From assembly GCA_945860865.1 (NCBI GenBank), contig CAMARW010000008.1, forward strand, positions 62,001 through 126,000: a DNA stretch of 64,000 nucleotides. The letters run 5' to 3'. The position numbers and the translations under genes are program-made. This DNA comes from Chitinophaga pinensis (GTDB lineage Bacteria > Bacteroidota > Bacteroidia > UKL13-3). This document shows, piece after piece, positions 1-64,000 of the stretch; positions within the stretch are counted from its first letter, which is position 1; every line of letters begins with the position of its first letter. The notes beneath the pieces were generated by a model, which searched no databases, was not told the origin of the DNA, and saw nothing but the letters and a program-made list of their open reading frames with translations.

Positions 1-3000
1 GTGCAATACATACATGCCTGGATTTAATCCAGCTAAAGGTAATTGAATGGCTGCTTTGTTTGCATCCTGTTTAATGCTAGGCCAAATTTTAACTAAACTA
101 CCTGTTAAGGTGTATATTTCAATAGCATCTATCGTATTGGCTTCACCCGTTTTTATCCAAACAGCGTCTGAAGCGGGATTAGGATAAATTTGGATAGTAT
201 TTTCAATGCCATCGGCCTGTACCATTCTGGTTCCTAAATCTGTTTTTGTGCCATCAAAATCTACTTGCCATAATTTATAATAAAGCCTTGTATTAGCATT
301 TAGTAAATCTTTATCCAAATGCTGGTAACTTGTTAAGCTATTCGAATTTCCTTTTCCTTTATAAAAAGTAATTGGTTCAAACCGAATGCCATCGTACGAC
401 CTTTCTATATAAAATCCTTTGTTATTAATTTCTGTTGATGTTTGCCATTTAACTAAAACATCACTACCCATGGTACTTAACGCAAACTTTGTAAGTGATA
501 CAGGTAATGGATGAGATATTGCCTCATCGCATCCCATATAGGGTTTAAAAGCATCGCGTGGTTGGTGGTCTATGTCAAATCCTAAACGAGGAATTGGCAT
601 GCAAACCAATGCTGTATCACCCAATGAAGTTCCAGCTAAACGTAAATTCCATGGACTCACAAATTGCACCTGTTTGCTTCTAGAATTTGAATTGGTATTT
701 GTTGCGGTGGCAAAGGCTGCTAAGCTTGCATAATCTGTAGCGGAAGCATTTCCCACAAATCCATTATTTCCGTTTGCAAAAAGTAAATTCCTATTCATAA
801 TTGGATTACTGCCTGTCCAAAAATAGGCCGCATAATGTTTGGTGCCCATTGCACTGATATTGCTGCGCTCGTTAATAAAGATATTGTTGAATACAGAATC
901 TTGTTGGTTTCCTGTAATAGAAAGGTATGCTGCCGTATATTCGGTGCCTGTATTACTTACATTTTCACCAGAAATTTTCACCGTATTATAGAATATTTTA
1001 TTGGCAGTTCCATCTTTTGAAATGCCCCAATACAACACATTACCTGTGTTCGCATTGGATGCACTGTCTGTACCTAAATGAATCTCATTGTGATGCAATT
1101 GCATATTTGGACCCGAAACAAGGATGCCTCTTACTCTTGTTGCCGTATTGGCTAGTGGACCAATGCCAAAAACAGAATTCCGAGAAACCTCAATACTGTT
1201 TCCAAATATTTGAATACCAGTAGTTATACCAGATGGAATACCACTGGTATAAATTTGAGAAACACGGTTGTCTGTTACGATTCGTTGTCCGGCAGAACCA
1301 CTGCCCGCATTAATACCATATAAGAAAATGAAATTAGGATTAATTAAACTAGCGTTGCTAGGAATATGGTAAAGCTTCTGTACCACATTATTTCTGATAA
1401 TATAAGGGGTAATGCCAGTATGAAAAATGCCATTTAATGCTTTAGAATGATGCATGCTATATTGTAAGTTGCTAACGGTATTATTTTCTAATAGCAAATG
1501 TTGCCCATTATGCACGGTAAAGTCTATTCCACTCAAATCGCCATTACAGGCCAAGCTAATACTTCCTTGGGTTTGGTTCGAACCAATAAAGTTATTTCTT
1601 ACTATAAAATTACCCGAACTGGCATTGAAACGCATTCCGTATAAGTTAAGGAGGCCTCCGCCAATAGCCTGAATGGATCCAATGCGGTTATTGATGAGTT
1701 GAACAGAATCTAAAGCTGAACCGAAACTGCTGCCAATATTAATGGCGCTGAAGCCTGCCGTGCCAACTGGATTGGTATAATTAATTAGAATACTTGCAAG
1801 GCCAGTATCAGATCCTAAAATATTGTCTTCTATCAAAAACTTTCCATTTAAAACGCCAATTAAAGAATTGTTTAAGTTATTAAACAAACCTGTAAACTGA
1901 ATTCTTCTAAAGGTGTTTTGCCTAACTGTTAAATCTAAGCCTTGTAGCATCATGAGCCAAAAAGTGCCCGATGTGCCATCAAATTGAGTTGGTTGCGCGC
2001 CACCACAATATGCGGCAGAGCCCCCAAAGAAATTATTGGATATCAATCCGCCATTGGCTGAATAAGAGATAAAAGAAAAATTACCAGCATGTGTGTAGGT
2101 GGAATTTTTATAAAAGCTATTTCCTGAAATAGTAAAATTTTCATTGTTGTTATCCACTAAAATTCCAAAGTTATTAGGGTTGGCAATTTCATTATTAGAA
2201 ATAACATTATTACTCGATAGTGCTTGAGAAGGACCAGTAGAAGCTTGTGCTGAAATACAAACTCCAGGCCGAGTGCTAGGGCTAAAAGCGCCAATTAAGC
2301 AACTATCAATTACATTATTGTCATTTCCTGTTACCAATCTATTGCCAAATTTAACAATGCCATCACTATTTAAAAATGGGTCACTGTATAAGTTGCAATT
2401 TCTAATTTGATTAAACGAAGCATCATTTTCAAACAGCACACAAGGGCCACCAGTAGTATTTCTTATCGTAATTTTTCTTCCGGCATTGCTTAGTGTATCT
2501 GAACCATTGATACTAATAAAGCTACATCCATTTAAGTTAAATACTGCCGGATACCCAGAACCAGTTATACTTACCTGAACGCCATTGGCTGGTCTTACAC
2601 TTATGGTATGGGTAGCACTCACTCCTTGAATAAGGTTTGAAAATGTAAAAGGAAAAGTTTCTGTAGGGGGAGAATAAGTGCTTTGCGTGAGCAAAAAAGT
2701 AACTGGGGCAGAAACCCCTCTTTGATTAAGATCGGTAATTGCTGCAGTTAAAGTTGAATAGTTGCCACCTGTTCCAACTCTATAAATACCGGCTAAGGGT
2801 GGTGCTACAATTCTAAATCTAAAAGGGTTTGTGGGAGGCGTTAATAGGCTATCCATGCTCACACTGGTAAAGCCCAATGATGGCAATGCCGCATAATTAC
2901 CTGCACTATCTGCTGCAACAAAAAAGTAATAAATAGAATCTCCAATTATTGGCAAGGAGGTGAGCAAGGCATAATTTAAAGTAAAGGTAAATGGGGAGGC

Positions 3001-6000
3001 ATTGCTGGCAGATTCAACAAATTTCCAGCCATTAAAACTACTTTGGTTCAAACCGAAACCATTGCCTTCTGATTTCTTTTTAAAATAAACGCGTGGTCTT
3101 CTGCCATTCGCCACATTGATACCACTTAGTGTATCGGTTATGCTTATGGATGGCAAAGTTCTTAGGGGGCTAGCACCACTATTGCTTGCATTTTGGTGTG
3201 ATCCAAAAATGGGTGGATTTAAATCATATTCATTCTCATAACAACCTACGCGTGTAAGTGTATTTGAGCGCATAGAATCTAATAAATCTCGGTTGATTGC
3301 CGGAATAACCGAGCCTATGCGGAGTGCTCCGCCTTTACTTGGTCTAAGATTGCTATTGCTTATAAATAATGGATTACTTGAAATGGAATTGGCATTACCA
3401 CCTAGTATCGACTGCAATTCTGCTAGTGTATTAAAAGAACTCAAACCACTCGTTAACAATACACCATTAATGCTATTTGCAAAATAATTATTGTGGTTAA
3501 TAACCGCTCCAGCAATGGGTAAGGTAACAGAAACCCAAATAGCCGCGTTTCTAGATCCACTAATTGGGTTACCTATGCCATTGCTAAAATTATTGTTTCT
3601 AATTTCTAAACCTGTAAACGGTCCACTACCAAATATTTGCATGGCACCTGAACCAATAGCACCAGAACCAAAACTAGAACCACCCGTTAGGTGCACAGAA
3701 TTATACAACACTTTAATATTAGTTCCGCCCGCTATTCTAATACCGAAACTGTTAAAAATATTTCCAAATCCATTGCCGCTGGTGGTACAAACAATGCGGG
3801 AAATGCTGTTGTTATAAATTGAATCATTGTTTATGCCCACACCTGAAGGAATTGAAATTCCATAACAACCTGTGCTGTTAAGATTGGCGCTTTCTAGGTT
3901 GTGGATGATATTACTTTTGATGCTCGAATTAGTTACATCCTCCCCAATTGTTATGCCACTAACAATTGGTACAAACTGCGTAAAAAAATTGATAATAGAA
4001 TTTTTATTTACTACCGCTTTATCAACCCCTTCAAGATAAATACCTGTTCCTGCCAAGTTTAGGTTAAAACTATCTGTGCTAAAACGATTGTTCTCTATCA
4101 ATAAATTACTTATGGGCGAACTAATTGAACCAATCGCTAGTAGTCCGGATAAACCAAAATATAAATTACAGTTTCTAATGGCTATCCTGTCTGCTCCAGC
4201 GGCCTTAACAATTGCTTGCGTACCAATACCGGTTCTGGCGCCAATAATTACAATTTGTGTGGTGCCCATATTACCTCCTTTTAGGTTTAGGTTTTTAAAT
4301 TCTACATTTTTTACCCCACCATTTGTATTGTTAGATTGAATAAAGACTACACTCTGCGCATTGTTTTGGGTATTATGCAAACTAACATTTCTACTGTTCG
4401 AATTGGCGTTGGAACCATCAAAGGTAAATCCAATTACGCCGTCTCTTACTACAAATAATGCCGAGTCAAATGATCCAAAAATAAGTGAACTAACACCTGT
4501 TGCAGGTTTAATAACTAAGGTATTTGAGGCAGACATGCCCACAGAAGCCCTGAGTGATAATGGAAATGTTTCTAGTCCGCCAAACGCGGGTGTGGTATAA
4601 ATAGCATTACTAAGTAACAAAGTAATTGGTCCCGTTTGCACGCTCGCCTCAAACCTCCTTAAAGCCGCTGTAAGCGAATTAAAATTACCGCCATTGCCAA
4701 CCGTAAAAGTGCCTGAAAGGGTATCAAAAACGGGGAAGAAATTAATGTTACCTGTAACAGGAAAATGGCTAGATAGCAATGTAGTTGAACTTGGGTTGCC
4801 TGCTAAAATTACCGAGCCTGCTCCAATATTAGCATTGCTATCTTCTGCGGTAGCAAAAAATTCGATGGTATCTCCTGGTAATAATCCACTTTGTAGCAGG
4901 CTATAATTTACCTGAAAGGTAAAAGGCGAGGCATTATCTGCAGTTAAAACAAACTTCCAACCGCCATTTGCATTTGTGTTGGCAATAAAAACATTGGCAT
5001 CCGTTTTCTTTTTAAAATACAGTCTAGGTCTATTGGCTACCGCTACTTTAACTCCAAATCTATCTGTGGCAAAAGTCCTAATTTGTGGTGCAGCTTGGTA
5101 AGGAGAAACGCCCCTTAGCGGCAAATAAGAAATAGTTGGTTTAGCTAAATCTGAGGGGGTAAAAGCACCTTCATAGCAGCCAATATCTGGGTATCTAGTA
5201 TTGCGTAATGACCCATTTATGTCTCTTTGAACCGTTACAGGAGTGTCTATGTAATTTGCTCCAGATTCTATTTGGCTAGGGATGCCAAAAGCAGGGGCCA
5301 AGTTATAAGGTGAAAATACAGCTTGCTGAAAAATTACATCTTCGAAATAACTGTCCATCTCCCTTGGTGTTACTCTATTTTTAAACTGCGCTAGCGTGCT
5401 ATCTATTGTATTTGCATCAAAGTATATGGCAAATCTGCCTGGCGTGCCGGCTGCATAAAAAAGGTTATGGTTTGAACCTATTCTGTAGGTAGCTAAACTG
5501 CTTCCTTCTCTGTAATAGGCAGCAGTAAATCCATTTATGATAGCCAATGATTTATTTATAAAAACATTGTTTCTTGTTTCTACTTGCGAGAATATAGCTG
5601 AACGCAAGCAGTAAGAAACTAGGTTGCCAGAATTTTGTGCATTAAGGTAAACTGTGTTGTGGTAAATCCGACTGATATTGCTAGCAACAAAATTGTTGAT
5701 ATAAATGCCATAGATATTGCCAACAATCTGACTGTAATACGTTTCAAAATCACTTATAAGGTTATTACATATATTCACATTTAAAGCGCCCGATCCAATT
5801 TCTATACCGGTAAGCGTAACGTTAATAGAGTCGGATCTAAAGCCATAAATTTTATTGCGCAAAATATTGATTTGTGCATTGCTATTGTTGTATTCTATGC
5901 CTTTAACTATTCCTAATTTTGTTCTTAATTGATAGAAACTATTGCCTTCAATTAGTTTTGCACCTGTATTTGCTGTTCCAGTTGCAGGTTTCAAATATCC

Positions 6001-7431
6001 AATTACTGAACCATTAACCAAATTAACTAAATCAAAGATTTCATTGCCTACCACGCTATCTGCTTGGTTTGAGTTTTGGTTATTAAAAATAGCAATATGT
6101 TGACCAGTATGGCAGGTATTATTATAAATTCTATTATTAAAAACTCTGCCAATTCCCTGCGATCCAAATAGGTTGATGGCATAAAAACTCGTATTGCCAA
6201 AGTTTCCGTAAATTTCATTTCTAATTAAGGGTGAATATTTATTGGAAGCACAGGTTAATTGAATGCCTGTAAAAATTCCTGGTGCTGTTCCCTGGTACCT
6301 GTTGTTTTCAATTCTATTGGCAGTTATAACTAAGGTATCACTGGCTATGGCATTAATCCCATTAAAGGTCCCGCTCAGTGTTAAACCATTCGATATAAAA
6401 TTACTATCAATAAATAACCTGGTGTTTGTATTGTTTATTAAAATACCATTATTAGTACCAGAGGAAGTGGTATCTGTTATTGTATTTACCCTTACAATGG
6501 CTCTCACAATGCGTTGCAGGTCTATTCCGTTTAAGGTATTGGTAAAGCTGGTTCCACCACCAGAAATGGTATTGCCTTCTATTAGTAAATTATTTTGGTA
6601 ATAAGCAATAATACCTGTGCCAATAGAGGTATTGTTTGATCCAAATCTTCTAATTACATTTCCTCTGCCCTCAGCACCTATATAGTTTCCATGATCGTAT
6701 AAGCTAGTGGATGCAGTAGTTGAGTTAATGCCTGTAAAGTAGATGCCATGTTGCCCATTCGTAATGGTATTTCCTTCGATGGTATTAAATGAATGGGCAT
6801 CAGTTGAAAGGGTGTAATTAATGGTAGATGTATTTGTAGCCAAATGATTACCTGCATAAATACCGGTTTGTGTCATAAAAGTATTACGTCTAAAGGTAAT
6901 TTCGCAATCTATTATGTTATTAAATCTGCAACCATCTACCGGACTCACCGCATTTCTTTTTACCAGCATTATTCCATATTCGTACTGTGTTGTGCTCGAA
7001 ACATTCGTATTGGATTCTATGAATATTAGATTCTCTAAAGTCACATAATCTACACCTATTAATTTAAATAGGGCATCTATGCCACCCAAACCAGCGCCAG
7101 AAGTAAAAATTGGTTTTGAACTCGCACTTAAATTTTTACGTATGATTAAGGGATTGCTTGCATTTAAACTCGCATTTAAAATGGCTGAACCAAGGCTTAA
7201 TCCTGCATTTGGAAGCGTTTCTGTATGTCCGTTTCCTATTTCAATGCTGGCACCGCCGCTGCCTACGCCATTTAGGTTTAGTGCCGTAACTGCCGCATTA
7301 AGCGTAGGATAATCGCATCCAGAGGTACACACCGTTTTGGTGCCAACGATAGGTTGGGCATACATCAAAAAATTAACAAATAAACAGCAAAGGAAAAGCA
7401 AATATTTTTTATTTAAATCGCTGATTTTCAT
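1..7431 (-). CDS. Giant T9SS-secreted right-handed beta-helix protein (3' end outside window)
   Basis: The minus-strand frame is open from the ATG at 7431 to the window edge, at least 2477 residues. It starts with a signal peptide (Lys-rich, then LLFLCCLFVNFLMYAQ). Three large Asn/Gly-rich modules follow, each opening with a motif like VGNGGNFNSLTAAL (near 7335, 4708 and 2787) and carrying many N-x-I/V-rich beta-helix rungs. Two inter-module linkers (about 5115-4720 and 3165-2790) are copies of each other, with RPRxYFKKK and GWKFV. Residues from about position 190 down read IQIYPNPASDAVWIKTG and end LAGLNPGMYVLH, a type A T9SS sorting domain (Por secretion tail), so only roughly 10-20 residues should be missing. 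It is likely a cell-surface or released protein, perhaps binding polysaccharide; no catalytic residues are apparent. All plus-strand ORFs here are shadows. Confidence 0.9.
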   Translation of the reverse strand, partial: MKISDLNKKYLLFLCCLFVNFLMYAQPIVGTKTVCTSGCDYPTLNAAVTALNLNGVGSGGASIEIGNGHTETLPNAGLSLGSAILNASLNASNPLIIRKNLSASSKPIFTSGAGLGGIDALFKLIGVDYVTLENLIFIESNTNVSSTTQYEYGIMLVKRNAVSPVDGCRFNNIIDCEITFRRNTFMTQTGIYAGNHLATNTSTINYTLSTDAHSFNTIEGNTITNGQHGIYFTGINSTTASTSLYDHGNYIGAEGRGNVIRRFGSNNTSIGTGIIAYYQNNLLIEGNTISGGGTSFTNTLNGIDLQRIVRAIVRVNTITDTTSSGTNNGILINNTNTRLFIDSNFISNGLTLSGTFNGINAIASDTLVITANRIENNRYQGTAPGIFTGIQLTCASNKYSPLIRNEIYGNFGNTSFYAINLFGSQGIGRVFNNRIYNNTCHTGQHIAIFNNQNSNQADSVVGNEIFDLVNLVNGSVIGYLKPATGTANTGAKLIEGNSFYQLRTKLGIVKGIEYNNSNAQINILRNKIYGFRSDSINVTLTGIEIGSGALNVNICNNLISDFETYYSQIVGNIYGIYINNFVASNISRIYHNTVYLNAQNSGNLVSYCLRSAIFSQVETRNNVFINKSLAIINGFTAAYYREGSSLATYRIGSNHNLFYAAGTPGRFAIYFDANTIDSTLAQFKNRVTPREMDSYFEDVIFQQAVFSPYNLAPAFGIPSQIESGANYIDTPVTVQRDINGSLRNTRYPDIGCYEGAFTPSDLAKPTISYLPLRGVSPYQAAPQIRTFATDRFGVKVAVANRPRLYFKKKTDANVFIANTNANGGWKFVLTADNASPFTFQVNYSLLQSGLLPGDTIEFFATAEDSNANIGAGSVILAGNPSSTTLLSSHFPVTGNINFFPVFDTLSGTFTVGNGGNFNSLTAALRRFEASVQTGPITLLLSNAIYTTPAFGGLETFPLSLRASVGMSASNTLVIKPATGVSSLIFGSFDSALFVVRDGVIGFTFDGSNANSNSRNVSLHNTQNNAQSVVFIQSNNTNGGVKNVEFKNLNLKGGNMGTTQIVIIGARTGIGTQAIVKAAGADRIAIRNCNLYFGLSGLLAIGSISSPISNLLIENNRFSTDSFNLNLAGTGIYLEGVDKAVVNKNSIINFFTQFVPIVSGITIGEDVTNSSIKSNIIHNLESANLNSTGCYGISIPSGVGINNDSIYNNSISRIVCTTSGNGFGNIFNSFGIRIAGGTNIKVLYNSVHLTGGSSFGSGAIGSGAMQIFGSGPFTGLEIRNNNFSNGIGNPISGSRNAAIWVSVTLPIAGAVINHNNYFANSINGVLLTSGLSSFNTLAELQSILGGNANSISSNPLFISNSNLRPSKGGALRIGSVIPAINRDLLDSMRSNTLTRVGCYENEYDLNPPIFGSHQNASNSGASPLRTLPSISITDTLSGINVANGRRPRVYFKKKSEGNGFGLNQSSFNGWKFVESASNASPFTFTLNYALLTSLPIIGDSIYYFFVAADSAGNYAALPSLGFTSVSMDSLLTPPTNPFRFRIVAPPLAGIYRVGTGGNYSTLTAAITDLNQRGVSAPVTFLLTQSTYSPPTETFPFTFSNLIQGVSATHTISVRPANGVQVSITGSGYPAVFNLNGCSFISINGSDTLSNAGRKITIRNTTGGPCVLFENDASFNQIRNCNLYSDPFLNSDGIVKFGNRLVTGNDNNVIDSCLIGAFSPSTRPGVCISAQASTGPSQALSSNNVISNNEIANPNNFGILVDNNNENFTISGNSFYKNSTYTHAGNFSFISYSANGGLISNNFFGGSAAYCGGAQPTQFDGTSGTFWLMMLQGLDLTVRQNTFRRIQFTGLFNNLNNSLIGVLNGKFLIEDNILGSDTGLASILINYTNPVGTAGFSAINIGSSFGSALDSVQLINNRIGSIQAIGGGLLNLYGMRFNASSGNFIVRNNFIGSNQTQGSISLACNGDLSGIDFTVHNGQHLLLENNTVSNLQYSMHHSKALNGIFHTGITPYIIRNNVVQKLYHIPSNASLINPNFIFLYGINAGSGSAGQRIVTDNRVSQIYTSGIPSGITTGIQIFGNSIEVSRNSVFGIGPLANTATRVRGILVSGPNMQLHHNEIHLGTDSASNANTGNVLYWGISKDGTANKIFYNTVKISGENVSNTGTEYTAAYLSITGNQQDSVFNNIFINERSNISAMGTKHYAAYFWTGSNPIMNRNLLFANGNNGFVGNASATDYASLAAFATATNTNSNSRSKQVQFVSPWNLRLAGTSLGDTALVCMPIPRLGFDIDHQPRDAFKPYMGCDEAISHPLPVSLTKFALSTMGSDVLVKWQTSTEINNKGFYIERSYDGIRFEPITFYKGKGNSNSLTSYQHLDKDLLNANTRLYYKLWQVDFDGTKTDLGTRMVQADGIENTIQIYPNPASDAVWIKTGEANTIDAIEIYTLTGSLVKIWPSIKQDANKAAIQLPLAGLNPGMYVLH
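1575..1584. repeat. Perfect copy of GGTTCGAACC
   Basis: It lies inside the beta-helix gene (frame encoding Gly-Ser-Asn) and is extended to TTGGTTCGAACCAA. Confidence 0.85.
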
Positions 7432-7449
7432 TATTTTAAATTTAATTTT

Positions 7450-7482
7450 CAAAGATAGCATAAAATTTTTACATGGCAGCAA
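7450..7482 (-). promoter_or_regulatory. Bacteroidota-type promoter for the beta-helix gene
   Basis: On the minus strand TATCTTTG (7457-7450) matches the TAnnTTTG -7 box. TTTG at 7483-7480 lies 22 bases upstream and may be the -33 element. The -7 box ends 18 bases before the ATG. Sequence match only. Confidence 0.55.
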
Positions 7483-7523
7483 ATTGCCCTTCCTTTAATT
7501 TGAATTTAAGATTATTTAAAGAA

Positions 7524-7558
7524 ATTACGAATTACGAATTACGAATTAAAAATTACGA
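7524..7558. repeat. Short tandem repeat of ATTACGA (7-bp period)
   Basis: Three perfect back-to-back copies of ATTACGA (7524-7544), one degenerate unit (7545-7551) and a fourth perfect copy (7552-7558) lie in the spacer between two divergent genes. No stem or terminator is evident. Slippage or leftover of a longer intergenic repeat would both explain it. Confidence 0.7.
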
Positions 7559-7613
7559 AGAATCTTTTTGATTGAAATTAGATTTTACCAGACAGCAGTA
7601 ATTCTGAAATGGA

Positions 7614-7643
7614 TTTGAATAATTGCAATTCCACCTATATTTG
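7614..7643 (+). promoter_or_regulatory. Promoter of kdsB
   Basis: TATATTTG (7636-7643) matches the -7 box TAnnTTTG, and TTTG (7614-7617) lies 18 bases upstream as a possible -33 element. The box ends 14 bases before the ATG, implying a leader of about 10 bases. Confidence 0.55.
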
Positions 7644-7657
7644 CTTAAAAATCTATA

Positions 7658-8404
7658 ATGAATATTTTAGGAATAATTCCAGCAAGATATGCTAGTACCC
7701 GTTTTCCGGGTAAGCCACTCATTCAAATAGCAGGTAAAAGCATGTTGCAAAGAGTGTATGAGCAATCTATTAAAGCAGATCAATTAACTAATGTAATTAT
7801 TGCAACAGACGATGATAGCATTGCCAAGCATGCAGAAAGTTTTGGTGCCAAGGTGGTTTTAACAAAATCAAACCATCCAAGTGGCACAGATAGGTGTTAT
7901 GAAGCATTACTTAATGCTAAAATTTCTGCCGATTATGTAATCAATATTCAGGGTGATGAGCCTTTTATAGATCCCATACAAATAAATGAATTGGCTGCTA
8001 TTTGTGATGGACAAACAGAACTGGCTACCCAAATGATTCCAGTTGATAATTACGAGGTTTTATTTGATACCGGTGAGGTAAAAATTGTTTTGAACACCAA
8101 CCAGGAAGCACTTTATTTTAGTAGAATGGTAATCCCTTTTATTAAGGGTGTTAATCAAACTGAGTGGCATTTGCATCATCAATACTACAGACATGTGGGC
8201 ATGTATGCATATAGAACAGATATTCTGCAAAAAATTACAGCATTATCCCCATCCTCTCTAGAAAATGCGGAGAGCTTAGAACAATTGCGCTGGATCCAGA
8301 ATGGTTTTAAAATAAAATTGGTTCAAACCAAATATGATAGTCATTGCATAGACACGCCTGAAGATATTGATAAAGTGCTTAAGTTGATGAATTTAAAAGT
8401 GTAA
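7658..8404 (+). CDS. kdsB: 3-deoxy-manno-octulosonate cytidylyltransferase (CMP-KDO synthetase)
   Basis: The 248-residue product activates KDO with CTP to give CMP-KDO, the donor for the inner core of lipopolysaccharide, in the cytoplasm. The N-terminus carries the family nucleotide-binding signature IIPARYASTRFPGKPL (about residues 6-21). IQGDEPFI near residue 100 is the metal/CTP-binding segment, and the family HVGMYAYR segment is also present. The length is typical. It appears to be a single-gene transcription unit with its own promoter, divergent from the beta-helix gene and followed by a large inverted repeat. Confidence 0.95.
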   Translation: MNILGIIPARYASTRFPGKPLIQIAGKSMLQRVYEQSIKADQLTNVIIATDDDSIAKHAESFGAKVVLTKSNHPSGTDRCYEALLNAKISADYVINIQGDEPFIDPIQINELAAICDGQTELATQMIPVDNYEVLFDTGEVKIVLNTNQEALYFSRMVIPFIKGVNQTEWHLHHQYYRHVGMYAYRTDILQKITALSPSSLENAESLEQLRWIQNGFKIKLVQTKYDSHCIDTPEDIDKVLKLMNLKV

Positions 8405-8436
8405 AGCCGCTTATTTTGGATTTTTTTTATTCATTT

Positions 8437-8472
8437 AAATTTATTTTTAAATTTATTTTTAAATTTATTTTT
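8437..8472. repeat. Perfect 12-bp tandem repeat, three copies
   Basis: AAATTTATTTTT occurs three times exactly (8437-8448, 8449-8460, 8461-8472) in the spacer between kdsB and the cold-shock gene. It is pure A/T and likely bendable. It may be an UP-like or nucleoid-protein element, or slippage. Confidence 0.85.
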
Positions 8473-8497
8473 CTCAGTATTATCTAAGTAAATGGGA

Positions 8498-8540
8498 TAT
8501 TTTCAATGAATTAATTGGCATAAATAATTCATTGAAAATA
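8498..8540. repeat. Perfect 16-bp inverted repeat with 11-base loop
   Basis: Left arm 8498-8513 (TATTTTCAATGAATTA) and right arm 8525-8540 are perfect reverse complements with an 11-base spacer. It lies downstream of kdsB and 32 bases upstream of the cold-shock -7 box. No T-tract follows on the plus strand, so it is not a classic intrinsic terminator. It could be an operator or an unusual kdsB 3' end. Confidence 0.85.
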
Positions 8541-8571
8541 AATAAGATAGTGCTAAGTTGGATTATTGGTT

Positions 8572-8579
8572 TATCTTTG
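8572..8579 (+). promoter_or_regulatory. -7 box of the cold-shock gene
   Basis: TATCTTTG matches TAnnTTTG and ends 20 bases before the ATG at 8600. I do not see a well-spaced -33 TTG. Confidence 0.5.
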
Positions 8580-8599
8580 CCATTCAATTTTTTAATATA

Positions 8600-8791
8600 A
8601 TGGCACAAGGTACAGTTAAGTTTTTCAATGTTTCCAAAGGATTTGGATTTATTACACCTGATGATGGTGGTAAAGATGTTTTTGTTCACGCAAATGGTTT
8701 AATGAACGATATAGAAGAAGGTAACAAAGTTACTTTTGAAACTGAAGATGGAAAAAAAGGTCCAAGCGCAGTAAAAGTTCAGTTGGTTTAA
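8600..8791 (+). CDS. Cold-shock domain protein (CspA family)
   Basis: This 63-residue single cold-shock domain is an RNA/ssDNA chaperone that melts RNA structure. Both nucleic-acid-binding motifs are visible: RNP1 as KGFGFIT (about residues 14-20) and RNP2 as DVFVHAN (about 26-32). The start is the ATG followed by AQGTVKFFN; an upstream in-frame TTG would add 14 residues foreign to the family and would sit on the promoter. The gene stands alone between its own -7 box and an intrinsic terminator. The repeats and perfect inverted repeat upstream are candidates for its regulation. Confidence 0.95.
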
Positions 8792-8820
8792 TTACCAATT
8801 ATTTACATTTTTAGAAAAAA

Positions 8821-8850
8821 AGTCGTGCCAAATGGTTCGGCTTTTTTTTT
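8821..8850 (+). terminator. Intrinsic terminator of the cold-shock gene
   Basis: A stem of about 9 bp (AGTCGTGCC with GGTTCGGCT, two wobbles and one mismatch) and a 4-base loop are followed by nine T residues. Confidence 0.8.
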
Positions 8851-8958
8851 GTTATATCTCCTGGAAAATTTCATTATACAAATCACTTTATTTTTTTTAA
8901 GAACTTATTAAGCATTTTTTTTGTCTTCTTTGTGTAAATTGCCATTGAAATTTTGAGC

Positions 8959-11900
8959 ATGAGAAAAATTCTATTATCAGCTTTCGTTTGTCTACCTATT
9001 TTATTGTGGGCTCAAAACTGTAAAATTATCACAGCAACGAAAAAGGTTTGTTTAGGCAATACCCTATTATTCAATGTTACTTTTGATGCAGGCTTTACCG
9101 CAACATCTTTCGCCTGGAATTTTGGCAATGGCGCTACTAACACGCAAGCTAATCCGGTATACCAATACCCCGCACGTGGCAAATTTGTTCCTACGCTTAC
9201 TGTTACTTTTTCTAACGCCACAAGTTCCAGTATCACTGGTGATACCATTTTTGTGGTTGATAACCCTAAGGCAGATTTTAATATGAGTACTGCCCTTAGC
9301 CAATGTTTTAAAAACAACGAAAGTTGTATGCAAGATCTATCCACCCCAGGCATAGATAATGCTCCCTTAGTTACAAGGCTATTCCTTTTTGGCGACGGCT
9401 CTTTTTATAGTCCGCCACAAGGTGGCTCAACAAATATTTGCCACAACTATACAAACCCTCTGGGAGGCGTTTATAACATTGTACTCGAAGTTACAGACGC
9501 CAATAATTGTATCTCACGCCAAGAAAAAACAAACCATGTAACGGTGTTCGCGAAAACTCAAAGTATCAGTTTTAGAACAACCTACAACGTTCAATGTAAT
9601 CAAACGCCTGTTACGTTTACTAATTTATCAGCGTTGCCTTTATCACAACTTAATAGTTATCAATGGGATTTTGGCGATGGTAATAAGGCAAACAGTCCTT
9701 GGTCTAATTTTGTGCATACTTATACTGCTGCAGGAGAATTTATTGCTAAATTGAGTATTGAAGATAAAAATGGATGTCGAGATACTTTCGTGCTCAATCC
9801 GGCGGCAAAAAATTATAAGTTGGATAGCAATATTTATGTAAGAAATACTTCAATGTGCTACGCTGGCAATGGATTTAGGTTTACTTCTATGAATCCAAAT
9901 GTGGCCAATGTTAACTGGGCATATTACAAAGTTGGTGACCCAACGAGGGTAGACACAATTATAAATTCTCTTAGCGATTCCGTAAATTTTGATGATTGTG
10001 GTGAATACAAAATCCGCATGTATGTTAGGTTGGGTAATTGTTTTGTTAGAGCAGATACTTCCATTTTTGTTTATGGGCCAAAATCTCAAATCGAAACGCG
10101 CGCTAATAAAATTATAAATAGCATTCAATGTGAGATTTATGATACCGTTAAATTTAGAACTCCAGTAGGTGATTATTCTTGTTATTATGGTAATGGTCCA
10201 ATGTATCGGTTGTGGGATTTTGATGATGCTTTTGCACCGCCTTGTACTACAGATACCAAAAACAATATAAATGTAGGAGTTAATTGCAGGTATAGTAAGG
10301 ATAGTGCTGCGGTTTATCATAGGTATAGTGATGGTAAAGATCAGTGTTATAATGCAAAATTAATTTTAGGCGATGTTAGCAGAGCTTGTTTTGACACAAG
10401 CAAGGTGGCTTTAAAACTAACTGCTCCCGATGCTGGTTGGGATAGTACCAGTAATCCTATAAGGCCAGGATTAACTTACAAACCATCTATTCCCTGTTTA
10501 AATGATGTTATAGTTTTTGATTTAAAACAAACATTGCCCTTATGTGGTAGAGAATTAGCGTGGTTTATGCCAGATTCTGCCTGCGCAAACGCTGCTTGGA
10601 TTCAGATAGATACATTTTCAAATGTTTTTTCGCATGTTTATAACAAAACTTGCAGCCCCTTGGGTTATGTAACAGTTGGATTAATTATTAAAAATGGGAA
10701 AGATAAAAATGGGAAGGATTGTTTTGATACCGCTTGGTACCATAATATGTTTCGGTTTTTCCCAATTAACCCTGTATTTAGTGTTGAACGTGTGAATGAA
10801 GGTTGCGGACCTTGGCGGGTTAAGCTTTCTATGGTCGACTCTATTCAGGATAGTTTAAAGCAGGTTGCTATTAATTTTAATGCCCCAGGGGGTAGTTTTG
10901 TGCAAAATTTTGGTCCCAATGATTCTATTATCTCAAGCAGGTTTTACACTTATACAACACCAGGTATAAAAAGAATTTCTGTTACCATTAACAATACGCG
11001 AAACTGTGCATTGCGATACGAAATAATAACATTCTTTGGTTTTGCCAGAAGTTTTAAACCCGAGAAAAACATTGTTTGTTTAAATGAAGGGGCAACCATG
11101 ATAGACGATGTTGCTTATTATAATTCTACCGTTAAATTTTGGGAAGACCCCGCGAGGGCCGCAGCTGGAAAGGAACAATTGTATTGGGATTTTGGAGATG
11201 GCAAGGGATTTATTACAACAGGTTCTAGGCCCAAATATAAATATAGTAGGGTGGGCAATTATACGGTAAGAATGGTTTCGGTAGATAGCATTGGTTGCCG
11301 AGATACTTTTGCTTTTGCTACCAAAATAAAAGTGGTGGATGTGGAGGCGGCAATTAAAGCAATGCAAGCGCGGTATTTGTGTGCACCACAAATTTTGCCA
11401 TTTACCGATGAATCTAAATACTTTGATTCGGCTGCTTTGTATGGCGATTTACCTTATGATAAAATTGTATCTTGGGATTGGGATTTTGGTGATAATAAAA
11501 ACAATAGTTTGGTGCAAAACCCCGTACACGATTTTACAGCCAACGGTAATTACAATGTAAAACTTAGAATAGAATCCGCAAATGGTTGCATAGACTCTAC
11601 CAGCATCCCAATCTGGATTGATGGTCCAAGGCCCAAATTTGATATTGTTTCTGATACAATAGGCTGCGCTCCTTTTTTGTTGGAGCTTAAAAATACAACA
11701 GGTTATCCACTCATTAACTGGGTATGGTATTTTAGAGACCAAAATAATGCAACTTCCAGCACGCAAATAGATTCTAATGTAAAACATATTTACACCCAAG
11801 CAGGTACTTATAAAATTTATGTGGTAGGGGAGGATACTATTTTTAACCCGCTTACTGGTCAGTACAAAACTTGCTTGGCTGCTTTCCCCGATTCTTTAAA

Positions 11901-12738
11901 TGTTAATTCGCCCGTAAGAACCATCCGTGTTTTACCTTCTATTAGGGCCAATATTTTTGCTCCAGATACTGTTTGTAAAGATGAGCCTTTTAATCTCATT
12001 GCTCGTCCGCTCCAGCTTGTGCCAGCATTTGCCTGGGATTTTGGCGATGGCACACCACTTAAGCAAGAATTGTATCCAGATACGGTAACCCAACATACTT
12101 ATACCAGCATGCAAACTTTTAGGGTAAGATTATACCCTTTGTTGCCTGGTGCTATTTGCGTAGATACAGCATACAAAAACATAACGGTAAGCAATGTTGT
12201 GGCCAATTTTGACATGGATCAAAGCAAATTGCCTCTCATTCAGTTTCAAAATACATCTCAATTTGCTGTACGCTATGAATGGGATTTTGGGCACCCCACC
12301 AGTGGAACTAAAAATAACAGTACTTTAGAAAATCCTTCGCATAATTTTATTGGTGCTGCGGGTTCTTTTACAGTGTGTTTAGTTGCTTATAATGCCCAAG
12401 ATTGCTGGGATTCTATCTGCAAACAAACCTTGCCTGCAGATGTAAGGGTTAATATTCCTAATGTTTTTACGCCCAATAATAACGGTAGCAACGATGCTTT
12501 TGATATAGATATTGTAGGCGGTAGTTCTTATGATTTGGTTATCTATAACCGTTGGGGAGATCTGGTTTATGAATCTAAGAAGGATGGTTTTGGAAATGAT
12601 GGAGTAAATTGGAATGGCAAAAACTTTAATACAGGGGCTGATTGTCCGGATGGTGTTTATTTCTTTGTTTTTAATTATAGCATGAATGGAAATCCAACGC
12701 CCAAAACTGAACGCGGTTCCCTCACTTTAATTAGATAA
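8959..12738 (+). CDS. PKD-repeat surface protein with gliding-motility type B C-terminal domain (T9SS cargo)
   Basis: The 1259-residue protein begins with a signal peptide (MRKILLSAFVCLPILLWAQ). It has at least seven PKD-like modules marked by W-x-F-G-D-G and a later H-x-Y/F-x-x-x-G: near residues 52, 234, 741, 839, 921, 1024 and 1106, with a weaker one near 418. The last 95 residues start NIPNVFTPNNNGSND, contain VIYNRWGDLVYES and end ERGSLTLIR, the gliding motility-associated C-terminal domain recognised by T9SS (type B). I chose the ATG at 8959 over a TTG two codons earlier. Likely role: cell-surface or extracellular adhesin. Type B cargo genes are often next to a porP/sprF gene; none is here. 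Cys residues are frequent for a surface protein. Confidence 0.9.
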   Translation: MRKILLSAFVCLPILLWAQNCKIITATKKVCLGNTLLFNVTFDAGFTATSFAWNFGNGATNTQANPVYQYPARGKFVPTLTVTFSNATSSSITGDTIFVVDNPKADFNMSTALSQCFKNNESCMQDLSTPGIDNAPLVTRLFLFGDGSFYSPPQGGSTNICHNYTNPLGGVYNIVLEVTDANNCISRQEKTNHVTVFAKTQSISFRTTYNVQCNQTPVTFTNLSALPLSQLNSYQWDFGDGNKANSPWSNFVHTYTAAGEFIAKLSIEDKNGCRDTFVLNPAAKNYKLDSNIYVRNTSMCYAGNGFRFTSMNPNVANVNWAYYKVGDPTRVDTIINSLSDSVNFDDCGEYKIRMYVRLGNCFVRADTSIFVYGPKSQIETRANKIINSIQCEIYDTVKFRTPVGDYSCYYGNGPMYRLWDFDDAFAPPCTTDTKNNINVGVNCRYSKDSAAVYHRYSDGKDQCYNAKLILGDVSRACFDTSKVALKLTAPDAGWDSTSNPIRPGLTYKPSIPCLNDVIVFDLKQTLPLCGRELAWFMPDSACANAAWIQIDTFSNVFSHVYNKTCSPLGYVTVGLIIKNGKDKNGKDCFDTAWYHNMFRFFPINPVFSVERVNEGCGPWRVKLSMVDSIQDSLKQVAINFNAPGGSFVQNFGPNDSIISSRFYTYTTPGIKRISVTINNTRNCALRYEIITFFGFARSFKPEKNIVCLNEGATMIDDVAYYNSTVKFWEDPARAAAGKEQLYWDFGDGKGFITTGSRPKYKYSRVGNYTVRMVSVDSIGCRDTFAFATKIKVVDVEAAIKAMQARYLCAPQILPFTDESKYFDSAALYGDLPYDKIVSWDWDFGDNKNNSLVQNPVHDFTANGNYNVKLRIESANGCIDSTSIPIWIDGPRPKFDIVSDTIGCAPFLLELKNTTGYPLINWVWYFRDQNNATSSTQIDSNVKHIYTQAGTYKIYVVGEDTIFNPLTGQYKTCLAAFPDSLNVNSPVRTIRVLPSIRANIFAPDTVCKDEPFNLIARPLQLVPAFAWDFGDGTPLKQELYPDTVTQHTYTSMQTFRVRLYPLLPGAICVDTAYKNITVSNVVANFDMDQSKLPLIQFQNTSQFAVRYEWDFGHPTSGTKNNSTLENPSHNFIGAAGSFTVCLVAYNAQDCWDSICKQTLPADVRVNIPNVFTPNNNGSNDAFDIDIVGGSSYDLVIYNRWGDLVYESKKDGFGNDGVNWNGKNFNTGADCPDGVYFFVFNYSMNGNPTPKTERGSLTLIR

Positions 12739-12763
12739 ACTTCCTGTTTTGGTTCAGGCCAAA

Positions 12764-15058
12764 TTAAAAGGGGTAACCAACGCCAACGTTGAAAATGGTA
12801 GCGCTCCATAAATTACCAATATTGCCGTATGTAGGTAATACATTGCGGTTATTTAATGGTTTTCTAGGGTCAATAATGGGTACGGCTGCATCTAGTCTTA
12901 CAACCAAAAAGTCTAGGTTAAGTCTTAAGCCAAGGCCTGATCCAACCGCCAATTGTTTGTAAAAGGAATTAAAAGCAAAAACAGCTTCTTCTCTCCCGTC
13001 TTCTTTGATGCGCCATATGTTTCCAACATCTGTAAAAATAGCGCCTTCAATAAAATGATTGAGGATATTAAAGCGAGATTCTATGTTAAATTCTAAACGT
13101 ACGTCTCCGCTTCTATCTGTATTGCCAGCAGCGTTGTATGCGCCCGGACCAATAGACCTTGGTAGAAAAGCCCTAATACTGTTGGCGCCACCGGTAAAAA
13201 AGCGCTTATCAAAGGGTACAAATTCTGGGGAGTTGCCATATGGGATGGCCACTCCAATAGCCAAACGCGACGCCAATCGGTTGTTCTCATCTAAATACCT
13301 ATTATACCTAATATCGGCAAAAGTCTTGGCATATTGAAAATATTGAACACCCATAAAGGTGTTAAATCCTGTATCTGATTGTATGCCTAAAAGCGGAAAA
13401 GCTTGGTCTATAATGTTTCCGGCTAGTTCTAAAACATCCCATTTTATATAAGTATAATGTTTCTTTCTAATATTACCCTGGTTGTTAAAAACAAAGCCAT
13501 AGCGCGAAGCCGTTACCAGGTTGTTGTTAAATACGCTTTGTAAATAAGGGTCGTTTTTGCTTTGCTCTTCTAAGCTACTATTGTTAAAATCTGTTTTTAT
13601 ATAACTAATCTCTGCTGGAACAAAATACTGGTTAAAATATGGACGGCTTTTCTGCCAGTTAAAACCCACAGCATATACATTGCGAATCCAGTTAACATTT
13701 TGTTCCCAAATAAACGAGGCTGTAACCATACTTCTATTAGTATATTTGTTCCACTTACTATCTAGTTTAGGTAAAAATAGCAATTTTGGGAAAATTAAAT
13801 TGGCAGATAAATTAGATTCAAAACTGTTAAAAAAAGGAACAGTAGGAATATTAAAACCGCGCTGTGCCTCTACAGAAACGCGGTAACTCAACTGTAAAAT
13901 CTCTGCGTTTTTAAATACATTTTTATCTGTTAATGTAATTTGAGAAGCCAATCCATAGTTTCTGCCAGATGAACCTGTAACCAAATTAGATTGATCGGAA
14001 GTAATGGCTTGGGGTTCGATGGTAAAATCATATTTATTGCTGGGCTGCAACTTTATAACGTAACTGATGCTAGGTGTATCTGTGCTTTCGTTCTTGGGAA
14101 TTGCATTCATATTTACCGATCTGAAAATCTGTAAATCGTTAAGCCTGCTAAATGAAATGGTAGAAAGCGTTTGGTTATATGTTTGTTTGGGAGATACCAA
14201 AAGAGCCCTTTCAAGCACTTGCGGATTTAATGGGTAGTTATTAGGTTTATAACTAAATTTTCTAAAATGAGTGGTATCTAAAAGCTTGTTATCTGTTTCC
14301 TTGTTTTCTATTTCAATAAATATGTGGTCTAGCCTATAGGTTTTAAATTTATTAAATCCCTCCGGGTTGCTAATATTAATTCCCACCATAGCTCTGTAAT
14401 TATGCATGCCCGTGTCTAAATCAAATGCTACCACATCTTTCCCAAAAGAGTAATAGCCCTGGTCTTTAAGTTGATCAGAAATCCGGGCTTTTTCTTTAAG
14501 CATGTTTTCAAACTTTACCGGATTACCATACCTAATATGACTGAAATCAAATTGCGATTGCACCAATGAATCAATCGTTTTATCTGCTATATGTTGTTCT
14601 ATGCGATAAATATGATAAGCCTTGCCAGTGCTAATGTTATATTTAACCTGTTTCTTGTGAATTTTGCCTGTAACTTCATAGCTAATTTCGGGATAAAAAT
14701 AACCTTCTGTTTTTAAAAACCCCGTTATGCCTTTGATAGATGATTCTATTAAAATGCTATCCAAAATTACTGGAACTTCGCCAATTTTCTTTTGTATGTT
14801 TCTCCCTAGCCAAGTTTCGGGGAAACTATTGCCCAAATGGTAAAATCTGAGGTTAAAACGGGTTAGACCTAAAATTCGTTTATTGGGAATTTGTTTAACA
14901 TAGGCGTCTATATCACTGCTAAATAAACGCGATTCTCTGGTTTCTTTGATAGCTATTTTATTTTTATATAAAAATGCACCTTCTTTTTGGGCAAGTTTTG
15001 ATAAATTGCATGCCTGCATCATTACTAAAAATATAGCAAGAATAAATACACTACGCAT
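12764..15058 (-). CDS. tamL: BamA-like outer-membrane assembly lipoprotein (TamL type)
   Basis: The 764-residue protein starts with a lipoprotein signal whose lipobox ends at Cys17 (LVMMQAC). POTRA-like segments follow (about residues 80-330), then a 16-strand-type BamA/Omp85 barrel to the C-terminus, with FFTGGANSIRAF (the Omp85 R-x-F region) and the closing GSGLGLRLNLDFLVVRLD. Bacteroidota replace TamA with such a lipidated Omp85 protein, thought to insert outer-membrane proteins. A longer in-frame reading back to 15280 would run antisense through the methyltransferase gene and destroy the lipobox, so I use 15058. Its start codon overlaps that of the divergent gene (CATG). Confidence 0.85.
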   Translation of the reverse strand: MRSVFILAIFLVMMQACNLSKLAQKEGAFLYKNKIAIKETRESRLFSSDIDAYVKQIPNKRILGLTRFNLRFYHLGNSFPETWLGRNIQKKIGEVPVILDSILIESSIKGITGFLKTEGYFYPEISYEVTGKIHKKQVKYNISTGKAYHIYRIEQHIADKTIDSLVQSQFDFSHIRYGNPVKFENMLKEKARISDQLKDQGYYSFGKDVVAFDLDTGMHNYRAMVGINISNPEGFNKFKTYRLDHIFIEIENKETDNKLLDTTHFRKFSYKPNNYPLNPQVLERALLVSPKQTYNQTLSTISFSRLNDLQIFRSVNMNAIPKNESTDTPSISYVIKLQPSNKYDFTIEPQAITSDQSNLVTGSSGRNYGLASQITLTDKNVFKNAEILQLSYRVSVEAQRGFNIPTVPFFNSFESNLSANLIFPKLLFLPKLDSKWNKYTNRSMVTASFIWEQNVNWIRNVYAVGFNWQKSRPYFNQYFVPAEISYIKTDFNNSSLEEQSKNDPYLQSVFNNNLVTASRYGFVFNNQGNIRKKHYTYIKWDVLELAGNIIDQAFPLLGIQSDTGFNTFMGVQYFQYAKTFADIRYNRYLDENNRLASRLAIGVAIPYGNSPEFVPFDKRFFTGGANSIRAFLPRSIGPGAYNAAGNTDRSGDVRLEFNIESRFNILNHFIEGAIFTDVGNIWRIKEDGREEAVFAFNSFYKQLAVGSGLGLRLNLDFLVVRLDAAVPIIDPRKPLNNRNVLPTYGNIGNLWSATIFNVGVGYPF

Positions 15059-15803
15059 GTTAACTAAGGCAACTATCAAATTGGTTAAATCATTGTCCGA
15101 AAAGTCAAATCGGTTTGCAAATAAGCTATTTGTTGCGGAAGGTAGCAAATCTGTTTTAGATTTACTTGCAGCCAACTGCCAATTAGTGCAAATTTTTGCT
15201 TTAGAAGATTGGGTCAAAGATAATGAAACAAAGGTACCAAATTCTGCGCGTATTACCGTTTTAACACCAAAAGAAATCACTCAATTGAGTTCGCTCAAAA
15301 GTTCCAGAGAGGTGGTAGCTCTTTTTAAAATACCAAATCATCGGTTCGAACCGAAATTTATTAAGGGTTTGGTATTGGCTTTGGATACCGTTCAAGATCC
15401 TGGAAATTTAGGTACGCTCATTCGTTTGGCCGATTGGTATGGTATAAAACATATCCTCTGTTCTTCCGATACGGTAGATGCTTATAACGCCAAAGTGGTG
15501 CAAGCAACAATGGGCTCTTTAGGAAGGGTTAATTTATATTATGGCGATTTGTCAGCTTTTTTTGAAACACTCCAATTTCCTGTAATAGCAGCGGAAATGA
15601 ATGGCACGCCAGCGCGCAATTTTCATTTCAAAGAAAATATGGTTCTTCTTTTAGGTAATGAGGGCTCTGGGGTTCATCCTAGTCTGCAAACCCATATACA
15701 ACAGAGTATTTCTATTGAAAAATTGGGCTTTGCCGAAAGTTTAAATGTTGCTATGGCAGGTGCAATTATAATTGATAGGTATTTTGGTCAGGTATTGAAG
15801 TAA
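15057..15803 (+). CDS. TrmH/SpoU-family RNA 2'-O-methyltransferase
   Basis: The 248-residue enzyme is predicted to methylate a ribose 2'-OH in rRNA or tRNA using SAM. The N-terminal substrate-binding part (about 1-95) includes FVAEGSKSVLDLL. The SPOUT domain shows motif 1 (DTVQDPGNLGTLIRLADW), motif 2 (LLLGNEGSGV) and motif 3 (LNVAMAGAIIIDRY), which form the trefoil knot and SAM site. The start MLTKATIKLVKSL matches family N-termini, so ATG 15057 is preferred to in-frame starts farther upstream inside tamL. The exact RNA target cannot be read from sequence. The 2-base overlap with the tamL start codon means any promoter lies inside tamL. Confidence 0.88.
   Translation: MLTKATIKLVKSLSEKSNRFANKLFVAEGSKSVLDLLAANCQLVQIFALEDWVKDNETKVPNSARITVLTPKEITQLSSLKSSREVVALFKIPNHRFEPKFIKGLVLALDTVQDPGNLGTLIRLADWYGIKHILCSSDTVDAYNAKVVQATMGSLGRVNLYYGDLSAFFETLQFPVIAAEMNGTPARNFHFKENMVLLLGNEGSGVHPSLQTHIQQSISIEKLGFAESLNVAMAGAIIIDRYFGQVLK
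15343..15352. repeat. Perfect copy of GGTTCGAACC
   Basis: It lies inside the TrmH-family gene (frame encoding Phe-Glu-Pro) and is extended to TCGGTTCGAACCGA. Confidence 0.85.
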
Positions 15804-15860
15804 TGGCACAAGGATTGTAAAAAATGATTGACTTATCTAACAAAAGAGTTTGATTGAAAC

Positions 15861-18344
15861 ATGGGAAAAATGCACGATAGATTGATTTTGAGTAATATAA
15901 TTAGTGATGATAACGATAATTCCGACTTTATTTCATTGTTGAGTGAAGAGGAGGAGGATGTGATGAATAAGGAGGTGCTTCCAGAAAGTCTGCCAATTTT
16001 GCCGCTTCGGAATACCATACTATTTCCTGGAGTGGTAATGCCTATTACCGTGGCTCGTGATAAATCAATTCAATTACTTAAGGAAGCAAATAAAACGAAG
16101 GAGAAATGGGTTGGTGTGGTAGCGCAATTAGCATCAGATATTGAGGAGCCTGAAGAGGGAGATTTATATAGAATTGGCACCGTCGCAACCATTCTGCGCA
16201 TGATAAAAATGCCGGATGGTAGCACTATGGCGGTTATTCAGGGTAAAAGACGTTTCGAAATAATATCTACTTTAACCACTGAACCCTATCTAAAAGCAAA
16301 TGTTTTAGCCTTGCCTGAACCTATTTTTAAAGAGGATGATGAAGCACGCGCATTAGCTGAATCTATCAAAGATTACTCTCAAAAAATAATTAATATGTCG
16401 CCACACATGCCCAGTGAGGCTGCAATGGCAATAAGTAAAATTAAAAGTCCAACCTTCTTGGTAAATTTTGTGGCCTCAAATCTCAATGCGGAAACAAAAA
16501 TTAAACAAGAAATTTTGGAGGAGTTACCTTATATCAAAAGAGCACATTTGGTATTAGAAGCACTCAAAAAAGATTTTCAATTTGCGGAAGTTAAAGCACA
16601 AATTGAAAATAAGGTGCGGGGCGATTTGGATAAACAACAACGTGATTTCTTTTTGCAGCAACAAATTAAGGCCATTCAAGAAGAATTGGGTGGCGATTCT
16701 CCAGAACGAGATATCGATAATTTAATGCAAATTGCTAAAAATAAAAAATGGTCAACCAAGGTTTCTGAAGCCTTTAACAAAGAGGTTGATCGTTTGCGCA
16801 GAACTAATCCAATGGCGCCCGATTATGGAATTCAACTCAATTATTTACAATTATTGCTCGACTTGCCTTGGTCTGAATACACAAAAGATAATTTTGATTT
16901 AAAAAGAGCTGAGAAAATTTTAAATGAAGATCATTTTGGCCTGGAAAAAGTAAAGCAGCGTATATTAGAATACTTGGCAGTTCTGAAACTGAAAAGTAAT
17001 ATGAAAAGTCCTATTCTTTGCTTATACGGTCCTCCAGGTGTAGGTAAAACTTCGCTTGGAAAATCTATTGCTAAAGCGCTTGGCAGAAAATATGCCCGGG
17101 TAGCCTTGGGTGGATTAAGTGATGAAAGTGAAATTAGAGGACACCGCAGAACTTATATTGGTGCCATGCCAGGTAGAATTATTCAAAATCTTAAAAAGGT
17201 TAAATCTAATAATCCCGTTTTTGTATTGGATGAAGTTGATAAAATGGGAATGAGTTTTAGGGGCGATCCAAGCAGCGCGCTGCTAGAGGTGCTCGACCCA
17301 GAGCAAAATGATACTTTTTATGATAATTTTGTTGAAATAGAATACGACTTATCCCACGTTATGTTTGTGGCTACAGCCAATTCTTTGGATCAAATACAAC
17401 CTGCCTTATTGGATAGGATGGAAATTATTGAGATTAATGGCTATACCCTTGAAGAAAAGGTTCAAATTGCCAAAAAATATTTAATCCCAAAGCAAAAAGA
17501 AAATCATGGTCTAAAACCTAAAGATTTTGAATTAAATGAAGAGGTGCTTAAGAAAATTATTGAAGGATACACGCGCGAAAGTGGTGTGCGTGGTTTAGAA
17601 AAACAAATTGCCTCTGTGGCGCGTCATATCGCTCGTGAAAAGGTAATGGCTAATAATTACAATAAAAAAGTAGATGCAGATGATATCCTTAAAATTTTAG
17701 GCGTGGATAGAGGTGATAAGGAAATCTACCAGGGGAATGATGTTGCGGGTGTAGTGACTGGTTTAGCTTGGACAAGCGTGGGAGGGGAGATTCTTTTTGT
17801 AGAAAGTATTCTGCATAAGGGTAAGGGTAAATTAACCCTAACCGGACATTTAGGCGAGGTAATGAAGGAATCTGCTATTACAGCGCTTAGTTACTTAAAG
17901 GCTAATTGCGAAAAACTGCAAATAGACCCCTTGGTTTTTGATCAATATGACCTGCACATCCATGTACCTGCTGGTGCAGTGCCTAAAGATGGTCCGTCTG
18001 CAGGTGTTACCATGTTAACTTCTTTGGCATCTATTTATACGCAACGTAAAATTAGGCCACATTTAGCTATGACGGGTGAAATAACTTTAAGGGGAAAAGT
18101 ATTGCCTATCGGTGGCGTAAAAGAGAAAATACTTGCAGCTAAAAGAGCAGGAATTACAGATATACTTTTATGCGAAGCCAATAGAAGAGACGTGATGGAA
18201 ATAAAAGAAAATTACCTCACCAATTTAACCTTTACTTACGTTAAAGAAATGTATGAGGTAATTGATTTTGCTTTATTACCTGAAAAGGTTTCTAAGCCAA
18301 TAGATTTATCGGTTACAGTTAGTCATACTTCTCCAACAACTTAA
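15861..18344 (+). CDS. lon: ATP-dependent protease Lon
   Basis: This 827-residue protease degrades misfolded and regulatory proteins in the cytoplasm. It has an N-terminal LON substrate domain (about residues 42-240, starting LPILPLRNTILFPG), a coiled linker, an AAA+ module with Walker A GPPGVGKTS and Walker B VFVLDEVDKM, and a C-terminal Ser-Lys protease domain with catalytic Ser713 in KDGPSAGVT. A short acidic N-terminal extension (SDDNDNSDF...EEEEDVM) is seen in related Bacteroidota Lon proteins. Start at ATG 15861; ATG 15870 is an alternative. The 3' end overlaps the convergent synthase gene by 26 bases. Confidence 0.97.
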   Translation: MGKMHDRLILSNIISDDNDNSDFISLLSEEEEDVMNKEVLPESLPILPLRNTILFPGVVMPITVARDKSIQLLKEANKTKEKWVGVVAQLASDIEEPEEGDLYRIGTVATILRMIKMPDGSTMAVIQGKRRFEIISTLTTEPYLKANVLALPEPIFKEDDEARALAESIKDYSQKIINMSPHMPSEAAMAISKIKSPTFLVNFVASNLNAETKIKQEILEELPYIKRAHLVLEALKKDFQFAEVKAQIENKVRGDLDKQQRDFFLQQQIKAIQEELGGDSPERDIDNLMQIAKNKKWSTKVSEAFNKEVDRLRRTNPMAPDYGIQLNYLQLLLDLPWSEYTKDNFDLKRAEKILNEDHFGLEKVKQRILEYLAVLKLKSNMKSPILCLYGPPGVGKTSLGKSIAKALGRKYARVALGGLSDESEIRGHRRTYIGAMPGRIIQNLKKVKSNNPVFVLDEVDKMGMSFRGDPSSALLEVLDPEQNDTFYDNFVEIEYDLSHVMFVATANSLDQIQPALLDRMEIIEINGYTLEEKVQIAKKYLIPKQKENHGLKPKDFELNEEVLKKIIEGYTRESGVRGLEKQIASVARHIAREKVMANNYNKKVDADDILKILGVDRGDKEIYQGNDVAGVVTGLAWTSVGGEILFVESILHKGKGKLTLTGHLGEVMKESAITALSYLKANCEKLQIDPLVFDQYDLHIHVPAGAVPKDGPSAGVTMLTSLASIYTQRKIRPHLAMTGEITLRGKVLPIGGVKEKILAAKRAGITDILLCEANRRDVMEIKENYLTNLTFTYVKEMYEVIDFALLPEKVSKPIDLSVTVSHTSPTT

Positions 18345-19050
18345 CCAATACGGCAAAATCCTTGGGATAAGGAGCGTTAATATGGTATTCTCTGTCGAAT
18401 AAAGTGAAGCGAATGGCATACGCATGTAAAGCCACTCGTTTCATCATAGGCTCTGCGTTTTCCCATTTTCCTTCTTTAAACTTGGGCTTAATCTTAGCTA
18501 AATAAGGCATTACCCCACCGTAAGTGGTATCTGCCACCAAAGGAAAGTTTTGTGAAGCTAAATGTATTCTTATTTGGTGCAATCTGCCCGTAATAGGCAT
18601 GCAAGCCAATAAAGTATAATGCCTGTAAACCTTTAAGGTTTGAACCAATGTTTCGGAGGGTTTACCCGCAATTTTATCTATTTTGGCAACTCCTTTGGCG
18701 GTTTGACCCAAAGGGGCACTGATACTCATTTCGTCTACTTGTAAATTACCTTGCACCATGGCATGATAAATTTTCATTACCTCACGTTTCTCAAAAAGCA
18801 TGGCCATTTCGCGGTAAACCATTTCGTTTTTGGCAATAACAAGAACACCGCTTGTTTCCTTATCTAGGCGGTGACAAAGTTGTAAATTTTCATCGTGCTT
18901 TTTGGCTTGCCTGATAATTGAAAATACATCGCCATGCCTATCATCTAGCGATGAGTATAAGGCAGGTTTATTAATGAATATAAAATGCTCATCTTCAAAA
19001 ATAATCATTTGAGAGAACGGAACTACTTTGGGCCTATCTGTTGTGGTCAT
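18319..19050 (-). CDS. RluA-family RNA pseudouridine synthase
   Basis: The 243-residue enzyme is predicted to isomerise uridine to pseudouridine in rRNA or tRNA. It carries the catalytic motif LCHRLDKETSGVLVIAK (about residues 58-74; Asp is the nucleophile) and the late family motif GRLHQIRIHLA. There is no S4 domain at the N-terminus, which begins with IIFEDEHFIFINKPA, so it is the shorter RluA/TruC-like form. Target unknown. It lies 42 bases downstream of the ABC-F gene on the same strand, so they may be co-transcribed in the order ABC-F, synthase. Confidence 0.9.
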   Translation of the reverse strand: MTTTDRPKVVPFSQMIIFEDEHFIFINKPALYSSLDDRHGDVFSIIRQAKKHDENLQLCHRLDKETSGVLVIAKNEMVYREMAMLFEKREVMKIYHAMVQGNLQVDEMSISAPLGQTAKGVAKIDKIAGKPSETLVQTLKVYRHYTLLACMPITGRLHQIRIHLASQNFPLVADTTYGGVMPYLAKIKPKFKEGKWENAEPMMKRVALHAYAIRFTLFDREYHINAPYPKDFAVLVKLLEKYD

Positions 19051-19092
19051 GCTGTAATTGTTAAAATGATTGTTGAAACTTTAAGGGCTTTT

Positions 19093-20988
19093 TTAGTCTG
19101 TTAAATCCAGCCATCTCAGTTCCATTTCATCCAAAGATGCTTTAATAGCTTCTAGGTTTTGACTCCATTTGAGCAATTCTTCGTGACTTTCGCTGCCTTG
19201 GTTTAATTGTGTTTCCAGTTTTTCTTTATCCAGGTTAAACTGCGCAATGCTGGTTTCTAGGTCGCTCAGTTCTCTCTGTTCTTTAAAAGATAATTTCTTT
19301 TTTTCTACAGGTTTTGGAGTTTCTTTTACGGGAGCCAACTTGGGCTCTTTGGCTTCTTGTTTAGCAGCATAAGCGGCTAGTTTTTTGTCTTCAAGTTCGT
19401 TGAGGTAGTCTTGGTAATTGCCGTTAAAATCTCTTATATATCCTTCACCTTCAAAAACAAAAAGTTTGTCAACTAGGGTATCCATAAAATACCTATCGTG
19501 TGTAACCACTAATAAGCAGCCTTCAAAAGATTCTAAGAACTCCTCTAACACATTTAGCGTTTCAATATCAAGGTCGTTGGTAGGTTCATCCAGAATTAAG
19601 AAGTTGGGTTTCTCCATTAATACAGTGAGCAAATAAAGCCGTCTTTTCTCGCCACCACTCAAAGAGCTTACAAAATTATGTTGTTTTTTGGGGTCAAATA
19701 GAAACATGCGAAGCAAGGCGATGGCCGTTAGTTTAACTCCTTTGCCAACTTCTAAATATTCGGCAATATCTGTAATTACTTCTACAACCCGCTTGTCTTC
19801 TTTTAGTTGCAAACCTTGTTGTCCGTAATATCCAAATTTAACTGTTTCTCCTTTAATAATGTTTCCCGAATCTTGTTTTTCTAGGCCTTGTAACATATTT
19901 AAGAAAGTAGACTTACCAACCCCGTTTTTGCCTATTACCCCAATTCGTTCGCCGGGTTTAAATAGGTAGGTAAAATCATCGGCAATTTTGAGGTTGCCAT
20001 AACTTTTATGCAGTTGATGCACTTCTAAAATTTTTCCACCCATGCGCTTCATTTGCATCACTATTTCTACTTGAGAATCATCTTTTTTGAAAGCAGCTTT
20101 CTCTTTGGTTTCATAGTAAGCATCAATTCTGCTTTTAGATTTGGTGGTTCTTGCTTTGGGTTGTCTGCGCATCCATTCCAATTCTTTCTTAGCTAGTTTT
20201 CTAGCTTCATCTGCTTCTTTGGCTTGGTAGGTTTCTCTTTGTTGTTTCTTTTCTAAAAAATAAGCATAATTACCTCTATAAGTAAACAATTGCCCTAGGT
20301 CTAATTCAATAATTTCATTGCAAACATTGTCTAGAAAATACCTATCGTGGGTAACCAACAATAAGGTAATATCCTGCGATTTTAAATAGGCCTCAAGCCA
20401 TTCAATCATTGGGATATCCAAGTGGTTGGTAGGCTCATCTAAAATAAGCATATCCGGACTTTGAATTAAAACTCTTGCTAAGGCTAAACGCTTTTTTTGA
20501 CCTCCACTCAGTTGATCTGCTGTGTGGTTAAGGTGATGTTGTAAGTTTAACTGCGTAAGAATGGTGTGTACACGGGCTTCAATATCCCATGCCTGAAACA
20601 CATCCATTTGTTCCATAGCATGTTGTAGTTTGGTTTGAATGGCCTCATCATCGGGGTGCTCATTGAGTGCTTCCATGCACCATTCATAATCGGCTACTGC
20701 CTTTATAATCTCATTGTCTGAATTAAAAACAGCCTCCCAAACGGTATCTGTTTTTTCAAATTGTGGGTCTTGAGCCAAGTATGCCCATTTAATATGCTTA
20801 TCAATTACAATGTTGCCAGCATCTGGTTCATCGCATTTGGTTAATAGGTTGAGTAAAGATGTTTTACCTGTTCCATTTTTGGCAATAAGTGCTACCCGAC
20901 TTCCTTTTGCAAGTGTATAAGAAATATTCTCAAATAAAATGCGCTCTCCAAAACGTTTCGACAGGTTTTCTGCCCTTAAATAATTCAT
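19093..20988 (-). CDS. ABC-F family ATPase (Uup/EttA type)
   Basis: The 631-residue soluble protein has two ABC ATPase domains and no membrane segments, the ABC-F layout of ribosome-acting ATPases. Domain 1 has Walker A AKNGTGKTS and signature LSGGQKKRLALAR; domain 2 has GKNGVGKST and SSLSGGEKRRLYLL; both have LDEPTNxLD Walker B regions. The charged interdomain linker (about residues 240-305, with RRQPKARTTKSKSR) is the P-site tRNA interaction motif region. The last about 110 residues form a Lys/Glu-rich coiled coil as in Uup. Whether its role is Uup-like (replication/ribosome assembly) or translational is not decidable. Confidence 0.92.
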   Translation of the reverse strand: MNYLRAENLSKRFGERILFENISYTLAKGSRVALIAKNGTGKTSLLNLLTKCDEPDAGNIVIDKHIKWAYLAQDPQFEKTDTVWEAVFNSDNEIIKAVADYEWCMEALNEHPDDEAIQTKLQHAMEQMDVFQAWDIEARVHTILTQLNLQHHLNHTADQLSGGQKKRLALARVLIQSPDMLILDEPTNHLDIPMIEWLEAYLKSQDITLLLVTHDRYFLDNVCNEIIELDLGQLFTYRGNYAYFLEKKQQRETYQAKEADEARKLAKKELEWMRRQPKARTTKSKSRIDAYYETKEKAAFKKDDSQVEIVMQMKRMGGKILEVHQLHKSYGNLKIADDFTYLFKPGERIGVIGKNGVGKSTFLNMLQGLEKQDSGNIIKGETVKFGYYGQQGLQLKEDKRVVEVITDIAEYLEVGKGVKLTAIALLRMFLFDPKKQHNFVSSLSGGEKRRLYLLTVLMEKPNFLILDEPTNDLDIETLNVLEEFLESFEGCLLVVTHDRYFMDTLVDKLFVFEGEGYIRDFNGNYQDYLNELEDKKLAAYAAKQEAKEPKLAPVKETPKPVEKKKLSFKEQRELSDLETSIAQFNLDKEKLETQLNQGSESHEELLKWSQNLEAIKASLDEMELRWLDLTD

Positions 20989-21019
20989 GGGCGCAAGATA
21001 TATAAAAATGCTTTATTAA

Positions 21020-21148
21020 AGCGCTTTCGAGCCTGGTGAAAATAATGTTTACATTAATACACTTGCTAGTTTACCTGTCGGTATTTATGTAATGGAAGTT
21101 AAAACTAACAACCACAAACAAGTAATTCGATTTATTAAAGGTAATTAA
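21020..21148 (+). pseudogene. Orphan remnant of a T9SS type A sorting domain
   Basis: An open stretch with no start codon, just after an in-frame TAA at 21017-21019, reads SAFEPGENNVYINTLASLPV then GIYVMEVKTNNHKQVIRFIK, Gly-Asn, stop (21146-21148). This is the last part of a Por secretion tail: the L-P-x-G-I-Y-V and final F-I-K motifs are diagnostic. Nothing upstream encodes the rest of the protein; the next gene upstream is the divergent ABC-F gene, whose start is only 31 bases away. A strong terminator follows directly. I infer that a secreted-protein gene was deleted here, leaving its 3' end. Confidence 0.8.
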
Positions 21149-21172
21149 TCTTATAATCCTTATTCCATCAAA

Positions 21173-21203
21173 GGGGTGCCCAGTTTGGGTGCCCCTTTTT
21201 TTT
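21173..21203 (+). terminator. Intrinsic terminator (leftover of the deleted secreted-protein gene)
   Basis: GGGGTGCCC and GGGTGCCCC form a 9-bp stem (two wobbles) with a 5-base loop, followed by eight T residues. It sits 25 bases after the stop of the sorting-domain remnant and now insulates ribBA. Confidence 0.88.
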
Positions 21204-21213
21204 GGTTCGAACC
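21204..21213. repeat. Perfect copy of GGTTCGAACC
   Basis: It is in the spacer directly after the T-run of the terminator at 21173-21203, upstream of the ribBA promoter. Confidence 0.85.
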
Positions 21214-21257
21214 TATTTATGACAGTTTAATGCTATCATAAGTATTCTCATAAATCA

Positions 21258-21265
21258 TATATTTG
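21258..21265 (+). promoter_or_regulatory. -7 box of ribBA
   Basis: TATATTTG matches TAnnTTTG and ends 17 bases before the ATG at 21283. No clear -33 TTG is seen. Confidence 0.5.
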
Positions 21266-21282
21266 CAGCTTATTTGAAATAC

Positions 21283-22500
21283 ATGCAATTTAAGTTTAAT
21301 ACCATCGAAGAAGCTATAGAAGATATAAAAATCGGTAAAATGATTATTGTAGTGGATGATGAGGATAGGGAAAATGAGGGCGATTTTTTAACTGCTGCCC
21401 GTAATGTAACACCAGAAGTTATTAATTTTATGGCTAGAGAGGGAAGGGGCTTAATTTGTGCGCCGCTCACTGATACTCGCTGCGCCGAACTTAAATTAGA
21501 CCTCATGGTAAACGATAATACAACCTTGCATGAAACTCCTTTTACCGTATCTGTTGATTTGCTTGGGAAAGGCTGTACCACAGGGATATCTGCACAAGAT
21601 AGGGCCAAAACAGTACAAGCACTTATTGATGTGAATAGTAAACCAGAGGATTTTGGAAAACCTGGCCATATTTTCCCGCTTAAAGCTAGACCAGAGGGTG
21701 TTTTGAGAAGAGCCGGACATACAGAGGCAGCCATAGATTTTGCCCGATTGGCCGGCTTTGAACCAGCAGGATGTATTGTGGAAATTTTGAATGAGGATGG
21801 AAGCATGGCGCGTGTGCCAGACCTTATTAAATTGGCGCACAAGTTTGATATGAAGTTGGTTACCATTAAAGATTTAATTGCTTATAGATTAGAAAAAGAA
21901 TCTTTAATCCAAAGACTTATATCGGTGGATATGCCTACCAGATATGGTAATTTTGTTTTAACCGCCTTTAAACAAATTGATACAGGCGAAGAACATATCG
22001 TGCTTCAAAAAGGAACTTGGGAAGAAAATGAACCCGTTCTAGTTAGGGTGCACTCTTCTTGTATTACAGGAGATATCTTTCACTCCATGCGCTGCGATTG
22101 TGGCGATCAACTGCACAAAGCCATGGAACTCATAGAGCATGAAGGTAAAGGAATGGTGCTGTATATTAACCAAGAAGGTAGAGGTATTGGATTGGTAAAT
22201 AAATTGAAAGCATATAAATTACAAGAACAGGGCTTAGATACCGTTGATGCTAATTTACAATTGGGGTTTAAAATGGATGAACGCGATTATGGCGTTGGTG
22301 CTCAGATTTTGCGTGCAATGGGCGTTCAAAAAATGCGTCTCATGACAAACAACCCTACTAAAAGAGCAGGTTTAATTGGCTACGGTTTAGAGATAGTAGA
22401 AAATGTTCCTTTAGCAGTAACTCCCAACTCGCATAATAAAAAATACCTTGATACCAAGCGCGATAAAATGGGTCACGAGTTGAAAGAAGATAACAAGTAA
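21283..22500 (+). CDS. ribBA: Bifunctional DHBP synthase / GTP cyclohydrolase II
   Basis: The 405-residue fusion catalyses both entry steps of riboflavin synthesis: ribulose-5-phosphate to DHBP, and GTP to the pyrimidine precursor. The N-terminal RibB half (about 1-200) has the acidic loop [11 protein letters not shown] and [14 protein letters not shown]. The C-terminal RibA half has the zinc site [20 protein letters not shown] (Cys-x10-Cys-x-Cys) and [12 protein letters not shown] 21283 is preferred over a TTG three codons upstream. The next gene begins at the base after its stop codon, so they form an operon. No FMN riboswitch is visible in the short leader. Confidence 0.96.
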
Positions 22501-22995
22501 ATGTTACCTGAATACCAAAAAATTCTTCAGCAAGCTAAAAAAGATAAAGAGGAAAATAAGAAGTTTTTAGCTAAACTAAAGAAGCTTAAGCCAGCTAAAT
22601 TAGATGAGATTATTCAAAAGTTGGATGAAGAGGCTTTTGCAACAATTGATTGCTTAAACTGCGCCAATTGCTGTCAAACAACGGGTCCGCTTTTGCTAAA
22701 TAAAGACATTGATAGGCTTTCTAAAAAGCTAAAAATGCGACCTGCAATTTTTACTGAAAACTTCCTCAAAATTGATGAGGACAAAGATTATGTTTTCAAA
22801 AAGATGCCCTGTATATTTTTAGGTTCAGACCATTACTGCAGTGTTTATGAGGCAAGGCCTAATGCTTGTAGAGAATATCCTCATACGCAGCAAAGAGACC
22901 AATTGCAAAAGTTGCCAATTACTTTTGAAAACTCACTCATTTGTCCCGCTGTAGCCAAAGTAGTAAGCGCTTTAAAGTTGGAAAAATTTAGCTAA
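22501..22995 (+). CDS. YkgJ-type cysteine-cluster protein
   Basis: This 164-residue protein has a Lys-rich helical N-terminus (about 1-50) and a cysteine-rich domain: CLNCANCC (about 57-64), then CIFL...CSVYEARPNACREYP and a final C-P. This pattern defines the YkgJ/CxxCxxCC family, thought to bind zinc or an Fe-S cluster; its biochemical role is not known. It starts on the base after the ribBA stop codon, so translation is probably coupled. It ends one base before the convergent queE stop. Confidence 0.85.
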   Translation: MLPEYQKILQQAKKDKEENKKFLAKLKKLKPAKLDEIIQKLDEEAFATIDCLNCANCCQTTGPLLLNKDIDRLSKKLKMRPAIFTENFLKIDEDKDYVFKKMPCIFLGSDHYCSVYEARPNACREYPHTQQRDQLQKLPITFENSLICPAVAKVVSALKLEKFS

Positions 22996-23616
22996 TTATG
23001 GAATTTGCAGGTACTTGTGTGTTTGTAAACTAATGCGCCAAGTTGGATTGAGCTTGCAATAGTCCACAATCAATGGGGTAACTTTTTCTCTTTGTTCCCA
23101 TTCTGGTTGCAGGTATAATTTACAATCTGGCTGAACCAATTGCGCATATTTTTCGGCCCACTCAAAATCACTTTTATTGAAAATTATAATTTTCAATTCA
23201 TTGGCTTGATCTAAAACTTGGGTAAGAGGCTCTTTAAATTTTTTGGGCGACACACAGATCCAATTCCATTTTCCTGATAAAGGGTGCGAACCAGATGTTT
23301 CTATATTGGTTTCTATTCCTAGGTTTTGGAGGCAATCTGTAAGCCCATTTAAGTTATGCATTAAGGGCTCTCCACCAGTAATTACAGCCATTTCTGTTCC
23401 CGATTCTTTTACCCATTGTGCCATGCTTTCAATTGACACTTGAGGGTGTTTATTGGCATCCCAACTTTCTTTTACATCGCACCATACACACCCTACATCA
23501 CAACCGCCTAATCGCAGAAAATAGGCTGCTCTACCCGTATGGTATCCTTCTCCTTGGAGGGTGTAAAAATGCTCCATCAAGGGTAGGTTGTTGGGGTTGC
23601 TATTTAGTTTAATCAT
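22996..23616 (-). CDS. queE: 7-carboxy-7-deazaguanine synthase
   Basis: The 206-residue radical-SAM enzyme makes 7-carboxy-7-deazaguanine in queuosine/preQ0 synthesis. The cluster-binding motif is C-x3-C-x2-C in CDVGCVWC (about residues 39-46), the QueE-type spacing. FYTLQGEGYHTGRAAYFLRL precedes it and the SAM-binding TGGEP follows at about residue 80. The substrate-binding ETSGS is present near residue 107. Its start overlaps the end of the upstream DUF6913 gene by 8 bases, so the two are co-translated. No queC/queD is present nearby. Confidence 0.93.
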   Translation of the reverse strand: MIKLNSNPNNLPLMEHFYTLQGEGYHTGRAAYFLRLGGCDVGCVWCDVKESWDANKHPQVSIESMAQWVKESGTEMAVITGGEPLMHNLNGLTDCLQNLGIETNIETSGSHPLSGKWNWICVSPKKFKEPLTQVLDQANELKIIIFNKSDFEWAEKYAQLVQPDCKLYLQPEWEQREKVTPLIVDYCKLNPTWRISLQTHKYLQIP

Positions 23617-24166
23617 GTTGGTTAATAACTTTTAAATAGTGCACCATTTGTGCCGATAGAGATTGAATAGAATGATCAGACCCAGTATCTATAACAGAAT
23701 GGTTGTAATTTAACCCATTAGGCAATTGGGCTCCCATTTTATATTTTGCTTCACACAAGCTACTCATAGCTTGAAGGGGAAATAGAGGTTCAAAATAAAT
23801 GTTTAACAATAAATCAAATTTGTGACTCATAAACTGCCCTACTTTTTCTTTCTGGGGGGTATTGAAAAAGTTTAATTGTTCTTTCCAAAAGTATTCTGAA
23901 CTAATATGAAATTTGCGGTTGTAAGGGAGAGTTTTACTTTCAACAAAACCCATGGTCCAAACTTTTTTTCCTTGATCGCGCAGATAATGCGCTATGCGTG
24001 TTATTTGTTCTTCCTCCTTAGCTTGGGTGGCGTTATAAATTAAACCAATATCTTGGATATCTTTAAAATTTGGAATATTAACTATTCCTTTCTCTACTTT
24101 CACCTGGTGTGAAAGCTTCCAAGCACCCAAGGTGTCTTTTATTTTATCTATCCAATCCATTTTCAA
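23609..24166 (-). CDS. DUF6913-like protein of unknown function
   Basis: The 185-residue cytoplasmic protein has no signal peptide. The order of elements (I-G-L-I-Y-N-A-T near residue 40, W-T-M-G-F-V near 70, F-D-L-L-L-N-I near 127, F-P-L-Q-A-M near 140, A-K-Y-K-M-G near 152) resembles the Bacteroidota DUF6913 family as I remember it. No function is known. It sits between an LptF/G permease gene (12 bases upstream) and queE (8-base overlap) in one minus-strand operon. Confidence 0.6.
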   Translation of the reverse strand: MKMDWIDKIKDTLGAWKLSHQVKVEKGIVNIPNFKDIQDIGLIYNATQAKEEEQITRIAHYLRDQGKKVWTMGFVESKTLPYNRKFHISSEYFWKEQLNFFNTPQKEKVGQFMSHKFDLLLNIYFEPLFPLQAMSSLCEAKYKMGAQLPNGLNYNHSVIDTGSDHSIQSLSAQMVHYLKVINQHD

Positions 24167-24178
24167 TAAAATTGTTTA

Positions 24179-25654
24179 TCACGAAACTAGGGTATTTGAG
24201 TTGTTTATTTTGTTTTTCTTTCCTAATAGCGTGCGTATTTTCCTATTCCATTTGTAATATAAGTTTTTATCAAATAGCTGTGAGTCATTAGCCGCCTGGT
24301 AAGTTATAAAGAAGGCAATAGGAGCAAATACAGCTAGGCCAAACCATATGCCTTGCAGGGCAGACCAAGCTTCTGTTTTTGCAGCTTTTTCTCCAGAGAG
24401 GGAAACAATGTGAAAGCCAACATATAATAAAACAGATATTACAATGGGCAATCCAAAGCCCCCCTTTCTTATGATTGAACCAAGTGGTGCACCCAGAAAA
24501 AACATCACAATACAAGCAATTGATAACACAAACTTTTTGTGCCATTCTATTTTGTGTCTGCTTCTTAATCTATTCAAATCTTTGTATTCATTAATAGAGT
24601 ACTCAACAATATTTTTTACGCTGCGCGCTGCCATTAATGCATTACTATAAATGGCGCTTGTAGGAATATTATGAAAATGACTGGTTATATTTTTTTCTCG
24701 ACTTTGAACTAGGATAGGGTTTATTTTTTGAAGTTTACTTGAACTATCTAGTTCATATTTGCTGAAAAAATAATATGGTCTGATATAACCTTTTAAGCTT
24801 TCAAACTTATCTATCGCAACTTTATCTAATGAATCACTTGCTCTGCCTAATTCAATTACATTTAACATTTCCCAATGACTTTTAAATAAATTTTCATCGG
24901 TTCTATTAAATTTAAAGCTGTTTAGGTCAAATGCAATGCGCTCTTCTCCAAATGTCATTGTAGAATGTTGCTGAGCATAGTAGTAGCCCTTAACACGCTC
25001 TAGCTCTTCATATCGGCCACCATCTATGAGGTTTAAAAACAAGTATCGGTTATCTTCACTGCTGCTCATTTTGCCTTTTTTGGCATAGATTATAACAGGG
25101 TGTAACTGACTTTCTCTTTGGTCGTAAATAATAATATCTTGAAGTTCTTGGGTATGTCTGTCTTTTTTTCCAACCCTAATGGTAATTCCAGGGATGTCTT
25201 GACTAAAAACACCTTCTTTAATGGCTAGGGCAGGTTTTTGTTGTCTCACATCGTATAGTAAAGAGCCTTTTTTTAAATTGGCTTGTGGAATAAGCACATT
25301 GGCTACAAAAAAACCGAACAAAGCCACAAAAAGCATAACTACAGCCATGGGTTTAAACATTTTCCAGATTGAAATACCCGAAGCTTTTGCTGCAACTAAC
25401 TCGTAACTTTCTCCTAAATTACCAAATGTCATGATTGATGATAGCAAGATAGAAAGAGGTAAAGCTTGAGGAATTAAGCTAGCAGAAAAGTAAAACATCA
25501 ATTCTGCTATAATTTGCCATTCTAAACCTTTGCCAATTAATTCATCAACGTAGAGCCATATTACTTGCATTAGCAAAATGAGCATTACAATCAAAAACGT
25601 TGGTAGGAACGCTTTTAGGTAATTCTTTACAATGAATAGGTAAAATTTCTTCAC
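24179..25654 (-). CDS. LptF/LptG-family lipopolysaccharide-export permease
   Basis: The protein is 491 residues from a GTG start at 25654. It is the membrane part of the LptB2FG transporter that extracts LPS from the inner membrane. Membrane segments lie at about 15-38, 52-80 and 98-125, then a large periplasmic beta-jellyroll, then three C-terminal segments (near residues 395-475). The GTG start gives VKKFYLFIVKNYLKAFLPTF, the normal LptF N-terminus. The longer reading to 25783 would add 43 residues encoded antisense through the divergent gene. Which of LptF or LptG it represents is undecided. Confidence 0.85.
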   Translation of the reverse strand: MKKFYLFIVKNYLKAFLPTFLIVMLILLMQVIWLYVDELIGKGLEWQIIAELMFYFSASLIPQALPLSILLSSIMTFGNLGESYELVAAKASGISIWKMFKPMAVVMLFVALFGFFVANVLIPQANLKKGSLLYDVRQQKPALAIKEGVFSQDIPGITIRVGKKDRHTQELQDIIIYDQRESQLHPVIIYAKKGKMSSSEDNRYLFLNLIDGGRYEELERVKGYYYAQQHSTMTFGEERIAFDLNSFKFNRTDENLFKSHWEMLNVIELGRASDSLDKVAIDKFESLKGYIRPYYFFSKYELDSSSKLQKINPILVQSREKNITSHFHNIPTSAIYSNALMAARSVKNIVEYSINEYKDLNRLRSRHKIEWHKKFVLSIACIVMFFLGAPLGSIIRKGGFGLPIVISVLLYVGFHIVSLSGEKAAKTEAWSALQGIWFGLAVFAPIAFFITYQAANDSQLFDKNLYYKWNRKIRTLLGKKNKINNSNTLVS

Positions 25655-25662
25655 GCTTAATT

Positions 25663-25670
25663 TATCTTTG
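25663..25670 (+). promoter_or_regulatory. -7 box five bases from a start codon
   Basis: TATCTTTG matches TAnnTTTG; only 5 bases separate it from the ATG at 25676. If it is used, the mRNA would begin at or next to the start codon. Confidence 0.55.
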
Positions 25671-25675
25671 GCAAT

Positions 25676-26236
25676 ATGGAACAAAAATGGGTAAATAATT
25701 TGAATAATGATGAATTCAATTTGATAGATAATGATTGGTATCCAATTATCAAGAAAAGTGCCATAGATAAAATCAAATCGCAACTGATAGAGGAAGGTGC
25801 TAAACTTCAGAAAGTTTACCCTAAAGAATCTTATAAAATTAGTGCTGGTGAAAAATTAAACAACTTACCTTACGTAGTTTTAGATTTCCCAAGGATTGAG
25901 GGGCCAAAATTTAATTTTGTTTGCAGAGCATTGTTTTGGTGGGGTAGAGGTATTCAGTTTCAACTTATTTTAAATGGAAAGTCGAATGAGGTATATGCAA
26001 AAATTTTAGCACAATCAATGTCGAGCGATTTTGTTCTGTTGGGGCAAAATCTATGGGAGAACGATATAGAAACTGCCCATTTTTGCGAATTAAATTCTAT
26101 GAGTGAGTTTCAAAAGGAACTTGTTTTACAAGCAAATTTTTTCAAATTGATTAGGTTCAAACCATTTCAACTTAACGAACGTTTTTTCGAAGATTTTACT
26201 CTTTTCTATCAGTTTTATGCTAAATTGGTAGATTAG
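25676..26236 (+). CDS. Hypothetical protein
   Basis: The 186-residue protein is not one I recognise. It has no signal peptide or membrane segments and is rich in aromatic residues, with FNFVCRALFWWGRGIQFQL in the middle and a Phe-rich C-terminus (FEDFTLFYQFYAKL). Codon use resembles its neighbours. It is divergent from the LptF/G gene with 21 bases between start codons, and its 3' end overlaps the START-like gene by 4 bases. The -7 box 5 bases upstream supports it being real. Function unknown. Confidence 0.75.
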   Translation: MEQKWVNNLNNDEFNLIDNDWYPIIKKSAIDKIKSQLIEEGAKLQKVYPKESYKISAGEKLNNLPYVVLDFPRIEGPKFNFVCRALFWWGRGIQFQLILNGKSNEVYAKILAQSMSSDFVLLGQNLWENDIETAHFCELNSMSEFQKELVLQANFFKLIRFKPFQLNERFFEDFTLFYQFYAKLVD

Positions 26237-26619
26237 CCCCCCAATAAAGTTTTGAGCTCATGAACTTGATTTTCCCACAATAAAATAGTGTTTTTTTCTT
26301 CGTCCAAATCTGCAAAATCAGTTACAACAAGAGCAACATCATCAGTTAGTTCGTCTTGTTGTATTTCAAATTCAAAGTATTCATCTGGATGCGATTCTTT
26401 CCAACGAAATTTAATTCCTTTACTCGGTGTTTTCTTTATTAGTTCGGCAATATTTTCATCACCATCCCATTTAAATTTGTAGAAATTATTATATATGTCT
26501 ACATCACTGCAAAACCACTGTGATAAACCAGACGGAGAGCTAATGTAATTATATAACATAGCTGGGGAAGCTTTCACTTCAAATTCCATCCTAATTTTTT
26601 TCTTTAAACTCTTAACCAT
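26233..26619 (-). CDS. START-like (AHSA1/SRPBCC) domain protein
   Basis: The 128-residue protein is one SRPBCC fold domain. It has the family N-terminus FEVKASPAMLYNYISSPSGLSQWF, a central KFKWDGDE and FRWKE beta-strand region, and a long acidic C-terminal helix. Such proteins bind small hydrophobic ligands or assist chaperones, and this Bacteroidota group has no known ligand. It stands alone on the minus strand, 122 bases downstream of the histidine kinase start region. Confidence 0.8.
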   Translation of the reverse strand: MVKSLKKKIRMEFEVKASPAMLYNYISSPSGLSQWFCSDVDIYNNFYKFKWDGDENIAELIKKTPSKGIKFRWKESHPDEYFEFEIQQDELTDDVALVVTDFADLDEEKNTILLWENQVHELKTLLGG

Positions 26620-26741
26620 TGTATTTTAATTAATTGGCTATTGGCAAATATATATTTTTAGTTCAGACTAGCAAGAAAATTTGTAATTAGTGAAAAATAA
26701 ATTGAAACATTTTGCGTTCTAAACCTTTTTGAGAAAACTAT

Positions 26742-27773
26742 TTAAGCTTTTTGCAAGGTAAATCCGAAGGTGGTTCCTACTCCCAAATTACTTCTTACAT
26801 TAATAGTTTGTTGATGTGCTTCTATAATATGTTTAACAATGGCAAGACCTAAACCTGTTCCACCTTCCTGTCCTTCTTTTGTTCTGCTTTTGTCTATTCT
26901 AAAAAAGCGCTCAAAAATACGGTTAAGATGGTCTTGTTCTATACCTGGGCCATTATCTGCTATTTCAATTAAAATATTTTCATCCATATCATAAAAGGCG
27001 GCAGTTGTAGTTCCATTTTGATTGCCATATTTAATAGAATTGGCTATTAAATTAACTAAAACTTGCCTTACCCGGTATTTGTCTGCATAAACAAAAAAGG
27101 GTTCGTTACATCCTTCTTTTATCAATAAATTAATTTTGTTGTTGTGCAGTTGGTCGTAAACATCTTTAACCATGGGCGTTATATCAAACTTTTCTTTTTC
27201 CATGGCAAGTTCACCGCTTTCCAACTGAGATATGGCTAAAAGATCGGCAACTAAATCACTTAGTCTATCTGCACTTTTAGCAGCTTTTTCTAAGAATCGT
27301 GTTTTAACTTCTGGATCTTCCATAGCACCATCTAATAAGGTATGGATATAACCTTGAATATTAAAAATGGGTGTTTTTAATTCGTGCGAAACATTGCCTA
27401 AAAATTCTTTCCTAAAATCAGCTAGTTTTTTTAATTGATCTATTTCTATTTTATTATCTCTAGCCCATTTAATTACCTCTTTGTTCATTTCTGATATAGG
27501 ATCTTTATCCCAGTCGAAATTCTTCAATATGGCATCGTATTTTTGTGTTTTTAAGCTGTGTATGGTTTTGTAAATAAGTTTAATTTTTCTGTAAATGAAA
27601 AATTCTAAAGTATAAAAAAACAGAAAAAAAGATAAGCCAAAACAAAGTGTAAATATGATAACAGTGTTAACAAATTCCCAATCGCTTATTAAAAAAGTTA
27701 CCGAACCAATGATGGATGCCAGTAGCAAGGAGATTAAAAAAGCAATATCTATTGGCTTAGGATTTCTTATCAT
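26742..27773 (-). CDS. Sensor histidine kinase (PhoR-like)
   Basis: The 343-residue kinase has two N-terminal membrane helices (about 9-30 and 36-60) with almost no periplasmic loop, suggesting it senses within the membrane or through a partner. The HisKA domain has the phosphorylated His130 in FLGNVSHELKTP. The HATPase domain shows the N box (NLIANSIKYGNQ), G1 box (DNGPGI), F box (FERFFRIDKSRTKEGQEGG) and G2 box (TGLGLAIVKHII). It overlaps the response regulator gene by 4 bases (ATGA). There is no PAS or HAMP domain. Signal unknown; a phosphate-response role is only an analogy. Confidence 0.93.
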   Translation of the reverse strand: MIRNPKPIDIAFLISLLLASIIGSVTFLISDWEFVNTVIIFTLCFGLSFFLFFYTLEFFIYRKIKLIYKTIHSLKTQKYDAILKNFDWDKDPISEMNKEVIKWARDNKIEIDQLKKLADFRKEFLGNVSHELKTPIFNIQGYIHTLLDGAMEDPEVKTRFLEKAAKSADRLSDLVADLLAISQLESGELAMEKEKFDITPMVKDVYDQLHNNKINLLIKEGCNEPFFVYADKYRVRQVLVNLIANSIKYGNQNGTTTAAFYDMDENILIEIADNGPGIEQDHLNRIFERFFRIDKSRTKEGQEGGTGLGLAIVKHIIEAHQQTINVRSNLGVGTTFGFTLQKA

Positions 27774-28447
27774 ATTTCAAATTTATATCCTACACCTTTA
27801 ACGGTGCCAATATACTCATCACCTAATTTTTCCCTTATTTTACGAATATGCACATCTATAGTTCTGTCTACAACTAAAACTTCATCGCCCCATACTTTTT
27901 CTAAAATATTTTCTCGAGTAAAAACCTTGCCCGGTTTAGAAGCCAATAAAAATAATAATTCAAACTCTTTTCTAGCCAACTGAATTTTTTGTTCGCCTCG
28001 GTAAATAAGAAATGATTCTCTATCTATAAAAATATCTTTAACCTTAATAGATGGAGAGGCCGCTTCTTTAATTTTTCTCCTTAAAATAGCATTTAATCGG
28101 GTAACTAATACCTTTGGTTTAATAGGTTTGGCAATGTAATCATCGGCACCTGCATCTAAACCTTCAATTTCTGAATAATCTTCTGAACGTGCTGTTAAAA
28201 ACACAACGTAAGTTTGATTGAAATCACTATCTGCTTTAATTCTTTTGCACGTTTCTATGCCATCCATTACAGGCATCATTACGTCTAAAAGAATCAAATC
28301 GGGCTTCATCTTTTTAGCAATGGGCAGTGCCTCTTTGCCATTAGATGCAGTAAATACCTCATAGCCTTCTTTTTTTAGATTGTAAGATATGAACTCTAAA
28401 ATATCCGCTTCATCATCTACTACTAGAATTTTTCCTAATGTATCCAT
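27770..28447 (-). CDS. OmpR/PhoB-family response regulator
   Basis: The 225-residue protein has a receiver domain (1-125) with acidic Asp11/Asp12, phospho-acceptor Asp55 in LILLDVMMPVMDG and the KP motif (IAKPIKP). A C-terminal winged-helix DNA-binding domain follows (about 130-225), with LARKEFELLFLLASKPGKVF and the recognition helix DRTIDVHIRKIREKLG. It is the transcription factor partner of the overlapping histidine kinase. It lies 82 bases downstream of the tlpA-like gene. Confidence 0.95.
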   Translation of the reverse strand: MDTLGKILVVDDEADILEFISYNLKKEGYEVFTASNGKEALPIAKKMKPDLILLDVMMPVMDGIETCKRIKADSDFNQTYVVFLTARSEDYSEIEGLDAGADDYIAKPIKPKVLVTRLNAILRRKIKEAASPSIKVKDIFIDRESFLIYRGEQKIQLARKEFELLFLLASKPGKVFTRENILEKVWGDEVLVVDRTIDVHIRKIREKLGDEYIGTVKGVGYKFEI

Positions 28448-28529
28448 TGCTTAATTTTTATGTAATATTGGGGCTTGCGGCTTATTTCAATGTTTACAAA
28501 TTGTTATCTAATTGTTAAGTGTGTTGAAA

Positions 28530-29654
28530 CTAAAACCCGAAAATCTCCTTCATTTTATTTTCTAGCTCTATTCCCCTGAGTTCTTTAGCAATAATTTTAC
28601 CTTCTTTATCAACCAATACTGTGTATGGTATTGCGCTAATATTATAGAGAGAAACTACTGACGAATTCCATTTTAACAAATCCGAACCATGAGTCCAGAG
28701 TAATTTATCCTTATTAACAGCTTCTAACCAGGCATCTCTATTATCATCTAAACTAACCCCAAAAATCTCAAATCCAGCTGTTTTGTATTTATTATATAGG
28801 GTAACATTTTTTGGGTTTTCCATTCTGCACGGCCCGCACCAACTCGCCCAAAAATCAATTAAAACAATTTTTCCTTTGAATTCAGATAAGGATACTTTTT
28901 TCCCAAAAGGGTCATTTAAAACGATATCTGGTGCGCTCGCGCCTTCAGCTGTTTTATTCAATCTTTCCACTTTTTGATGCAGCTGAATGGCATATTTGGA
29001 CTGGCTAAATTGGGTGAAGTGTTTTTTATCAAGTGCGGTTAAATAAACAGGATCTGCCTCTGGCAACAAAAAGTTGGCCGCAAAATAAGGAACCAGCGAA
29101 TTGTTTGATTTACTTACAAATTCTTTTACAGCAGTTTGGTGATTAAATTGTAAACTATCAAAAGCAGCTTTAATCGCTAGTTCCACATCTGGAGAAATGT
29201 TTTCTGCTTGGTATTGTGCAAAGCGCTCGTTAATAGATTGACTCTTTGCCATGAAAGAATTGTTTAATAAAAAAAGATCTTTTAATTCTTGGTTTTCTGG
29301 CGAATTTTCAACAGTGTAGTTTTCTATTTTTTCTGCATCTATATTAATGTTTAGCCTGCTATTTGAATCTACTAGTAATACTATATCTCCTTTCTGGAAA
29401 CGGAGTATACAAAAGGTTTTTTCATTTAACATTCCATTGAGAACAAATTTTCCTGCAGCATCAATAGTAGCGGTATCTATTTGAATTAATCCACCAGCAG
29501 TAAGTTCTTGGATACTTACTTGTTTAATTTCTTTGGCGTTTTGAATGGTTCCACTTATTAAAAAGCCATTTATTGTTTCTGCTTTATCGGTATTACAAGA
29601 CCATATTAAGCTTGCAAAAACAATAAATAAAAAGGAGGATTTTAGCGTTTTCAT
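28530..29654 (-). CDS. TlpA-like thiol-disulfide oxidoreductase lipoprotein with DUF4369-like N-terminal domain
   Basis: The 374-residue protein is exported as a lipoprotein: signal ending in Cys20 (LIWSC). Residues about 30-115 resemble the DUF4369 beta domain common on Bacteroidota TlpA proteins (ISGTIQNAKE...). A helical middle follows, then a thioredoxin-fold AhpC/TSA domain with active-site Cys273-Gly-Pro-Cys276 in DFWASWCGPCRMEN and a cis-Pro in ISAIPYTVLV. It probably reduces or exchanges disulfides in the periplasm. The start overlaps the gatB stop by 4 bases, so the two are translationally coupled although unrelated in function. Confidence 0.9.
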   Translation of the reverse strand: MKTLKSSFLFIVFASLIWSCNTDKAETINGFLISGTIQNAKEIKQVSIQELTAGGLIQIDTATIDAAGKFVLNGMLNEKTFCILRFQKGDIVLLVDSNSRLNINIDAEKIENYTVENSPENQELKDLFLLNNSFMAKSQSINERFAQYQAENISPDVELAIKAAFDSLQFNHQTAVKEFVSKSNNSLVPYFAANFLLPEADPVYLTALDKKHFTQFSQSKYAIQLHQKVERLNKTAEGASAPDIVLNDPFGKKVSLSEFKGKIVLIDFWASWCGPCRMENPKNVTLYNKYKTAGFEIFGVSLDDNRDAWLEAVNKDKLLWTHGSDLLKWNSSVVSLYNISAIPYTVLVDKEGKIIAKELRGIELENKMKEIFGF

Positions 29655-31126
29655 ATTTTATTTTCGAGAGTTTCCATTAATAATTGAGTAGCAAATTTTG
29701 GATCAGCTTTTCCTTTACTGGCTTTCATTACCTCTCCCATAAATAAACCTAATAAATTGTGCTTGCCAGATTTGTATGCAATAACTTTGTCAGGAAATTT
29801 TGCGATGGCATCGTCAATCCATTTTTGCAACTCACCTTCGTTAGATTCTTGGAGTAAATTTAATGCCTCTGCTATTTGAAGTGCTGATTTATGGTGCTCT
29901 TTAATCATTTCAGGAAACAATCGCTGTGCAGCAGCACTATTACTAATTTTATTAGTATCTATTAATGTAATAATTTCTGCAATCTTAGCTGGTTGCAATA
30001 CAAAATCATTGATATGAATGGCTTGTTCGTTCAAGTATCCTTTGATGTTTACCATTAACCAATTGGCTGCTGCTTTGGTATTACCAGTATGTTTTAATAG
30101 TGCCTCAAAATAGGCTGCAATATCTTTGTTTTCTGTTAATACCTGTGCATCATAATCGCTTAAACCTAATGTCTCGGTAAATTTTAGGTACAATGATTTG
30201 GGCAGCTCTGGCATTTGATTTTTAACGCTATCAATAAACTGCTGTGTAATGTGTAAAGGTGGTAAATCAGGTTCGGGGAAATAACGATAATCACTTGCTC
30301 CTTCTTTGCTACGCATGGTAAGTGTTATCCCTTTAATAGCATCAAAGTTGCGCGTTTCCATATAGAGGGTTTCTCCATTTTCAATAGCGGTTATTTGACG
30401 TTTTACTTCAAAATCTATGGCTCTTTGTACATTGCGCATAGAATTCATGTTTTTTACTTCCACCTTGGTACCAAATTCTTTGGCACCTTTTAACATAACA
30501 GAGATATTGGCATCGCAGCGCAAGCTTCCCTCTTCCATGTTTCCATCACAAATGTCTAAATACCGTACTAATTTCCTTACTTCAGTTAAGTATTGATAGG
30601 CTTCTTCACCCGTTTTTATTTCTGGTTCTGAAACAATTTCTATCAAAGGAACTCCGGCTCGGTTCAGGTCTATTAAACTATCATATACGTCTTGGTCGTG
30701 CATGCTTTTACCTGCATCTTCTTCCATGTGAATGCGCGTAAGGCCAATCTTTTTTGTAACACCATCCTTGGTTTTAATTTCGATATTGCCTCCAGTGCAA
30801 ATAGGTGTTTTATCCTGAGTTATTTGATAGCCTTTTGGTAAATCTGCATAAAAGTAATTCTTCCGTGCATAAAATTGGTGATCAGCAATATTAGCATCGC
30901 AGGCTAATCCCATTTTTATTGCATTGATAACCACTTGTTTGTTATGTTTGGGCAAGGTGCCAGGGTGACCCAAACTTATCGGACTAATTTGTGTGTTGGG
31001 TTCAGACCCATAAGTGTAAGGATCTGCGCAATAGGCCTTGGTATTAGTAAGTAACTGCGCATGCACTTCTAAACCTATTACGGTCTCATATTTGTCGAAA
31101 TCTATTTCGCTGTTTTCTGTATTCAT
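29651..31126 (-). CDS. gatB: Asp-tRNA(Asn)/Glu-tRNA(Gln) amidotransferase subunit B
   Basis: The 491-residue protein is the kinase/tRNA-binding subunit of the GatCAB complex that converts Glu-tRNA(Gln) and Asp-tRNA(Asn) to the amides. The N-terminal cradle domain has VIGLEVHAQL, YFYADLPKGYQITQ and DLNRAGVPLIEIVSEPE. The tail domain (YqeY-like, from about residue 350) ends with the conserved GLFMGEVMKASKGKADP. Full length. gatC lies in this window at 63407 but gatA does not, so the subunit genes are scattered. Confidence 0.97.
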   Translation of the reverse strand: MNTENSEIDFDKYETVIGLEVHAQLLTNTKAYCADPYTYGSEPNTQISPISLGHPGTLPKHNKQVVINAIKMGLACDANIADHQFYARKNYFYADLPKGYQITQDKTPICTGGNIEIKTKDGVTKKIGLTRIHMEEDAGKSMHDQDVYDSLIDLNRAGVPLIEIVSEPEIKTGEEAYQYLTEVRKLVRYLDICDGNMEEGSLRCDANISVMLKGAKEFGTKVEVKNMNSMRNVQRAIDFEVKRQITAIENGETLYMETRNFDAIKGITLTMRSKEGASDYRYFPEPDLPPLHITQQFIDSVKNQMPELPKSLYLKFTETLGLSDYDAQVLTENKDIAAYFEALLKHTGNTKAAANWLMVNIKGYLNEQAIHINDFVLQPAKIAEIITLIDTNKISNSAAAQRLFPEMIKEHHKSALQIAEALNLLQESNEGELQKWIDDAIAKFPDKVIAYKSGKHNLLGLFMGEVMKASKGKADPKFATQLLMETLENKI

Positions 31127-31216
31127 GATTCGGTTGCGAAAATACAGAAATCTAAGTTTAATTATACAAAAATTATTGCCTGATTTTTTCGTTTTTAATA
31201 ATTAAACGAATTGATT

Positions 31217-32473
31217 TTATTGGGTTTGCGTAGAAAATTTGCGCACGCCAATTAATTCATCATAATGGTATTGTAAATTTTTAGCATAAACTAATATCAC
31301 GTATTCGTTTTCTGTTTGGAAGTGATTTCCTTCCAAAACGGTTTCATCGGGCTGACCTTTACTATTTTTCACGGCGAAGCAATATTCGTATCTACCTTGT
31401 TTTAGCGGAACCTCTAAATCGTATCGCTGCCTGTTTTTGTTATAGTACATTTTGTATTCTGGCACTAAACGCCAATCTGTAAACTCCCCAAAAACATATA
31501 CTTCTGCATCGGGTGGAACGCCCATTACGGCAGATAAGTAGAAGTTTACGTAGGCATAATCTCCATCAATATCGCTATTGGTGCCCTCTTTGTTTTGAAC
31601 CAATCTCTTGCCATTATAGTCTAAATAATTAAAGTATTGGGTAGCACCTCTGCTCTCATCTAGGTTTAAAATAACATGCACAACCGTGTCTGTGCGTTTG
31701 CTTCTTACATTGGCAGAAAACTGTCGAAGTTGTCTAATGTCGAAAAAGCGAAATTCGTTACCACCGTTAAATAAGGTTTGATCCAAATAATTATACTCAA
31801 GTTTGTTATTCGACATAAACTGGGGTTTTAATCCGGTTATGGCATTGTCCCAACGGCTGTTTTGCATCAATACCACAGAGATATCTTGCAGCGGGTTTAC
31901 AACCATATTTGGATTAATACCTACTGTAAATTGGAGTTCTTGCTTAGTAAACCTATGCTCTGCTAATGTTGCTGGTCGGGCTAGGCCTTCTATGGTACTT
32001 GCATTATTTAAAACCATCATGCGCCTGGTAAATAGCAAATCTTCTTCGTCGAAATTACGATATACTTTTACAACATAATTACCTGCTATGCGCGGTTTCA
32101 TGTTATCATTAGGCAGGTAAATGTTATAATGCACATATTTTACATAAGTATTGGTAGCAAACTTAAAATCCTGCACATTATCAAATGTCATCCCACTTAA
32201 ATACTCGTTTTGGTTCAGCCTAGTTGGATTCCAATTGGCATCACAGTGAATTAAAGTGTATTGCAAATTTTCTGATTGGGCAGTTAGCATATCAAAGCTC
32301 AACTTTAAAACCTCAACACTGTTTAAAGATATTATGGGGTATCTATCCTCAGTGCCAGCTTTGCCAAATAAGATGGTTTGAACCTTAGAATCAAATATTT
32401 TGTTTTCATATGTTTGGGCATAGGAACCAAAGAGTATATTTAAGAATAAAATACTAAACCAGATTTTTTTCAT
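31217..32473 (-). CDS. Type IX secretion system Plug protein (DUF5103)
   Basis: The 418-residue protein has a signal peptide (MKKIWFSILFLNILFGSYAQ) and matches the Bacteroidota DUF5103 family. ISLNSVEVLKLSFDML, YTLIHCDANWNPTRLNQNEY and the GNYVVKVYRN segment are typical of its first domain; VYVFGEFTDWR and GRYEYCFAVKNSKG mark the last. In Flavobacterium the family member Plug caps the periplasmic side of the SprA translocon channel; I assign that role by family. No other core T9SS gene is adjacent. It lies 90 bases upstream of gatB and 87 bases downstream of namZ. Confidence 0.85.
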   Translation of the reverse strand: MKKIWFSILFLNILFGSYAQTYENKIFDSKVQTILFGKAGTEDRYPIISLNSVEVLKLSFDMLTAQSENLQYTLIHCDANWNPTRLNQNEYLSGMTFDNVQDFKFATNTYVKYVHYNIYLPNDNMKPRIAGNYVVKVYRNFDEEDLLFTRRMMVLNNASTIEGLARPATLAEHRFTKQELQFTVGINPNMVVNPLQDISVVLMQNSRWDNAITGLKPQFMSNNKLEYNYLDQTLFNGGNEFRFFDIRQLRQFSANVRSKRTDTVVHVILNLDESRGATQYFNYLDYNGKRLVQNKEGTNSDIDGDYAYVNFYLSAVMGVPPDAEVYVFGEFTDWRLVPEYKMYYNKNRQRYDLEVPLKQGRYEYCFAVKNSKGQPDETVLEGNHFQTENEYVILVYAKNLQYHYDELIGVRKFSTQTQ

Positions 32474-32560
32474 GTTACAAGATTACATAAATTAAAAGAA
32501 TATCTGTAAGCAAACGAATAATGCCAGCAAAACAATATCTTGTTTTAAATGGTATAAAAA

Positions 32561-33757
32561 TTATTGGGAATCTGCATAAAGTAAATAGCGTCTTCTTTGT
32601 AGGCGGTAAGCAGCAATTTTAGCTTCCCAAGTTGCCCTAATCTCTTCTTCACTTTTACCTGCTATTATTTGTTTTCTCAGTTCATCGGTTCCGGCAAGTT
32701 TGTCAAAAAATGGCGTAAAAAATTTATCTTTATTTTCATCATTTTTATAACATTCAATGAGCCAAAATAAGTTTATTTTTTTCTGGTTTGGCGCCAGGTT
32801 TTCACCGTATTCTCTTAGGTTAAATCCTTTAATTTGTTTGTTTTCGTGTGGCGGATGGTCTGCAATACCAGGCAAGTGACGCGGAGTAATTGTATCTCTG
32901 CCGATTTTGTTATTGGGTTTTCCTACAAACTCAAAAGGGTAGGGGGTTCCTCTGCCAACACTATAATTTGTACCTTCAAAAAAGCATAAACTTGGATACA
33001 AAAACACGCTGCTCATGTTGGGTAGGTTGGGAGACGGTTTTACTGGCAAAACATACTGCGTTTGGTGCGTGTATTGCTTCATTTTAACCACTTGTAAATC
33101 GCATTTAACTTGGTTTTTTAACCAGCCTTCTCCATTAATCATGCGCGCATATTCGCCCACGGTTAGGCCATGCACAACTGGAACAGGATGCATGCCAACA
33201 AAGCTTTTAAAGGCAGTATCTAAAACCATTCCATCAATATAATGTCCGTTTGGATTGGGTCTATCCAAAACAATTAATTTTTTCTTCTGCTCTGCACAAG
33301 CTTCCATTACATAATGTAGGGTAGATAGGTAGGTATAAAAACGTGCCCCCACATCTTGTATGTCGAATATTAAAATGTCTACCTCTTTAAGTTGTTCTTC
33401 GTTGGGTTTTTTATATGCGCCGTATAGCGAATATACCGGCAGCTTCGTTTTTTTATCGATACTTGTTTTAACTTTTTCGCCCGCAGAATGATCGCCTCTA
33501 AAGCCATGCTCCGGAGCAAAAATACTTGCAATATTTATTTGCTTACTTCTTAAAAAGTCTACCAAATGCATTTGATTTACCAAGGAGGTTTGGTTCACTA
33601 CTAAGCCTACCTTTTTATTTTGTAGCAGCGGCAAATAGATTTCTGTTTGTGTAGCACCCAAAATTTGAGCAGAAACATTTACTTGTGAAAGTAAAAAGCA
33701 TAAAAGAAATGTCCAGTTTGTATATTTGGACGATAATATGAAACTTAGTTTTTTCAT
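32561..33757 (-). CDS. namZ: Exo-beta-N-acetylmuramidase NamZ-like (DUF1343)
   Basis: The 398-residue protein has a long signal peptide (about 31 residues ending VNVSAQ). Family segments include FAPEHGFRGDHSAGEKV, LIFDIQDVGARFYTYLSTLH, VLDRPNPNG and FFEGTNYSVGRGTPYPFE. Members of this family cleave terminal MurNAc from peptidoglycan fragments, which suggests cell-wall recycling in the periplasm. The start codon at 33757 lies inside the start of the divergent permease gene, a 20-base head-to-head overlap. No MurNAc-recycling genes are nearby. Confidence 0.88.
   Translation of the reverse strand: MKKLSFILSSKYTNWTFLLCFLLSQVNVSAQILGATQTEIYLPLLQNKKVGLVVNQTSLVNQMHLVDFLRSKQINIASIFAPEHGFRGDHSAGEKVKTSIDKKTKLPVYSLYGAYKKPNEEQLKEVDILIFDIQDVGARFYTYLSTLHYVMEACAEQKKKLIVLDRPNPNGHYIDGMVLDTAFKSFVGMHPVPVVHGLTVGEYARMINGEGWLKNQVKCDLQVVKMKQYTHQTQYVLPVKPSPNLPNMSSVFLYPSLCFFEGTNYSVGRGTPYPFEFVGKPNNKIGRDTITPRHLPGIADHPPHENKQIKGFNLREYGENLAPNQKKINLFWLIECYKNDENKDKFFTPFFDKLAGTDELRKQIIAGKSEEEIRATWEAKIAAYRLQRRRYLLYADSQ
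33721..33728 (+). promoter_or_regulatory. -7 box of the FtsX-type permease gene
   Basis: TATATTTG matches TAnnTTTG and ends 9 bases before the ATG at 33738. It lies within codons 10-12 of the divergent namZ gene. Confidence 0.5.
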
Positions 33758-34976
33758 TGCAAAACGATTAATGGTTCAAGCACCGCTTCAAAGTAAGCGA
33801 AAGCAAAGCGGATTTTCAAAGTTGATTATCAACCTTGCTTTTAGCGCTGTATGCGTTAGTGTAATGGTAATGATTTTGGCCATTTGTGTGGTAAAGGGTT
33901 ACCAGAATCAAGTGAAGGGTAAGCTTGCCGGATTTCATGCTCCAATTCAATTGGCTAACTTAGACTTAAATAAAAGTTTTGAAAGCGTGCCCCTCGAACG
34001 CGATTCTTTGCTTGAAGTTTTAGTGCCGCAACAAAAAGGGGTCGTATTTTTGCAAACTTTTGCCACCAAAGCCGGCATTATAAAAACAGAAGAAGCTTTT
34101 GAAGGGATTGTTTTAAAGGGTGTTGGTTCAGATTATAATTGGGATTTTTTGGCTAAACATTTAAAAGAGGGTGCATTGCCTATACTCAATGATTCGCAAG
34201 TTTCTCCATCAATTTTAATCTCTAGTTTAACGGCCAACCGCATGCAGTTTAAATTGGGTGATGCCTTGTTTGTTTATTTTATTCAGGAGCCACCACGGGT
34301 TAGAAAATTTAAAATAGTGGGCATTTTCGATTCTGGAATGGGAGAACTAGATGAATTATATGCTTTTGTTGATATTAAACAGGTTCAAAAACTCAATAAT
34401 TGGAGTAAGTTTGAGGTAAGCGGCTACGAAATTGGCCTGAACCAACTTGAGGATATGGAGCATATGCAAACAAGTTTATCTGAGTTTGTGCCTTTTAATA
34501 TGGCAATAAATACCATTGCAGAAATGTACCCCGCTTTATTTGATTGGCTTATACTCTTAGATATGAACGTGCTAATTATTTTATTGCTGATGTTAGCCGT
34601 TGCGGCCATTAATATGGTAACTGCATTGCTCATTTTAATTTTAGAAAGAACGCAAATGATTGGACTGTTAAAAGCTATGGGCGCTAAAGACCAATTAATT
34701 AGTGAGATTTTTATTTGGATGGCTGCGCAAATTATTATCAAAGGTTTGTTTTTTGGCAACCTAATAGGCTTGGGTTTAGCTTTTTTACAGCAAAAGTTTG
34801 CTTGGCTCAAGTTAGATCAAAAGTCTTATTACTTAAATCAAGTCCCTATAGAGTTTGATTGGCAGCTTATTATTGGTGTAAATTTCCTGAGTTTTTTTAT
34901 TTGTATGATACTTTTACTCATTCCTGCACGCTTCGTTGCAAAGGTTAATCCGGTAAAAACAATCCAATTTAAGTAA
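33738..34976 (+). CDS. FtsX/LolC-type ABC transporter permease
   Basis: The 412-residue membrane protein has one N-terminal helix (about 30-52), a large periplasmic domain and three C-terminal helices (about 270-300, 318-345, 370-400), the FtsX/MacB fold. This Bacteroidota type (MKLSFFIAKRL then FSKLIINLAFSAVCVSVMVM) resembles the LolC/LolE lipoprotein-release permeases. The ATPase partner is not adjacent; the LolD/MacB-type ATPase at 63695 may or may not be related. ATG 33738 is preferred to a TTG four codons upstream that lies in the -7 box. It is followed after 2 bases by a glycosyltransferase gene. Confidence 0.85.
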   Translation: MKLSFFIAKRLMVQAPLQSKRKQSGFSKLIINLAFSAVCVSVMVMILAICVVKGYQNQVKGKLAGFHAPIQLANLDLNKSFESVPLERDSLLEVLVPQQKGVVFLQTFATKAGIIKTEEAFEGIVLKGVGSDYNWDFLAKHLKEGALPILNDSQVSPSILISSLTANRMQFKLGDALFVYFIQEPPRVRKFKIVGIFDSGMGELDELYAFVDIKQVQKLNNWSKFEVSGYEIGLNQLEDMEHMQTSLSEFVPFNMAINTIAEMYPALFDWLILLDMNVLIILLLMLAVAAINMVTALLILILERTQMIGLLKAMGAKDQLISEIFIWMAAQIIIKGLFFGNLIGLGLAFLQQKFAWLKLDQKSYYLNQVPIEFDWQLIIGVNFLSFFICMILLLIPARFVAKVNPVKTIQFK

Positions 34977-34978
34977 GC

Positions 34979-35770
34979 GTGAAATCAAGACTTCCCAATA
35001 GCATTAAGTTCCCTTTTTGGTGGATTTTTAAATCTCCGCAAAGAAATTTTGGGTGGGCTACCTTGTGGCGAGATTTATTAGGATTGTGCAGGGTTTTTTA
35101 TAGAATGAATTTTGTAGCTGCTTCCCCTAAACCAATTAGTATTTGTGTGGGCATTTATAATAGAAGCGATTTGTTTTTAACTCATTTTGTGCCTTCTTTG
35201 GCCCAATGTGCTCACCAAAATTTAATAGAATTATCTGTGTTTGATTGCGGCAGCACAGATACTCCAAACTTGCAAGAGCGCATCCAAGAAATTTATAAGG
35301 GTCAGCTAATATTTCGGTCTGAACCAATAGATTTTACTAGGTCTAGTAGTTTTAATAAGGCGGTAAAACAAGCCAATAATGAACTCATATTTATTTGTGA
35401 TGCCGATTTTTCGTTGCCCAAAAAATTAGTCCAATTAATAGCTAATTACACAAGCGCTCATACTTTTTGGTTTCCTATAGTGTTTTATTTATACAAATAT
35501 AAACCTGCCGTATTTCATCCCAATAATGGCGAGTGGATGCTCTATGGCGGAAAAGGTATTGTAGGCTGTTATAAAAAAGATTATGAAAAAGTGGGTTGTT
35601 TAGATGAACAATTTACTTCCTGGGGCGGAGAGGATGAAGCATTTTATTTAAATTGTTATGCTTCCAAAATGAATATTATTCGCACACGAGAAAATCAATT
35701 GTTACACCATTGGCATCCTAGTTTTAATCCAAAATTTAAAAAATTAGAATTAAAACAGAAAACTACCTAG
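34979..35770 (+). CDS. Family 2 glycosyltransferase with galactosyltransferase-type C-terminal motif
   Basis: The protein has 263 residues from a GTG start two bases after the permease stop. A GT-A fold begins near residue 50 (ISICVGIYNRSDLF), with the metal-binding D-x-D as CDADF (about residue 140) and the acceptor-side motif SWGGEDEAFYLN (about 218), as in Glyco_transf_7C galactosyltransferases. An Arg/Trp-rich N-terminal stretch of about 45 residues is basic and may touch the membrane. It probably adds a sugar to a surface polysaccharide or LPS. Donor and acceptor unknown. Confidence 0.82.
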   Translation: MKSRLPNSIKFPFWWIFKSPQRNFGWATLWRDLLGLCRVFYRMNFVAASPKPISICVGIYNRSDLFLTHFVPSLAQCAHQNLIELSVFDCGSTDTPNLQERIQEIYKGQLIFRSEPIDFTRSSSFNKAVKQANNELIFICDADFSLPKKLVQLIANYTSAHTFWFPIVFYLYKYKPAVFHPNNGEWMLYGGKGIVGCYKKDYEKVGCLDEQFTSWGGEDEAFYLNCYASKMNIIRTRENQLLHHWHPSFNPKFKKLELKQKTT

Positions 35771-35776
35771 AAGTTG

Positions 35777-35784
35777 TATATTTG
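35777..35784 (+). promoter_or_regulatory. -7 box of the second glycosyltransferase gene
   Basis: TATATTTG matches TAnnTTTG and ends 8 bases before the ATG at 35793, implying a leader of only a few bases. Confidence 0.5.
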
Positions 35785-35792
35785 TAAACCAG

Positions 35793-36569
35793 ATGAATCA
35801 ACCCTTAGTAAGTATCATTACACCGTCTTTCAATCAAGGAAAATGGTTAGAAGAAACAATACTCTCAGTTTTAAATCAAACTTATCCTAATGTAGAGTTC
35901 ATTGTTATAGATGGAGGTTCTACCGATCAATCTAAATCTATTATCGAAAAATACGCCCATCGTTTAACCTATTGGCAAAGTGAGCCAGATGGCGGGCAAG
36001 CTGCCGCATTAAACATTGGGTTCAAAAAGGCCAAAGGAGATGTTATTGCCTACTTAAATGCAGATGATTTGCTCGAACCCAATGCGGTAGAAGGTATTAT
36101 AAACGCATATGAGGTAAACCAAGAGTTTTCTATTTATTATGGCAAGTGCAAAACCATAGATTCTGAAGGGAAATTATTGGAAGAAGGTAATGGCAATCAA
36201 GTTTATTTTAAAGATTTGGCTTCAGAGGGTATGCTGCCCAATATGTATCAGCCAGCCTGTTTTTTTAACAGAGCATTTTTAAACCGCGAAATGTTTGTAG
36301 ATAGCTCTCTCCATTACGCATTTGATTATGAGTTGATTTTATTTTTATCTAGCACCAAAACAATGTTGTTTTTAAACAGAGATATTGCAAGTTACCGTGT
36401 GCATGTAGAAAGCAAAAGTTATTTGTATAAAATAGATGCTTACAAAGAGAAGTTGAGTTTGCAAGAAAAATACAACCCCAAAAACTTCTTTAATATTAAA
36501 TGGAAGCGTTTAAAATTAGCTTTGGCACAAAAAACAGGACACATAACCAACGGCAAAACAGCCAAATAA
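35793..36569 (+). CDS. Family 2 glycosyltransferase
   Basis: The 258-residue GT-A glycosyltransferase begins with SIITPSFNQGKWLEETILSV. FIVIDGGSTDQS marks the nucleotide-binding site, and YLNADDLL (about residue 90) the metal-binding D-x-D. The GGQAAALNIGFKKAKGDVIAY segment is typical of GT2 enzymes of surface polysaccharide synthesis. No membrane helices. It follows another GT2 gene with a 22-base gap that holds a -7 box, so it can be expressed separately. It ends 9 bases before the convergent pfkA stop. Confidence 0.88.
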   Translation: MNQPLVSIITPSFNQGKWLEETILSVLNQTYPNVEFIVIDGGSTDQSKSIIEKYAHRLTYWQSEPDGGQAAALNIGFKKAKGDVIAYLNADDLLEPNAVEGIINAYEVNQEFSIYYGKCKTIDSEGKLLEEGNGNQVYFKDLASEGMLPNMYQPACFFNRAFLNREMFVDSSLHYAFDYELILFLSSTKTMLFLNRDIASYRVHVESKSYLYKIDAYKEKLSLQEKYNPKNFFNIKWKRLKLALAQKTGHITNGKTAK

Positions 36570-36578
36570 TTTGATAGG

Positions 36579-37556
36579 TTAGTTGTTTAAAATACCTACC
36601 AAATTTAAAAGATCTGGGTTCAGTGGTTTCTTTTTTGTAATTGCATCTATAAATGGTGTAAGGCTAATTTGATTATTTATTAATCCACACATTTTGTTTT
36701 TCTCTCCTGCCAATAATGCGTTAACCGCACCATATCCTAGTTTAGATGCTAACACCCTGTCGTAAGTGGTAGGCGAACCTCCTCTTTGAATATGTCCGAG
36801 TATAACCACGCGTGATTCAAAGCCAGGTATTTCTTTGTTGAGCAACGCTGAAATGGCACTAGCACCTCCTTCAAAATTACCTTCTGCAACCACTACAATT
36901 GAAAAAGATTTTTTGGTTTCGGCTCTGTTTTTAAAAAATTCAATTAATGCTAAGTGGTCATTTTTTACTTCGGGTAACATTACCATTTCGGCTCCTCCAG
37001 CTATAGTTGCAGCCAAGGCAATAAAACCAGTATCTCTGCCCATTACTTCTATAAAAAATATGCGGCCATGACTTTCAGCGGTGTCTCTAATTTTATCTAT
37101 GGCTTCCACAGCAGTATTAATAGCGGTATCAAAACCAATGGTTAAATCTGTGCCATACAAATCATTATCAATGGTGCCAGGAGCACCAATAGAAGGAATG
37201 CCAAATTCATTATAAAAAATTTCAGCACCGGTAAAAGTACCGTTCCCCCCAATGCAAATAATTCCTTCTATTCCTTCATTTCTTAAATTTTGATAAGCTA
37301 TGGCTCTGCCTTCTGGAGTCATAAATTCTTTGCTTCTAGAAGATTTAAGCATAGTTCCACCCCTTTGGATTATATTTCCTACCGAGCGCGAGTTAAGTTC
37401 AATAAAATTTTCCCCACCCTCAATCATACCACTATATCCTTTTAAAATTCCAGTAACGGCTACCCCTTTGGAAATAGCAGTTCTTACTACAGCTCTTATA
37501 CAAGCGTTCATACCTGGAGAGTCTCCACCGGAGGTAAACACAGCAATTTTTTTCAT
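36579..37556 (-). CDS. pfkA: 6-phosphofructokinase
   Basis: The 325-residue enzyme phosphorylates fructose 6-phosphate in glycolysis. Visible sites are the nucleotide loop TSGGDSPGMN (8-17), PGTIDND with the catalytic base Asp, and the substrate site VEVMGRDTGF. The segment that is normally GGDG (Mg-ATP site; Asp103 in E. coli) reads GGNG here (Asn105; codon AAC), an unusual change at a metal-linked residue. The Gly after it is kept, unlike in pyrophosphate-dependent forms, which have Asp there. The fold and length are otherwise normal. A strong terminator separates it from the lipoprotein gene upstream on the same strand. Confidence 0.93.
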   Translation of the reverse strand: MKKIAVFTSGGDSPGMNACIRAVVRTAISKGVAVTGILKGYSGMIEGGENFIELNSRSVGNIIQRGGTMLKSSRSKEFMTPEGRAIAYQNLRNEGIEGIICIGGNGTFTGAEIFYNEFGIPSIGAPGTIDNDLYGTDLTIGFDTAINTAVEAIDKIRDTAESHGRIFFIEVMGRDTGFIALAATIAGGAEMVMLPEVKNDHLALIEFFKNRAETKKSFSIVVVAEGNFEGGASAISALLNKEIPGFESRVVILGHIQRGGSPTTYDRVLASKLGYGAVNALLAGEKNKMCGLINNQISLTPFIDAITKKKPLNPDLLNLVGILNN

Positions 37557-37567
37557 GTGGTAAAGAT

Positions 37568-37601
37568 AAAAAAAAAGGTCGTTTCATTTGAAACGACCTT
37601 T
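37568..37601 (-). terminator. Strong intrinsic terminator of the lipoprotein gene
   Basis: A perfect 12-bp stem (AAAGGTCGTTTC with GAAACGACCTTT, 37574-37585 and 37590-37601) with a 4-base loop is followed on the minus strand by an uninterrupted T-run. It lies between the lipoprotein stop codon and pfkA. Confidence 0.92.
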
Positions 37602-37631
37602 AGAAAATTATGGATTATAGTTGTAAAATGA

Positions 37632-38564
37632 CTATAATTCTACTTTTACGATTAATAAGATTTGGCCATTTGCACCAGCAGCAGGACTACCTACTTTGAT
37701 TAAACCTTTTTTACCATCACCTTTTTTGAAAGCATAAACTTGATTTACAGATAAACCAGTTACTCTATCTAACATACCTAAACTAAAGTCAATTGTTTGC
37801 AATTCTGTAATAAACAATGAACCAACCAAAGCGTCAAATTCAGATGCATTTATGTTGGTTAATTTAAATTCTGTTTTGTTTTTAGTTGGCCATGAGCTTA
37901 CTTCACTTGCCCAACCTGTTCCAGCTGCGAAAGCGAAACTAGGCGAGTACAATGCGTTTTGCACATTACCAGCTGTGTTGTAGAAATAGATAAAATCAAT
38001 TTTAGATGAATTATCTTTAGCTAAATCAACACCAGTTGTACCTGCACGGTATCTTCTGAAACCATCAGCAATACCAAAGAAACGGTATTCGTTGGTTACA
38101 TTACTTGGCGCACCAATTAAAATCTGACCAGAAGTTACCATACTATTAATAGTTACTGTGAAAGAAGTTGTGTTTGATTTACCTTTACCATCTTCAACTT
38201 TAACGGTGTAGGTAATTATATCACCTTCGTCTATAACTACGTCTATCGCATCAACATAATTTTTAATTAAATCTTTTGCATTTAAAGTTTCTTCAGCAAC
38301 TACAAATGTGCTTTGTCCAACAATGGCACGTGTAATGCTAACTTTTGTTAATTTTACATCTGTATCAGCTGAAGCAACTACTTTAATTTCTACTGTATCC
38401 AAAGCTAACGATGAGCTAATAGCTTTTACACCATCATTAACGGTAAGTGTTGGGGCAGAAAATACTTTAGGATCTCCATCTGGGTCATCTCCATCACATG
38501 AGGTAAATAACATAGCAGTTGAAAGTGCAGTAAGCACAAACATTGATTTAAATAATTTTTTCAT
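37632..38564 (-). CDS. Lipoprotein of unknown function
   Basis: The 310-residue protein has a clear lipoprotein signal (lipobox LFTSC, Cys23) followed by the acidic DGDDPDGDP, a surface-export-like charge pattern near the lipidated Cys. An Ig-like beta region (about 40-145) resembles small Bacteroidota adhesion modules. The second half (about 150-310) has alternating beta strands and ends with a repeated-Gly stretch and QILLIVKVEL. I do not recognise a named family. It has its own well-formed promoter and terminator, so it is monocistronic and probably well expressed. Confidence 0.82.
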   Translation of the reverse strand: MKKLFKSMFVLTALSTAMLFTSCDGDDPDGDPKVFSAPTLTVNDGVKAISSSLALDTVEIKVVASADTDVKLTKVSITRAIVGQSTFVVAEETLNAKDLIKNYVDAIDVVIDEGDIITYTVKVEDGKGKSNTTSFTVTINSMVTSGQILIGAPSNVTNEYRFFGIADGFRRYRAGTTGVDLAKDNSSKIDFIYFYNTAGNVQNALYSPSFAFAAGTGWASEVSSWPTKNKTEFKLTNINASEFDALVGSLFITELQTIDFSLGMLDRVTGLSVNQVYAFKKGDGKKGLIKVGSPAAGANGQILLIVKVEL

Positions 38565-38587
38565 TTTTTTGATTAATTTAATTTTAA

Positions 38588-38617
38588 CAAATATAGGTTT
38601 ATAGTTTAATTTTTCAA
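38588..38617 (-). promoter_or_regulatory. Complete -33/-7 promoter of the lipoprotein gene
   Basis: On the minus strand TTG (38617-38615), 19 bases of spacer and TATATTTG (38595-38588) match the Bacteroidota promoter consensus exactly. The box ends 23 bases before the ATG. The -33 element overlaps the final codons of the upstream gene. Confidence 0.75.
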
Positions 38618-38937
38618 TTTCCTTTTATTTCTCTATCCTCCGAAATTTCAGAATTCTCATGATTGAATTCATCAAAGTCGTAATCAGGCATTAAATCTGT
38701 TTTTATATACTGAACTGTTTCGTTAAGTGCATCTACAAATTTGTTGAAATCTTCTTTGTAAAGGAAAATTTTATGTTTCACATAATTCCCATCTTCGAAG
38801 CTTTTTTTGCTTTCAGTAATGGTTAAAAAATAATCTTTACCTCGGGTAGATTTTACATCGAAGAAATAAGTTCTTTTGCCAGCGCGTATTTTTTTTGAAA
38901 AAATTTCTTGGCTATCGTTTTTGTTGAATTCGTCCAT
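38614..38937 (-). CDS. DUF3276 (PUR-alpha-like) protein
   Basis: The 107-residue cytoplasmic protein has the DUF3276 core: IFSKKIRAGKRTYFFDVKSTRGKDYFLTITESKK, then an acidic tail (MPDYDFDEFNHENSEISEDRE). The family is bacterial PUR-alpha-like, with a PUR/Whirly-type fold predicted to bind nucleic acid; function is not established. I place the start at ATG 38937 (MDEFNKNDSQE), since the in-frame extension upstream to 39027 is Cys/Ile-rich and unlike the family. It is one of the most conserved small proteins of the phylum. Confidence 0.85.
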   Translation of the reverse strand: MDEFNKNDSQEIFSKKIRAGKRTYFFDVKSTRGKDYFLTITESKKSFEDGNYVKHKIFLYKEDFNKFVDALNETVQYIKTDLMPDYDFDEFNHENSEISEDREIKGN

Positions 38938-39036
38938 GCAATTAATTGTTCTAAACTTCGGCAAAATATAGGTTACACTTTTGATTTCATAACATTTTTT
39001 CAACACTTTGAATTTTATGTAAAACAAAATAAAATT

Positions 39037-40830
39037 CTAATCCTTTTGCTCCAATATTTGTTTAAGATAAATTTCAGAATATGAGCCATTTAATTTCATT
39101 AAATCCTCGTGTGTTCCTTCTTCAATTATTTTGCCTGAATGCAGCACTAATATTCGATCGGCATCTTTTACGCTCGATACTCTGTGGCTAATAATAAGGC
39201 TAGTTTTTCCTTTTTTGAGTTGTTGAAGCTTTTCAAGTATGTCTGATTCTGTTTGTGTATCTAGGGCACTTAAACAATCATCGAGTATTAACAAACTAGG
39301 ATTTTTTATAAAAGCTCGAGCTATGGCAACCCTTTGTTTTTGGCCGCCAGATAGCGTTATACCGCGCTCTCCAACCCTTGTCTTTAATCCGTCTTTAAAT
39401 CCTGTTATAGCATCCTCTAAACTAGCCTGTTGCACTGCTAATTTAATTTTTTCATTTAATTGTGGGTCTGAAGCCTGCGCGCCAAAGGCAATATTATTTT
39501 CTATGGTATCGCTAAATAAAAATACATCCTGGGGAACATAACCTATTTGATCTTTCCATTTCTTTAGGTTCAAGCCGTTTAAGTTTTTGCCATCTATCAG
39601 AATTTCGCCTGCTGTGGGGTCAAAAATTCTCAATAATAATTGTATGAGGGTTGATTTTCCGGCGCCTGTGGTGCCCAGAATGGCTAGGTTGCTTCCTTTT
39701 TTTAGGGTAAAACTAATAGACGCTATTGCAGGTATCTCTTTGCCGGGGTAGGTATAGCTTACTTCCTTAAATTGTATGGCTTCTTCAAAAATGCAATCCG
39801 ATTCGGGATGGAAGTTGAGGCTGGGTTTTGTGTTTAAAAAATCGTTTATTCTTGCTTGCGAGGCGGCTGCCCTTTGAATTAAACTACTGGTATAACCCAA
39901 ACTTGTTACAGGCCAAATCAAAATATTTACATAAATTATAAATTCTGCAATATTACCCAAAGTGGCCCTACCTGCAATAACCTCAATACCTCCAATGTAA
40001 ATGGTAAGCAGCGAACTTAATCCGGTTAAAAATACCATTAAAGGGAAAAAGAAGGCATCTACTTGGGCCAAATGCATTTGTTTTTCGCGGTAAATTTGGG
40101 TCTGTTTTTCAAAGGCTAAGGAATTATTCTCTTCGGTGGCAAAGGCCTTTATAACGCGTATGCCTGAAAATGCCTCTTGCACAAATGAAGTTAGGCCAGA
40201 TAACTGCTCCTGAATGGCGTCGCTGCGGGTGTTTATGAGGTTGTTTATCTTGTAAATGGCATAAGATAGTATAGGCAAAGGTGCAATAACCAACCAGGTA
40301 AGGCGCGTGTTTACAGCAAACATTACCACCAAAACCAAAATAATAGTAATCACTAAGTTAATGGAATACATCAGAGCCGGACCAACATACATTCTTACTC
40401 TGCTAACATCCTCGCTAATACGCGACATTAAATCGCCAATGCGGTTGTTTCTGTAAAAAGTTTGGTCTAATTGCTGGTAGTGATTAAAAATCTCATTTTT
40501 AAGGTCGTACTCAATTTTACGCGACATAACAATGATGGTTTGGCGCATAAAATACATGAACAAACCACGAATAATGGCGAAAGAAATTACCAAAAAGGTG
40601 AAATACAAAATAGCCTCACCTAATTCGTTTTCTATTTCTAATTTTACACCAGCGTTGTGTTTGGCCTGAATCAATTTTTCTAGCTGCGACTTAATTAAAT
40701 CTATCGATTTTCTTACTAATTGAGCAGGAAAAATGGCAAATAAATTGGAGGCAGCAACAAATAATACTCCCCAAAATAGCCTAATCTTATATTTAATGAA
40801 ATATTTATGAAGGTGTTTTAGCGATTTCAA
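39037..40830 (-). CDS. MsbA-like ABC exporter (half transporter)
   Basis: The 597-residue protein is a fused membrane-ATPase half transporter that should work as a homodimer. Six helices lie in about residues 18-330. The ATPase domain has Walker A LGTTGAGKST, Q-loop, signature LSGGQKQRVAIARA and Walker B LLILDDCLSALD, where the residue after the Walker B Asp is Asp, not the usual catalytic Glu; this DDCLSALD form recurs in related exporters. Substrate could be lipid A, other lipids or drugs. It lies 99 bases upstream of the DUF3276 gene on the same strand. Confidence 0.88.
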   Translation of the reverse strand: MKSLKHLHKYFIKYKIRLFWGVLFVAASNLFAIFPAQLVRKSIDLIKSQLEKLIQAKHNAGVKLEIENELGEAILYFTFLVISFAIIRGLFMYFMRQTIIVMSRKIEYDLKNEIFNHYQQLDQTFYRNNRIGDLMSRISEDVSRVRMYVGPALMYSINLVITIILVLVVMFAVNTRLTWLVIAPLPILSYAIYKINNLINTRSDAIQEQLSGLTSFVQEAFSGIRVIKAFATEENNSLAFEKQTQIYREKQMHLAQVDAFFFPLMVFLTGLSSLLTIYIGGIEVIAGRATLGNIAEFIIYVNILIWPVTSLGYTSSLIQRAAASQARINDFLNTKPSLNFHPESDCIFEEAIQFKEVSYTYPGKEIPAIASISFTLKKGSNLAILGTTGAGKSTLIQLLLRIFDPTAGEILIDGKNLNGLNLKKWKDQIGYVPQDVFLFSDTIENNIAFGAQASDPQLNEKIKLAVQQASLEDAITGFKDGLKTRVGERGITLSGGQKQRVAIARAFIKNPSLLILDDCLSALDTQTESDILEKLQQLKKGKTSLIISHRVSSVKDADRILVLHSGKIIEEGTHEDLMKLNGSYSEIYLKQILEQKD

Positions 40831-40904
40831 TGGGGCAAATTAAAGGAAAACAGACGACAATTTTTGGAGCATTTTTTTTGCCCTAGAAAAACAAAAAATA
40901 AAAT

Positions 40905-40912
40905 TACTTTTG
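40905..40912 (+). promoter_or_regulatory. -7 box of the leucine dehydrogenase gene
   Basis: TACTTTTG matches TAnnTTTG and ends 37 bases before the ATG at 40950. A TTTG at 40877-40880 is 24 bases upstream, slightly too far for an ideal -33 element. Confidence 0.45.
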
Positions 40913-40949
40913 CAGCCGATAAAAAACACTATTAATTCTCATTATCATT

Positions 40950-42023
40950 ATGGCAGAAAAAGAAATTTTTACGCAATTAGGTACATACGATCATGAACAA
41001 ATCGTTTTTTGTAACGATAATTCAACTGGTTTAAAGGCAATTATTGCTATTCATAACACGGTTCTAGGGCCAGGTTTAGGTGGTACGCGCGTTTGGAACT
41101 ACAATAACGAAGCAGAAGCTATAAATGATGTAATGCGTCTTTCGCGCGGTATGACTTACAAAGCTGCCATCTCTGGGTTGAACCTAGGAGGAGCAAAAGC
41201 GGTTATTATTGGTGATGCCAGTAAAATAAAGACCGAAGCTTTAATGCGTAAATTTGGCCGTTTTGTGGAGAACCTAAATGGTAAATATATTACTGCCGAA
41301 GACGTAAATACAACCACCCGCGATATGGAATATGTAAATATGGAAACAGACCATGTGGTTGGTTTACCAGAAAGCATGGGTGGTGGCGGAGATCCTTCTC
41401 CTGTTACAGCTTATGGCGTATACATGGGTATGAAAGCCAGTGCCAAAAATGTATTTGGTTCAGACAGTTTAAGTGGCAAAAAAATTGCTGTTCAAGGTGT
41501 TGGTAAAGTGGGCGGACATTTACTAGAATTTCTTCACAAAGAGGGCGCAAGCCTATATATAAGCGATATTAATCAAGATATTCTAAGTCATTATGCCAGT
41601 ACTTTGGGTGCTACAGTGGTAAATGGTGATGAGATTTATGGCTTAGATGTAGATGTATTTGCTCCTTGTGCTTTAGGTGCCGTTTTAAACGATGCCAATA
41701 TCGAAAAGTTAAAATGTGCTATCATTGCCGGTGCTGCCAATAATCAGTTAGCTGAAGAAACCATTCATGGTCCAGCTCTAATGAAAAAAGGCATTACTTA
41801 TGCACCAGATTTCTTAATAAATGCAGGTGGCTTAATCAATGTTTACCAAGAACATATTGGATATAACAAAGAAACAGCCTACCGCCAAGCACAACTTATT
41901 TATGATGTAACACTTGAAATTTTAAAAGTTTCTGCTGCAGATCAAATCCATACGCAAAAAGCGGCCATGAACTTAGCCGAAAAACGTATCAATGATATTT
42001 CTAAATTAAAATCAACTTACTAA
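40950..42023 (+). CDS. Leucine dehydrogenase (Glu/Leu/Phe/Val dehydrogenase family)
   Basis: The 357-residue NAD-dependent enzyme oxidatively deaminates branched-chain amino acids. The catalytic domain has GPGLGGTR, the substrate/catalytic Lys region GMTYKAAISGLNLGGAKAVI, and TAEDVNTT. The C-terminal Rossmann domain has VQGVGKVGGHL (about residues 178-188), AGAANNQL and INAGGLINVY. Length and the two-Lys arrangement match leucine/valine dehydrogenases, not glutamate dehydrogenase. It is monocistronic: own -7 box and a long hairpin terminator after it. Confidence 0.92.
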   Translation: MAEKEIFTQLGTYDHEQIVFCNDNSTGLKAIIAIHNTVLGPGLGGTRVWNYNNEAEAINDVMRLSRGMTYKAAISGLNLGGAKAVIIGDASKIKTEALMRKFGRFVENLNGKYITAEDVNTTTRDMEYVNMETDHVVGLPESMGGGGDPSPVTAYGVYMGMKASAKNVFGSDSLSGKKIAVQGVGKVGGHLLEFLHKEGASLYISDINQDILSHYASTLGATVVNGDEIYGLDVDVFAPCALGAVLNDANIEKLKCAIIAGAANNQLAEETIHGPALMKKGITYAPDFLINAGGLINVYQEHIGYNKETAYRQAQLIYDVTLEILKVSAADQIHTQKAAMNLAEKRINDISKLKSTY

Positions 42024-42040
42024 TTATTTCAAACTGTCTG

Positions 42041-42096
42041 AACAGGCAGCAAATGTTCTTTTCTTGTTTTAAAAGGCCTCGTTTGCTGCCTGTTTT
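42041..42096 (+). terminator. Long-stem terminator after leucine dehydrogenase
   Basis: AACAGGCAGCAAA (42041-42053) pairs perfectly with 42082-42094, extended by a wobble and a G-C pair, around a loop of about 25 bases. A short T-run (42093-42096) ends it. The loop is long for a standard terminator. Confidence 0.75.
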
Positions 42097-42109
42097 GATT
42101 TAACTATAT

Positions 42110-43051
42110 ATGCTGAACCGACGATTTTTACGCATCAAAGCATTACAAGCTTTATACAGCTATGCTCAAGAAGAAAATCCAGATGCCGCAGCCTACCGCA
42201 GAAGGTTGCTTTCTGGATTAGAAAAAACCTACGAGCTGTATTTGTTCCTAATGGCTTTTCCCATAGAGTTTAAAACTTTTATAACTGAAGAGCGCTCACT
42301 CGAAACAGGGAAATATATTCCATCTAGCAAGCAAATTGAAACGCTTCAGCTAATTATAGACAATAAAGCCTTTGCCATAATTGAAGAAAATGTTGCCCTG
42401 CAAAGCGATCTTTCTAAGCATAAAATTAGTTGGACGGGCCACCAAGATTTAATGCGTAAAATTTGGATGGAACTTAAAGTGCATCCACTTTTTGTTTCTT
42501 ATGTTGAAACCACACCCGCCTCTTTCAAATCTGATAAAGCTTTCTTAGCTAATTTAATGGAGTGGTTAATTGCCGAGTTTGAACTATTTGAATCTTTCTT
42601 GGAAGACAAGTATCTAAACTGGGATGATGATCAAATTTTGGTGCTTAAAACCATGCAAAAAACCATTCAAGGAATGCATGATAAATCTAAATCTATCTTG
42701 CCAGATAAACACAAAGATGAGGAAGAAGATATAAAATTCTTGAAAGATTTATTTGATTTATGTTTGGAAAACCAAGATGAATTAATGCACCTAATTGCTA
42801 TAAAAACCAAAAATTGGGATCAAGACAGAATTGCTGTGGTAGATCTAATTTTAATGAAAATGGCTCTTTGTGAAGTATTGTATTTTCCGTTTATTCCAGT
42901 AAAAGTTTCTATCAATGAATACCTAGAATTGGCTAAATTGTACAGTACACCTAATAGCCACGGATTTATTAATGGTATTTTGGATAAAGTTCAGTTAGAT
43001 TTGAGAAAATCTGATAGAATAAATAAATTAGGTAGGGGTTTAGTTGACTAA
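42110..43051 (+). CDS. nusB: Transcription antitermination protein NusB (Bacteroidota long form)
   Basis: The 313-residue protein ends with a recognisable NusB domain (about 180-300): WDQDRIAVVDLILMKMALCE, PVKVSINEYLELAKLYSTPNSHGFINGILDKV. The N-terminal MLNRRFLRIKALQALYSY is the first NusB helix, and about 130 extra residues are inserted between, as is usual in this phylum (E. coli NusB has about 140 residues). It binds boxA RNA with NusE for rRNA transcription. It heads a run of plus-strand genes with gaps of 12-21 bases (DUF1573, yajC, coaE), probably one operon. Confidence 0.92.
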   Translation: MLNRRFLRIKALQALYSYAQEENPDAAAYRRRLLSGLEKTYELYLFLMAFPIEFKTFITEERSLETGKYIPSSKQIETLQLIIDNKAFAIIEENVALQSDLSKHKISWTGHQDLMRKIWMELKVHPLFVSYVETTPASFKSDKAFLANLMEWLIAEFELFESFLEDKYLNWDDDQILVLKTMQKTIQGMHDKSKSILPDKHKDEEEDIKFLKDLFDLCLENQDELMHLIAIKTKNWDQDRIAVVDLILMKMALCEVLYFPFIPVKVSINEYLELAKLYSTPNSHGFINGILDKVQLDLRKSDRINKLGRGLVD

Positions 43052-43063
43052 ATTTTAAAAAGC

Positions 43064-43528
43064 ATGAAATACACATTTTTATTATTAAGCAGTTTGTTTT
43101 TATTAGCCTCTTGTGGCGAATCAAATCCTGAAAAAGCTAAGGGTGATTTGGTTGAAAATCCTATGAGTGCCACCAATCCAGATGCAGATTTGGCCGCTGA
43201 GGCACCTGTTATGACATTCAAAGATAATATCCATAATTTTGGTACCTTGGTAGATGGGGAAGTAGTAACTTACAAATTTAAGTTTACCAATACAGGTAAA
43301 TCCAACTTATTGATAAGCAGTGCCACTGCCAGTTGTGGTTGCACAGTGCCCAGCTATCCAAAAACACCCATTGCCCCAGGAGAAGAAGGAACCATTGATG
43401 TAGAATTTAATAGCAGCGGTAAAGTGGGTGCCTTTGATAAAAATGTTACCATTACCTCCAATACGGTTCCTAACCAAATTTACCTGGTTATTCGCGGTGA
43501 GGTAAAGTCAAATAACAAATCCAATTAA
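43064..43528 (+). CDS. DUF1573 lipoprotein
   Basis: The 154-residue lipoprotein (lipobox LLASC, Cys17) has one Ig-like DUF1573 domain: FGTLVDGEVVTYKFKFTNTGKSNLLI, the hallmark SCGCTVPSYP, PGEEGTIDVEFNSSG and a C-terminal VIRGEV. Such ASPM/SPD-2/Hydin-like domains occur on many envelope proteins in the phylum; function is unknown. It lies between nusB (12 bases) and yajC (21 bases), a gene order seen in other Bacteroidota. Confidence 0.9.
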   Translation: MKYTFLLLSSLFLLASCGESNPEKAKGDLVENPMSATNPDADLAAEAPVMTFKDNIHNFGTLVDGEVVTYKFKFTNTGKSNLLISSATASCGCTVPSYPKTPIAPGEEGTIDVEFNSSGKVGAFDKNVTITSNTVPNQIYLVIRGEVKSNNKSN

Positions 43529-43549
43529 AAAATAATTTAAACCAAAAAC

Positions 43550-43891
43550 ATGTTACAACAAATTTTATTAATGGCTCCACCTGCTGCGGGTGGACAAGGA
43601 GGAAATCCTATTATGCAGTTTTTACCTTTAATTTTGATTTTTGTGGTATTTTATTTCTTTATGATTTACCCACAAATTAAGAAAAATAAAGCGCAAAAGA
43701 AGTTTCGTGAAACCCTTGGTAAAGGTGATAAGGTAATAACCATTGGCGGCGTGCATGCCAAGATTATTGAAGCCTCAGAGCATACTTTCTTAATAGATAG
43801 CGAAGGCACAAAATTGCGCATAGATCGCACTGCGGTTTCTATGGAGGCTTCTCAAGCTTTGAACCAACCGGCCAAAGAAGAGAAGAAATAA
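43550..43891 (+). CDS. yajC: Preprotein translocase accessory subunit YajC
   Basis: This 113-residue inner-membrane protein has a single transmembrane segment (about residues 24-43, FLPLILIFVVFYFFMIYP). A cytoplasmic part follows with QIKKNKAQKKFRETLGKGDKV and ITIGGVHAKI, the YajC signature. It associates with SecDF in Sec export. secDF is not nearby. A Gly/Ala-rich, Pro-rich N-terminus precedes the helix, as in other Bacteroidota YajC proteins. Confidence 0.93.
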   Translation: MLQQILLMAPPAAGGQGGNPIMQFLPLILIFVVFYFFMIYPQIKKNKAQKKFRETLGKGDKVITIGGVHAKIIEASEHTFLIDSEGTKLRIDRTAVSMEASQALNQPAKEEKK

Positions 43892-43907
43892 ATTGTGGGT
43901 ATAAACC

Positions 43908-44507
43908 ATGATTAAAGTAGGCATTACAGGCAATATTGGCAGTGGTAAATCTACCATTGCCAAATTGTTTGCCCTTTTGGGTACTCCTGTTTATGATGCA
44001 GACACCAGAGCCAAGGCCATTATGGTTGAAGATATTGAGCTCAAAAATGAGCTTGTGAAGGTCTTTGGGCAAGAAACATATTTTGCAGATGGGCAACTCA
44101 ATAGAACTTACCTTTCGCAACAGGTTTTTAATAACCCCGCTCAATTAAAAATCCTCAATTCAATTGTGCACCCCGCTGTTTTCAGAGATTTTAATTGCTG
44201 GCAGAACCAATTCAAAACCGCACAATTGCCTTATGTTTTAAAAGAAGCCGCGTTATTAATTGAGAGCGGTTCTTACAAAGACTTAGATTGTTTAATATTG
44301 GTTCAGGCCGATGAAACGATTAGATTGCAGAGAAGCATGGACAGAGATGCTGCCAGTGCAGAGGCCATCTTAGGCCGTATGAAAAACCAAATGCCCCAAG
44401 AAAACAAAGTGCCTTTTGCAAAGTTCCTTATTCAAAATAATAACAACGATTTATTGATTCCGCAGGTGCTAAAAATCCATAGAGAGCTTTGTTTGCTGGG
44501 TGGTTAA
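43908..44507 (+). CDS. coaE: Dephospho-CoA kinase
   Basis: This 199-residue P-loop kinase performs the last step of CoA synthesis. It has Walker A GITGNIGSGKSTIAKLF (6-22), the substrate-binding VYDADTRAK, SIVHPAVFRDF and the lid RMKNQMPQENK. It ends the probable nusB operon. coaD, for the preceding step, is also in this window, 16 kb away. Confidence 0.95.
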   Translation: MIKVGITGNIGSGKSTIAKLFALLGTPVYDADTRAKAIMVEDIELKNELVKVFGQETYFADGQLNRTYLSQQVFNNPAQLKILNSIVHPAVFRDFNCWQNQFKTAQLPYVLKEAALLIESGSYKDLDCLILVQADETIRLQRSMDRDAASAEAILGRMKNQMPQENKVPFAKFLIQNNNNDLLIPQVLKIHRELCLLGG

Positions 44508-44527
44508 ATGTTTAATTACTATTGCTA

Positions 44528-44551
44528 TTATTTTGGTTTCAACCAAAATAA
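44528..44551. repeat. 24-bp palindrome between convergent genes
   Basis: TTATTTTGGTT (44528-44538) and AACCAAAATAA (44541-44551) are perfect reverse complements around TC. It sits between coaE and the pcrA stop. No T-run follows. Its centre GGTTTCAACC resembles the recurrent GGTTCGAACC motif of this window. Confidence 0.8.
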
Positions 44552-44591
44552 CAATCTATGCCTAAAAGGAGATATCTGAATAAAAAGGATC

Positions 44592-46871
44592 TTAAGAACT
44601 TACAATTTTTAGTTTAGCAAACTTTAAAACCAATACTTTTTTACCTGCTTCGGCAAATTCTATGGTAGCTTTTTTATTATCCCCAACTCCATCCATTAGT
44701 AAAACATTTCCTGCACCAAACCTTTGGTGAATTACCTGCATGCCAGCCTGCAAATTACTGGTATCATCTGGTTCAAAATTGGGATCTAATGGCGGGGGAG
44801 CTGCAACAGTTCTGGGTTGTGGGCGATTGATGGTAAGTGTTTTTTTGCTTAATCCGCTGGCGCTCCCAGATTTACTGGCTGCCCCACTCTCCCTAAATTG
44901 TCCGCCGCTGCTAAACATATTTTCAAAATGCAAAAACTGAGGGTCTAATTCAGATAAAAACCTACTTGGTTCTGAATTTACAATGGTTCCAAACTTAAAT
45001 CTGGATGTGGCAAAGCTAATGGTCAATTTTTTCATGGCACGGGTTAAAGCCACGTAGAATAACCTGCGTTCTTCTTCTAACTCTTGCCTGCTGTTTAAGG
45101 CCATCTGACTAGGAAATAAATTCTCTTCCAATCCCACTACATGCACATATTTATACTCTAAACCTTTGGCAGAGTGAATGGTCATTAGGCTTACGTGGTC
45201 TTGGTTGGGGTCTTTGTCTTTATCATCGTTGGTCATAAGCGCCACATCTGCCATAAAATCGGCTAAAGTGTTTCCCCTTAAAACGCCATCTTCATCGGCT
45301 GTTTCACCAACGCTAAATTCTTTTATACCGTTTAAAAGTTCTTCGGTATTTTCGTAACGGGCAATGCCTTCTACTGTTTTATCTTCATACAATGATTTAA
45401 GTACACCACTTTGTTTGGCTATATGCATGGCAACATCGTAAGCATTTCTATCAAGCATTACCCTAAAGCTTTTTATCATGGTTACAAAGTCTTCTACGGC
45501 ACTCATGTTTTTAAAGCCAATTTGGTTTACTTGCTCCATTACTTGCCACAAACTTACCTTGTGTTGATCGGCTACTAGCGCAATTTTTTCCATCGTGGTT
45601 TTGCCAATTCCGCGGGTAGGATAATTAATAACTCGCTTTAATGCCTCTTCATCATTTGGGTTCAAAACCAAACGATAATACCCCAATAAATCTTTCACCT
45701 CTTTACGCTGATAAAAAGATAAACCACCATATATTTTATAAGGAATGTTTAACTTTCTAAGGGCTTCTTCCATAGACCTACTTTGCATGTTTGTTCTGTA
45801 CAAAATAGCAAAATCTTTGTTTAAAGCCTGATTATTCATCTTATCTTGGAAGATAGCTGAGGCCACCATTTTGCCTTCTTCGTTATCAGTTAAAGCTTTA
45901 AAAACTCTTATGCGCTCGCCTAGTTCATTGTCGGTCCACACTTTCTTTTTAATCTGATCTTTGTTTTTTTCTATGATACTCGAAGCAGCATTTACAATGG
46001 TTTTGGTACTGCGGTAATTTTGTTCTAGTTTAAAGGTTTTAACCTCTGGAAAATCCTTTTGAAAGCCAAGTATATTTTTAATGTTAGCACCCCTAAACGC
46101 ATAAATACTTTGCGCATCATCGCCCACTACGGCAATGTTTTCATTTACAGCTGCCAGTTTTTTTATAATCATATACTGGGCATGGTTGGTATCTTGAAAC
46201 TCATCTACCATGATATACCTAAACTGATGTTGGTATTTGTTCAGTACATCTAAATGCTTGGCAAAAAGCTTGTGTGTATTTACCAATAAATCGTCAAAAT
46301 CCATGGCGCCGGCTCTAAAACATCTATCTTGATAAAGCTTAAACAATTGCCCAAATTTTGGTCGGCCGCTGCTATCATCGTTTTCAAAAAACTCGCTATT
46401 CCCAAGGTATTCTTCTGCGCTAATTAAGGCATTTTTGGCGGCCGAAATACGGCCCAACATATTAGATGGTTTGTATAATTTATCATCCAATTTCATTTCG
46501 CCCAAAATGGTTTTGATGAGGCTTTTGCTATCATCAGAATCGTAAATGGTGAAATTGCGCGGGTAGCCAATTCGGTCGCTTTCTACGCGCAGTATTCTCG
46601 AAAAAATGCTGTGAAAAGTTCCCATCCATATATTTCTGCCTTCGCTTCCTACAGCTTCCATTACGCGGTGACGCATTTCTTTGGCTGCTTTGTTGGTAAA
46701 AGTGAGCGATAAAATTTGAAAAGCATCTACCTCATGGCGCAACATATGCACAATTCTGTAGGTAAGTACACGGGTTTTGCCTGAACCAGCACCGGCAATA
46801 ATCATAACTGGTCCGTCTATTTGCTCTACAGCAGCCCTTTGAGAAGGGTTTAATGTTTCTAAATAATCCAC
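44592..46871 (-). CDS. UvrD/PcrA-type superfamily 1 DNA helicase
   Basis: The 759-residue 3'-5' helicase for nucleotide excision repair and replication restart has the SF1 motifs in order: Q motif (LNPSQRAAVE), Walker A GAGSGKT, Walker B VDEFQDTN, GDDAQSIYAFRGA, LEQNYRSTKTI, and late motifs LMTIHSAKGLEY and VALTRAMKKL. The C-terminal about 100 residues are variable with a basic Ser/Gly-rich linker and a short Tudor-like end (GMQVIHQRFGAGNVL), as in PcrA. The start is a GTG at 46871, with a -7 box only 4 bases upstream. Confidence 0.95.
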   Translation of the reverse strand: MDYLETLNPSQRAAVEQIDGPVMIIAGAGSGKTRVLTYRIVHMLRHEVDAFQILSLTFTNKAAKEMRHRVMEAVGSEGRNIWMGTFHSIFSRILRVESDRIGYPRNFTIYDSDDSKSLIKTILGEMKLDDKLYKPSNMLGRISAAKNALISAEEYLGNSEFFENDDSSGRPKFGQLFKLYQDRCFRAGAMDFDDLLVNTHKLFAKHLDVLNKYQHQFRYIMVDEFQDTNHAQYMIIKKLAAVNENIAVVGDDAQSIYAFRGANIKNILGFQKDFPEVKTFKLEQNYRSTKTIVNAASSIIEKNKDQIKKKVWTDNELGERIRVFKALTDNEEGKMVASAIFQDKMNNQALNKDFAILYRTNMQSRSMEEALRKLNIPYKIYGGLSFYQRKEVKDLLGYYRLVLNPNDEEALKRVINYPTRGIGKTTMEKIALVADQHKVSLWQVMEQVNQIGFKNMSAVEDFVTMIKSFRVMLDRNAYDVAMHIAKQSGVLKSLYEDKTVEGIARYENTEELLNGIKEFSVGETADEDGVLRGNTLADFMADVALMTNDDKDKDPNQDHVSLMTIHSAKGLEYKYVHVVGLEENLFPSQMALNSRQELEEERRLFYVALTRAMKKLTISFATSRFKFGTIVNSEPSRFLSELDPQFLHFENMFSSGGQFRESGAASKSGSASGLSKKTLTINRPQPRTVAAPPPLDPNFEPDDTSNLQAGMQVIHQRFGAGNVLLMDGVGDNKKATIEFAEAGKKVLVLKFAKLKIVSS

Positions 46872-46875
46872 TCTT

Positions 46876-46883
46876 CAAAGGTA
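46876..46883 (-). promoter_or_regulatory. -7 box four bases from the helicase GTG start
   Basis: On the minus strand TACCTTTG matches TAnnTTTG; 4 bases separate it from the GTG at 46871. If used, the mRNA would begin at or next to the start codon. Confidence 0.5.
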
Positions 46884-46921
46884 ATTGGAAAATAAAATAT
46901 AGCAGTCCTAAGATTTCAACA

Positions 46922-46937
46922 TTTGGTTCGAACCAAA
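46922..46937. repeat. Perfect copy of the GGTTCGAACC palindrome
   Basis: TTTGGTTCGAACCAAA is a 16-bp perfect palindrome in the spacer between the divergent helicase and rsmH genes. It contains the recurrent core GGTTCGAACC at 46925-46934. See the finding on this motif. Confidence 0.85.
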
Positions 46938-47016
46938 ACTTGGTGAATTTGTTTATTTGTAAAAATTTTATTGCGCAAAGTATTAATTTGCCTTGCTACA
47001 TTGAAAAGATATTAAA

Positions 47017-48081
47017 ATGGATAACCAAGATTCGAAGCCAGTCCGGAGAGTTAGATATAAAGGAACTTATCCTAAAACATTTCAGGAGAAATACAAAGAA
47101 TTACAGCCAGATAAATATACAGAGGATATAGAGAAGGTTATGCAAAAGGGTAAAACCCCAGCGGGTATGCATAGGTCTATTTGTGTGGATGAAATTATAG
47201 AATTTTTACAGATTAAATCGGGGCAAATTGGATTAGATGCTACCTTGGGTTATGGCGGTCATTCGCTAGAAATGCTCAAGTGTTTGGATGGGAGCGGACA
47301 ATTATTTGCCACAGATGTAGATCCTATTGAATTGCCAAAAACCAAAGAAAGATTGGCAGCATTGGGTTTTAAAGAACCCCTTTTTAATCCCCGCCAAATT
47401 AATTTTTCTGAGGTGGATACTTTAGCTGAAGAATCGGGTAAGCTAAATTTTGTGTTGGCAGATTTGGGCGTTTCTTCCATGCAAATAGACAATCCAGCCA
47501 GGGGCTTTTCTCTTAAAGTTGATGGTCCGCTTGATTTGCGATTAAACCCCCAAAGCGGAATTTCTGCAGCACAATTGTTAAAAAAGATTAAGCTTGAAAC
47601 TTTATACGAGCTTTTGGTTTCAAATGCCGACGAGGTTTATGCCGAGCCTATTGCTTTGGCTATTATAGCCGCACAAAAAAACGGCTTGGTTATAAAAACC
47701 ACGGGCGAATTGCGCAATATTATTCAAGAAGCCCTCGCTTTTTTACCTAAATCTGAGCGCGTAGAAGCCGTTAAAAAAGCTTGTACCCGTTGTTTTCAGG
47801 CGCTAAGAATTGAGGTGAACAACGAGTTTTTAGTACTCAATACTTTTCTAGAAAAACTGCCTTATGTGCTAGCGCCTCATGCACGTGTGGCTATTCTAAG
47901 CTTTCATTCTGGTGAAGATAGGCGTGTGAAGAAGGCCTTTCAAGCATTGCACAGGGCAGGTGTTTTTGAGCGCGTGGCACCAGATCCTATTAGGCCAACT
48001 TCAACAGAAATTTTTAATAATCCTAGGGCTCGCTCTGCCAAATTAAGGTGGGCCATTATGGGTGAAAATAGTTATGATTAA
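47017..48081 (+). CDS. 16S rRNA (cytosine-N4)-methyltransferase RsmH-like, with N-terminal extension
   Basis: The 354-residue SAM methyltransferase of the RsmH/MraW family modifies C1402 in the ribosomal P site. The core begins near residue 48 (GMHRSICVDEI), with LDATLGYGGHS (SAM motif I), VLADLGVSSMQIDNPARGFS, GPLDLRL and the C-terminal LSFHSGEDRRVKKAF. A basic extension of about 45 residues (RRVRYKGTYPKTFQEKYKEL) is present. The usual rsmH sits in the dcw cell-division cluster beside mraZ and ftsL; none of those is here, so this may be a second, distinct RsmH-type enzyme. Confidence 0.85.
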   Translation: MDNQDSKPVRRVRYKGTYPKTFQEKYKELQPDKYTEDIEKVMQKGKTPAGMHRSICVDEIIEFLQIKSGQIGLDATLGYGGHSLEMLKCLDGSGQLFATDVDPIELPKTKERLAALGFKEPLFNPRQINFSEVDTLAEESGKLNFVLADLGVSSMQIDNPARGFSLKVDGPLDLRLNPQSGISAAQLLKKIKLETLYELLVSNADEVYAEPIALAIIAAQKNGLVIKTTGELRNIIQEALAFLPKSERVEAVKKACTRCFQALRIEVNNEFLVLNTFLEKLPYVLAPHARVAILSFHSGEDRRVKKAFQALHRAGVFERVAPDPIRPTSTEIFNNPRARSAKLRWAIMGENSYD

Positions 48082-48120
48082 TGGGTGTAAATAAATAAAC
48101 AGCCTTTTTAAGAAAATTTG

Positions 48121-48128
48121 TACTTTTG
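48121..48128 (+). promoter_or_regulatory. -7 box of the M20 peptidase gene
   Basis: TACTTTTG matches TAnnTTTG and ends 22 bases before the ATG at 48151. Confidence 0.5.
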
Positions 48129-48150
48129 ACTTCCCAATAAAAAATAAAAT

Positions 48151-49536
48151 ATGATTGATACCAATTATTTTACTGAAAACAAAGACCGTTTTTTAACCGA
48201 GTTATTAGCCTTGTTGCGCATTCCTTCTATTAGTGCAGATTCTGCTTATAAATCGGATGTAATAGCTGCAGCAAACTTTATCAAAGACAAGTTAATTATA
48301 GCGGGTGCCGATAAAGTAGAGGTTTGCGAAACAGCCGGTAATCCAATTGTATACGGAGAGAAAATGATTGATCCTAATTTGCCTACGGTTTTGGTTTACG
48401 GCCATTACGATGTACAACCAGCCGTACCATTAGAATTATGGGAAACGCCTCCGTTTGAACCTACCATTCGCCAAACCGCTATACACCCTGATGGTGCCAT
48501 ATTTGCCCGCGGTGCTTGCGATGATAAAGGACAGGTTTATATGCATGTTAAGGCTTTTGAAATGATGATGGCTACCCAAACTTTGCCTTGTAATGTAAAG
48601 TTTATGATTGAAGGCGAAGAAGAAGTTGGATCAACCCATTTAGGTCCGTTTTGCATAGCCAATAAAGAGCGTTTAAAAGCAGATGTTGTGCTTATTTCAG
48701 ATACATCTATCATTGCCAATGATAGTCCAAGTATAGATTGCGGCTTGCGCGGATTAAGTTATGTAGAAGTTGAAGTTATGGGTCCAAACCGCGATTTGCA
48801 CAGCGGAGTGTATGGCGGCGCTGTTGCCAATCCCATAAATGTTTTGGCTAAAATGATTGCCAGCATGCACGATGAGAACAACCACATCGCTATCCCTGGT
48901 TTTTACGATTTGGTTCAGAACTTAACGGATAAAGAAAGAGCAGCCTTAAACGAGGCGCCCTTTGATTTAGAAGCCTATAAAAAAGATTTGGATATAGCAG
49001 CTGTTTGGGGCGAAAATGGATACAATGTTTTGGAAAGAACCGGTATTAGGCCAACCTTAGATTGCAATGGCATTTGGGGCGGTTACATTGGCGAAGGAGC
49101 TAAAACAGTTTTGCCTTCTAAAGCATTTGCCAAAATAAGCATGCGCTTGGTTCCTAACCAAGATTCTGAAACCATTACGCAATTGTTTAAAAAGCATTTT
49201 GAAAGTATTGCGCCTGCTGGGGTAAAAGTAATTGTGAGGCCGCACCACGGTGGCGAGCCCGTTGTAACTCCGATAGATTCGCCCGCTTATCTAGCTGCTG
49301 AAAAGGCCATGGAAACAACCTTTGGCAAAAAGCCAATTCCTACTAGGGGCGGAGGGAGTATTCCGATAGTGGCTTTATTTGAGCGTGAGTTGGGATTAAA
49401 ATCTGTGTTAATGGGATTTGGTTTAGATAGCGATGCCTTGCATTCGCCCAACGAACATTATGGCTTATTCAATTTTTACAAAGGCATAGAAACCATTCCT
49501 TATTTCTTTAAGTATTTTACAGAACTTAAAAAATAA
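48151..49536 (+). CDS. M20 family dipeptidase
   Basis: The 461-residue cytoplasmic metallopeptidase has the di-zinc ligands VYGHYDVQP, ARGACDDKGQ and the catalytic/ligand Glu pair in MIEGEEEVGS. A dimerisation domain is inserted at about 190-350 (RDLHSGVYGGAVANP), and the last His ligand is in DSDALHSPNEHY. It matches the CNDP/PepV-like dipeptidase group. No signal peptide, so it acts on imported or internal dipeptides. It is single-gene, with its own -7 box. Confidence 0.9.
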   Translation: MIDTNYFTENKDRFLTELLALLRIPSISADSAYKSDVIAAANFIKDKLIIAGADKVEVCETAGNPIVYGEKMIDPNLPTVLVYGHYDVQPAVPLELWETPPFEPTIRQTAIHPDGAIFARGACDDKGQVYMHVKAFEMMMATQTLPCNVKFMIEGEEEVGSTHLGPFCIANKERLKADVVLISDTSIIANDSPSIDCGLRGLSYVEVEVMGPNRDLHSGVYGGAVANPINVLAKMIASMHDENNHIAIPGFYDLVQNLTDKERAALNEAPFDLEAYKKDLDIAAVWGENGYNVLERTGIRPTLDCNGIWGGYIGEGAKTVLPSKAFAKISMRLVPNQDSETITQLFKKHFESIAPAGVKVIVRPHHGGEPVVTPIDSPAYLAAEKAMETTFGKKPIPTRGGGSIPIVALFERELGLKSVLMGFGLDSDALHSPNEHYGLFNFYKGIETIPYFFKYFTELKK

Positions 49537-49585
49537 TACTACTTATTGAAGGCTTGCGTTAGCATTAAACAAATGAAGAAAATAC

Positions 49586-52500
49586 ATGCGGCATTTAACT
49601 AGAGGATATTCCATTTTATGGGCGGTATTATGTTTGCTTTTATTTAATGTTAAAGTAGTAGCACAAAATAATTACGGCTTTGAATGGATTAAACCATACC
49701 AACCGTATGTTAAAATAAAATTGCTCAAGGAAGGGATTTACCGCATCCAAGCAAGCGATTTGCCAACTTGGGCTACCCAAGACCCACGGAAGTTTCAGTT
49801 GTTTTGTTCAGGTAAAGAGCAACCCATTTTTGTGGCAGGGGAGAATGATGGCGTTTTTGGGTCGGGAGATTTTATTGAATTTTATGGTGCGCCCAATGAT
49901 GGTTTGTTAGACCGAGAAATGTTTACCAGTGCCAATGAGCAAGCGCAAATCTTTAAAAGTTTGTTTTCGGATACTGCCATTTATTTTTTAACGGTTTTAC
50001 CCGATAGTAGTGTGCAACTTCCGCAAAGATTTGCTGCCTACAATGAGGCAGATTATACTAATTATACGGCCGAACCTAGTATGCGTGTGCAGCAGCAAAT
50101 TGTGCCTCAGGAAGATTATTATTATGGCGCATTTATACCAGCTGAGCAAAAATATTACTTGTCAGAATATGCTGCTGCTGAAGGCATGATGAGTGCACTT
50201 ATTGGACAATCACAATCCAAAATTTACACTTTTGAAACACCTAATAAACTAGCTAATGCCTCGGCCGAGGTGGAGATAAAAATAATTGGTGCTTCCGATT
50301 TTTTTGTACCCAATCCCAGTGTGCCCAATCACCATGTGCGCATATGGATTTTGCCCGATGGGGCAAATGCAAGTGTATTGATAGATACTACTTTTAGGGG
50401 TTATGGCGAGCGTAAATTTAACCGGGTAATTGCAGCCAACTTGTTGGGTGAAACCACTCAGTTTAGGGTAGAAGTGATAAATGATATTGCAGTGGGTAGC
50501 GATTTTATTGGCATATCTTACTTGCAACTAAGCTATAACAGAAACAATTTAGCGCTGGCTAACATCGCTTCATTCTGGCTGCCTAAAACACAAGTGGGAT
50601 TAAAAACGCTTGTTCAAATAAATAACTATCCCGGTAATCTTCCTTTGTTGTTTGATTTAACTCAAAAAAGAAGGGTTTTGGCCAACAAAAGCGGCACATT
50701 TTTACAAGCATTATTGCCTTATAATGGCGCTATTAGTAAAATAATGTTGCAGGATGCTGCCGCTGTTTTTGCGCCAATAAGCATGGTTCCTCATCAATTT
50801 GTGGTGCCAAACCTACTAGCCAATTACCAATATTTAATTGTTTCTAATAGGCAGTTGCAACAAGGTGCAGAAGCATACCAAGCATACAGAAATAGAAAGT
50901 ATAGTACTTACATTGCCTATGCAGAAGATTTAGCTGATTATTATACATACGGACAATTTCACCCGCTGGCTATAAGAAAATTTTGCAAGCATTTATTTGA
51001 TAAACAGCAAAAGGCTCCGCAGTTTTTATTGCTATTAGGCAGAGGCTATCAAAATAATTTATTGAAGCTAAATCCAGAAACCAATGCCTTAAATTTGGTA
51101 CCTGCTTATGGAGTTCCCTCATCAGATAATATGTTTACCAACGATTTTGCCACAAATAGCGGAGCGCCAAGCATAGCTACAGGTAGAATACCGGCCAGCA
51201 ATTTACAAGAAGTAAACAACTACCTGCAAAAATTAATAAACCTAGAAACCCAATCAGATTCTATTGCTTCTTGGCGAAAAGACTTTCTGCATTTGAGTGG
51301 GGGTTCATTTGAATCGCAGCAAAATGAGTTTAGAAACCAGCTGGCTGCTATAGGCACATCGGTAAGAAGCAGGCCCGTAGGGGCAAGAATTTTCTCTTAC
51401 TTTAAACGCAGTTCTGCTCCCACCGAGGGCGATTTAAAATCTGTATTACTTAAGCACCTTAACCAAGGGGTAAATATGATGACCTTTTACGGACATGGGT
51501 CTTTAACAGTGCTCGATATGGATTTTGGTGGTATTAATGATTTGCAGGTAAATAATAAGCCTGCTTTTTATTATTTTAATGGCTGTAACATCGGTAATGC
51601 CAACGATGTAGACCCACTAGGCACTGGGTTGGTTTATGGCAAAGATTATATTTGTGCAGCTAACAAAGGCGCTATTGGATGGTTGGCGCATACAAATCTT
51701 ACTTTTACCAACCAATTAAGTTTTCAAATGGGGCAATTATACCAGCAAATGGGTGTTGCCAATTATGGTTTACCCATTGGTTTACAAATTAAACAAGCGC
51801 TTCAATTTACTTCCCAAAGTAATGAGTTATTTGCCCGCTCACACGCATTACAATTGCTGTTACAAGGCGATCCCGCGCATACGCTTTACTCACCCGCAAA
51901 GCCAGATTATCAAATAGAAAATGCAAGCTTGTTTATTAGTCCAAACAATGCAACCGTACAAAGCGATTCTTTGGCTGTGGGTGTAATTGTAAAAAACTTA
52001 GCCAAAGCAATATTAGATACCATACAAATTCAATTACAGCGCAAACTCCCCAATAACACAGTTCAATTATACGGCCTGAACCAAGTAATTGCGCCGCACC
52101 ATACAGATACCTTTTACATTTGGGTAAAGCCCTTGTTAAAAAATGAAATTGGAGACAATTTATTTACGGTTAAAATTAATCCAACACAGCAAGTAGATGA
52201 GATTAAGTATACCAATAATGAGGCAAGCTTTAATTACTTTTTGCCCGGCAGTGGCGTGCAGGCAATTTATCCAAAACCCTATGCTATAACCAACAAAGAT
52301 TCTGTAGAATTGGTAATCCAAAACAACAACCTTTTTGTTGAACCTATGGAGTATCTTTTTGAAATAGATACCAGTGCTACCTTTAGTGGGGGTAGCGTTT
52401 TTTATCAAAAAAGTGCGCCTATTTTGAGCAAACATTTGGTGCGATGGAAAGTTAAAGTAAGCGGAACAGATAGTTTGGTTTACTATTGGCGCGCAAAAAT

Positions 52501-54613
52501 AAACTTGCCAGAAAACCAAGGAGGTGTTTGGGTGCAGCAAAGTTTTACCTACATAAATAAGGGTAGAAATGGCTGGCATCAGCAACGGTATGAGCAAGTA
52601 AAAAATGCCAATGCTAAAACTTTTATCCAGTTTGAAGACACCACAAAACGCATCGTATTTAGCAATAATTCACTGGTTTTGGGTATTGAAAATAGGCGCT
52701 GGGATCATAGAGGAATGGGGGTAATTACTCCTTATTTATTAAATGCTGGAGTTGGATCTTGTATTTCTCAAGGAACTGTGGCTTTAGTTTTTGAACCCTA
52801 TCAAGTTGATTTCCCCTATGAATTACCTAATTACCCGTTTAATTGCGCTTTTGTACAAGCCAATAAAAACAACCAAAGTATCCGTTATTATTCATTTAAT
52901 ACAAATGTTTTAGAAGGTCAACAAGATTTAGCGCGCTTTGTAGATTCTATACCCAAAGGATATTATGTAGCTATGTTTTCTAGGTATAGCAGTGGTGCGC
53001 CCAATTGGATACCAGCACTAAAAGGTCAATTTGCTAAAATTGGTTCGGTAAAAGTGCCACAAATTTTAAATCCTAATTCAGCCTGGGCATTAATTGGAAT
53101 TAAAGGGGAAGAACCTGGCAGGGCAATTGAAGATACCGTCACTAATAATGAACTTCAAAACACCCCAAATTTGCCTCCCGGACCAACAGATCCTCAAGAT
53201 GTGATTAATTTAGATATTCGAAGAGAGTTAATTTTAAAATGGTATACCGGTAGTTTTACCTCGCAAGCTATTGGTCCGGCTACCAAATACAGTCAGTTAA
53301 ACCTGCTTTTATCTGAACCAGACCCAAGCATTAGTGGCAGGTGGTGGTTAGATGTTATAGGAATTAATAAGCAAGGAAAAGATACGTTTATTTTTAGAAA
53401 TCAAACCCAAACGCAGATAGATTTAAGTAGCATTGATGCTAAAAAATATCCATATTTAAAGCTGCAATTAGGGTTTGTAGATAGTACTTATAGAACGCCC
53501 CATCAGGTAAAATATTGGCAGGTTTTGTATGAAGGTGGACCCGAGTTGAGTGTAGATGTAAATGCACAATATGCTTTTCATGCAAATAGCATAGAAAGAG
53601 GTGATAGTTTGCGCTTAACCTTGCCTATAGTAAATCTAGGAGAAAGCAGCGCAGATACTACAGAAGCTTTGTTTGAAATTTTAGATGAATCTCGAAAAAT
53701 TCCCTATTCAAATTGGGTAAAAGTGCCTCCCATTTTAGCCAACGAAAGCGCTTTGGTTCGAACCAAAATACCCACGCAGTTATTAAGTGGAAAAAACACT
53801 TTGCAGGTAAATGTAAATGCGAATAGAGCTGTTGAGGAATGGAGTTATTTGAATAATTTTTTAAAGCAAGATTTCACCGTAAATGCCGATGTTCAAAATC
53901 CGTTTTTACAAGTAACTTTTGATGGACAAAGGATTTTTAATAGGGATGTGGTTAATCCTAATCCAACCATTAGAATTAGCTCTAGCGATAACAATAACTA
54001 CCTAATGCAAAAAGATACCAGCACGTTTGAGTTGTACCTAAGAGTGCCTGGAACAATAGATTTTACAAGGGTGTTTTTAAATGATGCACAGATAGTGTTT
54101 ACGCCAGCAACAGAAAAAAATGAGGCGTATTTATTGTATACGCCAAAGAATATGAAGGATGGCGTATATGCCATAAAAGTGCAAGCAGTAGATGCCAGTG
54201 GAAATAAGGCGGGAGCTAAAGAGTATGAAATTGAGTTTACCGTAATAAACAAAAGCACCATTACTCATTTTTATCCTTATCCAAATCCATTTACCACGCA
54301 AATGCGTTTTGTGTTTACGGTAACGGGTTCTAAAATTCCAGACCAGTTATTGGTGCGTATTTTAACTATGAACGGTAAGGTAATTAGAGAAATTAGGAAA
54401 GAGGAGTTTGGGAATATTAGGATTGGTAATAATATTAGCGAATTTGCTTGGGATGGCACCGATATGTATGGCGATAAATTAGCGAATGGCGTTTATTTAT
54501 ATCAAGTTTATACCAAAATTGAAGGAAACGATATAGAGCATGTTAGCACAAGAGCACGCGACGAATCGAGCTTTTTTGTGAATGGGACTGGGAAAATTTA
54601 TCTCATGCGATAA
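49586..54613 (+). CDS. PorU-like T9SS C25 cysteine protease (sortase-like)
   Basis: The 1675-residue protein has a signal peptide (to VVAQ, about residue 27). Beta-rich pre-regions lead to a gingipain-type C25 domain (about 410-780) with the catalytic pair His637 in FYGHGS and Cys667 in YYFNGCNIGNA. Several CARDB-like repeats follow, and a C-terminal type A-like tail starts FYPYPNPFTTQMRF near residue 1562 and ends GVYLYQVYTK. PorU removes cargo sorting domains and links the protein to the cell surface; this longer form resembles what is called PorU2. It could also be a C25 protease that is itself cargo. The neighbours are not T9SS genes. Confidence 0.82.
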   Translation: MRHLTRGYSILWAVLCLLLFNVKVVAQNNYGFEWIKPYQPYVKIKLLKEGIYRIQASDLPTWATQDPRKFQLFCSGKEQPIFVAGENDGVFGSGDFIEFYGAPNDGLLDREMFTSANEQAQIFKSLFSDTAIYFLTVLPDSSVQLPQRFAAYNEADYTNYTAEPSMRVQQQIVPQEDYYYGAFIPAEQKYYLSEYAAAEGMMSALIGQSQSKIYTFETPNKLANASAEVEIKIIGASDFFVPNPSVPNHHVRIWILPDGANASVLIDTTFRGYGERKFNRVIAANLLGETTQFRVEVINDIAVGSDFIGISYLQLSYNRNNLALANIASFWLPKTQVGLKTLVQINNYPGNLPLLFDLTQKRRVLANKSGTFLQALLPYNGAISKIMLQDAAAVFAPISMVPHQFVVPNLLANYQYLIVSNRQLQQGAEAYQAYRNRKYSTYIAYAEDLADYYTYGQFHPLAIRKFCKHLFDKQQKAPQFLLLLGRGYQNNLLKLNPETNALNLVPAYGVPSSDNMFTNDFATNSGAPSIATGRIPASNLQEVNNYLQKLINLETQSDSIASWRKDFLHLSGGSFESQQNEFRNQLAAIGTSVRSRPVGARIFSYFKRSSAPTEGDLKSVLLKHLNQGVNMMTFYGHGSLTVLDMDFGGINDLQVNNKPAFYYFNGCNIGNANDVDPLGTGLVYGKDYICAANKGAIGWLAHTNLTFTNQLSFQMGQLYQQMGVANYGLPIGLQIKQALQFTSQSNELFARSHALQLLLQGDPAHTLYSPAKPDYQIENASLFISPNNATVQSDSLAVGVIVKNLAKAILDTIQIQLQRKLPNNTVQLYGLNQVIAPHHTDTFYIWVKPLLKNEIGDNLFTVKINPTQQVDEIKYTNNEASFNYFLPGSGVQAIYPKPYAITNKDSVELVIQNNNLFVEPMEYLFEIDTSATFSGGSVFYQKSAPILSKHLVRWKVKVSGTDSLVYYWRAKINLPENQGGVWVQQSFTYINKGRNGWHQQRYEQVKNANAKTFIQFEDTTKRIVFSNNSLVLGIENRRWDHRGMGVITPYLLNAGVGSCISQGTVALVFEPYQVDFPYELPNYPFNCAFVQANKNNQSIRYYSFNTNVLEGQQDLARFVDSIPKGYYVAMFSRYSSGAPNWIPALKGQFAKIGSVKVPQILNPNSAWALIGIKGEEPGRAIEDTVTNNELQNTPNLPPGPTDPQDVINLDIRRELILKWYTGSFTSQAIGPATKYSQLNLLLSEPDPSISGRWWLDVIGINKQGKDTFIFRNQTQTQIDLSSIDAKKYPYLKLQLGFVDSTYRTPHQVKYWQVLYEGGPELSVDVNAQYAFHANSIERGDSLRLTLPIVNLGESSADTTEALFEILDESRKIPYSNWVKVPPILANESALVRTKIPTQLLSGKNTLQVNVNANRAVEEWSYLNNFLKQDFTVNADVQNPFLQVTFDGQRIFNRDVVNPNPTIRISSSDNNNYLMQKDTSTFELYLRVPGTIDFTRVFLNDAQIVFTPATEKNEAYLLYTPKNMKDGVYAIKVQAVDASGNKAGAKEYEIEFTVINKSTITHFYPYPNPFTTQMRFVFTVTGSKIPDQLLVRILTMNGKVIREIRKEEFGNIRIGNNISEFAWDGTDMYGDKLANGVYLYQVYTKIEGNDIEHVSTRARDESSFFVNGTGKIYLMR
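53755..53764. repeat. Perfect copy of GGTTCGAACC
   Basis: It lies inside the C25 protease gene (frame encoding Val-Arg-Thr) and is extended to TTTGGTTCGAACCAAA. Confidence 0.85.
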
Positions 54614-54646
54614 ATAAATTATTTTCAAAACGGGAGTTGTTTTTAC

Positions 54647-56302
54647 TTATGATTTTCTTTTCGCAAAATGTTTTTCTAATTGTAAAGTATCTTGCCCATT
54701 AAAACACATTTCTTTGGTAAGCCCACCTTTGCGTGCCACAGCTATGCCAAAAAACATATCATAAAATCCTTCTACTTCGTGCGCATCTGGATTAATACTA
54801 ATCATTACACCTTTGTTTAGCGCATAATCTATGTAACGCCAATCCATATCTAAGCGGTACGGATTTGCGTTTAACTCCATAATTACCCCGTTTGCCGCGC
54901 AAGCATCAATTATTTTGTGGTGGTTTATGGGATATCCTTCACGCATTAATAATAATCTGCCGGTGGGGTGACCTAAAATAGTGGTATACGGGTTTTCTAT
55001 GGCCTTTATTAATCTGCTCATCGCTTTTTCCTCATTCATTTTAAGAATGCTATGCACTGAGGCAACAACGTAGTCAAATGTTTTTAAAATGCTATCGTCG
55101 TAATCCAAATTGCCATCATATAAAATATCTGATTCTATGCCCGAAAATATTTTAAACTTACCCGCATATTTTTGGTTTAGTTTGGCAATTTCATTGAGTT
55201 GTTGTGCCACGCGTTCCTCAGATAAACCATTGGCATAAAAGGCGCTTTTGCTATGGTCGGCCATGCCCAAATATTGATAGCCTTGTTTCATGCAAAACTC
55301 GGCCATGGTTTCAATGGTATGCAATCCATCGCTGTAGGTAGAGTGGTTGTGTAATGGACCTTTTAAATCCGCGTATTCAATTAAAACAGGTAGTTTATTA
55401 GCAATGGCTAGCTCAATTTCGCCGCGGTCTTCGCGCATTTCAGGGTACACATACGCCATATTTGCGGCCGCGTATATTTCTGTATCAGCAACAAAGTCAT
55501 TTCGGTTTGAACCTAATCTTTGAATTACTTTATCTGCATGGTTTTGGTTCGAACCTAATATAAATTGCTGCCAAATAAATTGATTGCTTGGGCATACTTG
55601 GATGTTAAAAGTAAACCCCTCCAATTTAAACGATTCATCGCTTAATTCGAACTCAAAAAAGGAAGCAAATTCTTCTGAAAAATATACCGGATCTGTGGTG
55701 CCAATTAATATTTCTACCAAGGATAAAGTTTCCATTTTGCGGTAAAAATCGCCAACAAATGAAACGTGGTCAACCGACTCAAAAGCCTGTATTTGCTGTA
55801 AAAATTCGTTTGCCACGGGGTATACTTTGGCATAATGAAAATGCCCTGCATGCGCAAACATAAATTCAATTTGTTTACGCACTGCTTCTTGCGTTTTTAG
55901 TCCGAAACCCTTGAACTGAGCCAAGCGATTTTCTTTGCAGGCATACAATAATTCGCCAATACTTTCGATGCTCATTTCTTTCCAAATTACCGCAACTTTT
56001 TTCGGACCAATACCTTTAATTCGCATGATTTGACGCACACCTTCGGGAGTAGCTTCTATCAATTGTAGTAGTTCTGGAAAAGTATTGGTTTCAAAAATTT
56101 GCACCAATTTTTGGGCAATACTTTTTCCAATACCTTCCACATTTTCTAATTCTTGTAATGTCTTTCCAAAAAGTGGATCACTCATTTTATCAATACGAAA
56201 AGACGCATTGGCAAACGATTTAATTTTAAAAGGATTTTCCTCATGTAACTCGCTTAAATCTGCGAAGGCTTTAAGCATATCTGCAATGTCTGAATTGGTC
56301 AT
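54647..56302 (-). CDS. polX: PolX-type protein with PHP phosphoesterase domain (degenerate polymerase site)
   Basis: The 551-residue protein has N-terminal HhH DNA-binding repeats (VEGIGKSIAQKLVQIF, IKGIGPKKVAVIW, FKGFGLKTQEAV; about 50-145). A pol beta-like palm follows (about 165-290), then a C-terminal PHP domain (about 330-551) with HNHSTYSDG, GMADHS, SGIESDIL and ASVHS metal ligands. PolX enzymes fill gaps in repair. Here the palm motif that is normally G-S-x-R-R...D-I-D reads GDFYRKMETLSLVEILI, so both catalytic Asp residues of the D-x-D are absent. I expect PHP nuclease activity but no polymerase activity. Confidence 0.9.
   Translation of the reverse strand: MTNSDIADMLKAFADLSELHEENPFKIKSFANASFRIDKMSDPLFGKTLQELENVEGIGKSIAQKLVQIFETNTFPELLQLIEATPEGVRQIMRIKGIGPKKVAVIWKEMSIESIGELLYACKENRLAQFKGFGLKTQEAVRKQIEFMFAHAGHFHYAKVYPVANEFLQQIQAFESVDHVSFVGDFYRKMETLSLVEILIGTTDPVYFSEEFASFFEFELSDESFKLEGFTFNIQVCPSNQFIWQQFILGSNQNHADKVIQRLGSNRNDFVADTEIYAAANMAYVYPEMREDRGEIELAIANKLPVLIEYADLKGPLHNHSTYSDGLHTIETMAEFCMKQGYQYLGMADHSKSAFYANGLSEERVAQQLNEIAKLNQKYAGKFKIFSGIESDILYDGNLDYDDSILKTFDYVVASVHSILKMNEEKAMSRLIKAIENPYTTILGHPTGRLLLMREGYPINHHKIIDACAANGVIMELNANPYRLDMDWRYIDYALNKGVMISINPDAHEVEGFYDMFFGIAVARKGGLTKEMCFNGQDTLQLEKHFAKRKS
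55504..55555. repeat. GGTTTGAACC and GGTTCGAACC, 42 bases apart
   Basis: One near copy (55504-55513) and one perfect copy (55546-55555) both lie inside polX. This is the closest pair in the window. Confidence 0.85.
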
Positions 56303-56345
56303 ATTTTATCTTACTTAGAATTTAGATAAATACTTTATTTCGAAA

Positions 56346-57770
56346 TCATAATTCAAAATCTTCTAAATGACTAGGTATAATTGCTTCGGAAATATTTTGT
56401 GAATGCACCGCGCTTTGCATGGCCTGCAATTGCGGTTCTTCGCCATGCACCAAAAATACTTTTTGGAGTTTTTTACCGGCCTTTTTGCTGGCATGCGCGG
56501 TAGATTCTATATAATTAAATACTTCGTCGTGGTCTGGGTGCGAACTAAACACATCTGTTCTGGCAATTTGGGCAAACACACGCTTTTCGCGGTTCTTAAT
56601 TTGTATGCTGGGCTGGCCCTGTAATAACCTATGTCCGAGTGTACCTTCTGCACAAAAGCCCGCAATAAGAATGGTAGAGTAGGGGTTCTCAATATTATTG
56701 CTCACATGCTCTTGAATTCTGCCTCCTTCAACCATTCCTGCTGCCGAAATAATAATACATGGGTCGAAATAATGCATGAGCTCCTCGTGCTCATCCATAC
56801 CTTCTAAATATTGTATGTTAGAAAAATGAAACAAACTGCCATGTTCTTTCATGAACTGCTGCGCTTCGTGGTTCAAAAGGTGCGCATGGCGTTCATATAC
56901 TGGTGTGCTTTTTATGGCAAGCGGACTATCCACAAACACTTTTAACCAATCTGGAATGAGGCCTTTTTTCTTCAATTGATTGATGGTGAAAACTACGGCT
57001 TGGGTTCGGCCCACACTAAACGCTGGTATAACCAAACGGCCCCTAAAATCTATGCATGTTTTTTGAATATACGGCATCAATTCCTCTTCGGCATCACTAC
57101 CCGAAAAATGTTTTCTGCCTCCGTAAGTAGATTCTGTTAATAGATAATCGGCTTTTTCAAAAATCTCGCCATTGCGCACCAATTTGCTATTGGCTCGGCC
57201 CAAATCTCCCGAAAATCCTATTATTTTTTCTTGGCCGTTTTCGGTAACTGTTACCTCAATACTGGCCGCTCCTAGTAAATGTCCGGCTTCTATAAATTGA
57301 ATGCTTAGTTGCTCATTCACTCTAAATCTTTTATGAAAAGGAAGAGTGAAAAATTGATCTACGGTTTGCTTAACGCTTTTTTCTGTAAAAAGTGGCTTTG
57401 GAATTTGGTCGCGACGCGTTTTTTTGGCTCGGCCCAAGCTTTTTCTGTATTGATTGAGCTGAATATTGGCACTATCATACAATAAATAACTAGTGAGCTC
57501 TGCAGTGGCTGGCGTGCACATAATATTGCCTTTAAATCCTTGCTGAACTAGGGCGGGCAAGTTGCCAGAATGGTCTATGTGTGCATGCGTAAGAAGCACC
57601 AAATCTATGCAAACGGGCTCAAATGGAAACAAGTTTGCCATAGCTATAGGATTTTTCTTTACCTCATAATCCATTCCACAATCCACTAATACTTTATATC
57701 CATTGTTTAAGGTAAGCAAAAACATGCTTCCCGTAACTTGCTTGGCGGCTCCTAAAAAACTTAATTTCAT
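56346..57770 (-). CDS. Metallo-beta-lactamase/beta-CASP ribonuclease (CPSF73-like)
   Basis: The 474-residue enzyme is predicted to cut RNA. It has the metallo-beta-lactamase signature LTHAHIDHSGNLPALV (residues about 59-74), later ligands in EAGHLLGAAS and FSGDLGR, the beta-CASP domain with IIISAAGMVEGGRI, and the C-terminal RMMBL motif FSSHPDHDEV. I start at ATG 57770 (MKLSFLGAAKQVTGS), the standard N-terminus; a longer reading to 57827 adds 19 Lys-rich residues. The role, by family, is mRNA or rRNA processing. Confidence 0.9.
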   Translation of the reverse strand: MKLSFLGAAKQVTGSMFLLTLNNGYKVLVDCGMDYEVKKNPIAMANLFPFEPVCIDLVLLTHAHIDHSGNLPALVQQGFKGNIMCTPATAELTSYLLYDSANIQLNQYRKSLGRAKKTRRDQIPKPLFTEKSVKQTVDQFFTLPFHKRFRVNEQLSIQFIEAGHLLGAASIEVTVTENGQEKIIGFSGDLGRANSKLVRNGEIFEKADYLLTESTYGGRKHFSGSDAEEELMPYIQKTCIDFRGRLVIPAFSVGRTQAVVFTINQLKKKGLIPDWLKVFVDSPLAIKSTPVYERHAHLLNHEAQQFMKEHGSLFHFSNIQYLEGMDEHEELMHYFDPCIIISAAGMVEGGRIQEHVSNNIENPYSTILIAGFCAEGTLGHRLLQGQPSIQIKNREKRVFAQIARTDVFSSHPDHDEVFNYIESTAHASKKAGKKLQKVFLVHGEEPQLQAMQSAVHSQNISEAIIPSHLEDFEL

Positions 57771-57916
57771 TGATTTTCGTAACGAATTGTACTTTTTTTT
57801 CTTCTGCAAAGAAAGCAAATTCTCCAACTTTGTAGTGGAATATATACCTGGCTTATAATTTTGACAATCTATATAAACCTATAGAATCCGAAAATACCGA
57901 AAGATCCATTCGTGTA

Positions 57917-58357
57917 TTAAGTAATATCTAATACTGCATAGGTAGCATAACCTTTTGCCACAAGCACCTCTACACCATTATTATTCACAAAAATTTCTGC
58001 TTCAGCAAAATGCAATTTTTGACCAGCTTTAATCACGTAACCTTTACAAAAAGCAGTGTTGCCTACACCTGGGTTTAGGTAAGAAACTTTCATTTCAACC
58101 GTAACCACAGATTGTTTAGCTCCAACCAAGGTAAAACTAGCAAAACCCGCTACTAAATCGGCTAGGGTTGCGGTAACGCCACCATGCAAAAATCCAATAT
58201 GCTGTTTGTGGTGTGGTTCAATGTTTAAAATGCCTTCCACATAGCCAGGTTCAATTTTATTTATTTTAAATCCTAAATGCTGCATGAAGTGGTTTTCTTG
58301 CATTTTTGATTGAATGTATTGCAGATATTCAGGGTTTTTAGGTATAAATTGATTCAC
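57917..58357 (-). CDS. PaaI-type hotdog-fold thioesterase
   Basis: The protein has 146 residues from a GTG at 58357. Hotdog thioesterases hydrolyse acyl- or aryl-CoA. The family core GFLHGGVTATLADLVAGFA (about 68-86, with the catalytic-site Asp) and a GNTAFCKGYVIKAGQKL beta region are clear. NPEYLQYIQSKMQENHFMQHLG matches family N-termini, so I prefer GTG 58357 to the internal ATG 58303 or the TTG at 58408. Substrate unknown. It is divergent from the DUF3822 gene with a 53-base gap. Confidence 0.8.
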   Translation of the reverse strand: MNQFIPKNPEYLQYIQSKMQENHFMQHLGFKINKIEPGYVEGILNIEPHHKQHIGFLHGGVTATLADLVAGFASFTLVGAKQSVVTVEMKVSYLNPGVGNTAFCKGYVIKAGQKLHFAEAEIFVNNNGVEVLVAKGYATYAVLDIT

Positions 58358-58410
58358 TTTTTTATTTTTTGAAAGGGTTTTACTACTTTGCGAAGGTAAG
58401 TACAACAATC

Positions 58411-59265
58411 GTGCAATCCATAAGCAGTAAAATCTATTCAGATAATTTTTTTCAAGAGTCGGCCATTAGCGATTATGAGCACACCTTATTTTTTGAGGCT
58501 AACCATATCAGTTCGGTGGTATCTGACCCTAAAAATAATCAAATTTTACAGCTGGCCATTTTTACTGCACCCGATGTAAATTTCTTAATGCTAAGTTATG
58601 ATGAGCTTAAATTAATTGAGCCATTAATGGAGTGCATTAAACCCAAATATAAGGAACGTAAGGTGGTCATTTCCTCACATCAGGTTAGTTTGGTTCCAGA
58701 ATCTTTATTAAACGTTGTAGAGACAGAGGCTTATTACAGCCTGAACCAAAAAATAATGCCCTCATCGCAAGTGTTATACTGCAAGATGCACGTGCAACAA
58801 ACGGCGGCGCTGTTTAACTTGCGCAATGAACTGATGAAGTTAATTCGTTTTGGAATGCCCATGGTGGATGTTTACCATGGCTCATTACTCTTTATAAAAG
58901 CGGTAGAATCGCAAGGGTTTGAGCAGGCAGCCAATAAATTACATTTGCAGTTACATGCAGGTTATGTGGAGATTTTAAATTTGGATCAGCAAATAAAATT
59001 CTACAACACTTTTACTTTTGAAACAGAAACCGAAATTGTATATTTTTTATTGGCTGCAGCAGAACATCTGCAAATTTCGCATGCTTGCGATGTGGTTTTA
59101 TATGGCAATTCGTCGCAGTTATCAGAATTATACAATGTACTACAAAAGTATGTTCGCTCGGTTCAATACGGAATAAAGCCAAAGCTTTATACTTATCCTT
59201 TAAGTTTTAAACAAATTGGAGAACATCAGTTTTTCAATGAATCTGCTGCTTTGTTGTGCGTATAA
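58411..59265 (+). CDS. DUF3822 protein
   Basis: The 284-residue protein has an actin/ASKHA-like appearance: N-terminal YSDNFFQESAISDYEHTLFFEANHISSVV, a middle YCKMHVQQTAALFNL, and a C-terminal VVLYGNSSQLSELYNVLQKYV. This matches the Bacteroidota DUF3822 family in order; function unknown. The frame is open upstream, and GTG 58411 is the first plausible start not in the divergent gene; a TTG at 58369 is possible. It overlaps rsmD by 10 bases, and DUF3822-rsmD pairing recurs in the phylum. Confidence 0.78.
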   Translation: MQSISSKIYSDNFFQESAISDYEHTLFFEANHISSVVSDPKNNQILQLAIFTAPDVNFLMLSYDELKLIEPLMECIKPKYKERKVVISSHQVSLVPESLLNVVETEAYYSLNQKIMPSSQVLYCKMHVQQTAALFNLRNELMKLIRFGMPMVDVYHGSLLFIKAVESQGFEQAANKLHLQLHAGYVEILNLDQQIKFYNTFTFETETEIVYFLLAAAEHLQISHACDVVLYGNSSQLSELYNVLQKYVRSVQYGIKPKLYTYPLSFKQIGEHQFFNESAALLCV

Positions 59266-59786
59266 TAGGGGGTCAAAAGGGAGGCATTAGCATTCAAGCC
59301 CCAGCAAATTTGCCAGTTAGGCCAACCACAGATAGGGCCAAAGAAAGCTTGTTCAATATTTTGCAAAATAAATTTGATTTTGAATCGCTCACCGTCCTTG
59401 AACTTTTTGCTGGAACTGGGAATATCAGTTATGAATTTGCAAGCAGAGGCGCAAAAAGGGTTCTCAGCGTTGATAAAGACGCTGGCTGCGTAATGTTTAT
59501 GAAGCAGATGGTGAAAAAGCTCGATTTTGAAACCATGGAAGTTCGCAAGCAAGATACTTTTACCTTCCTAAATCAATGCCACGAATCTTTTGACATAATA
59601 TTTGGTGATGCCCCCTATGCTTTGCCTAGAATTAATGAATTACCCAGTCTCATTTTTGAAAAGGGGCTGTTAAAAGAAAATGGATTACTTATTTTGGAAC
59701 ATGGTAGTTTGTTAAAGTTAGATGGGCACACACGCTTTAAAGAATCTCGCCATTATGGACAATCCACCTTCACCTTCTTCGTTTAG
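59256..59786 (+). CDS. rsmD: 16S rRNA (guanine966-N2)-methyltransferase RsmD
   Basis: The 176-residue methyltransferase starts at a GTG inside the end of the DUF3822 gene. RIIGGQKGG and RPTTDRAKESLFNIL are RsmD N-terminal signatures. The SAM site is VLELFAGTGNISYEFASRGA, with acidic VDKD after it. The catalytic motif, normally D/N-P-P-Y, reads GDAPY (first Pro to Ala), which is uncommon. A tandem-repeat array begins 25 bases after its stop codon. Confidence 0.88.
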   Translation: MRIIGGQKGGISIQAPANLPVRPTTDRAKESLFNILQNKFDFESLTVLELFAGTGNISYEFASRGAKRVLSVDKDAGCVMFMKQMVKKLDFETMEVRKQDTFTFLNQCHESFDIIFGDAPYALPRINELPSLIFEKGLLKENGLLILEHGSLLKLDGHTRFKESRHYGQSTFTFFV

Positions 59787-59810
59787 CGCCACTGATTTTC
59801 ACGAATAACC

Positions 59811-59962
59811 TTGCCACGGATGCACGAATATTTTTTGCCTGCGGCGGGTTATAGTATTGCCACGGATGCACGAATATTTTTTGCCTGTGGCGGGTTATAG
59901 CATTGCCACGGATGCGCGAATATTTTTTGCCTGTGGCGGGTTAGAGTATTGCTACGGATGCC
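59811..59962. repeat. Left tandem-repeat array, 46-bp period
   Basis: The unit beginning TTGCCACGGATGCACGAATA starts at 59811, 59857, 59903 and 59949 (period exactly 46), giving three full copies and a truncated fourth. A partial sequence with CACTGATTTTCACGAATAACC precedes it. It shares a core of about 33 bp, in inverted orientation, with the right array at 60541-60921. The rest of the 329-base gap (59963-60115) is unique AT-rich sequence and holds only the -7 box at 60059. Confidence 0.93.
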
Positions 59963-60058
59963 GTATAAATCCATCGTTAAATTAACAAATGTATTTGGCT
60001 TATTGGTTGGGTAGAAACTTATTGTTAAATTGAGATTTAAAGCTTTACAGATGTAAAT

Positions 60059-60066
60059 TATGTTTG
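60059..60066 (+). promoter_or_regulatory. -7 box upstream of the GxxExxY gene
   Basis: TATGTTTG matches TAnnTTTG and ends 49 bases before the ATG at 60116. No good -33 element; weak call. Confidence 0.35.
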
Positions 60067-60115
60067 TTAAATGCTCTTTAAAGCAGGCTGTTAGAAATAT
60101 TTTAAAAATATCTTC

Positions 60116-60490
60116 ATGAGTGATTTAATTTACAAAAGTGAAAGTTTTGCCATTATTGGCAAGTGTATGGAGGTTCATAATCAACTTGGATCCGGTTTCC
60201 TTGAAATTGTTTATAAGGATGCCTTGGCTTATGAATTTAAATTGGCAGGAATTCCCTTTGAAAGGGAAAAGCATTATGAAGTAAAATATAAAGGTATTGT
60301 TTTGCCCCACCAATTTATAGCAGATTTTGTGGTATATGACAAAATTATTTTAGAAGTAAAAGGCATAAAAAATCTCCCAAACGAAATTACTGCTCAAGTA
60401 ATTAATTACCTCAAGGTCTCTAATAACAAATTGGGTTTACTCATAAATTTTGGCGAGGCTCAATTAAACTACAAACGAATTGTTTTTTAA
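60116..60490 (+). CDS. GxxExxY protein (PD-(D/E)XK nuclease-like)
   Basis: The 124-residue protein has the name-giving motif Gly27-x-x-Glu30-x-x-Tyr33 (GFLEIVY) and a PD-(D/E)XK-like active site: Asp70 in FIADF, then Glu80-x-Lys82 in LEVKG, followed by a Q-x-x-N-Y-L motif (QVINYLK). Members are sporadic and often multicopy in environmental genomes; a nuclease fold is predicted but no function is known. The gene is intact and lies between two repeat arrays in opposite orientation, so a link between the protein and repeat spread or repair is tempting but unproven. Confidence 0.9.
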   Translation: MSDLIYKSESFAIIGKCMEVHNQLGSGFLEIVYKDALAYEFKLAGIPFEREKHYEVKYKGIVLPHQFIADFVVYDKIILEVKGIKNLPNEITAQVINYLKVSNNKLGLLINFGEAQLNYKRIVF

Positions 60491-60540
60491 TTAAAAAAGC
60501 GATCAACTTTAATTCAAAAGCCAAAGCCTAGAAAATTCTT

Positions 60541-60921
60541 GTCAATAGCCATCCCCGCCGCAGGCAAAAAAAATCAGTGCATCCGTGGCAAAAGATATTC
60601 GTGTCAATAGCCATCCCCACCGCAGGCAAAAAAATTAGTGCATCCGTGGCAAAAGATATCCGTGTTAATAGCCGTGCCCACCGTAGGCAAAAAAAATCAG
60701 TGCATCCGTGGCAAAAGATATCCGTGTCAATAGCCTTGCCCACCGCAGGCAAAAAAAATCAGTGCATCCGTGGCAAAAGATATCCGTGTCAATAGCCTTG
60801 CCCACCTCAGGCAAAAAAAATCAGTGCATCCGTGGCAAAAGATATCCGTGTCAATAGCCGTGCCCACCGCAGGTAAAAAAAATTAGTGCATCCGTGGCAA
60901 AAGATATTCGTGAAAATTCGT
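60541..60921. repeat. Right tandem-repeat array, about 62-bp period, six copies
   Basis: Units beginning GTCAATAGCC (or GTTAATAGCC) start at 60541, 60603, 60664, 60726, 60788 and 60850. Each contains CACCGCAGGCAAAAAAAATC and GTGCATCCGTGGCAAAAGAT. A truncated seventh start lies at 60922. Unit differences are scattered single substitutions. The array reaches almost to the coaD promoter. ORFs running through it are repeat artefacts. The 50 bases from 60491 to 60540 are unique. Confidence 0.95.
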
Positions 60922-60933
60922 GTCAATATTTTC

Positions 60934-60941
60934 TACATTTG
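60934..60941 (+). promoter_or_regulatory. -7 box four bases from the coaD start
   Basis: TACATTTG matches TAnnTTTG; only 4 bases lie between it and the ATG at 60946. It abuts the repeat array. Confidence 0.55.
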
Positions 60942-60945
60942 TGCT

Positions 60946-61404
60946 ATGAAAAAAATTGCGTTGTTTCCAGGTACTTTTGATCCAATTACCGTTGGCCATA
61001 CCAACATCATTGCTCGTGCGCTTCCTTTATTCGACGAAATCATTGTGGGTGTTGGACATAACATCAACAAATTAACGCTCTTTCCAATAGAAAAAAGAGT
61101 AAATTGGATTAATGAGATTTACCGAAATGAGCCCAAGGTTACTGCAGATTTTTACGAAGGATTAACTGTAGATTTTTGCAAAACCATTGGTGCGCAGTTT
61201 GTTTTGCGTGGCATTAGAAACATGGCCGATTTTGATTACGAAAAAAATATTTCACAGATGAATCGCATGATTTACCCACAAGCAGAAACCATTTTTTTAA
61301 TGTGCGATCCCGAATTTACGCCTATAAGCTCATCTGTGGTTAGAGATTTAATCAGGAACGGCGGAAATGCTTCAGCCTTTGTGCCCAAAGAAGTAATTTT
61401 CTAA
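60946..61404 (+). CDS. coaD: Phosphopantetheine adenylyltransferase
   Basis: The 152-residue enzyme transfers AMP from ATP to 4'-phosphopantetheine in CoA synthesis. It has the nucleotidyl-transferase loop FPGTFDPITVGHTNII (T/H-x-G-H) at residues 7-22, RGIRNMADFDYE, and ISSSVVRDLI near the C-terminus. The start at ATG 60946 gives the standard MKKIALFPGTFDP; a reading open upstream to 60886 runs through repeats. Its stop overlaps the convergent NUDIX gene by 4 bases. Confidence 0.96.
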   Translation: MKKIALFPGTFDPITVGHTNIIARALPLFDEIIVGVGHNINKLTLFPIEKRVNWINEIYRNEPKVTADFYEGLTVDFCKTIGAQFVLRGIRNMADFDYEKNISQMNRMIYPQAETIFLMCDPEFTPISSSVVRDLIRNGGNASAFVPKEVIF

Positions 61405-62012
61405 GGATTGAGCACCTCACTTAAAATTGCTCGAATAGATTCGTAAGTATCCAACGTTTTCAAATCAATATCGGCGGTATTTACCCACTTCACTTCGGTA
61501 ATACTCTCCTCCAATTGCGGAACTAATTTGCCTGTAAATGGAGTCTGCATAACATACCAATGCGTAAGTTTACAAAATCTATGTCCCTGTAATTTATAGG
61601 TATGGTAGCTATTACCAAAAAAGCGATCTATGCTAAGAGGTGAAATGCCACATTCCTCTTCAACCTCCCGCAAAGCGCCCTCTTCATTGGTTTCTCCTGG
61701 GTCAATTTTTCCCTTAGGCAAATCCCATTTCCCCAACCGTTTCATTAATAATAACTCTTGGTTGGCATTAAAAACAATACCTCCACCCGCGTGGATGGTG
61801 GTAAATTTACCTACTAGTTTTTGGAACAATAACGCAGGATTTTCAGCCAAAAGAATGAGGCCTAGCTCACCATTTTCCTCGATTTTTCTCACCAAATCCA
61901 TCAATTTGACATCCTTATCATATTGCTTTATTGGCAATTGTGTCTTAAGTAACTCGTCGTTTAGCTCACTTGTTATCAAAAGAGGCTTATCGTTAATGAA
62001 AAATTTATACAT
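61401..62012 (-). CDS. NUDIX hydrolase
   Basis: The 203-residue protein has a NUDIX domain in its C-terminal two-thirds, with the box G-x5-E-x7-R-E-x2-E-E-x-G as GKIDPGETNEEGALREVEEECG. WDLPKG precedes it, and HWYVM and ITEVKW follow. The N-terminal about 70 residues form a separate region not typical of short NUDIX enzymes. The substrate, a nucleoside diphosphate derivative, is unknown. Its start codon overlaps the divergent pyrE -7 box. Confidence 0.88.
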   Translation of the reverse strand: MYKFFINDKPLLITSELNDELLKTQLPIKQYDKDVKLMDLVRKIEENGELGLILLAENPALLFQKLVGKFTTIHAGGGIVFNANQELLLMKRLGKWDLPKGKIDPGETNEEGALREVEEECGISPLSIDRFFGNSYHTYKLQGHRFCKLTHWYVMQTPFTGKLVPQLEESITEVKWVNTADIDLKTLDTYESIRAILSEVLNP

Positions 62013-62015
62013 TTG
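62008..62015 (+). promoter_or_regulatory. -7 box five bases from the pyrE start
   Basis: TACATTTG matches TAnnTTTG; 5 bases separate it from the ATG at 62021. It overlaps the divergent NUDIX start codon (62010-62012). Confidence 0.55.
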
Positions 62016-62020
62016 TAGTC

Positions 62021-62662
62021 ATGCAAATTAGTGAACCAACCGCTACAAAGATAGCAGAATATTTACTTCAGATAAAAGCTATTAAATTACAGCCCAATAA
62101 TCCATTTACTTGGGCATCTGGGTTAAAATCACCTATATATAGTGATAACCGCCTATCTCTTTCTCACCCTGCCATACGCAGTTTTATAAAAGAGGCTTTG
62201 GCACAAGAAATTAGAAATACCTATCCCAATGTAGAAGCTATCATTGGCGTGGCAACTGCCGGTATTGCTCCCGGCGCACTTGTGGCAGATGCACTCAATT
62301 TACCATTCGGTTACGTTCGGTCTGAACCCAAAAAACATGGTATGGGAAAACAGGTAGAAGGAGATATTAGTCCTGCTATGTCTGTGGTGGTTATAGAAGA
62401 CCTTGTATCTACTGGTAAAAGTAGTTTACAGGCCATAGAAACCCTCCGCGAGTTTGGTTCAAACGTGTTGGGCTTAGCAAGTATTTTTACATACGGATTA
62501 AAGATTGCAGAAGATAATTTTGCTGCGGCTAATTGCCCCATGATTTCCCTTTGCAATTACGATGTGTTAATAGAAACAGCTGTGCAAAAAGGCTATGTAA
62601 ATGATGCCGATACAGCAGTTTTAAAATCTTGGCGAACCAATCCTGAGGCGTTCGGTAAATAG
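62021..62662 (+). CDS. pyrE: Orotate phosphoribosyltransferase
   Basis: The 213-residue enzyme converts orotate and PRPP to OMP in pyrimidine synthesis. It has the PRPP-binding motif VVVIEDLVSTGKSS (about residues 121-134), FTWASGLKSPIYSDNR at the orotate/dimer site and GVATAGIAPGALVA. Length is typical. It starts 9 bases from the divergent NUDIX start and is followed after 8 bases by plsC, suggesting pyrE-plsC-gatC-ABC co-transcription. Confidence 0.95.
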   Translation: MQISEPTATKIAEYLLQIKAIKLQPNNPFTWASGLKSPIYSDNRLSLSHPAIRSFIKEALAQEIRNTYPNVEAIIGVATAGIAPGALVADALNLPFGYVRSEPKKHGMGKQVEGDISPAMSVVVIEDLVSTGKSSLQAIETLREFGSNVLGLASIFTYGLKIAEDNFAAANCPMISLCNYDVLIETAVQKGYVNDADTAVLKSWRTNPEAFGK

Positions 62663-62670
62663 GGGAAAGC

Positions 62671-63417
62671 GTGGCACTCAAATTATCTAAACATCCAGCA
62701 AAAGCTGCTTATGCCATTTATTTTGGCTTGTGGACAGTTATTTGGTTCATACTATTGTACCCATTAATTTACTTTGCTTTGAGCAATCCCAAGCGTTATC
62801 GGTTTGGACATTTACTCAGGAAGTTTTGGGGTAAGATGTTGCTATTATGCAATTTTGTAAAAGTAAAAACCAGTTATGAGGTGCCTTTAGATACCACTCG
62901 TTCTTATATGATTGTACCTAATCATACTTCCCAAATAGATATTATAACCCTAACTGTAAAATTACCCCTGTTTTTTAACTTTATGGCCAAAGCAGAGTTA
63001 GAGCGCGTTCCCTTTTTTGGTATTTGGTTCAGAACAATAGACATAGCAGTAGATAGAAAAGATGCACGAAAATCGGCTTTGAGTTACCGCAAGGCCCTAA
63101 ATTGGATTGATCAAGGAAATAGTATGGTAATATTTCCAGAAGGTACCATTTCTAACCAAGTGCCCAAACTTATTAAGTTTAAAGATGGTCCGTTTAGAAT
63201 AGCCATAGAAAAGCAAATTCCGCTATTACCAATTACCATTATGGGTAATTGGGAAGTATTGCCCGATCAAGGAATATTTGAAGGTAGGCCAGGTTTTGTA
63301 AATCAGTATGTGCACAAGCCCATAGAAACCAAAGGACTAACCCTGGCAGATATTGAACAATTAAAAGAGCAGGTTTTTAACGTAATAAGTAATAAATTGC
63401 AATCCCATGGATATTAA
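62671..63417 (+). CDS. plsC: 1-acyl-sn-glycerol-3-phosphate acyltransferase
   Basis: The protein has 248 residues from a GTG. It acylates lysophosphatidate to phosphatidate. A membrane helix lies at about residues 13-37. The acyltransferase blocks are NHTSQID (about 88-94; His-x4-Asp), the FFGIWFRTIDIAVDRKD region and FPEGTIS (about 155). It overlaps gatC by 11 bases, which supports an operon with the genes after pyrE. Confidence 0.92.
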   Translation: MALKLSKHPAKAAYAIYFGLWTVIWFILLYPLIYFALSNPKRYRFGHLLRKFWGKMLLLCNFVKVKTSYEVPLDTTRSYMIVPNHTSQIDIITLTVKLPLFFNFMAKAELERVPFFGIWFRTIDIAVDRKDARKSALSYRKALNWIDQGNSMVIFPEGTISNQVPKLIKFKDGPFRIAIEKQIPLLPITIMGNWEVLPDQGIFEGRPGFVNQYVHKPIETKGLTLADIEQLKEQVFNVISNKLQSHGY

Positions 63418-63691
63418 TAATGAAACCATCAATCATTTGGCCGACTTGGCTAAATTAGAATTTACCGAGATTGAAAAAGAAGACCTTAAAACCAACTTAG
63501 GTAGAATTTTATCCTATTGCGAAAAGTTAAATGAGGTGGATACAACTGGTGTAGAACCCTTAATTTTTATGAGCGAAAACGTAAATTTATTGCGAACCGA
63601 CGAGGCAGAACTAAATTATTCAAAAAGCGATGCCTTGCGCAATGCTCCAGCTAAAGATAGCGATTACTTCCGCGTTCCTAAATTTAGATAA
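63407..63691 (+). CDS. gatC: Asp/Glu-tRNA amidotransferase subunit C
   Basis: The 94-residue small subunit wraps and stabilises GatA in the GatCAB complex. It shows the family pattern: N-terminal helix HLADLAKLEFTEIEKEDLK, then ILSYCEKLNEVDTTGVEPL, then LRTDEAELNYSKSDALRNAP and the end DSDYFRVPKFR. gatB is at 29651; gatA is not in the window. It overlaps plsC by 11 bases. Confidence 0.93.
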   Translation: MDINNETINHLADLAKLEFTEIEKEDLKTNLGRILSYCEKLNEVDTTGVEPLIFMSENVNLLRTDEAELNYSKSDALRNAPAKDSDYFRVPKFR

Positions 63692-63694
63692 TTA

Positions 63695-64000
63695 ATGACA
63701 AGTCCTGTTATTGAGATCAAAGGTATTGGTAAAACCTACCGCATTGGAGAAGTGGTTGTAAATGCCCTAAGAGAGGTCGACTTGAACATAAACAAAGGCG
63801 AATATGTGGCTCTCATGGGGCCTTCTGGTTCGGGTAAATCTACACTCATGAATATTTTAGGTTGCTTAGATACTCCTTCAAGAGGTAAGTATTTTTTAAA
63901 TGGCACTGATGTAAGTAACATGACGGATAACGCCTTGGCAGAGATACGCAACAAAGAAATTGGCTTTATTTTTCAAACCTTTAATTTGTTGGCAAGAAAT
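63695..64000 (+). CDS. ABC transporter ATP-binding protein, MacB/LolD type (3' end outside window)
   Basis: The first 102 residues of an ABC ATPase begin 3 bases after the gatC stop. Walker A is [10 protein letters not shown] (about 44-53), followed by [14 protein letters not shown]. The Q-loop reads [13 protein letters not shown], the MacB/LolD pattern. The N-terminus [20 protein letters not shown] is typical of this subfamily. It probably powers an FtsX-type permease for lipoprotein release or macrolide/peptide efflux; the partner gene is expected just outside the window. Confidence 0.9.

Follow-up and report, generated by a model that had tools for sequence, protein, structure and literature searches.

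GxxExxY nuclease-family genes lie between matched inverted arrays of short words and may form a small mobile element

GxxExxY nuclease genes and the inverted arrays of short words on either side of them probably make up a small mobile element, minimal and REP/MITE-like, whose words are recognized by the nuclease. The words at the two ends of one gene match each other in inverted orientation, their type follows the protein subfamily, and similar words are scattered through genomes that carry the gene. The locus that we describe first lies in the window (the whole stretch of 64,000 nucleotides that was analyzed), which comes from a 2.59-Mb genome in 13 contigs, here called G000. The features of the locus are as follows.

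59256 to 59786, + strand: rsmD (16S rRNA methyltransferase family, PF03602), the left host neighbor; Pfam Cons_hypoth95, E = 3e-37
59788 to 59810, + strand: outer left words CCACTGATTTTCACGAATAACC, immediately 3' of the rsmD stop codon; identified in the sequence and by alignment with the outer right words in reverse complement
59811 to 59961, + strand: left tandem array of 46-bp units TTGCCACGGATGCACGAATATTTTTTGCCTGYGGCGGGTTATAGTA, with the words in + orientation; TRF period 46, 3.3 copies, 94% match
60116 to 60490, + strand: GxxExxY gene, 124 aa, PD-(D/E)XK nuclease family, LEIVYKD subfamily; TIGR04256, PF13366, alignments, and AlphaFold
60540 to 60912, - strand: right tandem array of 62-bp units, with the left-array words inverted (GCCACGGATGCACTGATTTTTTTTGCCTGCGGTGGG on the minus strand); TRF period 62, 6.0 copies, 93% match
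60906 to 60927, - strand: outer right words ATTCGTGAAAATTCGTGTCAAT, which stop 18 bp short of the coaD start codon; identified in the sequence and by alignment with the outer left words
60946 to 61404, + strand: coaD (phosphopantetheine adenylyltransferase), the right host neighbor; PF01467, E = 2e-18

Read from left to right, rsmD is followed by the outer words CCACTGATTTTCACGAAT, the 46-bp array (×3.3), the 124-codon gene, the 62-bp array (×6), the reversed outer words, and coaD. The two flanking arrays are the two top-scoring tandem arrays of the window by TRF. When the left flank was aligned with the reverse complement of the right flank, the score was 108, and the maximum in 200 shuffles was 29. 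An earlier, sequence-only reading of this DNA had described an intact GxxExxY gene between two tandem arrays of opposite orientation, with units of 46 bp on the left and about 62 bp on the right. The TRF periods, the protein profiles, and the inverted alignment score bear out this description. The inverted core that it placed in both arrays is also real, but its length is about 37 bp and not 33 bp; the common unit is TTGCCACGGATGCAC(G/T)(A/G)AT(A/T)TTTTTTGCCTG(C/T)GG(C/T)GGG. An Rfam search of the region gave no match above the gathering score.

The window protein is a clear member of TIGR04256 (140 bits, E = 4e-41; curated cut-off, 35 bits) and of PF13366, PDDEXK_3 (128 bits, E = 4e-37; cut-off, 22 bits), and it is a predicted nuclease. 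Alignments with relatives showed that the PD-(D/E)XK residues D70 and E80-x-K82 are intact, in agreement with the active site proposed in the sequence-only reading, and that the motif residues G27, E30, and Y33 are conserved. The AlphaFold model of the protein has a mean pLDDT of 96. Its nearest solved fold is Cas4 SSO0001 (E = 2e-4; TM, 0.51 to 0.61), and the next neighbors are lambda exonuclease and RecB-type nucleases. A sequence search of solved structures with the window protein returned no relative, and a profile search found PDDEXK_3 and GxxExxY only, with no known transposase or recombinase domain.

Matched inverted flanks recur at other GxxExxY genes, which were chosen by protein profile alone, with the flanks not considered. 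For 26 of 40 relatives, the inverted match between the 300-bp flanks scored higher than the 99th percentile for controls, which were 316 ORFs on the same contigs. An independent set of named genomes had 60 of 79 loci above the 95th percentile for inverted flanks. The same level was exceeded by 19 of 27 loci in ten genomes from the named set, mostly outside the class of the window genome (records named Planctomycetota, Acidobacteria, Treponema, Methylobacter, Spartobacteria, Melioribacteraceae, Ignavibacteria, and others). Pooled, 168 of 219 loci lay above the 95th percentile and 138 above the 99th (expected, 11 and 2), against random windows on the same contigs; some high-scoring controls may lie in other repeats, which makes the pooled test conservative, and these are loci of draft genomes that are not independent within a clade and whose arrays break assemblies.

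The flanks are series of 7- to 12-bp words with a period of about 8 to 12 bp, in one orientation on the left and in the opposite orientation on the right. CRCDRAK, the box of the common subfamily, was defined on the first set (40 loci) and confirmed on the second set. It occurs on the + strand just upstream of the gene at 1.9 to 2.0 per 150 bp and on the - strand just downstream at 2.3 to 2.7 per 150 bp, and the background farther from the gene is 0.1 to 0.3 per 150 bp. Because other subfamilies have other words, this fixed pattern underestimates the flanks, and we therefore added inverted-repeat tests based on alignment. The left and right ends of the same locus fit each other better than random pairs do (z = 35 for 154 loci), also among the 17 paralogues of a single genome, G043 (z = 9.7), and at variable positions the bases of the left boxes correlate with those of the right boxes (rho, 0.73 and 0.77). 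Therefore, the two ends of one copy agree, and the words vary between copies. Many of the G043 elements (L262, L265, L272, L077, L278, and L280) are surrounded by a further inverted motif, GTTACT.. on the left and ..AGTAAC on the right, which is possibly a pre-existing palindrome that serves as an insertion target. At loci L088 and L101, the right-end words fall within the first part of the gene 3' of GxxExxY, where they seem to encode the signal-peptide part of that gene (LCLCASVV and LCALCASA).

Comparison of the proteins with their flanks supports the view that repeat type tracks protein subfamily, both within one genome and across phyla. Across loci, protein identity correlated with cross-end word similarity with a rho of 0.36, and none of 500 permutations gave a value as high. 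Within G043, where the genome background is constant, the Mantel rho was 0.35 (1 of 2,000 permutations as high), and paralogues that are only 44 to 59% identical still have a common word type. With subfamily labels that are based on short motifs and words that were named after inspection of these loci, GCCAC[AGT][AG]AT is found at both ends of 8 of 10 loci of the LEIVYKD subfamily, to which the window protein belongs, and of 0 of 211 others (p = 4e-13, where kinship makes the p-values too small). The carriers of this word include members of Ignavibacteria and Melioribacteraceae. On the same labels, TACGAA words are present at both ends for 4 of 5 GHxE proteins versus 4 of 216 others, and C[AG]CA[AG]AG is present in 89 of 156 loci of the GPG main group versus 7 of 65. 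Some correlation of word with protein is expected merely because a duplicated gene carries its own flanks. Common descent of untethered intergenic DNA can hardly account for words that agree across phyla and at about 45% identity.

We also counted repeats genome-wide by pattern search, with three word-pair patterns in 60 genomes. Genomes with a GxxExxY gene had 20.4 word-pair sites per genome and those without it had 1.9 (p = 1e-7); reversed control patterns gave 1.5. The association with gene presence was also found within the genus of the window genome (p = 0.001), and in a rank regression the GxxExxY gene count remained the strongest predictor with S23 count and genome size taken into account. 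For the pattern with a complete list of sites, 96 of 112 lie far from any GxxExxY gene, and these solo sites alone track gene presence (p = 4e-4). The co-occurrence data support a dependence of the solo repeats on the gene. The sequence-only reading had singled out joint occurrence of gene and repeats as informative, and this is what we found: GxxExxY copies are rarely without repeats, and repeats distant from the gene are present essentially only in gene-bearing genomes. Its remark that GxxExxY genes are often multicopy holds for many relatives, but not for G000, where the family is single copy.

The core TGCCACGGATGCRCGAAT was matched 47 times in G000 when up to 3 mismatches were allowed; these matches form about 11 clusters, and ten of the clusters are away from the gene. 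The reversed core pattern has 0 matches in this genome. Other word types are near-absent from it (0 CCACARAG; 3 CGCARAK versus 1 in the control), as expected if the single LEIVYKD-type gene sets the type. G043 also has gene-less palindromes, each about 60 bp long, whose ends are those of its gene-bearing elements. The end of L041 and the start of L039, on contigs C12 and C7 of G000, have a reverse-complement sequence in common that runs through a word array, and to judge from this sequence the two contigs probably join at the shared array.

Several junctions are occupied in some genomes and empty in others. rsmD and coaD are joined directly in 14 congeners in which both genes were resolved. 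The junction is filled in G000, in its sister G001, and in G004, where the gene has the opposite orientation. One contig of G001 (L299) carries rsmD, array, gene, and array, and another carries array and coaD. The gene region is about 84% identical between G000 and G001, and turnover has changed the arrays on either side, with 46-bp units containing CACGGAT in G000 versus units of about 23 bp containing CACGAAT in G001. A second junction, 5' of a gene for a DegT-type aminotransferase, is empty in at least two congeners, G004 and G007 (67 to 68 bp). At this junction, G001 has a GxxExxY element with CGCAGAT-type words and G002 has one with CACAAAG-type words; G000, G010, and G011 have S23/four-helix-bundle-like elements with very different words. 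Neither a target-site duplication, for which the empty sites are too diverged, nor a precise excision was resolved. No transposition was observed between strains that are nearly identical, which, like the single gene copy in G000, speaks against mobility. Repeated use of the same junctions could reflect old insertions with later replacement. Between the halves of a split metH (L076, L080, L084, L104, L153, L158, and L159), some genomes have GxxExxY elements and others have S23 elements; this junction is a putative insertion hot spot common to both kinds of element, in several families.

We suggest that the Cas4/RecB-like PD-(D/E)XK nuclease recognizes flanking words that are specific to its own subfamily. 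The candidate words are GCCAC[AGT][AG]AT-n-CAC[AGT][AG]AT for the window subfamily, (A)CCRCARAG for the common one, TACGAAT for another, and GTCTGAAC..GATT for a fourth. The nuclease would most likely nick or cut at these words, either in duplex or in a hairpin formed by the inverted arrays. Host repair or replication would then copy the element, or a gene-less word pair or array, into other intergenic junctions, in a manner analogous to the action of transposases on MITEs and of RAYTs on REPs. The long arrays of the window may have arisen by slippage at the words or by their repeated processing. We infer the binding, the cutting, the mobilization, and the copying route; cutting at the words followed by host repair would be the simplest course for a lone Cas4/RecB-like nuclease. 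The sequence-only reading had likewise proposed that the protein may act on these repeats. More tentatively, GxxExxY genes may represent a new class of minimal mobile element, in which a lone PD-(D/E)XK nuclease moves itself and its gene-less derivatives by way of subfamily-specific word arrays, and the unrelated S23/four-helix-bundle family may have converged on the same architecture and junctions.

The matched flanks could instead act in RNA. In this scenario, base-pairing between the arrays within the mRNA would exclude the small gene from the operon as a loop, as with the S23-encoding intervening sequences of 23S rRNA, and insertion between co-transcribed genes would be harmless. The best support for such looping out is the orientation of the genes: 76 GxxExxY genes are co-directional with the flanking genes and 9 are opposite, and 21 of 23 S23 genes are co-directional. 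Such strong co-directionality is unusual for a free transposon. The elements also closely fill the space from stop codon to start codon, and variable tandem heptamers are present at the end of a known S23 intervening sequence, from Coxiella (PMC4990558). However, pairing in RNA predicts an excess of G.U on the sense strand, and we observed 260 G.U and 275 A.C (p = 0.55). Therefore, the matching of the flanks is maintained as DNA and not as RNA. By duplex energies, the arrays pair no more stably in the sense strand than in the antisense strand; elements are also present between genes that are not co-directional, and one-sided solo arrays exist. The orientation bias can also arise from purging of insertions opposed to transcription or from reliance of the gene on read-through transcription. 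We consider an RNA-level element unlikely.

A homing-type drive, in which the nuclease cuts an empty intergenic junction and spreads by gene conversion with the words as borders only, would fit the occupation of the rsmD-coaD, DegT, and metH junctions in several genomes and the empty alleles of congeners. However, elements at one junction differ in their words and even in gene family, solo words are spread over unrelated sites, the type of word goes with the protein and not with the site, and the G004 element is reversed. We regard homing as rather improbable, and we give an equally low probability to a passenger role, in which the word arrays would be an independent repeat family with another driver and the GxxExxY genes would tolerate or prefer these sites. 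The roughly ten word clusters far from the gene in G000, and the unrelated S23 genes at some of the same junctions, would be natural for passengers; that protein subfamily predicts word type within a genome and across phyla, that genomes without the gene lack the words even if S23 genes are present, and that every gene has its own matched word pair would not. It is very unlikely that the words are operators by which GxxExxY autoregulates or marks self DNA, as in restriction or toxin-antitoxin systems, with the repeats spread by slippage and recombination. Several short sites at helical-scale spacing on both sides of the gene do resemble binding-site arrays, but operators would be expected upstream only, and they do not explain the genome-wide solo elements, the inverted orientation on both sides, or the empty sites.

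The mobile element that we favor, a nuclease gene with its cognate word arrays, resembles several known systems in part. As in REP-RAYT systems, a small dispersed nuclease gene lies between inverted repeat copies, solo repeats occur genome-wide, and repeat type is matched to the cognate protein. The sequence-only reading had noted a REP/RAYT-like layout, and the inverted flanks, the solo repeats, and the subfamily match extend this likeness beyond the single locus. However, the protein is not a RAYT, since RAYTs are HUH/Y1 proteins and GxxExxY has a PD-(D/E)XK fold. A REP is one imperfect palindrome of 20 to 40 nt, whereas GxxExxY ends are tandem 7- to 12-bp words; the window arrays are local amplifications of the terminal words and not classical REPs. 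GxxExxY elements also differ from REP-RAYT systems in being found mainly in Bacteroidota, Ignavibacteria, and other phyla. Like IS elements and their MITEs, they have one gene between terminal inverted repeats, gene-less derivatives, and presence or absence at orthologous sites. Unlike these, they are without a DDE, HUH, serine, or tyrosine recombinase domain, are strongly co-directional with host genes, and have no target-site duplication resolved at the diverged empty sites. In logic, the element works like REP-RAYT and IS-MITE pairs, but each of these is defined by a protein feature that GxxExxY elements lack, and we therefore file the element as neither.

The S23 intervening sequences of 23S rRNA also contain a short ORF between inverted repeats with tandem short words, and S23 genes outside rRNA have the architecture and even junctions in common with GxxExxY elements. 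In contrast to S23, the GxxExxY protein is an unrelated nuclease, with other words and no sign of RNA-level selection, and the window element lies between rsmD and coaD, not in rRNA. Cas4 and RecB-like nucleases provide the nearest solved folds of the window protein model, but no cas genes are present between rsmD and coaD, and the window protein, at 124 aa, is much shorter than Cas4 and without the Fe-S cysteine cluster. For the TIGR04256/PF13366 family, candidate cognate word arrays are identified here. A search of the open-access literature (5.39 million papers) turned up two papers that name GxxExxY, neither of them about repeats, and no description of the partner DNA or function of GxxExxY or of a link to repeats. 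GxxExxY is a widely annotated family without an assigned function, which would have a testable role if the word arrays are its partner DNA. Common unexplained intergenic repeats of Bacteroidota (e.g., CTTTGTGTCCTTTGTGGTTAA and ATCTGTGTAATCTGTGG) would then gain an owner, and a nuclease of the Cas4/RecB type would be seen to be capable of driving a REP/MITE-like population with no classical transposase involved. For studies of specificity, the subfamilies supply a natural set of nuclease-word pairs.

S23 genes have the same inverted-word layout as GxxExxY genes, with different words, and the own partner of an end ranks first in 18 of 23. S23 intervening elements have been suspected of past mobility (PMC4990558). 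S23 genes were considered as owners of the GxxExxY words and rejected: these words are flat around S23 genes and are absent from genomes that bear S23 and are free of GxxExxY. In G000, S23 genes (PF05635) outside rRNA, at G000:C1:281058-281372 (L159) and in the DNA inserted upstream of G000:C1:744705 (L247), each lie between inverted arrays of short words of their own (e.g., TGAGGTATGAGTGATGAGG), which differ in type from the GxxExxY words. S23-type words (CCAGCTGCCAGTTGCCAGC) are also interleaved in or beside GxxExxY-type arrays, at L299:660-800 and 1460-1500 and at L036:1080-1140, as though one element family inserts in the arrays of the other.
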